DNA of 43,360 nt from a virus. Shown here piece by piece: positions 1-43,360 of the stretch (positions are counted from its first letter, which is position 1; each line of letters begins with the position of its first letter). The position numbers and the translations under genes are program-made. Below the pieces are notes generated by a model, which saw nothing but the letters and a program-made list of their open reading frames with translations, did no database searches and was not told the DNA's origin. The stretch lies in IMG/VR virus record IMGVR_UViG_3300013099_000005, positions 1 to 43,360 of that record, one strand, 5' to 3'.

Positions 1-123
1 AGAACTCGACCGCCTGAAGTTCGAGGACACCGACGCCGATGACCTGCGAACCCAGAAGGAGCGACTCGAGGTGCGGATTGCCGAGGACCGCGAGGCGCTT
101 GAAGAGTTCCGAGAGAAGCACGG
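1..123. repeat. Terminal direct repeat, left copy (circular closure)
   Basis: The first 123 bases are identical, base for base, to 43238-43360. The repeat lies inside the coding sequence of the SbcC-like gene and the reading frame passes through it without a break. This is what an assembler leaves at the ends of a circular or circularly permuted molecule. It is not a typical physical terminal repeat, which would normally not sit inside a gene. Joining the ends gives a genome of 43,237 bp. Confidence 0.95.
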
Positions 124-1651
124 CCGGATCAAGGCCGAGCTTGACGCGCTCGCAGGCATCTCCAAGGAGCTTGAATCCCTCGACGAGAAGAAGAAAAAGG
201 TGGTCTTGACCATCAATGAGATTCCCAATCAGAGGACGAAGGCGGAGTCGAAGCTCCACGAAGCCGAGAAGACCCTCAAAAACGCCAGTTTCGCCGCCGA
301 GGCGGAGGCCTCCAGGTTGCCCGAATATGAAGAGGCGGGGAAATCCCTCGAGGGTCTCCGCGAAGAGGAGCAGGTTCTCCACGCGAAACGCGACGAAGCG
401 AACGAACTGCTTCGCGAACGGCAGGAAAAGGAACGGGCGGACAAGGAACGCCAGGCTCAGCTTCAACGGCTCCGTGATCGGCTGGCTGCCCTCGAAAAAG
501 CTACCGATATTTTGCCGACCGTCCCGTGCTCCGGAGCGTCCGAGTTCGCCGGCTGCCGATTCCTCGTCGACGCGAAACAAGCGGAGGGGCAGATCCCCGA
601 TCTGTTGAAGCAGATCGCGGAGCTTGACTCTCAAGTCGAGGGACAGACCATGGAGTGGGGCGTTCAGGAGGCCGAGATCGCCGTCCAGGAGGCCGCCGGC
701 GCGATCAATACTGCACGAACCAAGCTCGACTACACGGCGTCCCTGGCGGCTCTCGCCGCACCTGCCCGTCTGGCAATCGAGCGTATAGGGGACGCGCAAA
801 TCGCCCTAACCAAGGCGCAAGAGGAGCACTTCGAGCGTGTGGCCGAGATCGACAAACGGGACCACGAAACGAACGAAGAACTCGCCGGTGTTCGACAAAA
901 AATTCACGAATTCCAAACGAAGATCGAATTTGCTGGCGACTCTCGCAAGACTCTCGAAGCGATCACCGCAGAAGGCCAGATCCTCAAAACTAAGACTGAA
1001 AACGACGCGACCGCCCTCTCCGACGTCATCCGTGCCATCGCCAAGGCTGAGGAGGTCGCCAAGCGTCGCGAGCATCTCGATGCAACCATCGAGGAGCACG
1101 GTGCCAAAGCCCGGAAATACGGCAACAGCCTGGCCGATTGGAAACTTCTCGAGCGCGCCTTCGGTCGCGACGGGATCCAGGCCCTCGAGATCGATGCCGC
1201 GGGCCCTGACCTCTCACGCCTGACGAATGACCTTCTTCACGCCTGTTTCGGCGAGAGGTTCCAGGTCACGTTCGTCACGCAGGTGCCGACACGCGCCGGC
1301 GGAATGAAGGAGGTCTTTGACGTTGAGGTCCTCGACCACGAACGCGGCCGTGAGGGGTCTGTCGATTCCCTTTCCGGCGGAGAGAAGACCATCATCTCCG
1401 AGGCCATCTCGCTCGCGTTGGCAATCTACGTCGCGAAGCACTCAGATCACCGGTTTGAAACGCTCTTCCGCGATGAGACGGCCGGCGCCCTGGATCCGGA
1501 CAACGCGGACCGATACGTCCTGATGCTGCGGAAGGCGCGCGAACTTGCCGGCGCCCACCAGGTGATTTTCATTGCTCAACAGCCCGAGGTTTGGGGACAG
1601 GCCGACTCGGTCCTGTGGCTCGAAGGCGGTCGGGCAGAGGTTAGGGAGTAG
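1..1651 (+). CDS. sbcC: SbcC/Rad50-type ATPase, 3' part (continues from 42645)
   Basis: This is the C-terminal part of a 747-residue protein whose start is at 42645; position 2 is the first base of codon 199. It carries long charged coiled-coil stretches, an ABC signature LSGGEK at residues 655-660, and a Walker B-like block with Asp689-Glu690 followed by the D-loop GALD. Two cysteines (374 and 383, spacing CX8C) lie at the exact middle of the chain, where Rad50 proteins have the zinc hook (usually CXXC). The usual switch histidine appears to be Gln in FIAQQPE. Rad50/SbcC works with Mre11/SbcD as an ATP-driven DNA end-processing nuclease, and sbcD lies at 40946 in the same operon. The stop is TAG at 1649-1651, followed after two bases by the next start. 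Confidence 0.93.
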   Translation, partial: ELDRLKFEDTDADDLRTQKERLEVRIAEDREALEEFREKHGRIKAELDALAGISKELESLDEKKKKVVLTINEIPNQRTKAESKLHEAEKTLKNASFAAEAEASRLPEYEEAGKSLEGLREEEQVLHAKRDEANELLRERQEKERADKERQAQLQRLRDRLAALEKATDILPTVPCSGASEFAGCRFLVDAKQAEGQIPDLLKQIAELDSQVEGQTMEWGVQEAEIAVQEAAGAINTARTKLDYTASLAALAAPARLAIERIGDAQIALTKAQEEHFERVAEIDKRDHETNEELAGVRQKIHEFQTKIEFAGDSRKTLEAITAEGQILKTKTENDATALSDVIRAIAKAEEVAKRREHLDATIEEHGAKARKYGNSLADWKLLERAFGRDGIQALEIDAAGPDLSRLTNDLLHACFGERFQVTFVTQVPTRAGGMKEVFDVEVLDHERGREGSVDSLSGGEKTIISEAISLALAIYVAKHSDHRFETLFRDETAGALDPDNADRYVLMLRKARELAGAHQVIFIAQQPEVWGQADSVLWLEGGRAEVRE

Positions 1652-1653
1652 TC

Positions 1654-1854
1654 ATGGCAGACCTGAAATCGAATGAATGGTGGGTGCTGGTTCATCCGTC
1701 CGGCCGCATTTGGCCCGGGTCAGGCGAACTCACGAAGGGCTGTCTCATCAACGCCCTAAACAGGCGGTATGAGGCCGGGGCCTATCAACGGTTCCGTCGC
1801 CGTGGTTACCGCCCGGCCGTCGCCCAGATATCCGTTGTGAGGGTGGGGCGATGA
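1654..1854 (+). CDS. Small hypothetical protein (66 aa)
   Basis: A 66-residue basic protein that starts two bases after the SbcC stop; a GGGAG ribosome site lies at the SbcC 3' end. It ends in an ATGA overlap with the next gene. It contains WWVLVHPSG near residue 10 and an Arg-rich stretch (RFRRRGYRP). No family is recognised. Its place in the DNA-metabolism operon suggests an early accessory protein, but this is only inference from position. Confidence 0.6.
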   Translation: MADLKSNEWWVLVHPSGRIWPGSGELTKGCLINALNRRYEAGAYQRFRRRGYRPAVAQISVVRVGR

Positions 1855-2846
1855 GCGACACGAAAATCGAATGGACCGAGAAGACATGGAATCCAGTCAT
1901 CGGCTGCAGCAAGGTTTCGGCCGGCTGCGCCAACTGCTACGCATTGCGTATGGCCGCCCGGATGGCTTCGAATCCAGCGACACCTCAGTACCAGGGGGTG
2001 GCTGAGTTCGGGCAGAGTGGGCCACGCTGGCTCTCGGTGAAGTGCCTGCCGGAGAAGCTTGCCGAACCGCTCAAGCGACGGAAGCCGACGATGTATTTCG
2101 TGAATTCGATGTCGGATCTCTTCCATGAGGATGTGCCGGATGATTTCATCACGGCTGTTTGGAATGTGATGCGGAAGTGCCCCCAGCATACGTTTCAGAT
2201 TCTAACCAAACGGCCGGAGCGGATGGCGTCGATCGTACAAAGGTTGCGATTCGACAACCGTGAAGGTGGGCGAGTTTTCATGGCCGCAAATGCGGACGAC
2301 CCTGAGTCTGGGTGGTCTTTGGGTGTTGGGCACCTCGGTTGCTCTGGGTTGGTAAACGTCTGGCTCGGCGTTTCGGTTGAGGACCAGGCGGCGGCTGATG
2401 AGCGGGTACCGTACCTGCTCAACTGCCCGGCGGCGGTGCGGTTTGTGAGTTGTGAGCCTTTGTTGGGGGCGGTCAATCTGAGAGAGATGGCATGGCAGGA
2501 CGACTGGTCGATAAATTCGCTCGATACACCAGATCCATCATGCAGGGTTCACTGGGTCATCGTCGGCGGAGAGTCCGGCCCCAAGGCCCGACCGATGCAC
2601 CCTGGGTGGGCGCGGTCGATTGGGGATCAGTGCCAGGAGGCTGGAGTTCCGTTTTTCTTCAAGCAGTGGGGCGCATTTTGCGCTCCGAGCCAGATGCCTG
2701 CTGATATTTTCCGTGCATGGGATCACGATCACGGAACTGAGTGCTGGGACGGGGATGATCCGACACCGTGGTGTGTCGGCAAGAAAGCCGCCGGACGCCT
2801 CCTTGATGGTCGAGAGTGGAATGAGACGCCGGGAGGTGCGGGATGA
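1851..2846 (+). CDS. Phage Gp37/Gp68 family three-Cys protein (DUF5131)
   Basis: A 331-residue protein that opens with the hallmark NPVIGCSK...GCANCYA: Cys19, Cys26 and Cys29 form a CX6CX2C cluster. The family is Pfam PF07505, known from many phages and often compared with radical-SAM proteins because of this cluster; its reaction is not established. Later conserved blocks are visible, including FVNSMSDLFHE, QILTKRPERM, WLGVSVE and VGGESGP, and the length is normal for the family. The start overlaps the previous stop (ATGA). In other genomes this family is often next to a three-Cys-motif partner (TcmP) gene. The following gene here does not look like TcmP. Confidence 0.9.
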   Translation: MSDTKIEWTEKTWNPVIGCSKVSAGCANCYALRMAARMASNPATPQYQGVAEFGQSGPRWLSVKCLPEKLAEPLKRRKPTMYFVNSMSDLFHEDVPDDFITAVWNVMRKCPQHTFQILTKRPERMASIVQRLRFDNREGGRVFMAANADDPESGWSLGVGHLGCSGLVNVWLGVSVEDQAAADERVPYLLNCPAAVRFVSCEPLLGAVNLREMAWQDDWSINSLDTPDPSCRVHWVIVGGESGPKARPMHPGWARSIGDQCQEAGVPFFFKQWGAFCAPSQMPADIFRAWDHDHGTECWDGDDPTPWCVGKKAAGRLLDGREWNETPGGAG

Positions 2847-2861
2847 GTTTGGGGTGGTGTA

Positions 2862-3716
2862 ATGTCTCTTAGTTGGCCTCTTTTGAGTCGCGCTAGGAAC
2901 CATGGGGTAATGGAGCCAGACTTTACTAACGAAACCGGGAAGCTAATACCAGAGAAGCGTCCACGTTGTTATGATATTCAAGAATCAGGCATAGCCCCAA
3001 TTCATCTACCAACCATTAAGAGGCCATGGTTTCGTGTTCCAGACTCCCAATGGTGTGGTTCTGGAGTTAAGCCGCCGTTCAAGTTGTGCTGGCATGAGTT
3101 CGAAATTGATTTTGAAACAAAAGAGCACGGCCGACAGAATGGTTTTTGTGCTGTATACACTATTTCGGGTGATGATTTTGGTTTTTTTTATGTGATTGCT
3201 GCAGCTGCTGATCGAACACGTAAATACCCATTGACGGTCTGTGGTTTGGCTAGGGTTGACTTTAATCTTTGTAATAATGGAATAACAGAATCCATTGAAT
3301 TGATGTATGTCGAGGAGGCAGGTGGAAACACCAGTAAAGAAATAACACTGGGTGCCGTTGATAATGCCGCAAAGCTCGTATGTTTCACATGGAGGGTTAT
3401 CTCTTGCTCAAACGTCGAACTAGTAGAAACCCACCCATCAACACGGGCACCAAAGAAACGCAAAGACCCGTCCCGAGTTGTCTACCGAGAACTTAAAATC
3501 AACCCGCCGCCATTCCGAACCAAGTCAAAACTAAATGAAGACCCGGAACACGGGGTAGCTCTGCACGTCCGGCGAGGACACTTTGCGGACTACACCAAGG
3601 GCGCGGGCCTATTTGGAAAACACAAGGTCCGAGTATGGGTTCCTGGTCACACGGTTGGAGACCAGGACTACGGGACAATTTTGAAATCATACAGCGTAGG
3701 TGATCAAAATGCCTAA
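2862..3716 (+). CDS. AT-rich orphan hypothetical protein (284 aa)
   Basis: A 284-residue protein of unknown function. It has no signal peptide or membrane segment. The C-terminal part contains LHVRRGHFADYTKG and a following GLFGKHKVRVWVPGH. I recall similar 'RGHF..YT...LFGK' blocks in other phage hypothetical proteins, but this is from memory. Two sampled 60-base lines inside the gene (2941 and 3181) are about 43% GC, against 68% in a sampled line of the next gene (4081), so it is probably a recent acquisition. A second in-frame start is at 2910. The 3' end overlaps the helicase start by 8 bases. Confidence 0.75.
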   Translation: MSLSWPLLSRARNHGVMEPDFTNETGKLIPEKRPRCYDIQESGIAPIHLPTIKRPWFRVPDSQWCGSGVKPPFKLCWHEFEIDFETKEHGRQNGFCAVYTISGDDFGFFYVIAAAADRTRKYPLTVCGLARVDFNLCNNGITESIELMYVEEAGGNTSKEITLGAVDNAAKLVCFTWRVISCSNVELVETHPSTRAPKKRKDPSRVVYRELKINPPPFRTKSKLNEDPEHGVALHVRRGHFADYTKGAGLFGKHKVRVWVPGHTVGDQDYGTILKSYSVGDQNA

Positions 3717-5070
3717 GCTCCGCCCCTATCAGCGCGAAGGCGTCGAGTGGCTGCGCCACATGATCAAGGCGCTTCTTGTTGACGATCAAGGCCTGGGGAA
3801 GACCCCGCAGGCCCTGTGCTCGCTCCCGCAGTGTGGCCGCGCCCTTGTGGTCGCTCCGGCCGTTGTGAAGAGTCTGTGGGCCGCTGAGGCGCGAATATGG
3901 CGCCCGGATTACCACCCGACCATCCTCAGCGGCGGCGGATCATTCCGATGGCCGGAGCCCGGCGAACTCGTAATCACGAACTACGAGATTCTTCCCCCGT
4001 GTTCGCGCGAGGTTACCGCCCGCCGAAAGAAGGGGCAAAAGAGCGACCTCCTGAACGAACTCCAGCGCCAGGCAAAAGCCCTGCCACAGCCTCCGGACGG
4101 CGTGGTCCTCGTCGCGGATGAGGCCCATCGTCTCGGCAAAAATAAGACCTACCAAACGCTCCGCTTTCGGAACCTTCGGACGAAAGTGCTCCGCCGTGAC
4201 GGCAGGTGTTGGGGGCTCACTGGCACGCCGCTCCTCAACCGCCCGCTCGACCTCTGGAATCTGGTCACCAGCATCGGGGCTCAGAAGGAGTTCGGATCCT
4301 ATCCATGGTTCTGTCGCGCATTCAATTCCACAGAGGGGGATTGGGGACTGGAATGGGGGAAACCTAACCTAGATATGCTCATACCGGCCCTCAAACGCAT
4401 CGCGAAACGCCGGCGAAAAGCCGACGTTCTCCCCGAACTCCCGCCGAAGACCTACAGAACCATCCCGGTCGACCTGGGGGACGAGGCGCGCAAGCTCGCG
4501 GACGCCGCAATCGAAGCCCTCGCCGCTGCCGGCATCGACCTCGAAACCGCCACCGCCCAGGCCCTTGAGATCGCCGCAGGCCGTGTCGGATTTACCGAAT
4601 TGAGCCGCGCTATGACGGCACTCGCGAAGGCGAAGACAGATGCCGCCATCGCGCTCGTCGAGGACTTCGAGGCGCAGGGAGAGCCCGTTGTAGTGCTCTC
4701 GGACCACCGGTACCCGGTGGAGACGATCGCGAGCCGAAAGGGGTGGGAGGCGATCCATGGGGGCGTTCCATCTTCGAAGCGTGGCGAGATCGTTGAGCGG
4801 TTCCAGGCCGGTGAGTATCGCGGCCTCGCGATGACCACCGCGGTCGCGATCGGGATCACTCTCACGCGATCGTGTCACGTCCTCCGGATTGATCGGAATT
4901 GGGTTCAAGCCCTCAACCTCCAGGCCGAGGATCGCCTTCATCGTTTCGGCCAAAAAAGAGGCGTAATTATCACCGACCTCGTCGCAGACCACTACCTCGA
5001 TGAGAGGGTTGACGATGTCCTCAAACAGAAGACAGAACTCGCGTCGGTCATCGACGGGATCGCAGGATAG
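3709..5070 (+). CDS. SNF2-family DEAH helicase / translocase
   Basis: A 453-residue SNF2-like ATPase. The Q-motif region LRPYQREGVEWL is at residues 4-15, Walker A DQGLGKT at 26-32, the DEAH box at 137-140, motif III LTGTP follows, and motif VI appears as QAEDRLHRFGQ near the end. These are the two RecA-like lobes of the family, without extra domains. Such proteins move along double-stranded DNA; in phages they are found in replication and recombination modules. I chose ATG 3709, with TAGG about 8 bases upstream, over an in-frame GTG at 3700. It lies between sbcC and the replication gene. Confidence 0.9.
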   Translation: MPKLRPYQREGVEWLRHMIKALLVDDQGLGKTPQALCSLPQCGRALVVAPAVVKSLWAAEARIWRPDYHPTILSGGGSFRWPEPGELVITNYEILPPCSREVTARRKKGQKSDLLNELQRQAKALPQPPDGVVLVADEAHRLGKNKTYQTLRFRNLRTKVLRRDGRCWGLTGTPLLNRPLDLWNLVTSIGAQKEFGSYPWFCRAFNSTEGDWGLEWGKPNLDMLIPALKRIAKRRRKADVLPELPPKTYRTIPVDLGDEARKLADAAIEALAAAGIDLETATAQALEIAAGRVGFTELSRAMTALAKAKTDAAIALVEDFEAQGEPVVVLSDHRYPVETIASRKGWEAIHGGVPSSKRGEIVERFQAGEYRGLAMTTAVAIGITLTRSCHVLRIDRNWVQALNLQAEDRLHRFGQKRGVIITDLVADHYLDERVDDVLKQKTELASVIDGIAG

Positions 5071-5078
5071 GGGATCGA

Positions 5079-6248
5079 ATGGCATTTGATGATATCTATC
5101 GAAAAGTCAGGGTTCGGATGTGGAGATCCGGCTCATTCACGCGGCTCTCACCGCTGCCACCGTCCGGGCAATCGCTCTTCGTCTACCTGCTGACCTGCCC
5201 GGAAACAACACCCATCCCGGGGGTGATTGTGGCCGGTCGGATGGCCTTATCTGAGGTTTTGGGGTGGGAAATAAGCGATTTCGACTCCGCTATTAAGGAA
5301 ATTTTAAGCGAGGGCATGGCCAAAATAAGCTGGGAGGCTCGTCTTATTTGGCTCCCGAACGCCGTTAAATTAAATCGCCCGGTGAGCTTAAATGTAGTGA
5401 AAAGCTGGGGCGAGTCGTTCGCGATGTTGCCAGATTGTGACCTGAAAGACGAATTATTTCAAGCACTTAAAGCCTACGTGGAAGGCTTGAGCGAAGCCTA
5501 CGCGGAAGCCTTCCGGGATGCCTTCGCGCTAGACAAGGCTTATCCAGGAACAGGAACAGGAGAGGAAGCAGGAACAGGAGGAGGGAAGGGGAATAAGCCC
5601 CCCGCCGTCGTCAAGAACGTCTTCGAATCCTACAGCGCGATGGCGAGAGACACAGGTCTCCCCGACGCGCAAAGACGGACAAAAAACCGGATCGCCAAAG
5701 TGGAGGGCATGATCCAAAAATACGGGGAGGAGTCCGTCCTCGCCGTCGTCGAAAGCCCGAGAAAATCCGCTTTCCTCAGAGGCGAAGCCGGGAAGAGTTC
5801 ATGGACCGGCGCGAACCTCGACTGGCTGATGACCGAGGAATGGTTCGTGAAGGTTCTCGAAGGTCAGTACCGCGACCGGGGAAAACCAAAGAAAAACAAC
5901 CCCGCCTCCCAGCACTCAGGCACGTCACCCACGTCGGCGCCCCCCACCTACACACCAATTGCCAAGCTTTCGAAATCGGAGGCGACCAAACTCAAGGGGA
6001 GATGGTTTGCACTCTCGGAGAAAATTCGGGAGCACGTCGGACCCGACGATTTTGAGCCGTTCATCGATCCGCTCGCCGCCGTGGGCAAGACGCCAGCCGG
6101 AGTACTCGTCATCGGGTGTTCAAACGAGGTCATTATCGGGTGGGTGATCGACCATATTCTCCGTGATCTGCCAGAGCCCGTGGTGGCGGTCGTAGCCGAA
6201 GAACGGCCGCTCGAGTCGGCGGGTAACTCTGGGAGGTTCGAAGCATGA
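5079..6248 (+). CDS. Phage replication initiator / replisome organizer-like protein
   Basis: A 389-residue protein with three visible parts. Residues 1-105 look like the winged-helix N-terminal domain of phage replication proteins (VRMWRSGSFTRLSPLPPSGQ, then GWEISDFDSAIKEILSEG). Residues about 130-175 form a low-complexity Ala/Glu and Gly/Thr linker. The C-terminal part from about 310 (GRWFALSEKIREHVGPDDFE, later VLVIGCSNEVIIGWV) resembles the N-terminal domain of DnaA, which contacts helicase. The arrangement parallels lambda O: DNA-binding head, linker that carries repeats at DNA level, then an interaction domain. The assignment as initiator is inference from architecture and from its place between a helicase and a resolvase. 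Confidence 0.7.
   Translation: MAFDDIYRKVRVRMWRSGSFTRLSPLPPSGQSLFVYLLTCPETTPIPGVIVAGRMALSEVLGWEISDFDSAIKEILSEGMAKISWEARLIWLPNAVKLNRPVSLNVVKSWGESFAMLPDCDLKDELFQALKAYVEGLSEAYAEAFRDAFALDKAYPGTGTGEEAGTGGGKGNKPPAVVKNVFESYSAMARDTGLPDAQRRTKNRIAKVEGMIQKYGEESVLAVVESPRKSAFLRGEAGKSSWTGANLDWLMTEEWFVKVLEGQYRDRGKPKKNNPASQHSGTSPTSAPPTYTPIAKLSKSEATKLKGRWFALSEKIREHVGPDDFEPFIDPLAAVGKTPAGVLVIGCSNEVIIGWVIDHILRDLPEPVVAVVAEERPLESAGNSGRFEA
5471..5590 (+). other. Candidate replication origin: tandem repeats inside the replication gene
   Basis: Two adjacent 24-base units start at 5471 and 5495, both opening with AGCCTACG and matching at about 19 of 24 positions. A purine-rich tract with repeated GGAACAG words follows at about 5549-5590. 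Short AT-rich patches lie just upstream (for example 5375-5395 and 5448-5470). In lambda the origin iterons lie in the same place, within the linker-coding part of gene O. No initiator-binding data exist, so this is a candidate only. Confidence 0.35.
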
Positions 6249-6403
6249 CCTCTGACTACGTCTGCCCGAGCTGCCATCGTCTGGCGTCGATCTCCGGAGA
6301 GCTGAACACCTGGATTTTGAGCTGGTGTCGCCACTGCGGGTTCGCCGTCGAAGTAAAAGTCATTGATGGACCAACTGTGATTTGTGAGGAGGAGGAAGGA
6401 TGA
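6245..6403 (+). CDS. Small zinc-ribbon protein (52 aa)
   Basis: A 52-residue protein with two CXXC pairs (CPSC at residues 7-10 and CRHC at 31-34), spaced as in a zinc ribbon, and an acidic C-terminus (CEEEEG). The start overlaps the end of the replication gene (ATGA) and the stop overlaps the RuvC-like start (ATGA). The intact overlaps at both ends support expression. The role is unknown; DNA binding or modulation of a neighbouring replication protein is possible. Confidence 0.7.
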   Translation: MTSDYVCPSCHRLASISGELNTWILSWCRHCGFAVEVKVIDGPTVICEEEEG

Positions 6404-6831
6404 TCATCGGAATCGACCCGGGACAATCAGGAGCAATCGCGTGGATCGGCAGAGACGGCGCTGGAGTGGAGCCGCTGAAGAACATGACCGAGCGGGACGT
6501 GGTCGATCTATTGCGAGGGTTTCGCAAGGCTTCGATCTGTTTCATCGAGCACGTCCACTCGATGCCTCGGCAAGGGGTTGCTTCGAGCTTCAAGTTCGGA
6601 ATGTCTTACGGCGGGCTCAGAATGGCCGTGGTTGCCGCTGGGGTGCCCCTAGAAACCGTTTCGCCGTCCAAGTGGCAGGGAGACCTAGGGTGCCGCACAA
6701 AAGGCGATAAGAACGTCACTAAGCGCCGCGCACAGGAATTGTTCCCTCAGATCAAGATCACTCACGCCGTAGCCGATGCCCTCCTCATCACGGAGTGGGG
6801 GCGCCGGCTTGGAATCCGTGAGGTAGCCTGA
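6400..6831 (+). CDS. RuvC-like Holliday junction resolvase
   Basis: A 143-residue RNase H-fold nuclease of the RuvC type. The first catalytic aspartate is in IIGIDPGQSG (Asp6), the glutamate in CFIEHVH (Glu50), and the last acidic site in HAVADALLI (Asp126). The length is slightly below cellular RuvC. Such enzymes cut four-way junctions before DNA packaging. A GGAGGAGG ribosome site lies within the end of the preceding gene. It is the last recognisable DNA-metabolism gene before the packaging genes. Confidence 0.9.
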   Translation: MIIGIDPGQSGAIAWIGRDGAGVEPLKNMTERDVVDLLRGFRKASICFIEHVHSMPRQGVASSFKFGMSYGGLRMAVVAAGVPLETVSPSKWQGDLGCRTKGDKNVTKRRAQELFPQIKITHAVADALLITEWGRRLGIREVA

Positions 6832-6908
6832 TGAAAAACCCGACAATCAAAGAACAATTTGACGCCATGAAAGAGCAGGCGATTGATGCGGCGATGAAAA
6901 CCAAATGA
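6831..6908 (+). CDS. Very small peptide (25 aa), translationally coupled
   Basis: A 25-codon frame, mostly charged and helical in composition (EQFDAMKEQ). Its ATG shares a base with the RuvC-like stop and its own stop overlaps the next ATG (ATGA). It fills the space between two genes exactly. The coupling is the only support; it may be a real small protein or a ribosome bridge. Confidence 0.4.
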   Translation: MKNPTIKEQFDAMKEQAIDAAMKTK

Positions 6909-7411
6909 ACACCAATCACCTCCTAGAACGCTACTTCACCCTCCGGCGGGATATCCCGGTGTCAACGCCGCTCGGTCGAGATCCAACGTCTTCACGAGTA
7001 CCAAGCAGCGATTTTAGCGCCTCGGTCGGCCTGCTGGCTGATGTCGGGATGTGCCTCGCGCGGTTGTCGGTCCAACACCAGGACACAATCAGTGAGAGGT
7101 GGGCGGTTTGGCTTGCTCGGGAGGATGCTGACGAGATGGTCAGCCAGTGGAGTCATAAGGCGCTGTCGGCCATGAGGGCGAATCGAAAATGGGCCAGGAA
7201 AAGAGCAAGAAGGAAAGCAAGAGATTGGAAGTTTGAGGCGCGGAGAATGTCTTCTTATGTCTCAAGACACGATCGTGATCCGATATACATTGAAGCAATG
7301 AGGCTTTTTTGTGTCGAGGTCAAAGCGAGGGATTTGATTGCGTTGACATGCTGCGGAGAGAGCGGAAGATTCAGCGGCATGAAAAAAAGCCGGTCAGCTA
7401 CTATGCCTTGA
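6905..7411 (+). CDS. Hypothetical protein upstream of terminase (168 aa)
   Basis: A 168-residue protein with a very basic central stretch (RKWARKRARRKARDW around residues 94-108) and two adjacent cysteines near the end (LTCCGES). It is the last gene before an intrinsic terminator and the terminase genes. In many phages a late-gene activator or antiterminator sits in this position, and the basic stretch would fit nucleic-acid binding. I see no recognised regulator motif, so the function stays open. Confidence 0.65.
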   Translation: MNTNHLLERYFTLRRDIPVSTPLGRDPTSSRVPSSDFSASVGLLADVGMCLARLSVQHQDTISERWAVWLAREDADEMVSQWSHKALSAMRANRKWARKRARRKARDWKFEARRMSSYVSRHDRDPIYIEAMRLFCVEVKARDLIALTCCGESGRFSGMKKSRSATMP

Positions 7412-7448
7412 CTTACTCACTTTCGTGTGCCAACATGATCTTGTGAAT

Positions 7449-7469
7449 AACCGCCTCCGGGCGGTTTTT
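7449..7469 (+). terminator. Intrinsic terminator before terS
   Basis: The arms AACCGCC and GGCGGTT form a perfect 7-bp stem with a TCCG loop, and the 3' arm runs into five T. It separates the early DNA-metabolism operon from the packaging operon. It would need antitermination or a promoter downstream for terS expression. A TTGACT at 7408-7413 followed 17 bases later by CAACAT is a weak promoter possibility. Confidence 0.85.
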
Positions 7470-7484
7470 CGGTGCTCAAACATC

Positions 7485-8036
7485 ATGGACCAACAGCCGT
7501 ACAGCCCAACTTTCCTTCAGGAACGGTGGATTGATGCCTTTGCTGACTGCTTGAACGCGACCGAGGCCGCAGTGGTCGCCGGATACAAGGGCACCCGCAA
7601 AACGTTCAATCAGACCGGGTGGAAAAACCTCAGCAATCCAAAGCTCAAACCATTTATCGATGAAGCACTCCAAAAACGAGGCGTTTCGGCCGAATGGATA
7701 CTGCAAAAGCTCCGAGACATTGCCTCTCTCGATATTGCAGACCTCCTCGACGCCTACAAAGAGCAGGAACCGCACGCCGTTCTGGCGAAGGCGAAGAAGC
7801 TCGGGCTGTCGAAACTGATCAAGAAGCTCAAGCCGACGCCCTCTGGTCTGGTGATTGAATTTCATGACCCTGTCAGGGCACTGGAGATCTTGGCCCGCCA
7901 TACGATCACGACGAAACAGGAGGTCGAGCACTCCGTGGTGTCTGGGGTGATGGTGATTCCTGCATCTGCTGGTGAGGCTGAGTGGGACACGATAGCCCGC
8001 GAAGTCTCCGAGAAACAAAAAGAACTCAGTGCATGA
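7485..8036 (+). CDS. terS: Terminase small subunit
   Basis: A 183-residue protein of the Terminase_2 type. The N-terminal helix-turn-helix region contains LNATEAAVVAGYKG, and a conserved segment follows (LSNPKLKPFIDEAL, then SAEWILQKLRDIA). TerS recognises the packaging site and activates the large subunit. An in-frame upstream extension exists but it crosses the terminator at 7449-7469, so ATG 7485 is preferred. The end overlaps the TerL start by 8 bases. Confidence 0.85.
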   Translation: MDQQPYSPTFLQERWIDAFADCLNATEAAVVAGYKGTRKTFNQTGWKNLSNPKLKPFIDEALQKRGVSAEWILQKLRDIASLDIADLLDAYKEQEPHAVLAKAKKLGLSKLIKKLKPTPSGLVIEFHDPVRALEILARHTITTKQEVEHSVVSGVMVIPASAGEAEWDTIAREVSEKQKELSA

Positions 8037-9438
8037 CAAAAACATCATTTGGGCGCCGCAGCCGGAGAGCCAAGTCCTTTTTCTTTCTTGCCCGCATTTT
8101 GAGTGCTTGCTTGAGGGCACAAGAGGCGGCGGGAAGACGGACGCCCTCATCATGGACTTCGCCCAACATGTCGGCCGCGGGTTCGGTCAGAATTGGCGTG
8201 GGATCCTCTTTCGACGGACGTACAAGCAGCTTGACGACGTTGTGGCGAAGACCTACCGGTGGTTCCCTCGGATCTTCCCAGATGCGAAGTTCAACAAGTC
8301 GGACTTCACATGGACTTTCGGATCTGGTGAGCAACTATTGCTTCGGCACTTCGACGGCCCGACTGATTACTGGTCCTATCACGGCCATGGATACCCGTGG
8401 ATTGGGTGGGAAGAACTTACGAATTGGCCGAACCTCGAAGGGTACGAATCGATGATGAGCTGTTGTCGAGCGTCACACCCAGGAATGCCGAGGAAGATTC
8501 GTGCGACTGCGAATCCGTTTGGCGTTGGTCATAACGCAGTCAAACGCCGATTCATTGACCCGGCTCCGGTGTGCGTGCCTGTTGCGGATGAGTCTGGCCG
8601 GAAGCGGGTCCGGATCCATTCGTCTATTCTCGAGAACAAAATTCTCCTCGAAAACGACCGCGAGTACCTCGCAACGCTCAACGCAATCTCGGATCCGAAT
8701 AAGCGGGCAGCGTGGCGCGATGGGTCCTGGGACATTACCAGCGGCGGGATGTTTGATGACCTTTGGGAGGCCGATCGCCACGTCGTCAGGCCGTTCAAAA
8801 TCCCGCCATCGTGGTATGTCGATAGGTCATTCGACTGGGGTTCAACAAAGCCGTTCTCTGTTCTTTGGTGGGCCGAATCCAACGGCGAGTCAGTCAAGAC
8901 CGATGACGGCCGGACGATTCTCGTGCCGAAGGGGACGCTGTTTTGCATCAATGAGTGGTATGGATCGACCGGGGAGCCAAACAAGGGGCTCAAGATGACC
9001 TCGGCCAAGATCGCGGCCGGCATCACTGAGATGGAAGCCTCGATGGTTGCATCAGGGTTGATCCAAGGCCTTCCTCGACCTGGCGCTGCGGACTCTGCGA
9101 TCTACACCAAGGACGACGACCAGTCGATTGCTGACAAGATGGCAGCGGCCGGGGTTACGTGGCTCCCCTCAACGAAGGGCCCCGGATCTCGCGTCAACGG
9201 GTGGGAGTTGATTCGTGGCCGCCTCGAAGCTGGGAAAACGATACCGATTGAAGAGCCGGCAATGTTCATCTTCGAAACCTGCAGAAACATCATCAGAAAT
9301 CTACCGACGCTTCCAAGGGATGAACGAAAACTCGAAGACGTCGACACCGATGCTGAGGATCATGATGGCGATGCGACGAGATACAGGCTGATGACGAAGC
9401 GCTATTTCGTCGGCACTGCGGAGGCCCCATGGCAGTAG
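8029..9438 (+). CDS. terL: Terminase large subunit
   Basis: A 469-residue packaging motor with a GTG start. Walker A is EGTRGGGKT (residues 29-37), and a Walker B/catalytic carboxylate block reads YPWIGWEEL. The C-terminal nuclease domain begins with RSFDWGSTKPFS, where the aspartate fits the first metal site, and ends with DHDGDATRYRL. The protein pumps DNA into the prohead and cuts concatemers. The length is typical. The gene overlaps both terS and the portal gene. Confidence 0.93.
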   Translation: MHDKNIIWAPQPESQVLFLSCPHFECLLEGTRGGGKTDALIMDFAQHVGRGFGQNWRGILFRRTYKQLDDVVAKTYRWFPRIFPDAKFNKSDFTWTFGSGEQLLLRHFDGPTDYWSYHGHGYPWIGWEELTNWPNLEGYESMMSCCRASHPGMPRKIRATANPFGVGHNAVKRRFIDPAPVCVPVADESGRKRVRIHSSILENKILLENDREYLATLNAISDPNKRAAWRDGSWDITSGGMFDDLWEADRHVVRPFKIPPSWYVDRSFDWGSTKPFSVLWWAESNGESVKTDDGRTILVPKGTLFCINEWYGSTGEPNKGLKMTSAKIAAGITEMEASMVASGLIQGLPRPGAADSAIYTKDDDQSIADKMAAAGVTWLPSTKGPGSRVNGWELIRGRLEAGKTIPIEEPAMFIFETCRNIIRNLPTLPRDERKLEDVDTDAEDHDGDATRYRLMTKRYFVGTAEAPWQ

Positions 9439-10799
9439 ACGATAAGCCAAGACCTGACACCCCGTCGATCGCGTACAAGAACATGGTCGATGAGTGGCAG
9501 CTCGTCCGCGACCTCCTGGGGAGCACTCCGGCGATGTGGGATGCTGGTACGCGATGGCTCCCACAGTGGGTCAAGGAGACAGCGACCCAATACTCAACCC
9601 GCCTGAAAAAAACGACACTCTTCAACGGCCTCGGTCGAACAATCAAGGTTCTCACCGGTAAGGTTTTCCGGAAGCCGGTCGAGACCTCCGAGAACATGCC
9701 GAAATTGATTCGTGAGTGGTTGGTCGATGTTGACCTCGAGGGGAACAGCGTCGACACATTCTCCCGCAAGGTGTTTTCCGACGCCTTGGCCATGGGTCTG
9801 AGTCATGTGTTCGTTGACCATCCGTACAGTGACGCTGTTTCAGCCGCTGACGAAATTGGGCTTCGCCCGTACCTTGTCCACGTCCCGGCGGATCACCTAG
9901 TGGCGTGGTCTCACACAACATCACAGGGAAGGAAAACTCTCGCGAGCATCCGGATACTCGATTCTGTGATTGTTCCTGATGGGGTGTTCGGTGAGAAGTC
10001 TGTTGATCGGGTGCGGGAGTATTTCATGGGTGCCGAGGGGGTCATGGAATACAGGTTCTGGCTGAAGGACGATGATGGGGACTGGATTGTTTCGGGGTCC
10101 GGCACGACGTCAAGAACATCAATTCCCCTGGTGACCTTCTACACTCAAGAGGTCGGCCCAATGCAGGGCGTCCCGCCACTCAGAGACCTTGCGTATACCA
10201 ACCTGGCACACTGGCAGAGCGTCTCGGAGCAGCGGCACTGCATGACGATCGGCCGCAAGCCTTTCCCGTTTTTCAAGGGTTTCGGGCCGGATTTCACCTC
10301 CGTAGAGGTCGGCCCATTCTCGGGACCGAAGACCGAAAACGACAAAGCCGACGTCAAAATCATTGAGTCCAATGGATTGGCGATTGCGTCCGGTCGCCAG
10401 GAGCTTCTCGACCTAAAAGAAGAGATGGCGGTCATGGGTGCGGAACTCTTGGTCAGAAAGCCGGTCAAGAAGACTGCAACCGAGACGATCTCCGAGAACG
10501 ACGAAACGAACTCCGACCTCGGTGCGATGGTCTCAGGGGTTGAAGACTCGATGAACAACGTGTTGATCATCATGGGCGAGTGGAAGGGGATCAAGAACCC
10601 CGGAACCCTCAAATACAACCGGGACTTTGGGATTGCCCCGAACGCAAGCGCCGAAGTTGATTCGCTGATCAAGATGCGCGGGGCTCGGCTCATTTCCAGG
10701 GCTCTGTTCTTCACCGGCCTGCAATCACGCGGGTTCATTGGGGAGGGATGGGATCTTGATACTGAGGTTGCGGCGATGGCCGCAGAGGCCGACTTCTAG
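9429..10799 (+). CDS. Portal protein (DUF4055 type)
   Basis: A 456-residue protein whose N-terminus (VDEWQLVRDLLGS, RWLPQWVKETATQYSTRL, GLGRTIKVLTGKVFRKP) matches the DUF4055 group of phage portals. It forms the dodecameric ring through which DNA enters and leaves the head. It lies directly after terL and before the gp7-like gene, the usual order. The start overlaps the terL end by 10 bases, and TAG is the stop. Confidence 0.85.
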   Translation: MAVDDKPRPDTPSIAYKNMVDEWQLVRDLLGSTPAMWDAGTRWLPQWVKETATQYSTRLKKTTLFNGLGRTIKVLTGKVFRKPVETSENMPKLIREWLVDVDLEGNSVDTFSRKVFSDALAMGLSHVFVDHPYSDAVSAADEIGLRPYLVHVPADHLVAWSHTTSQGRKTLASIRILDSVIVPDGVFGEKSVDRVREYFMGAEGVMEYRFWLKDDDGDWIVSGSGTTSRTSIPLVTFYTQEVGPMQGVPPLRDLAYTNLAHWQSVSEQRHCMTIGRKPFPFFKGFGPDFTSVEVGPFSGPKTENDKADVKIIESNGLAIASGRQELLDLKEEMAVMGAELLVRKPVKKTATETISENDETNSDLGAMVSGVEDSMNNVLIIMGEWKGIKNPGTLKYNRDFGIAPNASAEVDSLIKMRGARLISRALFFTGLQSRGFIGEGWDLDTEVAAMAAEADF

Positions 10800-11923
10800 T
10801 GGGATTCTCAGACGATCTTGCAGATGCCTATACGGGCCGCGGTGTGAACCTCCTCAGGTTCGATGCTGGTGAGAGAGCCAAGATTCTGGCAATTCTCCGC
10901 ATGCTTGAAGAGGATCTTGTTTCGAAGCTGATGGCGATCGACCCATCGGCTCCGTTGCGGGCAAAGTACCGGAAAGAGCGCCTTGATCGGTTGCTCAGCG
11001 AGGTGCGTGCAACCATTAAGTCAGCGTACAGGGACAATGCGGCTTCTCTTGCTGCGGGGCTTCGGGGGCTTGCCGGGGCAGAGGCGTCGTGGGCCACCCT
11101 GACAATCAACGGGGCTGTCGGGGTTGAGGTCATTGATTCGATTCTTACAGAGGAGTTTCTCCGTGCGATTGCGAGCGATGCACTCATCCAGGGAGCGCCT
11201 TCAGCGGAGTGGTGGAAACGCCAGGGTGAGCGCCTGACGAACCGATTCATGGATGAAATCCGGACTGGGATGAGCGCCGGCGAGAGCATCGACGATATGG
11301 TCCGACGGATCCGCGGGAAAGCAACCGGGCGCCGCCACAAGTACATCGACCCTATTACGGGGAAAGAACGCTGGTACGTCGAGTTCGCTGGTGGGATCAT
11401 GGACACCGGCACCAGGCAGGCGCGCGCGCTGGTGAGGACGAGTGTTCAGCAAGTGGCCGCCGATGCCCGCCGGGCGATGTACCAGGCCAACGATGATGTC
11501 ATCAAAGGGGTGCAGCAGATCAGCACGCTTGATGGGCGAACAACCGAGACCTGCATCGCCTATTCTGGAGCTGCGTGGGATCTTGATGGGAAGCCGATTC
11601 GTGGGAACTCACTGCCTTTCAACGGTGGAGTCCCACGGCACTACAACTGTAGGAGCACGGAGATCCCTCTCCTCAAGTCTTGGCGAGATCTCGGCATCGA
11701 CATGGACGAACTCCCGCAGACGACCAGGTCGAGCATGGACGGACAAGTCGCAGCGGATCTCAGCTTCGGCGATTGGCTCAGCGGGAAACCGGAATCCATG
11801 CAAGATCACATGCTGGGCAAAGGCAAAGCTCAGCTCTGGCGAGATGGTGTGATCTCGCTGACTGACCTTGTTGATCAGACCGGGAATCCGTTGACGCTTG
11901 CAGAATTGAAGGAAGCGGCATGA
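10799..11923 (+). CDS. Phage head morphogenesis protein (SPP1 gp7 / MuF-like)
   Basis: A 374-residue minor head protein with a GTG start that overlaps the portal stop. The C-terminal half carries the gp7/MuF signature: TRQARALVRTSVQQVAADAR, then STLDGRTTETC, and the closing block PRHYNCRSTEIP with the conserved Cys-Arg. Members bind the portal and may be ejected with DNA. No toxin domain is fused at the C-terminus. A terminator follows. Confidence 0.85.
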   Translation: MGFSDDLADAYTGRGVNLLRFDAGERAKILAILRMLEEDLVSKLMAIDPSAPLRAKYRKERLDRLLSEVRATIKSAYRDNAASLAAGLRGLAGAEASWATLTINGAVGVEVIDSILTEEFLRAIASDALIQGAPSAEWWKRQGERLTNRFMDEIRTGMSAGESIDDMVRRIRGKATGRRHKYIDPITGKERWYVEFAGGIMDTGTRQARALVRTSVQQVAADARRAMYQANDDVIKGVQQISTLDGRTTETCIAYSGAAWDLDGKPIRGNSLPFNGGVPRHYNCRSTEIPLLKSWRDLGIDMDELPQTTRSSMDGQVAADLSFGDWLSGKPESMQDHMLGKGKAQLWRDGVISLTDLVDQTGNPLTLAELKEAA

Positions 11924-11945
11924 GACCGTGCTCTACAGTAACCAC

Positions 11946-11969
11946 AACCCGCCATCTGGCGGGTTTTTT
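11946..11969 (+). terminator. Intrinsic terminator after the gp7-like gene
   Basis: AACCCGCC and GGCGGGTT form a perfect 8-bp stem with an ATCT loop and end in a run of six T. It would set the portal and terminase level apart from the scaffold and coat level. Confidence 0.87.
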
Positions 11970-11976
11970 ATTGACC

Positions 11977-11991
11977 ACACGCGGCGCGTGT
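11977..11991. repeat. Short inverted repeat upstream of the scaffold gene
   Basis: ACACGC, a GGC spacer and GCGTGT form a perfect 6-bp palindrome a few bases after the terminator and just downstream of TTGACC (11971-11976). It may be an operator, an RNA hairpin that protects the scaffold/coat message, or chance. No good -10 box is seen. Confidence 0.35.
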
Positions 11992-12019
11992 ACGACCTGG
12001 CGGGATGCCGGAGGAACCA

Positions 12020-12751
12020 ATGGGATTGAAAACGAAACTCGACACACTGGATGGGCTCGACGATGCGCTCAAGGGACTGTATATCGAGAAGGACGGGACG
12101 TTCTACCTCGACGCTGACCTTGAAGACGTTTCTGGGCTGAAATCGGCGCTCGAAAAAGAGCGGGCTGAGCGACGGAGGCTCAAGGCTGAGGCTGACAAGT
12201 TCGCCGGGGTGGACCCCGACCGATACGCGAAGCTGATCAAAGACGCCGAAGACGCCGACGCCAAGAAGGCCGCCGATGAGGGTAATTGGGACGCCCTCAG
12301 AGACCAGCTCACGACGAAGCATTCCGAAGAGATGGAAGCCAAGGATCTGAAAGTCTCGCAGCTGGTCACAACCGTTGAGCATCAGCTCATTGACGTTGAA
12401 GCCGTTCGGGCGCTTGCCGAGGCGGGCGGAGTCTCAGAACTCTTGCTCCCACACGTGAAATCCCGCGCTCGCGCCGTTGAGGAGGATGGAGTCTACGTTG
12501 TTCGAGTCATCGACGAAAAAGGAAAAACGCGCATCAGCGATGCGGCCGGGACTCCGATGACGATCAAGAACCTCGTGGCGGAAATGAAAACGAACGAGAC
12601 CTACATGCCCGCATTTGCGGCATCTGGGGAATCTGGTAGCGGGTCTACCAAAGGCGGTCCAGCGGGCCAAGGCGGCGAAATCACACCTGAACAGGTGGAA
12701 AAGATGTCAATGGCCGAATACCGCAAAGCGCGGGACGACGGCAAAATCTGA
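12020..12751 (+). CDS. Scaffold protein
   Basis: A 243-residue, highly charged protein, mostly helical. Residues 30-110 contain coiled-coil sequence (ALEKERAERRRLKAEADKF). The C-terminus has a Gly/Ser-rich linker followed by a helical tail (TPEQVEKMSMAEYRKARDDG), a usual scaffold coat-binding end. It lies directly before the major coat gene. ATG 12020 is preferred because GGAGGA lies just upstream at 12010-12015; an in-frame ATG at 12005 lacks this. Confidence 0.85.
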   Translation: MGLKTKLDTLDGLDDALKGLYIEKDGTFYLDADLEDVSGLKSALEKERAERRRLKAEADKFAGVDPDRYAKLIKDAEDADAKKAADEGNWDALRDQLTTKHSEEMEAKDLKVSQLVTTVEHQLIDVEAVRALAEAGGVSELLLPHVKSRARAVEEDGVYVVRVIDEKGKTRISDAAGTPMTIKNLVAEMKTNETYMPAFAASGESGSGSTKGGPAGQGGEITPEQVEKMSMAEYRKARDDGKI

Positions 12752-12763
12752 AAGGACTGAAAA

Positions 12764-13897
12764 ATGAGCAATACACTACTCACCCCGAGCGTCATCGGCA
12801 AAGAGGCGCTGATGATTCTCCAGAACAACCTCGTCTTTGGTGGACTCGTTCACCGAGACCACGCCAAGGAATTCATCGGCGCGAAGGTCGGCGACACAAT
12901 CTCGATCCGAAGCCCGGCTTCATTCACCGCGGCTGAGTTCACTTCGACCACGTCCGCGCAGGACGCGACCGAGGCCGCGATCTCGCTTGAGCTTGAGAAG
13001 CATTTCGACGTTACCTTCGCGGTGACATCGAAAGAACTCGCCCTCAGTGTCGAGGATTTCTCGGCCCAGCTCGTCGAACCGGCTGTGGTTGCCCTCGCCC
13101 AGGCGATTGACGCCTACGTTGCCTCGAAGTACATCGAGATCCCGAACTACGCCGGGACCGCGGGTGACCCTCCGGACACGCTCGCCGACATCGCTGGCGT
13201 TGGCAAGTTGCTCGACACCAACAAGGTCCCGATGAAGGGCCGCGTTGCTGTCATCGACCCGACCGCGAAGGCGGACATGTTCCTCGTCGATGCCGTCGCC
13301 CGGGCCGACGCCCGTGGGGACGCTGGAACCGCACTTCGCGAGGCCAGCATGGGCCGCGTGATGGGGATTGACTGGTACATGGACCAGAACATCAAGACCC
13401 ACACCGCCGGGACCATCACGACCGGGCTCATCTCCAAGGCCTCAACCGCCGTTGCGACCGGCCTCAAGTCGGTGATCTGCACCACTGCCGCCTCAACCGG
13501 GGAGTGTGCTCTCCTTGAGGGCGACATCGTCCTCTTCGCTGGAGACACGCAGGGTTACGTTCTGACCGCGGCAGCCACTCAGGCATCGGCGGCAACCGAC
13601 GTGACGCTCGCCTTCAGCCCTGGGCTCAAGGTTGCGCTCACTGGGTCCGAGGCAGTCACCGTCATCGGAAACCATGCCGCGAACATGGTGTTCAACAAAA
13701 ACGCCATCGCCCTCGCCGTCGTTCCCCTCGAAAAGCCCCTCGGCGCGAAAGCCGCCGAGTACGTGCAAGACCGGGGAATGGCAATCCGCGTAGTGTACGA
13801 CTACTCGACATCCACCAAAACCGACACCATCAGTCTCGATGTCCTGGTCGGCTCGAAAGTGATCCATCCCGAGCTGGCGGCTCGGATTCTTGGGTAA
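12764..13897 (+). CDS. Major capsid protein (P22 coat-like)
   Basis: A 377-residue coat protein of the P22 type. The N-terminus (LLTPSVIGKEALMILQNNLVFGGLVHRD) and the following block on GDTISIRSP are typical of this group, as are TFAVTSKELALSVEDF and the later ASMGRVMGIDWYMDQN. The fold is HK97-like. The gene comes 12 bases after the scaffold stop. A strong terminator follows, so scaffold and coat may form a separate transcription unit. Confidence 0.9.
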   Translation: MSNTLLTPSVIGKEALMILQNNLVFGGLVHRDHAKEFIGAKVGDTISIRSPASFTAAEFTSTTSAQDATEAAISLELEKHFDVTFAVTSKELALSVEDFSAQLVEPAVVALAQAIDAYVASKYIEIPNYAGTAGDPPDTLADIAGVGKLLDTNKVPMKGRVAVIDPTAKADMFLVDAVARADARGDAGTALREASMGRVMGIDWYMDQNIKTHTAGTITTGLISKASTAVATGLKSVICTTAASTGECALLEGDIVLFAGDTQGYVLTAAATQASAATDVTLAFSPGLKVALTGSEAVTVIGNHAANMVFNKNAIALAVVPLEKPLGAKAAEYVQDRGMAIRVVYDYSTSTKTDTISLDVLVGSKVIHPELAARILG

Positions 13898-13912
13898 GTA
13901 AAAAGGCTCAAG

Positions 13913-13944
13913 AAAACGGGGGTGGCACAACCGCCCCCGTTTTT
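13913..13944 (+). terminator. Intrinsic terminator after the major capsid gene
   Basis: The arm 13913-13925 (AAAACGGGGGTGG) pairs with 13931-13944 across a CACAA loop, with one G-T wobble, and the 3' arm is U-rich. It is the strongest hairpin of the structural region and probably lowers transcription after the abundant coat gene. Confidence 0.85.
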
Positions 13945-13958
13945 CAAAGGAACCCACT

Positions 13959-14231
13959 ATGAAAAAGACAGAAACAATCAAGCTGTACAAGGACAACGAG
14001 TTTGTTGTCGTTGAGCCTGGGAGCGAAGCTGAGAAGCTTTGGCTGAAAAATGGCTTTGGTCTCGAAGCGGCTCCGGTGGAGCCACTCCCGGATGACTTCG
14101 ACGAACAGGTCGACGCCACAGAGACCATTGAAGAACTAAGGGCGCTTGCCGAAGGCTTCGGGTTTTCGGTTCATCAAAGGGCCACAGACCTCGACAAGGC
14201 AAAGGCAAAGCTCACCGGACAGACGGAATAG
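13959..14231 (+). CDS. Small protein after major capsid (90 aa)
   Basis: A 90-residue acidic protein with an AAGGAA ribosome site. The C-terminal part (ETIEELRALAEGFGFSVHQ, then LDKAKAKLTG) looks like a small helix-extended-loop-helix fold of the Rho N-terminal/SAP type, which is often seen in small proteins between coat and connector genes. The function is unknown; a capsid accessory or connector role is likely from position. Confidence 0.7.
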   Translation: MKKTETIKLYKDNEFVVVEPGSEAEKLWLKNGFGLEAAPVEPLPDDFDEQVDATETIEELRALAEGFGFSVHQRATDLDKAKAKLTGQTE

Positions 14232-14234
14232 TCA

Positions 14235-14729
14235 ATGGCCTTCACAGTCGAAACCGGAGCCGGTGTTGCCGGAGCAAACAGCTACCTCTCGGTAGCTGAC
14301 GCTGACACGTATCACACTGATCGGGCCAACTCCGGATGGACTGGCGCGGATGCCGTGAAGCAAGCTGCGTTGATCGAGGCTACGGACTATCTCGAAGCCC
14401 ACTATCAGTGGTCAACCGGATATAAAACCAGCGATGATCAAGGATTGAGCTGGCCCCGTTCCGGCGCCATCGACCGCCATGGGTGGGCGATCGACTCCGA
14501 CGAAGTACCTCAAGAAGTCAAGGGTGCTACTGCATATCTGGCACTACAGGGGCTTTCTGCGGCGCTCGGTGGTCCTCTCGGCCGCGAACAGAAAAAGGTC
14601 AAAGTCGCGTCTGTAGAGGTCGAATATACTGACACCGCGGCTGCGACCACGACCTATCCATACGTCGATGGACTGCTGACTGGACTCGTTACCAACAGCA
14701 GCAGCTCCGTTGAAGTGTTTCTCACATGA
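14235..14729 (+). CDS. Head-tail adaptor (DnaT-like family)
   Basis: A 164-residue protein with the family opening ETGAGVAGANSYLSVADADTYH and the block KQAALIEATDYLEAHYQW, then GLSWPRSGA. Databases label this group 'DnaT-like ssDNA-binding protein', but it occurs between coat and tail genes and belongs to the gp6-like head-tail adaptors. It would bind below the portal ring. It overlaps the next gene by 4 bases. Confidence 0.82.
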   Translation: MAFTVETGAGVAGANSYLSVADADTYHTDRANSGWTGADAVKQAALIEATDYLEAHYQWSTGYKTSDDQGLSWPRSGAIDRHGWAIDSDEVPQEVKGATAYLALQGLSAALGGPLGREQKKVKVASVEVEYTDTAAATTTYPYVDGLLTGLVTNSSSSVEVFLT

Positions 14730-15127
14730 CCTTTTACGGCGATCTCGCCACGACTGCTCTTGGTGTCATAGCCGAGTTCGGGCAGTCGATGACGCTTCGT
14801 CACTATCCGAGTGTTCCTGCAGATGAATATTCAGAGACCTACGATCCTTCTAATCGTGCTGTTTCTGAAAAATCGTCGACTGATTACACGGTTCAGGGGG
14901 TTGTAGATGAAGCTGACAAAACCCTGATTGACACTTTCGACAACGAGGTCGCCAATCTGAACCTCAGTTTAGTCAGGACTGTAACGATTGCCGCCTCTGG
15001 GCTTGCGGTGATACCTAAGGCTCAGGACAAACTCCACTTCGATGACCACTGGTGGACGGTTTTGGGAAATTCGCCAGTTAATCCAGCAGGAACTACCGTC
15101 ATCCACACTGTAGGGGTAATCCGCTGA
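14726..15127 (+). CDS. Head-tail connector (stopper) protein
   Basis: A 133-residue beta-rich protein. The C-terminal part DKLHFDDHWWTVLGNSPVNPAG fits the Bacteroides/SPP1 gp16-like stopper fold, where a conserved tryptophan pair ends a small barrel. The position, second after the coat and directly after the adaptor, is that of the stopper. The assignment rests mainly on gene order. Confidence 0.65.
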   Translation: MTFYGDLATTALGVIAEFGQSMTLRHYPSVPADEYSETYDPSNRAVSEKSSTDYTVQGVVDEADKTLIDTFDNEVANLNLSLVRTVTIAASGLAVIPKAQDKLHFDDHWWTVLGNSPVNPAGTTVIHTVGVIR

Positions 15128-15531
15128 TGAGCGGCTCCTTCGAACTTCAACTCAAAGCGTTTGAGGACAAAGTGCCTGAGGTGATGACGAAAGTCATAAA
15201 GAAGGTAGGCCTTGAACTCTATATGCGGATCGTCATTAAGACGCCAGTTGATACGGGCCGGGCTCGGGGCAACTGGTTGATCGCATCAGGCGTGATCCCC
15301 CAGGGCGTTGTTGACACACTCGCAACGGCTCCAAATGTAGCGATGGCTCTCAGCACCTTGGCAAGCTACGACTCTTTGTCTGGGATGAGCATCTTCATCG
15401 CCAACAACCTCGACTACATCAACGCCCTCGAGCACGGCCATTCTGGCCAGGCGCCCGAGGGGATGGTTCAGCTAACGCTGACCGAATTCGAAGGCATCGT
15501 GAAGAAAGCCGCGAAGAAATCCAACCCATGA
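15127..15531 (+). CDS. Tail completion / neck protein (HK97 gp10-like)
   Basis: A 134-residue protein with the HK97 gp10 signature: VIKTPVDTGRARGNW near residue 36 and a later NNLDYINALEHGHSGQAPEGMV. This family lies between the stopper and tail terminator genes and is needed to join head and tail. The start shares one base with the previous stop. Confidence 0.85.
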   Translation: MSGSFELQLKAFEDKVPEVMTKVIKKVGLELYMRIVIKTPVDTGRARGNWLIASGVIPQGVVDTLATAPNVAMALSTLASYDSLSGMSIFIANNLDYINALEHGHSGQAPEGMVQLTLTEFEGIVKKAAKKSNP

Positions 15532-15965
15532 GCGTCAACACATTTCACGAAATTGGGGCTGCACTTGACGGTCATCTTCGGTCATTGCCTGGGATTCCAG
15601 TAGATGGAGCCCGTGTTCTCATTCATTGGGAAAATACTCAGTTTGAGAAGCCTGATGGGAAGCCGTGGCTCCAAACGAAATTCATGCCGGCCGGCTCAGA
15701 AGGACGGAGCCTTGGCGGCAATCCGATCACCAGGGCTCAGGGGATCTATCACATCAACGTCTTCGTGCCGTCCGGGTCTGGGCCGAAAGCTGCTGATCAT
15801 CTAGCTGACAGCATCATGCGCCATTTCAAGAGCGGCATCAGGCCGTCTCATCAATCAACGACAGTAACGCTGAGAACGCCCTCGAGGGGTTCCGGCATCA
15901 CCGAAACCGACTGGTATCAGATACCCGTGATGGTGCGCTGGTACAGCCACACAACGGAACTCTAG
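15528..15965 (+). CDS. Tail terminator protein
   Basis: A 145-residue protein. It contains WLQTKFMPAGSEGRSLGG and a central GIYHINVFVPSGSGPKAADHLADSIM, a beta-strand followed by a helix, as in lambda gpU and DUF4128-type tail terminators that cap the tail tube. The gene order (gp10-like, this gene, tube protein) supports the call. It starts in an ATGA overlap. Confidence 0.78.
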   Translation: MSVNTFHEIGAALDGHLRSLPGIPVDGARVLIHWENTQFEKPDGKPWLQTKFMPAGSEGRSLGGNPITRAQGIYHINVFVPSGSGPKAADHLADSIMRHFKSGIRPSHQSTTVTLRTPSRGSGITETDWYQIPVMVRWYSHTTEL

Positions 15966-15975
15966 GAGGCCCGAA

Positions 15976-17388
15976 ATGGGAAACATTGCTCAATTTGAAC
16001 TGCACGACATTGGATACGTCGAGGAGGATGCGTACGGCGTCACCCCCGCGAATCCGACATGGCTGGAACTCTGGCACAACGCGTCGAGCCTGGTACCGAA
16101 GCGGACGACGCTGCAGAGTCGCAGGAAACTCGGCAATCGACAGCGTCCACTTCCGCGGCTTGGGAAGAAGAGGGTCGATGGGAATATCGACTCTGAACTT
16201 GCATTCGCCGCATTCGACGATTGGCTGGAGGCGCTGTTTGGTGGCCGGTTCCCGTCCTCCGCATTCACGCAGGTGGCCGGGATTACCCTGGCCGCGGTCG
16301 CCTCATCTCAAACCATCACCGACTCGGGGTCCGGTCTCACCGATGTCGAGGTTGGCGACTGGATCATTGTCGCCGGGTTCGCAGCGGCGAATAACAACGG
16401 TGTTTTCCACGTCTCGGCCGCAGCCGCAGGCGCGATTACCGTCGAGTACGGAACGACCCTCACAGACGAATCCGCCGGTGCATCCGTCACAGTCGACCAG
16501 CAACTCAGGCTTGAGGCCGGGTCCGACGGCAACGAGGGATTCACGGACATCTCCGGGACCACAATCGCCGCAGTTGCGGGAACACAGACCATCACAGACT
16601 CAGGCTCCGGTTTTGGAGACGTCGAGGTTGGCGACTGGGTCGTCGTCGCCGGGTTCGCGGCGTCGAATAACAACGGCATCTTCGAGGTGACTGCTGCTGC
16701 GGCCGGTGTAATCACGGTGGCAAGCGGTTCGACGCTCACCGACGAGTCCGCAACCCCGACGATTACGATCACTCAGAAGCTCGATCGATCGTTCTCGGTC
16801 ATCGGCAGGTACAAGGACCAAGCCATCTATCACCTCTTCAAGGGCGTGATGACGAAGACTGGTACCTTCACCGTCGTCCCGGACGACATTAGCAAGGTAA
16901 GCCTCGGCCTCCTCGGGGCCGATTTTGACAAGGACGCCACCGCGCCGTCTGGCCTCACATCCCCCGGGGTGTACGAGCCCTTCGACGCGCTGTCCGGCTC
17001 GTTCACCGAGGACGGCTCCGCGGTCTGCATGACGAACCTTGCGTTGACCGTCGAGAACAACAACGGGTTGGCCGACAAGTGCCTCGGCACTACGGTCGCC
17101 GGTGAGCAGTTCCGGGGTGGGTTCGACATAAGCGGAACCATTAAGTTCTACTTCAAGGACAACACCCACATCACGAAGTTTTGGGAGGAGAGCGCCATCG
17201 CCATCGTGTTCACGCTCAGCGACCCGGACGGGAATCAGTACACGTTCGGACTCCCGAGCTGCAAGCTGACCGAGCTGGACCTCCCGAAGGGCGAGTCCGA
17301 CGTCGAGGCCGAGGAAGGTTACAACCTCACAGCTGGCGAGGATCCGATCACCGGCGTCACGGTATACCTGATCAAGACCGCTGCGTAG
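15976..17388 (+). CDS. Major tail tube protein with a duplicated domain
   Basis: A 470-residue tail tube protein with an AGGAGG ribosome site. The N-terminus (FELHDIGYVEEDAYGV..P) and the C-terminal tube part (SGTIKFYFKD, PSCKLTELDLPKGESDVEAEEGY) match the tube family used by long non-contractile tails. Two beta-rich repeats are inserted, residues 100-173 and 192-265, identical at about 51 of 74 positions; each contains QTITDSGSG, DVEVGDW and NNNG. They are probably surface-exposed on the tail shaft. Without them the protein would be near 300 residues, a normal tube-protein length. Confidence 0.85.
   Translation: MGNIAQFELHDIGYVEEDAYGVTPANPTWLELWHNASSLVPKRTTLQSRRKLGNRQRPLPRLGKKRVDGNIDSELAFAAFDDWLEALFGGRFPSSAFTQVAGITLAAVASSQTITDSGSGLTDVEVGDWIIVAGFAAANNNGVFHVSAAAAGAITVEYGTTLTDESAGASVTVDQQLRLEAGSDGNEGFTDISGTTIAAVAGTQTITDSGSGFGDVEVGDWVVVAGFAASNNNGIFEVTAAAAGVITVASGSTLTDESATPTITITQKLDRSFSVIGRYKDQAIYHLFKGVMTKTGTFTVVPDDISKVSLGLLGADFDKDATAPSGLTSPGVYEPFDALSGSFTEDGSAVCMTNLALTVENNNGLADKCLGTTVAGEQFRGGFDISGTIKFYFKDNTHITKFWEESAIAIVFTLSDPDGNQYTFGLPSCKLTELDLPKGESDVEAEEGYNLTAGEDPITGVTVYLIKTAA
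16273..16770 (+). repeat. Duplicated 222-base segment inside the tail tube gene
   Basis: Two direct repeats (16273-16494 and 16549-16770) each encode one 74-residue domain, joined by an 18-residue linker. The copies differ at many third positions, so the duplication is not very recent. Confidence 0.9.
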
Positions 17389-17396
17389 GGGGCTGA

Positions 17397-17831
17397 ATGA
17401 GCAAACAACAGGGAAAAGACCAACAAATCGAGGGCTTCGATTTTGCCTGTCTCGACACATCAAAGAAGGCAGCGGACGGAGTCGAGTTTGAGCTAAGGCA
17501 CCCGACCACAGGGGCAATGCTCGACGCGTTCATTACCGTGGTCGGGATGGACAGCCAAGCGCACAGGGACGCCAGGGACAAGGCGTCGGAGAAGATCCGG
17601 CGTCGCCAGTCCGAGGACGGGAGGAGGGCAAACTCCCCGTCGGACATTGACGACCTTAAATTTGAGACTGCAATCGGCGACGTTGTCGGGTGGCGTGGAA
17701 TCCTCGACCTCGGCGAGGAGGTCGTGTTCAGCAGGCCAAACGTCAGGAGCATGTTTTTCAGATTCAAGTTCATGGTCGACCAGGTAGGGGAGGCGGTCTA
17801 CGACCGTAGTCGGTTTCTCCCGGGGGGTTGA
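17397..17831 (+). CDS. Tail assembly chaperone, first frame (G-like)
   Basis: A 144-residue, highly charged protein between tube and tape measure genes, the position of lambda gpG. It contains HPTTGAMLDAFITVVGMDSQ and a later VGWRGILDLGEEVVFSRPN. Chaperones of this group coat the tape measure while the tube is built. Its stop (17829-17831) follows directly after a G6 run, where ribosomes can change frame to give a longer product with the next open frame. Confidence 0.82.
   Translation: MSKQQGKDQQIEGFDFACLDTSKKAADGVEFELRHPTTGAMLDAFITVVGMDSQAHRDARDKASEKIRRRQSEDGRRANSPSDIDDLKFETAIGDVVGWRGILDLGEEVVFSRPNVRSMFFRFKFMVDQVGEAVYDRSRFLPGG
17819..17831 (+). other. Probable programmed frameshift site
   Basis: CCC followed by six G (17822-17827), two T and the TGA of the first chaperone form a slippery run at the very end of the gene. 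The second frame is open from 17788 (after a TAG at 17785-17787) to 18183 and lies at +1, equal to -2. Mu-like phages are known to use a -2 shift on a G-rich run in this gene pair. The site is inferred, not shown. Confidence 0.7.
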
Positions 17832-17892
17832 GGCAGAACTATGTCGCGCCATCCGAGGATTCATCAAACTCAAATCGGAACGCTCGGATGGC

Positions 17893-18183
17893 GTGACGAG
17901 GCGTCAATTTCTGAAAAGGATTTCCAGCGTTGAAGACATTAAAGATGAATTGCAGTCCGATCAGGTATCTGACCGGGCCTATTACCTGTGGGAGTGGTAT
18001 TGGGAAGTCAAAATGGCAGCGAACAACGGCATGACAAACGCGATCACATGGACTTCAGTCCTTGACTGGATGCGGGTCACTTGTGAATCAGTGACTCCAT
18101 GGGAATCACGAGTGATCATAAAAATGGACGCGATCGCCAGGAAGACCTACGACGAAATGAAGCCAGCGAAGCCGGTGAAATAG
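17893..18183 (+). CDS. Tail assembly chaperone, second frame (T-like)
   Basis: A 96-residue frame if read from GTG 17893, but no good ribosome site precedes it and the frame is open back to 17788. It is therefore probably made only as the C-terminal part of a frameshift product with the preceding gene. It is rich in Trp and acidic residues (YYLWEWYWEVK), as is common for the T part. It ends directly at the tape measure start, with no spacer. Confidence 0.72.
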   Translation: MTRRQFLKRISSVEDIKDELQSDQVSDRAYYLWEWYWEVKMAANNGMTNAITWTSVLDWMRVTCESVTPWESRVIIKMDAIARKTYDEMKPAKPVK

Positions 18184-21100
18184 ATGCCTGTTGATGTAGC
18201 AACCCTCGTCGTTAAGGTCACCCCGAAAGGTGTAGCCAGTACCAAGGCTCAGCTCAAGGGACTCAAAGAAGAGGGCGGGAAAGCCGGGAGCGCGATAGAC
18301 GGGCTCGGGAAGAAGTTTGCTGTTCTTGGTGCTGCGGTTGCTGCAGCCGGCATTGCTTACGGTATCAAGAAGATGATCGACCTCGGCGCCGCAGTCATCA
18401 ACACCGGCAAAATGTTCGAGACGCTCGGTGTACAGATGACCACTGCGATGGGGTCAATTGCTGCTGGCAAGACGGCTACGGATTGGATCGAGAAGTTCAC
18501 TCTCGACACTCCGTACCAGCTCGGCCAAGTCAGCACCGCGTTCATTCAGTTGAAAAACTTCGGCATCGACCCCATGGGCGGGGCGATGCAGGCGGTCGCG
18601 GACCAAACGTCGGCTCTTGGTGGAAAGCAGGAGACGATGACTGGGATCGTCCTGGCCCTCGGGAAAGCGTTTTCGAAGGGAAAACTCGAAGGCGAGGAGT
18701 GGAACTCCCTTATGGAGAAGGGCGTTCCGGTATCGACCTACCTGTCGGACGCGCTCGGCGTCACCGAAAGCAAACTGCTCGACATGCGCTCGGCTGGTGA
18801 GCTTGGTCGTGAGGAGATCGAGTTGCTCATCGAGAAGATGGGCGAGATGACTAGCGGCGCGTCCAACGCCCTGATGGACACCTTCGAGGGCAAGTGGTCC
18901 AACTTGCAGGATGCAATCAGCGCGACGTTGAACGAGATCTCCAAGGCTGGTGCCCTCGACGGAGCAACTGACGCCCTGGCGGCGATGATAGACGTCTTGG
19001 CCGAGCTGGATCCGGAGGCGTTACAGGCTTTTGGCGAGGCGATGGGTGCGTTCTTCGAGGCAGTGACCGAGACGGCTGGGCTCATCGAGGATGCAATGCC
19101 AATCCTCAACGACCTGATTTTGTTCTTCTCGAAGATGGCGAAGACGAAATTCAAAAATATGTCAACGGGTATTGATGCCATTGGAAAAGGAATCGCCAAG
19201 GCGGGGAAAGCCGCATTCGACGGCAAGGGGGCGTTCGGCCAGTTCCTCTCGTTCATCGACGGCATCGACGACATCGACGTCGTGCCGGTAACCGAACTCG
19301 GCGACGAGGTGGGGGAGGTGGCCGTTGCCACCGACCTAATGAACGCTGCGATGACGGCAGCTCCCGATCTCACGGAGGACGTGACTGACGCGAGTAAGGA
19401 CCTCAAGGACGAGCTGGAGGCAATCAAGAAACACGAGGAGGACCTTGCCGCCCTGAGGACCACCGAGGAAGCGAACATCACGGCGTACGCAGCCGCGATC
19501 GCCCAGCTGGCGAAGGACACCGGGGCCGCGGCCGTGAACTCTGGCGACTTGACGGACGCGGCGGCCACGGCCGCGACCAACACGGGAACACTAGGGACAG
19601 CCGCCGGCACGGCCGCTGTGAACACCGGAGACCTCGGGACAGCGGCGGCCACGGCCGCGACCAACACGGGGGACCTCGGGGAGGCCGCCGGTACGGCTGC
19701 GACGAACGCCGGGACGATGGCAAGCGACGTCGCCACGGCCGCGACCAATACGGGGACCCTCGGCGCAAATGCGGCTACGGCTGCGACGAACACCGGGACC
19801 CTGGCCGGGAAGTTCAACCTCGCAGAGACCGGAGCGTACGACTACGCCGAGGACACGGTCACGTTGTCCGATAACGTTTGGGAGCTGAACGACGCGCAGT
19901 TGGCCGCGATCGCAGCCGAGCGAGACATCCTGGCCGCGATGACGGACTCCGAGGCCATCGCCGAGGTATATCTCGACGAGATCGAGGCAGGTGCTCAGAA
20001 ATTCAAGGACACGACGGCGGAGCAGGTTGACCTCACGGCGGCCGTCAACGCCGGATACCTCGCAATAGTTGCCATTACTCCAGAAGCCAACGCGGCCGCG
20101 AAGGCGTGGTTGCAGTACAAGAAGGACGTCAAGGACGCGGCGGCGTGGACCGCCGCCCTCAGCACGTCGATCACCGGCAGCCTCCTCGGGGCCATGCAAA
20201 GCCTCGTGGACGACCTCGCCTCCGGGGCATTCACCGGACTGGGGGATGCCTTCGGCGACCTCTTCGGGGAGATCGGAGCCAACTCCGCCCACGCCATGAT
20301 CAACGCCTTCATGGACGAGATGACCGGCGGCGCGATGGGCGGGTGGGACGCGTACCTCGACAGCGTGCGCGGCGTCATGAACCCGGACACCGGGCAGCGC
20401 GAGGGTGGCATGTCCGTAGGCAGCCGGGCGATGATGGGTGCTGGTGGAGCGTATGGCATTTACCAAGCCACGCAGATGGAGGACCAGGGAGCTGCAGCCC
20501 TCCAGGGGGCGATCTCCGGCGCTTCCCTCGGGACCGCCATCCTCCCGGGGATCGGGACCGCGATCGGCGCGGTCGTCGGAGGATTGATAGGGTATTTCGG
20601 CAGCGGTGCCCCGGACGAACCGACCACGGCGATTGACACCGGCGTCGGCGGGTTCGGCGGCTCGGTCTACGCGTACCACCAGGGGTACGGCGCGGCCGGA
20701 ATCAGCGGGGCGACCCAGTCGGCCAACAGGCAGATTCACGAGGTCTATCGGACGTTCCTTACCTCGTGGCGCGACCTCGTTAAGCAATTCAACGACCCGA
20801 CGCTGTGGGAGGGGTTCGAGTTCCCGACTATCGTCTTCGACGAGGTAGAGATGTCGCTCAACGACGCGATGACGTACATCTCCACGGTGGGCATTCCGGA
20901 CGCGATGAGGGAGGCGTTCGGGGGGATGCTCGAAGCCGGATTCGCTGACCTCGGGGTCGACGCCGCGTTCACGGAGGCGCTGTTCCGCGAGGTCGGCATG
21001 TACACCGGCGACCAGCAGATCGAGGCGATCGAGGCCGTCATCGGAGCACTGGTCGGCCTCAAGGGAATCGAGGGCTCGACGTTCCAGGGCATCTCCGATA

Positions 21101-22071
21101 TGCTCGATATGTCGTCGATGGACACGTTCAACCAGGGGGCGTCCGAGTTGGTCGACAGCTTCGACATGATGTCCTTCGGGTTCGAGCACATGACGCTGTC
21201 CGAGAGGGCTCGTGAGGTTCAGAACCTCGCCGGGGCGTTTGGCCAGTTCGAGCAGGCGACCCTGCAGATGCTCGGCCAGATCGAGAACGCCAGGGGGTCG
21301 ATCGATTCGATGTTTGGGGGAATGAGGGAGGACATCGAACTCGATGCGATGGGGTCCGATGTTGAACGCGGGTACTACATCAAGAATATGATCCGCGATT
21401 TGATGGACGACCTTCGGCACGCCACGACGACCGAGGACGTCATGGGCATCACGTCCGACATCAACAAGTACCTCGGGATGCTGCGTGGTCTCGACATCGA
21501 CACACTCGGTGGGATGGGGATCGACGAGATAGCACTCGGGTTCCTGACCCGTGCCGGGGATACGGCACAGCAGCGCCTCGACCTGATCGAGGAGCAGGTC
21601 GAGGAGCAGTACGACGCAGTTAGGCAGGCAGCCCTCGACCTCGGCGAGGAGTTCGTCGACCTACAGGACATCATCGCGAATTTCGGCGCGTGGTTCACCG
21701 AGACGTTCACCGGGAACAACGGATCTGGGGACGACTCGAATTGGGAGGACCCCGGGGTCCCGCCGGGCGGGAAGAGGGGCAAGGTCGGGGATGTGGAAGG
21801 CGACGACGAGTACTACGGGCTGGAGGCCGGTGCCATCAACGGCGAGCCGGACGTGTACGGCATACCCAAAAGCGACGTCCTGGTCGACTCGGACATCAGG
21901 TTGATGGTCCTGTCCGAGTCGATGCGGCAGACGTCACTCCTCTCCGAGCACTCCAGCCTCCTCCGCCAACTCGTGACGCAGGGCGGTCGGCCGGTCGTGG
22001 TTAACATCCCGGGGGGGCCGACCCCGAGGACACCCCCGAGGGTTCCGAGTGCCGGATCGGCGGTGTATTGA
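18184..22071 (+). CDS. Tape measure protein
   Basis: A 1295-residue protein, the longest in the window. The N-terminus has the tape measure domain: GKKFAVLGAAVAAAGIAYGI, then AAVINTGKMFETLGVQMTTAMG and EEWNSLMEKGVPVSTYL. Seven 14-residue Ala/Thr/Asn/Gly repeats fill residues 446-543. Hydrophobic Gly/Ala-rich segments near 770-800 (GAISGASLGTAILPGIGTAI) may enter the host membrane during ejection. At about 1.5 angstrom per residue the length fits a tail near 190 nm, an estimate from the general rule only. The last base of the gene is the first base of the next start. Confidence 0.92.
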   Translation: MPVDVATLVVKVTPKGVASTKAQLKGLKEEGGKAGSAIDGLGKKFAVLGAAVAAAGIAYGIKKMIDLGAAVINTGKMFETLGVQMTTAMGSIAAGKTATDWIEKFTLDTPYQLGQVSTAFIQLKNFGIDPMGGAMQAVADQTSALGGKQETMTGIVLALGKAFSKGKLEGEEWNSLMEKGVPVSTYLSDALGVTESKLLDMRSAGELGREEIELLIEKMGEMTSGASNALMDTFEGKWSNLQDAISATLNEISKAGALDGATDALAAMIDVLAELDPEALQAFGEAMGAFFEAVTETAGLIEDAMPILNDLILFFSKMAKTKFKNMSTGIDAIGKGIAKAGKAAFDGKGAFGQFLSFIDGIDDIDVVPVTELGDEVGEVAVATDLMNAAMTAAPDLTEDVTDASKDLKDELEAIKKHEEDLAALRTTEEANITAYAAAIAQLAKDTGAAAVNSGDLTDAAATAATNTGTLGTAAGTAAVNTGDLGTAAATAATNTGDLGEAAGTAATNAGTMASDVATAATNTGTLGANAATAATNTGTLAGKFNLAETGAYDYAEDTVTLSDNVWELNDAQLAAIAAERDILAAMTDSEAIAEVYLDEIEAGAQKFKDTTAEQVDLTAAVNAGYLAIVAITPEANAAAKAWLQYKKDVKDAAAWTAALSTSITGSLLGAMQSLVDDLASGAFTGLGDAFGDLFGEIGANSAHAMINAFMDEMTGGAMGGWDAYLDSVRGVMNPDTGQREGGMSVGSRAMMGAGGAYGIYQATQMEDQGAAALQGAISGASLGTAILPGIGTAIGAVVGGLIGYFGSGAPDEPTTAIDTGVGGFGGSVYAYHQGYGAAGISGATQSANRQIHEVYRTFLTSWRDLVKQFNDPTLWEGFEFPTIVFDEVEMSLNDAMTYISTVGIPDAMREAFGGMLEAGFADLGVDAAFTEALFREVGMYTGDQQIEAIEAVIGALVGLKGIEGSTFQGISDMLDMSSMDTFNQGASELVDSFDMMSFGFEHMTLSERAREVQNLAGAFGQFEQATLQMLGQIENARGSIDSMFGGMREDIELDAMGSDVERGYYIKNMIRDLMDDLRHATTTEDVMGITSDINKYLGMLRGLDIDTLGGMGIDEIALGFLTRAGDTAQQRLDLIEEQVEEQYDAVRQAALDLGEEFVDLQDIIANFGAWFTETFTGNNGSGDDSNWEDPGVPPGGKRGKVGDVEGDDEYYGLEAGAINGEPDVYGIPKSDVLVDSDIRLMVLSESMRQTSLLSEHSSLLRQLVTQGGRPVVVNIPGGPTPRTPPRVPSAGSAVY
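19519..19812 (+). repeat. Seven tandem 42-base repeats in the tape measure gene
   Basis: Units of 14 codons follow the pattern A-A-T-A-A-T-N-T-G-x-L-G-x-A. Third positions vary between units, so they are kept at protein level. Gain or loss of units would change tail length by about 2 nm each. Confidence 0.88.
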
Positions 22072-22880
22072 TGTACCTAACACACGAGATCCGGGAGTTG
22101 CTGAGGGAGAACGCGGGTCGCGGACTCTTCGCGGTCTCGATAGAACACTCGTCCGGCACACTCCGATATTGCACCGGGGACAGGAGCGTCGAAATATCCT
22201 CGGAGTGGTTCACCCCGAGGGGTATGTCGCTGCCGAAACTCAACATTGCGACCGGTGACACCTCGGCGAGGATCGCAATCGCCGACCACCCGGAAGATCC
22301 GGAAGCCCTCGAACGCCTCCACTACGCGTCCCGCTTTTCCGGTGGACTGATGTGGTGGCACTTCCTCGTGTGGGCAGACGACGGCTCCGGATGGAACGAG
22401 GTCTACTCCCACGCGTGGACGATCAAGCAATGCACGAAGTCGGAGCGCGTAGCGGAGTTTGAATTTATCCTCTCTGGCGCCACCGGGACGTATCCGAGGG
22501 CCGGACTTGAGGTCATCGGCCGCGGGTGTGGCCTGACCTACGGCAACGCCCTGTGCGGCGGGACGACCGGCACCTACAAGAGCTGCGACGGCTCGATGGC
22601 CGACTGCGTGCTCAGGGGTCGGGAGGCGTCGTACCGGGGAGCCGTCCTCGCCCCGGAGCCGGGGCACGAGATCGAGTTCTTCTACCGGGAGGCGTCGTAC
22701 GGTGTTGGCTCAACATATTACGTGCCACCCCCACCACCCGGGGGGGAGGACCACGGCAATACTGGGTCGGATACCGCCAATAAACCAGTAATCAACAGGC
22801 CGAGCGACGCAGTCAGCGACGGGGACACGGCTGACGTCTTCGGCGGCTGGATCAACCCAGGCCAGACGGAAGCAATGTAA
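22071..22880 (+). CDS. Tail tip protein, DUF2163/gpL-like with four-Cys cluster
   Basis: A 269-residue protein directly after the tape measure gene. The N-terminal part (RENAGRGLFAVSIEH, then GMSLPKLNIATGDTSARI) resembles the distal tail proteins of the DUF2163/BR0599 type. A four-Cys cluster follows near residue 160 (CX8CX9CX6C: RGCGLTYGNALC, then YKSC and MADC), which by analogy with lambda gpL could bind an iron-sulfur cluster or zinc. A polyproline stretch and an acidic, disordered C-terminus end the protein. ATG 22071 was chosen over an in-frame TTG just before it. Confidence 0.68.
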   Translation: MYLTHEIRELLRENAGRGLFAVSIEHSSGTLRYCTGDRSVEISSEWFTPRGMSLPKLNIATGDTSARIAIADHPEDPEALERLHYASRFSGGLMWWHFLVWADDGSGWNEVYSHAWTIKQCTKSERVAEFEFILSGATGTYPRAGLEVIGRGCGLTYGNALCGGTTGTYKSCDGSMADCVLRGREASYRGAVLAPEPGHEIEFFYREASYGVGSTYYVPPPPPGGEDHGNTGSDTANKPVINRPSDAVSDGDTADVFGGWINPGQTEAM

Positions 22881-23948
22881 ATGAGCATCGAAAGGATCTT
22901 CCCCACGCAGATATGCTTCGAGGACGGATTGCTGATCTCGACAGAACAACCGGACGCGATCAAGAACAGGTCGCCGTTCGGGCCACCGGTTACGATGAGG
23001 TACGCCGAGCGTGTCACCAGGGCATATACCGGGAGACTTTCCGACATTACGGCCGGACACTCGAATTTCAAACGCCTGGAGTCCTTCCTCGAACAGGTAC
23101 CGCCGATAGTCGGCGTATTCTGGCTACGGGAGATCATCTCCGGCGAGCACCGGAAGCTCCGCTGCCATCAGCGTGGCGACGGGTCGAGGACGACGTTCGT
23201 GGCTCCGGTCTGTACCGGCGGGACGGTCGACGCCGTGTTCGTCAACGACGTCCCTGTGTCCGGCGGTGATTACACGGTAATTCAGACGGCGAACCTCATT
23301 CCCAACGACAACAGCTGCAACGGAGACGGAGATTCGGACGTCGTCCCGGCCGGAGTCACCTCTCCGTCCAGTGACCCCATCTCCGTGTCCAGGACGCTGC
23401 CACACATCGGATACACCTCGTTCCTGGCCGAACCGGCGTCCGCGAAGGTGAACGTGTCCGTCCGATCCGCCGGTGTTGCAGCCTCAGCCGGGTCCGAGTA
23501 CACAGCCGGGGTCTCCGTGCTGGTCGAGCCTGGTAACTACGATCTCGATATCGAGTGGTACAACGGAGCCTCCCCACTGACGCCGTCCACCGACAACACG
23601 GTGGTCCTCGCGGCGGGCTGGCTGCACCTCACCCTCACCGACGACGCCCCGGCCAACACGACAATCTGCTACGTGACGCTTACCCGGAAACACTCCTCCG
23701 GGACACCACTCTACGTGGGCGGGTTTCAGCTATCGGACGGCGACCTCGACGAGCTGTTCCTTCCAGACAGCGCCCCGGTTGTCGTCACCTTCGACACGGC
23801 ACCGGCGGACAGGGCCGAGGTGTCGTTCTCCGTGACCGGAAACAGGATGACGAAGTGCATGCTGTCGAAGAAGGTGGCGTCCTGGAAACAGTACGACGTC
23901 GGGCACACCCTACCCGAGAGGCTCACCGCGACCGAGGTGAGGCAATGA
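22881..23948 (+). CDS. Tail tip protein, DUF2460-like with an inserted beta domain
   Basis: A 355-residue protein that follows the previous stop directly. Residues 1-135 (RVTRAYTGRLSDITAGHSNF, FLEQVPPIVGVFWLREI, GDGSRTTFVAP) and the last 60 (VTFDTAPADRAEVSFSVTGN) resemble the two halves of DUF2460 tail proteins. Between them, about 140-300, lies a beta-rich segment that looks like a carbohydrate-binding jelly roll (SVRSAGVAASAGSEYTAGV, later TLTRKHSSGTPLYVGGFQLS). It may give the tail tip a sugar-binding arm. The domain reading is by eye. Confidence 0.55.
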   Translation: MSIERIFPTQICFEDGLLISTEQPDAIKNRSPFGPPVTMRYAERVTRAYTGRLSDITAGHSNFKRLESFLEQVPPIVGVFWLREIISGEHRKLRCHQRGDGSRTTFVAPVCTGGTVDAVFVNDVPVSGGDYTVIQTANLIPNDNSCNGDGDSDVVPAGVTSPSSDPISVSRTLPHIGYTSFLAEPASAKVNVSVRSAGVAASAGSEYTAGVSVLVEPGNYDLDIEWYNGASPLTPSTDNTVVLAAGWLHLTLTDDAPANTTICYVTLTRKHSSGTPLYVGGFQLSDGDLDELFLPDSAPVVVTFDTAPADRAEVSFSVTGNRMTKCMLSKKVASWKQYDVGHTLPERLTATEVRQ

Positions 23949-26836
23949 GTTTGAGGAGCCTGAACGACAACATGGTGACGGACGACGGGACCGTGACGGT
24001 CGACCCTGATGACTTCGTGGACGATGCGATCGAGGTCTCCCACGACGACGTGTCGGATGGAGACGGACCAACCTTGAGTCGTGGGGACGAGCGCCCGGAG
24101 GAGCCACAGAAGGAGTGGTACACCGGAGGACTCCCGCAATCGGCCGCTGCCCTGACACCACCAACAACGGTCTCTCCGCAGAGTGCCCTCGGCTACATGC
24201 TCCCGTCGGCGTACGGTCCGAACAAAGCCACGGGAGCACTCTACGCCCTGAGGGAGACGGACACCAGGGTTTATTGCCTTTGGGTCCTCTGCCACGGCGA
24301 GCAGGCGGGGCAGCCGACCGATATCGAGCTTGGCGGGAAGCCGATAACCGAATGGCAGGGGAGTGGAGTTGGCAAGTTCCTGGTGTCACACGAGACCAGG
24401 GAGGGGTCGGCTTCACAAACGCAGTCGTCGATCCTGCAGACGATCTACGCCGGCAGCCTGGTGTCAACAACCACCCTGCCCGGATACTGCTACGTCGCGG
24501 CGTCGTTCAACCGAGCGTCTCAACACCCGATGCCGGGTGATCTGACAATCACTGCGGTGGTACCGGGCAAGGTAATCACCGACCCGAGGGACAGTTCGAC
24601 TGGTGCGTTCACGAACGCGATGCTGGTGGCCCACGACATCATGACCGACAGGCTCCGGTATCCCGGATTCAACAACATTGGCGGGTCCGTCGTCGGAAGG
24701 TGGGGTTCGTCCGACTACGAGTGGATCATGGACCGATGTGACGAGGTGATGTCGGACTCGTCGGCACGGTTCCAATTCAACGGGTTGATAGAGACGAGGG
24801 ACATTCGGGCTGCACTACGGGAGGTCCTCGGACACTGCTTCTGCCGGTGGTACGTGGAGGGGTCCCAGATACGTATCTTCCCGGACCTGCTGCCGGAGGC
24901 CGTTACAGGGACCTGGTCCGCGGTCGCGTCGTCCACACTGTCCAGCTCGCGCCTACTGGCCAACCCGGCCGTGGGAGTTGGTGACGGACTCCTGTTCGAG
25001 GACGGGACCGCGGCACGTATCGTCGGGCTCTACTACTCCACACAAATAAAGGAACTCCACCTGGACCGAGAGGTCACAATCACTGGCGAGGTAATCAGGG
25101 CAATATCCGGAGCACACATCCACCAGGACGAGTCCGAACGTGGTTGGATCAAGGGACCGGACATGATGGACGAGGACCCGGCGTCGACACCGGACGTGGT
25201 CGTCGTGAACTACCGGGAGGAGGAGGGGTTCGGATCCGTACCAAAGAGGGCGGAGGACCCGGACGGATACACCCCGAACGAGGTTATACGTACCGAGGCT
25301 TCCTATTCCGGGATCAACAACGCCTCAAACGCCGTGCGCGTCGGACATCAGCTCCGAAGGACACCGAAGCTGTGTCCCTTCACCTGGACCGGCACGGCCG
25401 GGCAGGACGCGGCGGGGCTCGTCCCTGGTGACATCCTCACCTTCGACTCGAACGTCCTCACCGATCAGCTTGCCATCGTGATCAGCGCGAAGGCGCTCCC
25501 GGGGAACACGTACGCCGTGACGCTGCGGGAATTCGATGTTGGCATCTACTCTGATGACGTCGCCGACGACGACGAACTCCCGGACGGAACACCCCCGCCG
25601 ACAACTTTCGTTGCGCCGACGGCCGTCGAACAGCGGTTTGTCTACAGTGGTGGACTGGACGCATACAACGAACTGGACGACCACAGCGACCTGACGGCGA
25701 CAGGAGCAAATTTCATAGAGAGCAACTGTTCTTTATCACACGTTGGCAGCGAGTACACGAGGATGACGGCGTCGGGCGCGATTGGATTTGCTACGTCGTC
25801 GAATCTCACCTGGCCGGACTACAGTTCCCAGATCCCCGACAGGTCCGTGCTGAACTTCCTCTGGAGGATGGATCCGGCGGCCACCTATGACTCTGGCGTG
25901 ACCGTGGGAGTTATCTACTATCGCCATGTCACAGGTGGCATCACGCTCAATATGAAGCAGGACATAACCCCAAAGGATGCATCTGACACTGGATGGAACA
26001 TGCTTAATGCCGCATTCGACCATGATGGCGGAGTATTTGACTACACCATGGTTGATTTTAAGATTTCCGGAGATCCCGGCGGTGGGATGCCGATGAATTT
26101 CAAGCGGGTCTATGTGCTTCCGGGAACCACAAACCCGCGAATCAGCATCGGACAGCGGTGGCTCTGGGCGGAGGACGGCGACTCTGACGTCACGACGGAT
26201 CGTTACCAAATCAGACATTATGTCGGGGCCGGATCTTCCGGCTTGGGAAATATCGCCGACGGAGCATCAGTTCCAGAGGGGTCAAGCAGTCTCGACATAA
26301 TGGTCTTCGGTGGATTCTGGGGCGCAGTACAAGAATTCATGAAACTTGCCTGGGAGATGCTCGCCATCTCGAAGGGTGGGCAAGAGGCTGAGATGCCCGC
26401 GACGACACAATCGGTCGTCTCCGTTGGTGGCACTCTTGACGTCGTAGATGATTTCAAGGATTTCGACGATTCGTCGATCTCAGCGGGGAAGGTTGTTGTC
26501 GTTGGGGTAGATGGCGAAACAAAGGAGTACCAAACTCCCGCCGAACTTGGAATCACCCTCAGCGTCGTCAACATGACGACCGGATCGTACGTCGGGAGCA
26601 CATACCAACAGCACATCCGGTACGACGTCAGCGGAGGGTCACAACCGACCGTGGTCCCCACGGCCGTCGGGCACATCGGCGAGGAGTTGACCTATAAACG
26701 AGTCGACGACTCCGGGAACTCGCTCACACTGACCTTCAACGGAGCGGAGAAGGGTGACGGGCACACCAGCATTTTAATGCTCTCGCGGACCTCCCTTACC
26801 TTCATATCGAACGGAACAGACTGGGATATCAAATGA
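23945..26836 (+). CDS. Tail hub / tip attachment protein (J-like)
   Basis: A 963-residue protein and the last large tail gene. The N-terminal 80 residues are acidic and look disordered. The middle (QSALGYMLPSAYGPNKATGALYALRE, VLCHGEQAGQPTDIELGGK, then AALREVLGHCFCRWYVEG) fits the hub domains of gpJ-like central tip proteins, and residues near 490-530 contain VPGDILTFDSNVL. The C-terminal 100 residues are beta-rich (GDGHTSILMLSRTSLTFIS) and resemble receptor-binding fibre ends. ATG 23945 overlaps the previous stop; the longer upstream in-frame extension lies on top of the previous gene and is rejected. Confidence 0.75.
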   Translation: MSLRSLNDNMVTDDGTVTVDPDDFVDDAIEVSHDDVSDGDGPTLSRGDERPEEPQKEWYTGGLPQSAAALTPPTTVSPQSALGYMLPSAYGPNKATGALYALRETDTRVYCLWVLCHGEQAGQPTDIELGGKPITEWQGSGVGKFLVSHETREGSASQTQSSILQTIYAGSLVSTTTLPGYCYVAASFNRASQHPMPGDLTITAVVPGKVITDPRDSSTGAFTNAMLVAHDIMTDRLRYPGFNNIGGSVVGRWGSSDYEWIMDRCDEVMSDSSARFQFNGLIETRDIRAALREVLGHCFCRWYVEGSQIRIFPDLLPEAVTGTWSAVASSTLSSSRLLANPAVGVGDGLLFEDGTAARIVGLYYSTQIKELHLDREVTITGEVIRAISGAHIHQDESERGWIKGPDMMDEDPASTPDVVVVNYREEEGFGSVPKRAEDPDGYTPNEVIRTEASYSGINNASNAVRVGHQLRRTPKLCPFTWTGTAGQDAAGLVPGDILTFDSNVLTDQLAIVISAKALPGNTYAVTLREFDVGIYSDDVADDDELPDGTPPPTTFVAPTAVEQRFVYSGGLDAYNELDDHSDLTATGANFIESNCSLSHVGSEYTRMTASGAIGFATSSNLTWPDYSSQIPDRSVLNFLWRMDPAATYDSGVTVGVIYYRHVTGGITLNMKQDITPKDASDTGWNMLNAAFDHDGGVFDYTMVDFKISGDPGGGMPMNFKRVYVLPGTTNPRISIGQRWLWAEDGDSDVTTDRYQIRHYVGAGSSGLGNIADGASVPEGSSSLDIMVFGGFWGAVQEFMKLAWEMLAISKGGQEAEMPATTQSVVSVGGTLDVVDDFKDFDDSSISAGKVVVVGVDGETKEYQTPAELGITLSVVNMTTGSYVGSTYQQHIRYDVSGGSQPTVVPTAVGHIGEELTYKRVDDSGNSLTLTFNGAEKGDGHTSILMLSRTSLTFISNGTDWDIK

Positions 26837-27597
26837 CCTTTATTCCTCAAAAAGATTTTTATCTTGCGGTTCGCCAAGGGCTGGTCCCGGGTCATTCGCT
26901 TGTCCACAAATTCGGGCGTAATGACGCGGTGCCAAACGGAACATGGGCGTTTGTCACTCTGATCGGACATACGTCTTGGCCCATTTCCTCGCCTGTTACT
27001 GCCAAAATCGCGGTGGGCGGTAACGCCGCCGACGACGCCGCCGGCGCCGGCGCCAGGGAGATTACAGTACAGGGGATTGACTCGAACCTCGACGAAATCT
27101 CAGAGGCGATTGTTGCCGCTGGTGCTTCCGGGAGTTCCAGCACGGCCGCGTCGTGGTGGCGGATACATAGAGCATGGGTTTCCGCTGTTGGGACGTATGG
27201 CGCGAACAATGTCGGCGACATTATCGTCAAGATTGGGCCGACGGCGGGAGATTTAATCAAGATCGCCGCCGGGGAGGGGCAGTCGCAGTTTACTGGTTTC
27301 TCTATTCCAGAGGGGAAAACCGGATACCTGCTCTCAGTGAATGCAACCGTTGATGCTGGCAAGGGTGCTGATTTACGGCTGTTCACTCGCGAAAACTACA
27401 ACAACACCACAGCGCCAATGTCGGCCGCAAGGCTCAAAAAGTACTGGGACGGCGTCATTGGAGCCATTCCCCCGTACAGGCCAGTATCGCCGGACGTGAT
27501 TATGCCGGAGTTGACAGACGTCTGGATGGAAGCTAGGGGTGATGGTGCCTCAACGGAAGTATCAGCAGATATGGAAATTCTGCTGGTTGATGACTGA
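26833..27597 (+). CDS. Virion-associated structural protein (254 aa)
   Basis: A 254-residue beta-rich protein in an ATGA overlap with the hub gene. Its N-terminus (FYLAVRQGLVPGHSLVHKFGRN) and the block NGTWAFVTLIGHTSWP recall proteins found with tail fibre genes in other environmental phages. Gly/Ala/Asp-rich turns (GGNAADDAAGAGARE) suggest a repeated strand fold. It is probably a tail tip or fibre component; no enzyme motif is seen. Confidence 0.6.
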   Translation: MTFIPQKDFYLAVRQGLVPGHSLVHKFGRNDAVPNGTWAFVTLIGHTSWPISSPVTAKIAVGGNAADDAAGAGAREITVQGIDSNLDEISEAIVAAGASGSSSTAASWWRIHRAWVSAVGTYGANNVGDIIVKIGPTAGDLIKIAAGEGQSQFTGFSIPEGKTGYLLSVNATVDAGKGADLRLFTRENYNNTTAPMSAARLKKYWDGVIGAIPPYRPVSPDVIMPELTDVWMEARGDGASTEVSADMEILLVDD

Positions 27598-27959
27598 TGT
27601 GTAAAGAACGCAGAAAGGCAATAGGGCTTGTCGATATGTCAGGCGAAACAGCAGTACAAATCAACGTCAAGACGGTCAGACTCTACCTTGGCGTAATGAT
27701 CTCTGTTTTTGTTCTAATCTCCATGTTTTGGGGTGGGGGTGCGGTCGCTGCGCGTTGGATGTCAAGTGAGGCAGAGACTAATTTCCACCATCGTATTGAT
27801 GACTCGCTGGCTCCTCCGTCTGGTGACATTTACAGAGCCATCAAGTCAGGCGTCACAGAACATGAACGTGACCAGATGGAACAGTTTCAGGCTATTGAGA
27901 TCGAGCTTGCGGTACAGAGGACGATGATCGAAGAAATTCATAGGGCTGTCATCAGATGA
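27597..27959 (+). CDS. Single-span membrane protein before the endolysin
   Basis: A 120-residue protein with one membrane segment (about residues 30-50, LYLGVMISVFVLISMFWGGG) and a following charged, helical region (TEHERDQMEQFQAIEIELA). Its position directly before the endolysin gene suggests a role in lysis, such as a holin-associated or XhlA-like protein, but no family is recognised. An in-frame second start (MSGETAVQ) is at 27636. The start overlaps the previous stop by one base. Confidence 0.6.
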   Translation: MCKERRKAIGLVDMSGETAVQINVKTVRLYLGVMISVFVLISMFWGGGAVAARWMSSEAETNFHHRIDDSLAPPSGDIYRAIKSGVTEHERDQMEQFQAIEIELAVQRTMIEEIHRAVIR

Positions 27960-28012
27960 AACCGCCTACCCACTTTGACTGTCCCACAGTGTTGTTACGA
28001 ATAGGAGGAACC

Positions 28013-28537
28013 ATGGCAAAATTTGAAGACTCAATCGACTACGTACTAGCCCACGAGGGCGGGTATGTTGACCATCCTGCAGACCCCGGAGGGGCCACCT
28101 TCTGGGGCATCTCCCTCCGGTTCCTCAAAGCCATCGGGAAAGACGTTGATGGGGATGGCGATGTCGATGCATTCGATGTTTCGGTGTTGACAATCGAGCA
28201 GGCGAAAGCACTCTACAAAACCGAGTTCTGGGACAAGCTCAAGCTCGACAAGATCACCTGCCAGCTGTTGGCGACGAAGGTCTTTGACCTGTCCATCAAC
28301 ATGGGGCCAAAGCAGGCCGTCAAAGTTGTGCAAAGGGCCATCAAAGAGACTGGCGAGGTGCTTCGGGCAGATGGCAAGCTTGGGAACAAAACACGCTCAG
28401 CCCTCAATAGCGGCAATCCTGACGTCATCCTGGCGGCCATCCGTGGCGAGGCGATCTCGTTTTACTCCGGTCTGGCCGAAAAGCGGCCGGAGCTTGATGT
28501 GTTTCTCGATGGATGGCTGGTGAGAGCTGCTGCGTGA
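28013..28537 (+). CDS. Endolysin, glycoside hydrolase 108 family
   Basis: A 174-residue muramidase. The family opening is LAHEGGYVDHPADPGGATFWGIS, where the glutamate of HEGG is the known catalytic residue; the C-terminal part (FDLSINMGPKQAVKVVQRAI, GKLGNKT) is the linked peptidoglycan-binding domain. A perfect calcium-binding loop pattern, DVDGDGDVDAFD, lies at about residues 41-52. ATG 28013 has an AGGAGG site at 28003-28008, so the upstream in-frame ATG 27956 is less likely. It has no signal peptide and needs a holin. Confidence 0.92.
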   Translation: MAKFEDSIDYVLAHEGGYVDHPADPGGATFWGISLRFLKAIGKDVDGDGDVDAFDVSVLTIEQAKALYKTEFWDKLKLDKITCQLLATKVFDLSINMGPKQAVKVVQRAIKETGEVLRADGKLGNKTRSALNSGNPDVILAAIRGEAISFYSGLAEKRPELDVFLDGWLVRAAA

Positions 28538-28884
28538 TACTCCGGGCTCTTCTAGTAACAGCGGCCATCACGGCCGCTTTTTTTGTGTCCGCCGGTGAAT
28601 GCCCGCTCGATATCCCGGCGGGCCTGCACAGCGTGCGGCTCACCAGCTACTACGGGCACCAGAGCCCACAGGGCCCGCCGCACCTGTGGCAGTCAGAGGC
28701 CGTCGAGACAATCCCAGGACCATGTTCTGTGAGTGCCGACTCGGAGGGACACCCGATCGGGCACCAATGGTGGATTGACGGAACCTTGGCAGAGACGTGC
28801 GGAGATCTGCCTCTATTTAGCGACGGATTTGAATCCGGTTCCATCGAAAGATGGACCACGGCAAGGGGAGAAGACAATGACTGA
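28534..28884 (+). CDS. Small exported protein with DGFESG-type C-terminus
   Basis: A protein of 116 residues if it starts at the GTG that overlaps the endolysin stop (GTGA); an in-frame ATG at 28513 would add seven. The N-terminus is a signal peptide (ILRALLVTAAITAAFFVSAG, cleavage probably before ECPL). The C-terminus has LFSDGFESGSIERW, a motif I know from the ends of many exported proteins of Gram-negative bacteria. Four cysteines may form disulfides. The function is unknown; host-surface change or a lysis role is possible. A terminator-like hairpin lies within its signal-peptide codons. Confidence 0.6.
   Translation: MILRALLVTAAITAAFFVSAGECPLDIPAGLHSVRLTSYYGHQSPQGPPHLWQSEAVETIPGPCSVSADSEGHPIGHQWWIDGTLAETCGDLPLFSDGFESGSIERWTTARGEDND
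28560..28584 (+). terminator. Terminator-shaped hairpin inside a signal-peptide coding region
   Basis: AGCGGCC and GGCCGCT form a perfect 7-bp stem with an ATCAC loop, and seven T follow at 28578-28584. It lies 23 bases after the endolysin stop but within the coding sequence of the exported protein, where it encodes AAITAAFF. It may stop most late transcription after the endolysin, or the pattern may come from alanine and phenylalanine codons. Confidence 0.6.
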
Positions 28885-29527
28885 CCGACAAGAGCTGAAA
28901 GACATTTTGCGCGAACTCCTGGGAGAACTCGGAGTCATCCAAAACGAGGATCCCGGCCCGCCACCCCCGACGGCCGACGCTCCATGGACCGATGTCCTCG
29001 ACCAGGTCGACTGGCTCGAATTCGTGCGCGGCATCCAGACCGGCGACCTGGCATTCTGGCCGGATTTCTGCTCGGCCATGTCCGGGGCTCTGCAACGTCT
29101 CGACCTCAGCGCGTCGCTGAGCCTGACAACCACCGTCAAGGGCCTGGCCATGTGGTTCTGGGAGTGCGCGATGAACGACGACCTCCACAAAGAGGTCCGT
29201 TGGAGCGTGTGGCTCGAGGCCATTGAGGCCTATCTCGTCAAAGAGGACTCCGAGCCCGGCGAATACCAGGGCACGACCTTTGCCGAGTTCTGCGAGGCAT
29301 TGGCGGCGACCATGGGCAATGTGCCCGGACTCCACACCTGGCAGTCGGAGCATTTCTCCGGAATCAGACAGCCGCCGACCATGCACAAGGTGTTTTGGTT
29401 CATCTCCATGGTCCTCTGGCGCATCCCCGAATGGCAAGGCGAAGGCCTCCGCGCCGGTGAGATGACACCGAAAGAGTACGGTCCGCCAACCACTGGTGAT
29501 ACCCCATGGAGCCAACCGGGACAGTGA
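28877..29527 (+). CDS. Hypothetical protein (216 aa) in the lysis/fibre region
   Basis: A 216-residue acidic protein of unknown function. ATG 28877 follows an AGGGGAG site; it overlaps the previous gene by 8 bases. The N-terminal helix (DRQELKDILRELLGELG) is followed by a Pro-rich linker and a Trp-rich, helical part (DQVDWLEFVRG, MWFWECAMNDD, FWFISMVLWRIPEW). No signal peptide is seen. A virion role is possible from position only. Confidence 0.6.
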   Translation: MTDRQELKDILRELLGELGVIQNEDPGPPPPTADAPWTDVLDQVDWLEFVRGIQTGDLAFWPDFCSAMSGALQRLDLSASLSLTTTVKGLAMWFWECAMNDDLHKEVRWSVWLEAIEAYLVKEDSEPGEYQGTTFAEFCEALAATMGNVPGLHTWQSEHFSGIRQPPTMHKVFWFISMVLWRIPEWQGEGLRAGEMTPKEYGPPTTGDTPWSQPGQ

Positions 29528-29700
29528 CGACCCGCCGTGTCCGCAGCAGACATTACCATCGGGCCATCACACCCACCGAGGCGGTGCTCGCAGAGTGGAC
29601 CAGAGTTGGGGAGGACTGCCGGCGACACATGTGTGTCGCTCCGAAGATCGACAGACGAATGGAAAGGAAAGCCGAATGCCTGATGAGAAACCAATCGTGA
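29506..29700 (+). CDS. Small basic hypothetical protein (64 aa)
   Basis: A 64-residue Arg-rich protein that starts within the end of the previous gene and overlaps the next by 25 bases. It fills a stretch of 148 bases that would otherwise be non-coding. There are three cysteines but no known motif. The overlaps on both sides favour a real gene, but the composition is unremarkable and it could be spurious. Confidence 0.4.
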   Translation: MEPTGTVTTRRVRSRHYHRAITPTEAVLAEWTRVGEDCRRHMCVAPKIDRRMERKAECLMRNQS

Positions 29701-29945
29701 CCAACCGAAAATGGAAACTCACGCTGGGGATGATTGCCCTGTACACGGTCATCTTCGGTGGTCTCTACCTCAGCGTCGGGGGGCTGCTCTGGCGTGGAGT
29801 GATTGAGCCTGAGATTTGGCGCGGAGTCATTTCGTCCCAGACGGCGATGTGGGCCTATGGCGTTTTCGGAATCGCCGGGTGGTACCTCGGCATGAACGTC
29901 ATTCAGAAGTGGTCACCCTTCCCAGGAAGCGGGGTGGGCAAATGA
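29676..29945 (+). CDS. Two-span membrane protein, holin candidate
   Basis: An 89-residue protein with a charged N-terminus (PDEKPIVTNRKWK), a first membrane segment (about 16-40, LGMIALYTVIFGGLYLSVGG) and a second (about 58-80, MWAYGVFGIAGWYLGMNVI). Size and topology fit class II holins, which form the pores that release endolysin. It has a GGAAAGGA ribosome site and ends in an ATGA overlap with the fibre-module gene. The holin role is inferred from topology and its place in the lysis region. Confidence 0.65.
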   Translation: MPDEKPIVTNRKWKLTLGMIALYTVIFGGLYLSVGGLLWRGVIEPEIWRGVISSQTAMWAYGVFGIAGWYLGMNVIQKWSPFPGSGVGK

Positions 29946-30301
29946 GTCTTGCTGGAATTTGGAACATTACCCTGCAAATCGGGTCAACCGATGTGAAATC
30001 CATCACTGATACAGACTCTAATGGCAACGCCACCGACTTCACCGGGTCCGTTATGGTAGCCCGCGTCAGCTCCGGATACGACGACGATGCCTTTTTTGAA
30101 ATTACCTCGACGGCTGGTGAAATCACCTTCCCAGGGTCTGGAGAAGTGCGATTTCTGTTCACAGAGGCGAACATCGCAAAGATCACGGATCCGCTTGTGA
30201 ATGGTCGGTGGCAGGTTGACCACACTCCGTCAGGAGGCGTCGAAGAGCGGGTTATCGAGGGCATGGTCAGACTATCAAAGAAGGTGCAAGATGCCGTCTG
30301 A
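29942..30301 (+). CDS. Small beta-rich protein, probable fibre or tip component
   Basis: A 119-residue protein. The pattern DSNGNATDFTGSVMVARVSSG followed by EITSTAGEITFPGSGEVRFL is the repeated-strand domain that often opens baseplate or receptor-binding proteins (BppU-like N-termini). It ends inside the start of the collagen-like fibre gene. It is probably the adaptor or cap for the fibre, inferred from fold pattern and order. Confidence 0.55.
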   Translation: MSLAGIWNITLQIGSTDVKSITDTDSNGNATDFTGSVMVARVSSGYDDDAFFEITSTAGEITFPGSGEVRFLFTEANIAKITDPLVNGRWQVDHTPSGGVEERVIEGMVRLSKKVQDAV

Positions 30302-30971
30302 GCTTAACGATTTACGTCATACGATCGTTGTCAGCCCTGAGGACAAATCGACTGCTACGCTCATCAGGCCTGGTGCTCAGGGAGTTCAGGGAGACACGGG
30401 CGCAAAGGGCGACACCGGGGACACAGGATTGACCGGGGACACCGGGGCGAAGGGCGACACCGGGGACACAGGGGCGGCGGGCGCTGATGGGTCAGACGGC
30501 GCTGACGGCCTCGGAGTACCGGACCCGAGCGGCGAAGACGACGGCGATATCCTAGAGGTGTCGAGCGGTGCGCTGATCTACGCTACTCCTTCGAGCGGTG
30601 GTGGGTATATGGACCCGGTACTGGCCAAAGTTCCCGATGCCAGCGTCCTCGCCAACTCGCCAAGCATCCACTATCCCGACGTCGCCGACACCACAGAGGC
30701 TGATCTCGTCTCGTCCGGATATCAGTTCTTCGGAAGCCAGGCCGGAATTGACGCTTACGTAGTAGTTGACGGAGCGTTGCAGATGACGCTTCGCGGCAAG
30801 TCATCATTATGTAGTGGGGCCATGATTCCGATGGTGGTTGGCTCCGGTGAGGATTTCGATGTGATCTATGTCTGGGAACCATCCTCACCTATTCTGGCAG
30901 TGAACGGCGGATATGGTCGGAGTGGGGGCTGGATCGTCGGTGTAGCAGATATTGTGACAGATGCGTGGTAG
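30291..30971 (+). CDS. Collagen-like tail fibre protein, ends at an in-frame amber codon
   Basis: A 226-residue product to the TAG at 30969-30971. Residues 28-75 are Gly-X-Y triplets (about 16, many GDT, GAK and GAD), a collagen-like trimeric stalk as found in phage fibres. The rest is a beta-rich domain (GYQFFGSQAGIDAYVVVDGA, VIYVWEPSSPILAVNGGYGR). The same frame stays open after the TAG to 31328, and the sequence there continues the domain style, so the stop may be a mutation, or read through at some rate. The next gene overlaps the later stop, not this one. Confidence 0.75.
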   Translation: MPSELNDLRHTIVVSPEDKSTATLIRPGAQGVQGDTGAKGDTGDTGLTGDTGAKGDTGDTGAAGADGSDGADGLGVPDPSGEDDGDILEVSSGALIYATPSSGGGYMDPVLAKVPDASVLANSPSIHYPDVADTTEADLVSSGYQFFGSQAGIDAYVVVDGALQMTLRGKSSLCSGAMIPMVVGSGEDFDVIYVWEPSSPILAVNGGYGRSGGWIVGVADIVTDAW

Positions 30972-31328
30972 GGTGTTCACCAATACTCGATCAGTACGGC
31001 GACTCGCGGGTACTACATGACTACTGCTGGCACAGTGTCGAGCGGGGTCAGGGGGGGCCTGGGCAACAGGAATCACTACTTCTCACCATCGGTCTTTCGG
31101 GTCGCGAGGATTTCAGGGACGATATATTACGGCTGCATGTACCCGAACAGCATCGGTGGATGGATTCAATCTAGAAGACCGGGATTTACCGATCTTGGGA
31201 ATGATTGGTGGTTTCAATATGGCTCGGTTTCGGCGTCACTTGCCATCACACATGCCTGTGTTGGTGTGTGGCATGGGGACAATAACGACAAGCAAGTACG
31301 CCTACAATCAATCTGGAGGCTGTTATGA
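30972..31328 (+). pseudogene. In-frame continuation of the fibre gene after the amber codon
   Basis: The 118 codons after TAG, in the same frame, encode a Gly/Trp/Tyr-rich beta-type sequence (GVHQYSISTATRGYYMTTAG, FRVARISGTIYYGCMYPN, DWWFQYGSVSASLAITHACV). An in-frame ATG at 31017 could restart translation. The frame ends at TGA 31326-31328, and the next gene starts in an ATGA overlap with exactly that stop. This arrangement is expected only if the whole 345-residue fibre is, or recently was, translated. Confidence 0.6.
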
Positions 31329-31732
31329 TCATCGCCTGCAACCAAGACAGGGGGCTATTGATTTTCGACGGTGTCCCGACTGTCAAATACCATCCAACCC
31401 GCGCACCATTCGCCGGGATCGCCCCGGCTTGCGGGAGCTACACCGTAGACAGCTACACCGACTCAACTATCACGATTACCCACGACGACCCGGCGCTGTC
31501 TGGGACGTACACCCTCGACCTCGATCCGACCGTGAGAGATCAAGCTATCCCACACGTCGCCGAGATCCGGCGCGTGATGCGGGCGATGATGCGGCTTTCA
31601 TACCTCAACGTCAAACCGGCTGCGAGAGTCCCGGTTGACGATGCCGAGTACATCGCAGACGCGGACGTGATCAAGTTTGCGAAGGCCATCTGGGGAATTG
31701 TCCAGATAGCAGTAGAGGACGACGACGAATGA
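31325..31732 (+). CDS. Hypothetical protein after the fibre gene (135 aa)
   Basis: A 135-residue protein with a beta-type N-terminal half (DSTITITHDDPALSGTYTLD) and a helical second half (AEIRRVMRAMMRLSYLNV). It has ATGA overlaps at both ends. It may be a fibre assembly chaperone or tip protein, as such genes often follow fibre genes; no family is recognised. Confidence 0.6.
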   Translation: MIIACNQDRGLLIFDGVPTVKYHPTRAPFAGIAPACGSYTVDSYTDSTITITHDDPALSGTYTLDLDPTVRDQAIPHVAEIRRVMRAMMRLSYLNVKPAARVPVDDAEYIADADVIKFAKAIWGIVQIAVEDDDE

Positions 31733-32148
31733 TCAGCATTGCGCTTGAGTTCCTCAAGGTTCTCCCCTGGCGAAAGATCCTCCCAATCCTCGCCGTCGTC
31801 GCCGTCCTCGTCAGCATCTGGTGGCGGGTCGATTCACATTTCGACCACGTCGCAGACCTCGAAGTGACCAAAATTGAACAGGCTGGCGTAATCAAAGATC
31901 TGAAACGGACCATCGCCAACATGACCGCCGCCCAGGCCGAAGCCAATGCGGCTACCGAGGCCGCCGAACGCGCTCGTGACGTCATGGATCAGGCCTACCA
32001 AGACCTGGTCGCCAAACCACCTGCCGAGATCGTCCGCTGGCGTGAGCGGATCGTCACAATCCCCGCAGAAATCACAGGGCCAACATGTGAGGATGCCCTG
32101 ATCCAGGCCCACCGGGTGATCGTCGAAACAAGTGGGTGGCCGGAATGA
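31729..32148 (+). CDS. Inner-membrane spanin (Rz-like)
   Basis: A 139-residue protein with an N-terminal anchor (about residues 12-33, LPWRKILPILAVVAVLVSIWW) and then a long charged coiled coil (LKRTIANMTAAQAEANAATEAAERA). This is the i-spanin layout. It pairs with the lipoprotein encoded next to fuse the inner and outer membranes in the last step of lysis, which implies a Gram-negative host. The C-terminal part has one cysteine. Confidence 0.8.
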   Translation: MISIALEFLKVLPWRKILPILAVVAVLVSIWWRVDSHFDHVADLEVTKIEQAGVIKDLKRTIANMTAAQAEANAATEAAERARDVMDQAYQDLVAKPPAEIVRWRERIVTIPAEITGPTCEDALIQAHRVIVETSGWPE

Positions 32149-32522
32149 TCTGCAACCACAACAACGACGACCGAAAAGCCCTCGCAGTCGCCGGGGCATT
32201 CATCCTCGTTTGCCTGATGGCCTACCTCCTCACAGGCTGCGCTTCGACGCCACCGGCCGAAGACGACCCCTGCAAAGACTGCCCCTTCACCGATCGCCCG
32301 GCTCAAGTCTGGACCGCGCCCAACCTCGAACCTGTGCCCGACTACCCGGCCCTCAAAGCCGACAACTTCACACCCGACCAGATCACCGCCGACCCCGCCG
32401 CCTACATCCAAGCCCTCATCACCGACCACCTGGTCCTCAAAACCTCAGTCGTCGATCACCACCACTGGGCCGAGTCCCTCGTCAAAGCAATCAAGGCAGC
32501 AGAGGCTACAAGGCCCGACTGA
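32145..32522 (+). CDS. Outer-membrane spanin lipoprotein (Rz1-like)
   Basis: A 125-residue lipoprotein. The signal segment FILVCLMAYLLTGCAS ends in the lipobox LTGC, with Cys35 as the lipid site, followed by Pro-rich sequence (STPPAEDDPCKDCP), as in o-spanins. It starts in an ATGA overlap with the i-spanin gene; an in-frame GTG is at 32136. It is the last gene of the late operon. Confidence 0.82.
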   Translation: MICNHNNDDRKALAVAGAFILVCLMAYLLTGCASTPPAEDDPCKDCPFTDRPAQVWTAPNLEPVPDYPALKADNFTPDQITADPAAYIQALITDHLVLKTSVVDHHHWAESLVKAIKAAEATRPD

Positions 32523-32549
32523 CTCCTCCTCCTTCCTCCCTATCCTCTA

Positions 32550-32577
32550 CCCCGGCCATTCGGTCGGGGGCTTTTTT
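32550..32577 (+). terminator. Intrinsic terminator at the end of the late operon
   Basis: CCCCGGCC pairs with GGTCGGGG (one G-T wobble) across an ATTC loop, and a run of six T follows. It stops rightward late transcription before attP and the leftward integrase gene. Confidence 0.87.
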
Positions 32578-32604
32578 GTGTCCAAAACCACCCAAAAAAC
32601 GCCA

Positions 32605-32628
32605 TGTTTTGACACAATTGTTGACACG
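32605..32628. repeat. Arm-type direct repeat, left of the att core
   Basis: The unit reads TGTTTTGACACA, then a short spacer and GTTGACAC. A second copy with nearly the same sequence is at 32845-32867. The two lie about 60 and 110 bases from the tRNA-derived core, as expected for integrase arm sites. Confidence 0.55.
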
Positions 32629-32685
32629 CAAAAGATAAAGCCCCGGGAACTCCGAGGCTAAACCGCTATGAAAGCGGAACTTAAA

Positions 32686-32733
32686 TGGTGACCCCAGCGG
32701 GAATCGAACCCGCGTTGCCGGCGTGAAAGGCCG
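32686..32733 (-). other. attP: attP core: 3' half of tRNA-Glu(TTC)
   Basis: Read on the minus strand, this stretch has the anticodon arm of tRNA-Glu (loop CTTTCAC with anticodon TTC, at 32725-32731 region), variable loop, a full T-arm (GCGGG, TTCGATT, CCCGC) and the acceptor 3' strand with encoded CCA. The 5' half of a tRNA is absent. Phages that integrate into tRNA genes carry just such a segment, so that the host gene stays whole after insertion. The integrase gene ends 69 bases away. The rest of 32578-32801 holds two arm-like repeats and a small hairpin (CCGCT/AGCGG at about 32671-32685), with no gene seen. Confidence 0.88.
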
Positions 32734-32801
32734 AATATTCGACTTTCGTAAAGGCCTTGTTTTTCAAGAAGTTCCAGAAGACTCAATTGGTTAGGCGTTT
32801 T

Positions 32802-34100
32802 TTAGTTTGGCTCAGACTGGCCCTGATCCAGTCCTATCCCAACCTGTTTTGACACACCGTTGACACAGTCGATTTCTGAGAGGGCTCCGGTTGCTGCGAG
32901 GTCCAGGGCCTGGCGTAGCCCAGGGACGTCTCGACCGGCATAGCGGTCCTCGACCATCTTGACGGTGTCTCCCAGGAGATCGGCGACGGCTTTGAAATTT
33001 CCGGTGGCGCTCAGGAGGTGGGTCGCTCGGGTATGCCGGAGGTTGTAGATCTTGAACTTCTCCGGGATCTGTTCGGACGCTGAGAGGGCCTCATTGGCCT
33101 TGGCGATGGTGTCGAGCCACGCCCATCGGATGTTTTTGAACGACTCACCGGTGAGCGGGTTCGGAAAGACCAGGCCATCGGCCCATTTCTGCCTACCTTC
33201 AAGCATTTGACGGAGTCGAGCAGGCATCGGGACCACAACCCGCCGGCGGTTCTTGACCTCTTCCGGCCGCCACACAACGACCCCGGCGCCGAAGTCGACG
33301 TGTCTGTCCCAGTGCATCTGCAAGACGTTGGAGGTTCTAGCCGCAGTGAAGTACAAGGCAACGACCAGGTCGCCGATCGGGACGAGGCGCCGCTGTGCCT
33401 GTTCCCGGCTGGCAACGGCTCCCCACTGCTCCTGCAGCTCGGCGCCGGCCACGAAGATGGCGTGGAGCTGGTCATGGGTGAGCCATTCAACATCGGTCCG
33501 GGCCTCTTCGTAGGGCCGGAGGTGGTGAGCCGGGTTGGCCTTGACCAGGCCGGACCTGACCGCAAGGTTGAAAACCGTTTTCAGTAGGGTGACATAGGCG
33601 TTGACGGATCGTGCTGACAGTTTTCGTCGGGCCCTGAAGTCCGGGCGCCATTCCAGAACCTGGGCCGGAGTGATGCTCTCAGCGGGGGTGTGGCGCCCAA
33701 ACTCCTCGACCAAGACCTTCCACCGCGACTTTTCCTTGTCCCACCTGGTTCCTCGATCGATCGCGTCCTTTTCATAGGCGTCGGCCAGCTCGCCGAAGGT
33801 CTTCGGCCGGAGGACTTCCCCCCTGTCAGCTTTCGCCCTCTCGAGCATTTCGAGTTCGACGACCTGCCGGAGATCGCGGGCTTCGGAGAGGCTGGCGTCC
33901 CAGTCATCCGGGGTCAGGCTGCGGCGGTTGATGTTCCGCCTCGAGTGGATCGTTCGACGTGCCGGCTTGAGCCTGCCGTCGACCTGGTCCTGGTAGACGG
34001 TCGCCCGGAAGCGGAGGTAGTACGCCTGGCGTTCTTCGTTCCAGTTGACGCCGGCGGCGATTCTACCTCTCGGGTTTTTCTTCGGGCTCATCACGTTCAA
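32802..34100 (-). CDS. int: Tyrosine recombinase integrase
   Basis: A 432-residue integrase. The N-terminal third has the arm-binding style (ERQAYYLRFRATVYQDQ), then a core-binding SAM-like domain (FGELADAYEKDAIDRG, LSARSVNAYVTLLKTVFNLA). In the catalytic domain Arg255 is in FTAARTSNVL, a lysine near 283 follows, the HxxR box reads YNLR (Tyr352 replaces the His, Arg355), and the nucleophile is Tyr387 in VEDRYAG. The position usually occupied by the second His is Asp378 (LLGDTV). A second start is at 34091. It lies next to attP and in the repressor-side operon. Confidence 0.93.
   Translation of the reverse strand: MNVMSPKKNPRGRIAAGVNWNEERQAYYLRFRATVYQDQVDGRLKPARRTIHSRRNINRRSLTPDDWDASLSEARDLRQVVELEMLERAKADRGEVLRPKTFGELADAYEKDAIDRGTRWDKEKSRWKVLVEEFGRHTPAESITPAQVLEWRPDFRARRKLSARSVNAYVTLLKTVFNLAVRSGLVKANPAHHLRPYEEARTDVEWLTHDQLHAIFVAGAELQEQWGAVASREQAQRRLVPIGDLVVALYFTAARTSNVLQMHWDRHVDFGAGVVVWRPEEVKNRRRVVVPMPARLRQMLEGRQKWADGLVFPNPLTGESFKNIRWAWLDTIAKANEALSASEQIPEKFKIYNLRHTRATHLLSATGNFKAVADLLGDTVKMVEDRYAGRDVPGLRQALDLAATGALSEIDCVNGVSKQVGIGLDQGQSEPN
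32845..32867. repeat. Arm-type direct repeat, right of the att core
   Basis: TGTTTTGACACA, CC, GTTGACAC: the second copy of the unit seen at 32605. It lies within the last codons of the integrase gene (encoding the CVNGVSKQ region), so its sequence is limited by two functions. Confidence 0.55.
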
Positions 34101-34248
34101 ACTCCAATACCTTCGCTTTCGGCCTTGTTTCTTCCGGAGTGTTGAACCTGAGTTTCATCAGACCACCGGGCTCATCAGGGGCCTCGAGGCGGATCCCGAT
34201 ATCGAAGTTCTTTCGTTTGTGCTGGGGGATCTTGGGTGGCTTTTTCAT
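34063..34248 (-). CDS. Small charged protein upstream of the integrase (61 aa)
   Basis: A 61-residue protein rich in Lys, Arg, Glu and Pro (KKPPKIPQHKRKNF, FERDEPEEKPER). It overlaps the integrase start by 38 bases and its start overlaps the lipoprotein stop (ATGA). Its place suggests a directionality or regulatory peptide, but no helix-turn-helix is seen. Confidence 0.55.
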   Translation of the reverse strand: MKKPPKIPQHKRKNFDIGIRLEAPDEPGGLMKLRFNTPEETRPKAKVLEFERDEPEEKPER

Positions 34249-34625
34249 TTTGGCTCTTCGTCCGTGTACTTGATTACCTTGACCTTAATTTTCCCTTTTC
34301 CCCAGCCGGCTCCAAAGTTCGACATTGCACCGTCCTTTTCGGCGCCGATCACGATGATTGCATCTCCTCCACACTCGCAGATGTCATTCCAAATATGTTC
34401 GAGAGCCGCTTCAATGCTGTGTTTGTGGAATGCTGTTGTTCCGGTTTTTGCATCAATGATGCATGTGACGTCAAAGTCTCGTTCAATGTCGTCCTCGTCT
34501 CCAAAGGTCTCATATTTGCAGTACGGTTTTCTGGGGGAGTATTCGACGCCGGTCATTGGGATGATTGCTTCGGAGGCGCATCCGAAACAAAGCATTACGC
34601 TGGCGAGAATGACAATCTGTTTCAT
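34245..34625 (-). CDS. Lipoprotein encoded in the lysogeny operon (126 aa)
   Basis: A 126-residue protein with a lipoprotein signal (KQIVILASVMLCFGCASE; lipobox FGCA, Cys near 16). The mature part contains four further cysteines (PYCKY, VTCII, ICECGG) and GDAIIVIGAEKDGAMS followed by GWGKGKIKVKVIKY, a pattern like small bacterial SHOCT/YdgH-type or DUF4156-like surface lipoproteins. It is carried in the repressor-integrase operon, so it is probably made in the lysogen, where such proteins often block superinfection. That role is inference. Confidence 0.72.
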   Translation of the reverse strand: MKQIVILASVMLCFGCASEAIIPMTGVEYSPRKPYCKYETFGDEDDIERDFDVTCIIDAKTGTTAFHKHSIEAALEHIWNDICECGGDAIIVIGAEKDGAMSNFGAGWGKGKIKVKVIKYTDEEPK

Positions 34626-34999
34626 TTTGTGTTCAGTTTGAATCCGGAAATGCCCCAACTGGCGAGTTCCTGCCCGTCCATTGAATCGGTCACCTTCATT
34701 CTGAACCACAGCGGATCTGTTCCATTCGATGACCGAACAGCCGCTGCATAGGTGATTATCTTTTTCTGGTCAAAGGTCGCCATCCCCCATGCGGCTGGAT
34801 TGACAACCAACTCTCCGTCCTTTGTCTTTGCCACCTTTTCGGCGTTCATTTTGAAGATGAAGTCTCCTGCTTCTTTGACTGTCATTAGCTGAGACTTTTT
34901 CATATCATCTGTTGATGATCTCGCATTTGAAACGACCCAGAAGGCTCCACCGAGGCAGAACAGAAGGAAGATAGCTGCGGCGATGATGATCTTTTTCAT
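34622..34999 (-). CDS. Membrane-anchored protein encoded in the lysogeny operon (125 aa)
   Basis: A 125-residue protein with an N-terminal membrane segment or uncleaved signal (KKIIIAAAIFLLFCLGGAFWV) and a soluble, periplasm-facing part (VKEAGDFIFKMNAEKVA, then WGMATFDQKKIITYAAAVR). No family is recognised. It overlaps the lipoprotein start (ATGA), so the two probably act together. Lysogenic conversion or superinfection exclusion is a reasonable guess from operon context. Confidence 0.68.
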   Translation of the reverse strand: MKKIIIAAAIFLLFCLGGAFWVVSNARSSTDDMKKSQLMTVKEAGDFIFKMNAEKVAKTKDGELVVNPAAWGMATFDQKKIITYAAAVRSSNGTDPLWFRMKVTDSMDGQELASWGISGFKLNTK

Positions 35000-35031
35000 G
35001 ACATTCCCTTTATTTCAAATCTGCGACTTGG

Positions 35032-35739
35032 TTAAACGCTGTTCTTCGTCTCTCCCTGTTCCCACCGTAGCACTTTACCAATCACGCTCCCGCCATCTTT
35101 CGGATCGATTTCGAACTTTGGGAAGGCCTGGTTGTCTGAAATGCAGATCAGCACTTTGCGTGAGAAGTCTGGAACGACCCGCTTCACCATGACGCCGTTG
35201 TCCCCGTCTCTGATGAGGTAGATCCCGGTGTAGGGCTCGATTTCTTCGGCGTGGATCTGCCTCATGTCAACGGTGAGGACGGCCCCCGGGAGAATTGTGT
35301 TCGCCATCGATTCCCCTAGGTGGTGGGCTCGAGACACCCGGACCCTGGCCGCTCTGCCCTGAATGTTTCCGAGAAGCCAGTCTTCCTGCATCGCGTGGAA
35401 GCCATCCGGTTCTTCCGTCATTTCGGCGCCGGGGCCGGCGCAAACCTCTGATTCAAGGATCGGGACCGATTTGTATTGGCGGGCGAAGCCGTCGGGGTCG
35501 GGGATGGTGAAGGTTGGAAGGTCTGGAATGTCGGAGAGGCCGAGGATGTAGTCGGCAGAAAGACCTAGGGCCTCGCAAATCTCGCGGAGACGATGCCAGC
35601 CCTCTATTCCAAGACCGCTCGCCCACCTTGAGACCGCGGCCCTGGAAACACCTGTTGCATCCGCGAGCATGGCTTTGTCGCCATGTCCTTTAATTGCCTC
35701 AGATAGGCGTTCGGCAATCATCTCCCGACGGCCATTCAT
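35032..35739 (-). CDS. CI/LexA-type phage repressor
   Basis: A 235-residue repressor. The helix-turn-helix is at about residues 20-45 (AMLADATGVSRAAVSRWASG). The C-terminal S24 peptidase domain has the serine in LGESMANTI and the lysine in GVMVKRVVP; a likely cleavage site is Ala-Gly in SEVCAGPG. It should keep the prophage silent and self-cleave when RecA is activated. An in-frame ATG at 35790 would add 17 residues but would leave only 28 bases to the divergent gene and place an operator-like palindrome in the coding sequence, so 35739 is preferred. Confidence 0.85.
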   Translation of the reverse strand: MNGRREMIAERLSEAIKGHGDKAMLADATGVSRAAVSRWASGLGIEGWHRLREICEALGLSADYILGLSDIPDLPTFTIPDPDGFARQYKSVPILESEVCAGPGAEMTEEPDGFHAMQEDWLLGNIQGRAARVRVSRAHHLGESMANTILPGAVLTVDMRQIHAEEIEPYTGIYLIRDGDNGVMVKRVVPDFSRKVLICISDNQAFPKFEIDPKDGGSVIGKVLRWEQGETKNSV

Positions 35740-35818
35740 TAATCCAAGATTAACTTTCTTTGAAATGGGGGTTGCATTTTGATTAATCATGAATTATCTT
35801 GTTAATCAGGAGTTGACT
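35740..35818. promoter_or_regulatory. Divergent operator/promoter region between repressor and Cro-like gene
   Basis: TTAATC, CAA, GATTAA at 35739-35753 is a perfect inverted repeat. A second imperfect palindrome lies at 35781-35798 (GATTAATC, AT, GAATTATC; 14 of 18 positions symmetric), and GTTAATC recurs at about 35801. For the rightward gene TTGCAT (35772-35777) and TATCTT (35795-35800) are 17 bases apart, with the second palindrome covering the -10 box, so repressor binding there would block it. The sites are inferred by eye. Confidence 0.6.
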
Positions 35819-36037
35819 ATGACTGACTTGAAATCCTTCATCGAAACCAACCAAATCAGCCAACGCGAATTGGCTGAGGGTGTTGGGATCTCTGCGGCTG
35901 GTGTCTCTTGGATTCTTTCCGGGAAAAACAATCCCAGCAAGGAATCCATAGACGCCATCCTCACCTTCTGCCGCAAGCACGACCCAGACGTCACCTACGA
36001 AGACCTCTTCGGCGAACCCCACCAGAAAGCGAGCTGA
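35819..36037 (+). CDS. Cro-like helix-turn-helix protein
   Basis: A 72-residue DNA-binding protein: QISQRELAEGVGISAAGVSW is a standard helix-turn-helix at about residues 10-30, followed by ILSGKNNPSKESIDAIL. It diverges from the repressor, the place of Cro, which turns off repressor synthesis when the lytic cycle starts. ATG 35819 has GGAG eight bases upstream; an in-frame ATG at 35789 overlaps the promoter. Confidence 0.82.
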   Translation: MTDLKSFIETNQISQRELAEGVGISAAGVSWILSGKNNPSKESIDAILTFCRKHDPDVTYEDLFGEPHQKAS

Positions 36038-36040
36038 CGA

Positions 36041-36247
36041 ATGGGCGCACTCGATCTCTTGTTCGTTTTTCAACTTGCCGTTCTTGCCGTTGCTGTCCTT
36101 GGGATCACCTGGGCAATCGAGTCGGCTCCGGCGATTGTCAGATTTAGGGCGCTTCGAAAACTCCGCAGAGAAGCCCGAGACCGGAAGCGCACCGCCGATT
36201 GGAACCGGCTGCATCCAGCATTTGGCGATGAGGCGGAGTCGAAATGA
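36041..36247 (+). CDS. Small membrane protein (68 aa)
   Basis: A 68-residue protein with one N-terminal membrane segment (DLLFVFQLAVLAVAVLGITWAI) and a basic cytoplasmic tail (RALRKLRREARDRKRTADW). It follows the Cro-like gene after three bases and overlaps the next gene (ATGA). Early small membrane proteins of this type may affect the host envelope or exclude other phages; the function is unknown. Confidence 0.6.
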   Translation: MGALDLLFVFQLAVLAVAVLGITWAIESAPAIVRFRALRKLRREARDRKRTADWNRLHPAFGDEAESK

Positions 36248-36777
36248 CACGCTTACAACATCGCACCCGAGCCTCACAGGTGACAGTCCCGGTAACACCC
36301 GCCGCGGCCCTGATAGCCGAACGCCTTGCTGATCGCCGGGCCGACCTAGCCGACGAATCACAGCAGGCCATTGAAGTCGCGGCCGTCATCCTGGAACGGC
36401 TCCATGACCGGCTCTACGGCTCAGCCGCTGCGGTATCCGGCGATCGCACCCCTCGGTATCGCCGGGCTCAGCTTGCGGGTGAGAAGAGCCTCCCCATTGA
36501 GGATCTCGTCTATCTCGCAACGGTTGCGCCCGAGGCGGTGGCGTCGGTGGTTGATGTACTGGCGATGATCTGCGACCACGACCAGGCCAACCCGCGGTCG
36601 GTATGTGAAACCAACGGCGGCGTTCTCCGGATTTTTGGGGACTTTGAAGCAACTCTTTCCGAAGCGCTTGAAGACGGAACGCTGACGGCCGCCGAAAAGT
36701 GGGACCTCCTTGATCGTCACAAGGTTCTCATGAAGAGAGTCAAGGACCTCAACCCCGCAATCCTGGAGGCCAAATGA
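36244..36777 (+). CDS. Early hypothetical protein (177 aa), possible CII-like regulator
   Basis: A 177-residue, mostly helical protein. The middle (LAGEKSLPIEDLVYLATVAPEAVASVVDVLA) resembles the layout of helical phage regulators encoded after Cro (CP76/CII-like), but I cannot see a clear recognition helix. It overlaps its neighbours on both sides (ATGA). Regulation of lysogeny is a possibility from position. Confidence 0.6.
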   Translation: MTRLQHRTRASQVTVPVTPAAALIAERLADRRADLADESQQAIEVAAVILERLHDRLYGSAAAVSGDRTPRYRRAQLAGEKSLPIEDLVYLATVAPEAVASVVDVLAMICDHDQANPRSVCETNGGVLRIFGDFEATLSEALEDGTLTAAEKWDLLDRHKVLMKRVKDLNPAILEAK

Positions 36778-37016
36778 CCGACGCCACAGCCGCGCAAGTC
36801 CTCCAGCGACTAGAGTCTCTTGAACGCCGAATCGCGGCGATCGACCCGGCGACTGATTGGCCGACGGCTGAGGAAGCGGCCAAGGGATTCAGCGTTCATA
36901 GAGAGACCCTTCGGAAATTGGCGAAGGCTGGGAAAATCCGTCAATCCAGCAACTTCCCGGTCCGCTACTACCGCCCGGATCTGGATCGGCATTTCATTGG
37001 ATTGGTGGTGTCATGA
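36774..37016 (+). CDS. Small helix-turn-helix protein, excisionase-like
   Basis: An 80-residue protein: a short coiled-coil (QRLESLERRIAAI) and then a MerR/excisionase-type winged helix (TAEEAAKGFSVHRETLRKLAKAG, with the wing at FPVRYYRPDLD). Proteins like this bend DNA and direct integrase to excise. It is far from int, but in the operon switched on in the lytic state, which fits an excisionase. It could also be a general regulator. Confidence 0.65.
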   Translation: MTDATAAQVLQRLESLERRIAAIDPATDWPTAEEAAKGFSVHRETLRKLAKAGKIRQSSNFPVRYYRPDLDRHFIGLVVS

Positions 37017-37375
37017 AATCGCAGCGAGCAGACCGCTGTGCCCCTCTGGGGTCCTCCATACAACTCGCCCCGGCCGAGGTGTCTGTTGCCGGGTTTTCCA
37101 AGCCCGGCGTGGGTCGTGTTGTCGATGCCTGCATCGCCGGCGCCGTAATCATCGGGATCCTTGTGGTCTGGCTGGCCGTCTCGAATGTCGTGACGCCACA
37201 GGCCGCGGACCTCGGCCTCAAGCTCGAAGAGGTCTCAATCCTCCTCGTCACCAACCAACGGGATATCGCCCCGATTGCCGCCTATGTGGTTGTCAGCCCT
37301 GAGCAGGCTGAGATTCTGCGGGAGACCACCGGTAGTTGGGGCGTTTTGGTCGATAGAAAGCAGGACTGGCGATGA
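37013..37375 (+). CDS. Early membrane protein (120 aa)
   Basis: A 120-residue protein with one membrane segment in the middle (about 36-58, VVDACIAGAVIIGILVVWLAV) and a soluble C-terminal half (GLKLEEVSILLVTNQRDI, VSPEQAEILRET). It overlaps both neighbours (ATGA). The function is not recognised. Confidence 0.6.
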   Translation: MKSQRADRCAPLGSSIQLAPAEVSVAGFSKPGVGRVVDACIAGAVIIGILVVWLAVSNVVTPQAADLGLKLEEVSILLVTNQRDIAPIAAYVVVSPEQAEILRETTGSWGVLVDRKQDWR

Positions 37376-37881
37376 GCGGCGTCGGCATGACCAACGGTCA
37401 GAAGCGGATCACGTCGAAGATGATCGAGCGCCAGCGCTTGATCGCAGACACAGAGAATCACCGCCTTGATCTGATGGTCAGGCTTTTTGTACCAGCCGGA
37501 GACATGCTCGCAAGCATGCCGACGAAAATAAACTTGAAACGATCCGAGCAGGGCGAACCGGCCGCCACTCTCGGGTCACTCGAATCCACGTCACCGCGCA
37601 TACCTGACGCCGTCACAGACGGCACACAACCAGCGGTAGGCGTTCGACCTGGGCTGCGGATTTCGCTTGACGACCAGGACTCGGCGCGTGAGCAAATGGC
37701 CGGCGGCTCTCCCTCCAAACACCCCTCCATATTTCTTATAAACGACCATGACAACCTACCACCACAGGACAGACGCGGCTTGCCTGGGGCCGCTCTGTCT
37801 CTTACCAATCGGCTCCTCACCTTTCTTGGTGTTGAGCGGGTACCGCGTGGGCGATGTCCTTGGTGTGGGGAGGCGGGATGA
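37372..37881 (+). CDS. Early hypothetical protein (169 aa)
   Basis: A 169-residue protein. The first 50 residues are helical and basic; the middle is low in structure (Ser/Pro/Asp-rich); the end is CPWCGEAG, half of a zinc site. A second start lies at residue 6 (MTNGQKR). It overlaps both neighbours. No family is recognised. Confidence 0.55.
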   Translation: MSGVGMTNGQKRITSKMIERQRLIADTENHRLDLMVRLFVPAGDMLASMPTKINLKRSEQGEPAATLGSLESTSPRIPDAVTDGTQPAVGVRPGLRISLDDQDSAREQMAGGSPSKHPSIFLINDHDNLPPQDRRGLPGAALSLTNRLLTFLGVERVPRGRCPWCGEAG

Positions 37882-38213
37882 CAACCGTCAATGCCCACGG
37901 CGTGCTTTCGGATGGCGAGTTTGTGATGGTGGTTGATTCGTCTGCTGGGCGGGTTCTGGTGGGGCTGTTTGAGTTTGAGGGCCAGTGGAGGTTCTCGCTG
38001 CGGGTTGTGGTCGGCAGGTATCTAGGGTTTGTCAGCCCGGCGAGTGTGACCCGTCAGGGGTACGAGACACGGGATGCGGCGCTTGACTCGGCCAGGGAGC
38101 TGGCTGTGGATGTTCTCAAGGACAAGGCGGCCCCCCGGGCTCATGAGTGGCGAAAGGCTGCGGCGCTGCTGTCGGAGGTCGAGGCTCCGATGCCGGTCGG
38201 GTTGTTTGGATGA
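37878..38213 (+). CDS. Early hypothetical protein (111 aa), last of the operon
   Basis: A 111-residue protein with a beta-type first half (GEFVMVVDSSAGRVLVGLFE, then WRFSLRVVVGRYLGFV) and a helical end (DSARELAVDVLKDKAA). The ATG at 37878 overlaps the previous stop (ATGA) and is preferred over an in-frame start at 37854. It is the last clear gene before the tmRNA. Confidence 0.58.
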   Translation: MTTVNAHGVLSDGEFVMVVDSSAGRVLVGLFEFEGQWRFSLRVVVGRYLGFVSPASVTRQGYETRDAALDSARELAVDVLKDKAAPRAHEWRKAAALLSEVEAPMPVGLFG

Positions 38214-38414
38214 TGATTTCGAGCGGTACACGTTTCGCGACTGATCACCGCGGCAAGTGCGGATACCACACCGCCACCGCTCAATTTGAATGCAGGGTTC
38301 CACGGTCCCAGCCAGGCGGCGTATCCGTGGGTTTGCCATCGGCGGCTTTGGGTGGAGCTGATGCGCTATCTCACGACCCGACTCGTGGCCCCGGAGTAGA
38401 CGGGGCAACTATTT
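38214..38414 (+). other. Gap between early operon and tmRNA; one weak small frame
   Basis: There is no clear gene. One frame is open from 38219 to TAG 38397-38399 and encodes a plausible-looking peptide (GFHGPSQAAYPWVCHRRLW) but has only a TTG start at 38286 and no ribosome site. No good promoter is seen directly before the tmRNA, so the RNA may be cut out of the early operon transcript by RNase P. Confidence 0.35.
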
Positions 38415-38762
38415 GGGGGTGTACCGGCTTCGACGGGGGACCTACCGAGACTGAGAAGCGTGCCCGCGTTCGTCGGCGGTTTCAGGCGAAAAATCACAGT
38501 TGCAGAACCTCAACTGAAAATGGCGGCTTAGGCCGCCCCGAGACCCGACTGCCTTTGTCACGGGCGCGGGATCTCGGACGTTTCGTGACATGCGGATCTT
38601 GGTCGTCGTTGGTACGCCAGGGCCAAAGGCTTTGTGCCAACTGGCCGGCTTCCAGGGTGCTCGATGCTCGGGATTCCAGCGAGAGAAATCATCGAGATGC
38701 GCACGGAGAAGCTCGTCAAGGTGTTGCCTCGGACAGGGGTTCGACTCCCCTCACCTCCACCA
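38415..38762 (+). ncRNA. ssrA: Transfer-messenger RNA (tmRNA)
   Basis: A 348-base tmRNA. The 5' end GGGGGTG pairs with CACCTCC at 38752-38758, followed by A and encoded CCA; the third pair is G-U, the identity element for alanyl-tRNA synthetase. The D-loop block GGCTTCGACGGGG and the T-arm (AGGGG, TTCGACT, CCCCT) match the family. P2 can form from CGAG and CGTGC (38446-38463) with GCACG and CTCG (38701-38715). A tag frame lies in the middle with its stop in a hairpin loop. tmRNA with SmpB frees stalled ribosomes and tags the broken protein for proteolysis. Confidence 0.93.
38502..38531 (+). other. tmRNA tag reading frame
   Basis: The resume codon is GCA, preceded by CAGTT (E. coli has TAGTC). 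The nine codons read AEPQLKMAA and end at TAG. With the alanine from the charged tmRNA the tag is A-AEPQLKMAA. The TAG lies in the TTAG loop of a perfect 6-bp hairpin (38522-38537), as in other tmRNAs. The final Ala-Ala is the usual signal for ClpXP-type proteases. Confidence 0.85.
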
Positions 38763-38910
38763 ATCCAAGTATCGCCGGTCAGTGCGTGGCCGGTGTTGGC
38801 ATCTGGGGACGCCGCCAGGCGATCTCGGTTCCGCACGTACGCCCTGCGGGCCGGACCAGGCGTGACAGTTGGGAGAGACCAGCACTATCCAATCAAAAAG
38901 GAGAAACCAT

Positions 38911-39078
38911 ATGTCAGTGAAGCGGGATGACCGCCGAGACCTGCGTCGCAAGGAAGCGATTCAGCGCAAGTCTCTCACCAATCAGATGAGTCCAGCGGAG
39001 CGGATTGCGGCTCTTGATTCTCGGCTCGGTACTGGAGTTGGGGCCGCCAGGGAGCGGGCTCGACTGGAGAAGGAGTAG
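38911..39078 (+). CDS. Small charged protein (55 aa), first gene of the DNA-metabolism operon
   Basis: A 55-residue, strongly charged protein (KRDDRRDLRRKEAIQRKSL) with a good AAAGGAG ribosome site at 38898-38904. A weak promoter may lie upstream (GTGACA and TATCCA at about 38862-38892). An in-frame upstream extension lacks a ribosome site. The function is unknown; small phage proteins of this composition often bind nucleic acid. Confidence 0.6.
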   Translation: MSVKRDDRRDLRRKEAIQRKSLTNQMSPAERIAALDSRLGTGVGAARERARLEKE

Positions 39079-39081
39079 ACC

Positions 39082-39249
39082 ATGGACGAACACATCATCA
39101 CAGGCGAAAACATCCAGAGCGTGAAGATCGAGCGAAACTCGCGGGGGTTCACGATCTCCGTCCGCGCCTCGTCCGTAGAGCTGGCCATGGCCATGTATGA
39201 CCACGCCAAGGCCGCAACCGATCGCCGCCTCGAGGCGGAGAAGGAGTAG
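39082..39249 (+). CDS. Small hypothetical protein (55 aa)
   Basis: A 55-residue protein three bases after the previous stop, with GGAG in that gene's end. It has a beta hairpin followed by a helix (SVKIERNSRGFTISVRASS, then AMAMYDHAKAATDRRLEAE). The end of this gene and the previous one share the same ERRL/KE style and the same GAGAAGGAGTAGACCATG spacing, so the start regions look duplicated. The function is unknown. Confidence 0.6.
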   Translation: MDEHIITGENIQSVKIERNSRGFTISVRASSVELAMAMYDHAKAATDRRLEAEKE

Positions 39250-39252
39250 ACC

Positions 39253-40368
39253 ATGTCTGGAAGCAATCTTGCGCGTCATGTTGAGCATTTGCCGGCGGTG
39301 GTGCAGAACAACCCTGTCGCGGCGATGCTCGCCGAGTTCACACCCCAGAAATACAACCTCGTGACCCCGGTATGCGCCATCGACCAATTGCCACCGATGA
39401 CCCGCATCTCGGTGCAGGTAGTGGTTGTCGATCCGGAAGACGACATCTACGCGATCTCAAGTGGAAAATTCGCCCTGACCAAGAACGCCCTCAACCGCAT
39501 CGCAGCGGCGGCGAACGTGAGTTGGATCCCCGAGCGGTCCGGCCAGGTCGATAACTGGAACGATCCTCGCCGCGTCAAGTATCGGGCCGTTGGGACGATC
39601 CAGGATTTCAACGGTCGCGAGAGGGTAATCTCGGGTGAGAAGGAGATTGACCTCCGAGGCGATGCGGACGACCCGGACAGTTGGGGCAAGGAGCTTGCGT
39701 CAATCATCCAGTCAGCCGAAAGGCAAAGCCGTGACCCGATGGGACAGATCAGGCAGGAGCGGCTGCACATCATCTCCTTTGCCGAGACGAAGGCGAAGCT
39801 CCGTGCCCTTCGTGAGGCTCTCGCAATCAAACAGGGGACCACGAAAGAGAAGATCTGCCGCCCCTGGGTGGTGCCGACGCTGGTCGCCGACTACGACACC
39901 TCGGACCCGGAGATCAAACGGATACTGGTTGCCCAGCGGCTTGGCGCGCAGTCCGCCCTCTACGGCGGTGGGGGTGCAGCTCAGCCCGTCGCACCGCAGC
40001 TTGCTCAGGGAGAAATTATCGACGTCGAGCCGGCCGACGAACCCGTCGACGTCACCAACGGCTTCGCCGAGGCTGCTGAGCCTACCGAGGCTCTCGACCC
40101 GTTCGCGGACGTTTCAGGAGCCGACGAGCATCCTTTGCCGATCCCGGATGACGTGATCAGCAGCTGCCCAACCTCTGATGCGGCTCGCTACGAGAAGCTC
40201 AACTGGATCGATGTGATGGCCAAGCGCGCGATCGAGGTTTTCCCAGATCGAGCCGAGGCGGTCTTCCGGAAGCACGCGTCTGGAATCGATTGGTTGGCGG
40301 TTTCGATCGGAGACATCGAGGCCGTCTATCACTCGATCGTGAACGACCTCAAGGGCGGCGCGTCGTGA
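39253..40368 (+). CDS. Putative DNA-binding / recombination protein (371 aa)
   Basis: A 371-residue protein. Its first 230 residues form one domain with VYAISSGKFALTKNALNRI-type sequence (DDIYAISSGKFALTKNALNR), then YRAVGTIQDFNGRERVISGE, EIDLRGD and a helical part ETKAKLRALREALAIKQG. I recall similar unnamed phage proteins near recombination genes, but no Pfam name comes to mind. An acidic linker (Pro/Glu/Asp) joins a second helical domain (ARYEKLNWIDVMAKRAIEVF). It lies before sbcD and sbcC, so an annealing or DNA-end-binding role like RecT/Erf is a fair guess. ATG 39253 has an AAGGAG site. Confidence 0.6.
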   Translation: MSGSNLARHVEHLPAVVQNNPVAAMLAEFTPQKYNLVTPVCAIDQLPPMTRISVQVVVVDPEDDIYAISSGKFALTKNALNRIAAAANVSWIPERSGQVDNWNDPRRVKYRAVGTIQDFNGRERVISGEKEIDLRGDADDPDSWGKELASIIQSAERQSRDPMGQIRQERLHIISFAETKAKLRALREALAIKQGTTKEKICRPWVVPTLVADYDTSDPEIKRILVAQRLGAQSALYGGGGAAQPVAPQLAQGEIIDVEPADEPVDVTNGFAEAAEPTEALDPFADVSGADEHPLPIPDDVISSCPTSDAARYEKLNWIDVMAKRAIEVFPDRAEAVFRKHASGIDWLAVSIGDIEAVYHSIVNDLKGGAS

Positions 40369-40949
40369 GAGGAGGCACGCTCAGGATTGTCCCCAAACCA
40401 ACACAGGAAGAAGAAGATCGTTTCTTCGCAAAGGTTAAGAAGGGGCCAGGCTGCTGGATTTGGGCGGCTGGATGTTTTGTAAACGGGTACGGCTGTTTCA
40501 AGGTCCAAGGTGAAAGCTATGGCGCCCATAGGGTGTCCTACGTGATCGAGCATGGCCGGATCCCCGATAAATTAATCCTCCTCCACAGCTGTGACAACCC
40601 GAAGTGCGTAAACCCTGACCACCTGCGTGCCGGCACCCAGGCGGAGAACATTGCCGACAGAGACGCGAAAGGCAGAACCGCCACTGGCGACCGATCAGGT
40701 CTTCGACTTCATCCGGAACGGGCAGCTCGAGGCGACCGCAATGGTTCGCGGCTCCACCCGGAGAGGCTTGTTCGTGGGGAAGACCACCGGGACGCCAAAC
40801 TCACAGAGGCCAAAGTTATCGAAATTCGGCGTCGACACGCATCCGGGGCTGCACGACCGGAGATTTCTGAGGAGTTTGGCATCCATCCATCCCACGTCTG
40901 GCGAATCGTCAATCACAAGTGCTGGAAACACGTTGGAGGTGCAGCATGA
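40365..40949 (+). CDS. HNH endonuclease with NUMOD-like tail
   Basis: A 194-residue HNH nuclease from a GTG that overlaps the previous stop (GTGA). The core is GCWIWAAGCFVNGYGCF, then GAHRVSYVIEHG and the catalytic LLHSCDNPKCVNPDHL with the Cys pair. A Gly/Arg-rich linker with two near-identical units (SGLRLHPERAARGD, NGSRLHPERLVRGE) leads to a C-terminal helix-turn-helix (KVIEIRRRHASGAARPEISEEF). This is the layout of free-standing homing endonucleases. It is inserted between the putative recombination gene and sbcD without breaking the overlaps. Confidence 0.88.
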   Translation: MRGGTLRIVPKPTQEEEDRFFAKVKKGPGCWIWAAGCFVNGYGCFKVQGESYGAHRVSYVIEHGRIPDKLILLHSCDNPKCVNPDHLRAGTQAENIADRDAKGRTATGDRSGLRLHPERAARGDRNGSRLHPERLVRGEDHRDAKLTEAKVIEIRRRHASGAARPEISEEFGIHPSHVWRIVNHKCWKHVGGAA

Positions 40950-42049
40950 CCAGGATTCTCTTTGTTGGAGATCTGCATATTCGCGAGGGCGACCACCTGG
41001 ATGACGTTGAGCACTGTCTCAACTTCGTCACAGGCCTTGCTTACGACCTAGAAGTCGATGCCGTGATCCAGGTCGGCGACGTGTTTGAGAAGTCCAGCAA
41101 CCCACACGAGCGGCTCGTCTTCGGGGAGTGGTTGAGGAGCCTGGAGGCTCTTCCAGTTCACGTCGTCCGCGGCAACCACGATGCGAAGGATGATTTGCGG
41201 ATTTTCGAGGGCTACCCGAACGCAACTGTCTACCAACAGCCGATGGTCCAGCAGGTTGGCAACGTCGATGTCATGTTCCTGCCGTGGCCGGAGAAGGCGT
41301 GGATCGCCGCCCTTGGAATTACTGGGGAGCAGGGAGACCAATCTGGATCCGCGGCGCTGAACGACCTAATCCGTCTCACGGCGGCGACTCGTGATGACCT
41401 CAGCCGGCCTCTGCTGATCGCCGGGCATCTGACCGTTTCCGGTGCTGAGATGTCCACCGGTCAGCCTCTGATTGGGAAATGTGTCGAGGCCGCACTTCCT
41501 GTGCTCGAAGAGACCGGCGCCGCGTTTGTTGGGTTGGGGCACATACACAAGCCGCAGTCGATGAACGAACAGACCCATTACATCGGATCGCTCACTATTC
41601 ACGACTTCGGCGAGCAAGGCGAAGAAAAGCGGGTCGCCATAGTCGATATCGCCGACGAGGCCGCATCTTGGGAGTTTGTGCCGGTCCCGACCCGAACGTG
41701 GATCACGGTTGAAGCGTCTATCGACCAAGAACACACGGGCGACATCTCACCCATAAAGTGTCCTGCTCCCCCTTGTGTGGATCTTGGGGATTATAACGTC
41801 CGATTCCGTTACCGATGCACCGCAGAAGAGGCCCACCTCTTCGACCACGCGACGATCGAGGATATCTACGCATCCGCCCACACACTGAAGATCGTGCCAG
41901 AAATCGAGCGCACTGAGCGCGTCCGGGCCGCCGAGGTCGCCGAAGCGAAAACCCTCGCTGAGAAGCTCGCCGCCTGGGGCCAGGCCACTGACACATCAAT
42001 CCCTGAGAGTGCCGTCGAGAAGCTCGGCGAACTCCAAGAAGCTATTTAG
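40946..42049 (+). CDS. sbcD: SbcD/Mre11-type metallophosphoesterase
   Basis: A 367-residue nuclease subunit. The metal-binding motifs are in order: VGDLHI (Asp9, His11), VGDVFE (Asp45), RGNHDAKDD (Asn77, His78), AGHLTVSG and GLGHIHKP. The C-terminal part (HATIEDIYASAHTLKIVPEI) would bind SbcC. It lacks nothing visible of the family core. ATG 40946 has a GGAGG site within the HNH gene end and overlaps its stop (ATGA). Together with SbcC it would trim blocked or hairpin DNA ends and support recombination-dependent replication. Confidence 0.9.
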   Translation: MTRILFVGDLHIREGDHLDDVEHCLNFVTGLAYDLEVDAVIQVGDVFEKSSNPHERLVFGEWLRSLEALPVHVVRGNHDAKDDLRIFEGYPNATVYQQPMVQQVGNVDVMFLPWPEKAWIAALGITGEQGDQSGSAALNDLIRLTAATRDDLSRPLLIAGHLTVSGAEMSTGQPLIGKCVEAALPVLEETGAAFVGLGHIHKPQSMNEQTHYIGSLTIHDFGEQGEEKRVAIVDIADEAASWEFVPVPTRTWITVEASIDQEHTGDISPIKCPAPPCVDLGDYNVRFRYRCTAEEAHLFDHATIEDIYASAHTLKIVPEIERTERVRAAEVAEAKTLAEKLAAWGQATDTSIPESAVEKLGELQEAI

Positions 42050-42058
42050 GAGGAGAGA

Positions 42059-42355
42059 ATGAGCGAAAACGTTATCAACCTAGACCCCGAACATCTCGAC
42101 CCCTTGATCAGCCATCTCGACAACATCACAGCCATCTCCGCCACGGCCGCCGAACATCGGGAGATCGTCCGCCTGAACCGCCTGCTCATCGCGGTCGAAG
42201 CCGACAAGGCCGAGACGATGAGGGCGTACGGGGACAAAATCAAAGAGATCAAAATGCAAATCAAGCTCCAATTGGACGAAATCGACGATCACGGAGCATC
42301 CCCCCGTCTGCCCTTCGGTGACGAGCCGGAACAGCAGGACACGGCCGCAATCTGA
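42059..42355 (+). CDS. Small coiled-coil protein (98 aa) between sbcD and sbcC
   Basis: A 98-residue acidic protein with a central helix (EHREIVRLNRLLIAVEADK) and a second (DKIKEIKMQIKLQLDEID). It has a strong AGGAGGAG ribosome site at 42049-42056. Its position between the two subunit genes suggests an accessory protein of the complex, but no family is known to me. Confidence 0.6.
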   Translation: MSENVINLDPEHLDPLISHLDNITAISATAAEHREIVRLNRLLIAVEADKAETMRAYGDKIKEIKMQIKLQLDEIDDHGASPRLPFGDEPEQQDTAAI

Positions 42356-42627
42356 TGGCCAAACCGAAGAGAGGCAAGTGTCGGAGCTGCGGCGCCCGGA
42401 TCATGTGGGTGAAGACGGTCAAGGGCAGCCTGATGCCCGTCAACATCGAACCGCACATCTGCGCCTTTCAGGTGCCTGGCGAGTTCTGGCGAGAGCCAAT
42501 GGAAAAGCCGGTCATCGTCTTCCGCGACCAGCTCGCCGTGGTGGTGAGAAACAATGAGGAGTTTACCGCTCACACCTGCCACTTCGACACCTGCCCCAAC
42601 GCCGACCAATACCGCAAAAGCACCTGA
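42355..42627 (+). CDS. Zinc-ribbon protein (90 aa)
   Basis: A 90-residue protein with CRSCGARIMWVKTVKGSLMPV at the start and HTCHFDTCPNADQYR at the end; the two Cys/His sets would bind one zinc. Small phage proteins of this pattern are common but not understood. It overlaps the previous stop by one base and is followed by the sbcC ribosome site. Confidence 0.75.
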   Translation: MAKPKRGKCRSCGARIMWVKTVKGSLMPVNIEPHICAFQVPGEFWREPMEKPVIVFRDQLAVVVRNNEEFTAHTCHFDTCPNADQYRKST

Positions 42628-42644
42628 CACGGGAGGAGAATCGC

Positions 42645-43360
42645 ATGAGAGTCAACAAGATCACAATGAAGGGGATCACTCGATTCGACGACGAGGTTGT
42701 CCTTGATTTCGACAGTCTCGGCCCGGGGCTCGTTGCCCTAGCTGGCAAGAACGGCGCCGGGAAGACTACTTGTCTCGAAGCAGCGTTTGCCGGACTTCAT
42801 CTGGAGTATCCAACCCGTCCGGGGCCGCTTCACCAAGTCTGCCACGGCAAGGACGCCCGGATTGAACTGGAACTTCATAACGGCGCGCCCCTCCGGGCGG
42901 TTGTCGCCGTTGATGCCGTTCTCAAGACGCCGAAGACTGAGGCTTTCCTCTTCAATGGCGACGGCTCGGAACCCATCACCGACGGCAAGGTCGGCAGCTA
43001 CCGGGATGCCATTGTCGAGCGGTTCGGGTCCCCCCGGCTGATGCTTTCGGCCGCGCTCTCCTGTCAGAACCGCCGCGGCGAGTTCCTCTCTCTGTCGAAG
43101 GCCGATCGGAAAGATTTGTTAGCGGAAATTTTGGACACTGGGGGCCTCCAGGACATTGCCACGGCTGCCCGTGAAAGCGCAAAGGCCCTCGAGGTCGAGA
43201 TCACCGCGGCACAAGCCCGGGTGGACGCGGCCATGGGAGAACTCGACCGCCTGAAGTTCGAGGACACCGACGCCGATGACCTGCGAACCCAGAAGGAGCG
43301 ACTCGAGGTGCGGATTGCCGAGGACCGCGAGGCGCTTGAAGAGTTCCGAGAGAAGCACGG
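42645..43360 (+). CDS. sbcC: SbcC/Rad50-type ATPase, 5' part (continues at 124 on the circle)
   Basis: This is the start of the 747-residue protein that ends at 1651. ATG 42645 follows a GGGAGGAG site. The N-terminus MRVNKITMKGITRFDDEVVL is the usual Rad50 opening, Walker A is GKNGAGKT (34-41), and the Q-loop region reads LSCQNRRGEFLSLSKADRKD. The coiled coil begins near residue 180. The last 123 bases are the same as 1-123. The combined length is shorter than E. coli SbcC (about 1050) and similar to phage versions such as T4 gp46 in being compact. Confidence 0.93.
   Translation, partial: MRVNKITMKGITRFDDEVVLDFDSLGPGLVALAGKNGAGKTTCLEAAFAGLHLEYPTRPGPLHQVCHGKDARIELELHNGAPLRAVVAVDAVLKTPKTEAFLFNGDGSEPITDGKVGSYRDAIVERFGSPRLMLSAALSCQNRRGEFLSLSKADRKDLLAEILDTGGLQDIATAARESAKALEVEITAAQARVDAAMGELDRLKFEDTDADDLRTQKERLEVRIAEDREALEEFREKH
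43238..43360. repeat. Terminal direct repeat, right copy (circular closure)
   Basis: Identical to 1-123; see that entry. The reading frame of sbcC is continuous when the two copies are merged. Confidence 0.95.

Follow-up and report, generated by a model that had tools for sequence, protein, structure and literature searches.

tmRNA releases ribosomes that have stalled and adds a tag to the proteins left unfinished on them. Its gene, ssrA, is present in 402 of 18,146 phage genomes (2.3%) (PMC9004378); an earlier note on the DNA analysed here had described phage-borne tmRNAs as known but rare, of which the first part stands, while the rarity is only relative at such a frequency. Mycobacteriophages and phage G were listed as tmRNA carriers in 2014 (PMC4131195), and mycobacteriophages Bxz1 and Wildcat, Streptomyces BE2 phages and Bacillus phage G have the tmRNA on the phage genome (PMC4131195, PMC13191466), as does the phage described here. 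The cited cluster C and BE2 phages are 130–156 kb in size and carry about 30–44 tRNA genes. A tmRNA without any tRNA genes is found in Bradyrhizobium elkanii phages, which were isolated as virulent and have no annotated lysogeny genes (PMC12656738). Methylophage Melnitz encodes a complete tmRNA for which early expression was proposed, and this molecule is permuted, two-piece and associated with a glutamine riboswitch (PMC9004378). The host ssrA is also cited, in PMC12656738, as needed by some phages, such as lambda-immP22.

In this study, the window, namely, the whole stretch of DNA analysed (IMG/VR record IMGVR_UViG_3300013099_000005, 43,360 nucleotides), was found to carry an exact 123-bp direct terminal repeat (1–123 and 43238–43360), and the genome is therefore complete and circular, with a length of 43,237 bp. 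TerL, a DUF4055 protein in the portal position, a P22-type coat protein, a tail tube, a tape measure, an endolysin, a tyrosine integrase and a CI/LexA-like repressor are encoded, thereby indicating a temperate phage with a long tail. The repressor (HTH and S24) is located at 35032–35790 on the minus strand (Pfam PF00717; phrog_4, E 8.5e-27). With 43 kb, a temperate gene content and no whole tRNA gene called in the window by ARAGORN, this phage differs from the cited cluster C and BE2 phages; it shares the absence of tRNA genes with the B. elkanii phages but has an integrase and a repressor. A twin contig from another sample (IMGVR_UViG_3300013101_000045) is 99.98% identical to the window, has the same arrangement and is identical over the tmRNA gene. 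The sequence makes it quite probable that this temperate phage has its own functional tmRNA, which would work with the SmpB and alanyl-tRNA synthetase of the host in stalled-ribosome recycling and tagging. Its comparatively low covariance score, the mismatches in P2 and the lack of a tmRNA in the structural-gene relatives searched speak to some degree against this reading, whereas the occurrence of tmRNAs within phage gene runs on unrelated contigs speaks for it.

A one-piece tmRNA gene of 348 nt with encoded CCA was called by ARAGORN at 38415–38762 on the plus strand, with the tag AEPQLKMAA*, and was the sole RNA gene reported in the window. Rfam cmscan matched RF00023 at identical coordinates with a score of 114.8 bits (E 2.7e-44; gathering score, 47 bits) over model positions 1–374 and without truncation, and the E-value excludes a chance match. 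The full-model score is accompanied by the tRNA-like domain, the tag frame, P2 and the pseudoknots. The extra matches in a looser Rfam scan of the window were all weak, and a second RF00023 match at 32697–32714 (18.9 bits) was discarded as the T arm of a tRNA-Glu half only. No riboswitch was found in the window with Rfam, and the gene is one-piece, in both of which it differs from the Melnitz tmRNA. The nested folding energy of the whole molecule was close to that of shuffles (z -0.66), a value of little weight because the RNA is pseudoknotted and the folding model is nested.

Both halves of the tRNA-like domain are intact. The 5' half (38415–38434, plus strand) comprises the P1 5' strand GGGGGUG (38415–38421) and then the D-loop region (..GGCUUCGAC), as delimited by P1 pairing and invariant alignment columns, and the 3' half (38735–38762, plus strand) comprises the T arm AGGGG-UUCGACU-CCCCU, the P1 3' strand CACCUCC and ACCA, according to Rfam and helix pairing. 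P1 is paired at 7/7 positions and its third pair is G-U, with G3; the T arm is paired at 5/5 positions, and ACCA is encoded in the gene. A G-U third acceptor pair is an alanine identity element. P2 is a long interrupted helix with several internal mismatches and a duplex energy of -24.2 kcal/mol. Pseudoknot 1 (38464–38490) contains P3 CCGC/GCGG (RNA positions 50–53/62–65) and P4 UUCGUC/GGCGAA (55–60/71–76), in which all pairs are standard and the connecting loops, read from the sequence, are 1, 1 and 5 nt. Helix pairing also defines pseudoknot 2 (38538–38590), with P6 CCGAGA/UCUCGG (124–129/158–163) and P7 UGUCACG/CGUGACA (142–148/170–176), and pseudoknot 3 (38597–38641), with P8 UCUUGGU/GCCAGGG (183–189/202–208) and P9 GUUGGUACG/UGUGCCAAC (194–202/219–227). 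Pseudoknot 4 (38643–38700, outer limits approximate) has P10 as in the Rfam alignment and P11 CUCGAUG/CAUCGAG (246–252/276–282) with seven Watson-Crick pairs. All four pseudoknots are on the plus strand, and their second helices can form with 6 (P4), 7 (P7), 9 (P9) and 7 (P11) pairs. The earlier note had proposed a complete phage-borne tmRNA gene with both tRNA-like halves, the G-U third pair, P2 and a tag frame; each of these parts was confirmed, and the Rfam model and ARAGORN agreed on the full-length gene.

An 11-nt spacer, AAAUCACAGUU (38491–38501, plus strand), precedes the resume codon, and the spacer in E. coli tmRNA is also 11 nt long (AAAAAAUAGUC). The A at -4 (38498) is the counterpart of E. 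coli A86, which is required, since its mutation abolishes or cripples tmRNA, and the C at -5 replaces E. coli U85, a change that is harmless in E. coli (PMC2481249). A perfect 6-bp hairpin, CAGUUG/CAACUG (38497–38516), has both the frame-setting A and the first resume-codon base within it, and completion of a helix around the resume codon has been put forward to explain the inactivity of the E. coli A86C mutant (PMC2481249). The hairpin was dropped as a candidate defect, as inspection showed an equivalent UAGUUG/CAACUA to be possible in the high-scoring tmRNAs L038 and L040.

The tag frame, GCA GAA CCT CAA CTG AAA ATG GCG GCT TAG (38502–38531, plus strand; ARAGORN, gene positions 88–117), encodes (A)AEPQLKMAA, and a 6-bp P5 hairpin (38522–38537) carries its TAG stop in the tetraloop. 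The tag ends in Ala-Ala preceded by Met, and its Lys at -4 is unusual. Terminal Ala-Ala is the main ClpX determinant of the tag, and in E. coli a substitution at the preceding residue causes only a modest rise in KM (PMC7652416); Met at this place should therefore still permit degradation. In its full-length match, tRNA-like domain, P2, four pseudoknots, 11-nt spacer, resume Ala codon and Ala-Ala end, the window gene resembles the bacterial one-piece tmRNA (RF00023), and it differs from it in being phage-borne, in its short Lys-bearing tag and in the lack of SmpB on the same genome.

The RNA could also act against the host, either by sequestering SmpB or by replacing the host tag, so that host trans-translation would be blocked or re-aimed. 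Mycobacteriophage DS6A has an RNA with the tRNA-like domain only, and tmRNA is inhibited by a comparable molecule, possibly through titration of SmpB (PMC4131195); the window tag, moreover, is unlike the usual ..ALAA and contains Lys. However, the mRNA-like half with its resume codon, tag and stop, needless for a decoy, is intact and the Ala-Ala end is retained, which makes this action quite unlikely. An inhibitor of the DS6A type was ruled out by the full 348-nt gene with its tag.

The gene occupies part of a non-coding stretch of some 700 nt in the early region, between an early-type gene run that ends at 38213 and the next genes, which start from 38911 and lead to HNH, SbcD-like, SbcC-like and helicase genes. 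This placement agrees with that of the earlier note, with early genes on one side and helicase and SbcC/SbcD-like genes on the other. The last gene of the early run (37854–38213, plus strand) has coding-type codon statistics in frame and no PHROG, Pfam or PADLOC match, and the first sizeable gene 3' of the tmRNA is phrog_13782 (39253–40368, plus strand; PHROG E 2.6e-24). Two successive 55-aa open frames with similar E-K-E ends are present just 3' of the tmRNA (38911–39078 and 39082–39249). The flanks and the frame across the tmRNA are non-coding by codon statistics; a 236-aa open frame that spans the tmRNA (38210–38920) and overlaps the preceding gene at its stop codon was rejected on these statistics, which gave no coding signal in any of the six frames. 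A search for a promoter of the tmRNA itself recognised none, so co-transcription and processing would be expected. The 5' and 3' flanks (inverted repeats I1 and I3) were rejected as a processing stem, as 62/300 random phage places and 71/300 shuffles pair as well. The tmRNA gene is interior to the circular genome, and capsid, terminase, tape measure, integrase and repressor genes are on the same molecule; the gene is thus phage-borne.

The tyrosine integrase is encoded at 32802–34100 on the minus strand (Pfam PF00589, E 2.8e-10; PHROG phrog_1, E 3.3e-39). It adjoins the 3' half of a tRNA-Glu (UUC) ending in CCA (about 32685–32731, minus strand), which is probably the attP core, as judged from the sequence. 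The earlier note had placed the integrase with tRNA-Glu, which is correct for the adjoining tRNA-Glu sequence but not for a whole gene, because only the 3' half is present and ARAGORN calls no whole tRNA. The twin contig begins at window position 32685, the last base (CCA end) of the tRNA-Glu half, which would be expected if this were the crossover site or if the assembly broke at that site. Such a start would fit the presence of both integrated and free phage in the sample. A 44-mer of the tRNA-Glu 3' half had no exact match in 84,980 species genomes. The tmRNA gene is whole and lies 4.3 kb from the integrase and at a greater distance from the tRNA-Glu half; since that half adjoins the integrase instead, the tmRNA is not the attachment site, in agreement with the earlier note. 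An attachment-site copy of host ssrA, for which a 3' ssrA fragment beside the integrase would be expected, was likewise rejected.

A scan of viral sequences for a matching 3' end yielded 118 stretches, and ARAGORN identified both one-piece and permuted tmRNAs at these loci. On some other viral contigs with this 3'-end pattern, the tmRNA is near the contig edge, for example in L121, where inspection revealed a SmpB-like gene adjoining ssrA and the last 34 nt equal those of the window gene, with differences elsewhere. Some viral-contig tmRNAs, such as that of L121, are probably host flanks. The window gene could by analogy be what is left of an attachment site, or host DNA at a provirus contig end, but it is complete, 4.3 kb from the integrase and inside a circular genome with a 123-bp terminal repeat, and the twin contig is arranged likewise, so that such an origin is extremely improbable.

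Capsid relatives of the phage were found at 33 viral loci, one of which is the twin, and the other 32 have 43–70% identity in the segments aligned. For 17 of the non-twin contigs, most of them fragments and two of 44–47 kb, the whole record was searched and no tmRNA was found. The parts compared show that the capsid relatives share the head/tail module and not the early region; the tmRNA therefore appears, as far as can be seen from these sequences, to be cargo of this phage lineage. Among viral contigs, the genes beside the tmRNA and the integrase are shared with the twin alone, and a capsid search of the 84,980 species genomes gave no prophage relative. Close tmRNAs in named phages were limited to matches of 63–75 bp in the 3' tRNA-like domain in four fecal phage records.

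Several tmRNAs of the viral set are located inside phage gene runs, beside exonuclease and TerL genes (L048, L100), between TerL and portal genes (L084) or beside a helicase gene (L090). One-piece tmRNAs with short tags ending in LKAA or ARAA were found on IMG/VR contigs L048 (8458–8810), L100 (3573–3925), L086 (1666–2016), L084 (5969–6283) and L090 (3497–3845); they have about 64–72% pairwise identity to the window tmRNA and, in the stretches compared, no neighbouring genes in common with it. Long unusual tags (GNVYNNMEVSGLLATSKVAA, GEEKSS..) are encoded by the tmRNAs of L109 (4549–4954) and of L066, L087 and L110 (tag GEEKSSFTWEDAMAFIGADYAVAA), which are viral contigs of 58–140 kb.

Outside the tRNA-like domain, the window tmRNA diverges from every tmRNA compared. 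Its score is below that of the other one-piece viral tmRNAs scored (117–204 bits, several at 183–204), and a rough tree gives it a long branch and a weak grouping with L084, L090 and L152 (support 0.54–0.89). The long branch and the lower covariance score argue for long residence outside a sampled cellular lineage rather than recent capture, although the donor lineage may simply be unsampled. The gene might alternatively be a functionless passenger, a host ssrA that an ancestor gained, for example when a prophage integrated at ssrA was excised imprecisely. Phage integration at ssrA is known (PMC3203893, PMC9004378), and the solitary long branch and low score would fit such a history. Nevertheless, all functional elements and the pseudoknot helices have survived strong sequence divergence, an outcome that neutral decay would not produce. 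In addition, the genome is small and dense, and the present integrase adjoins the tRNA-Glu half; a functionless passenger is thus unlikely.

A basic residue is present in the last four tag positions of the window (KMAA), of L048, L086, L100 and L084 (LKAA) and of L090 (ARAA), in a small, uncontrolled sample in which L048, L086 and L100 are one related group. Tags of the same set without such a residue include ANDDNYALAA, ANDESYALAA, ADNELALAA and DNTSVALAA. The window and L100 have the tag-coding run CAACTGAAA..GCGGCTTA in common. It is conceivable, though doubtful, that the re-coded short Lys-bearing tag (..LKMAA) rescues ribosomes yet alters recognition by ClpX or other host proteases.

Both roles suggested in the earlier note, ribosome rescue and redirected proteolysis, are plausible in view of the intact anatomy. 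For a functional phage tmRNA, we infer the following course. The RNA would probably be transcribed together with the early genes, as early expression was proposed for Melnitz, and then trimmed by host RNases. It would be charged with alanine by the host alanyl-tRNA synthetase via the G3-U70 type pair and bound by SmpB, which would come from the host because no SmpB gene was found on the phage genome. It would enter ribosomes stalled on broken or stopless mRNA and switch them to its own frame, and (A)AEPQLKMAA would be appended before the stop codon. Ribosomes would thereby be recycled in infection and truncated proteins directed to ClpXP-type proteolysis via the terminal Ala-Ala, which may benefit the phage.

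A compact temperate phage without tRNA genes thus joins the known carriers of their own ribosome-rescue RNA. As the tmRNA is the only recognised RNA gene in 43 kb, the benefit of a viral tmRNA to its virus could be studied more cleanly in such a phage than in the large phages with tRNA arrays. Phage-borne tmRNA is already known, also without tRNA genes, and the short basic tag is the less ordinary lead. The basic residue that recurs close to the end of these short tags, similar in unrelated phage tmRNAs, can be tested; if the tag is indeed re-coded, phages would convergently uncouple ribosome rescue from the host degradation route by means of ..LKMAA, ..LKAA and ..ARAA tags.
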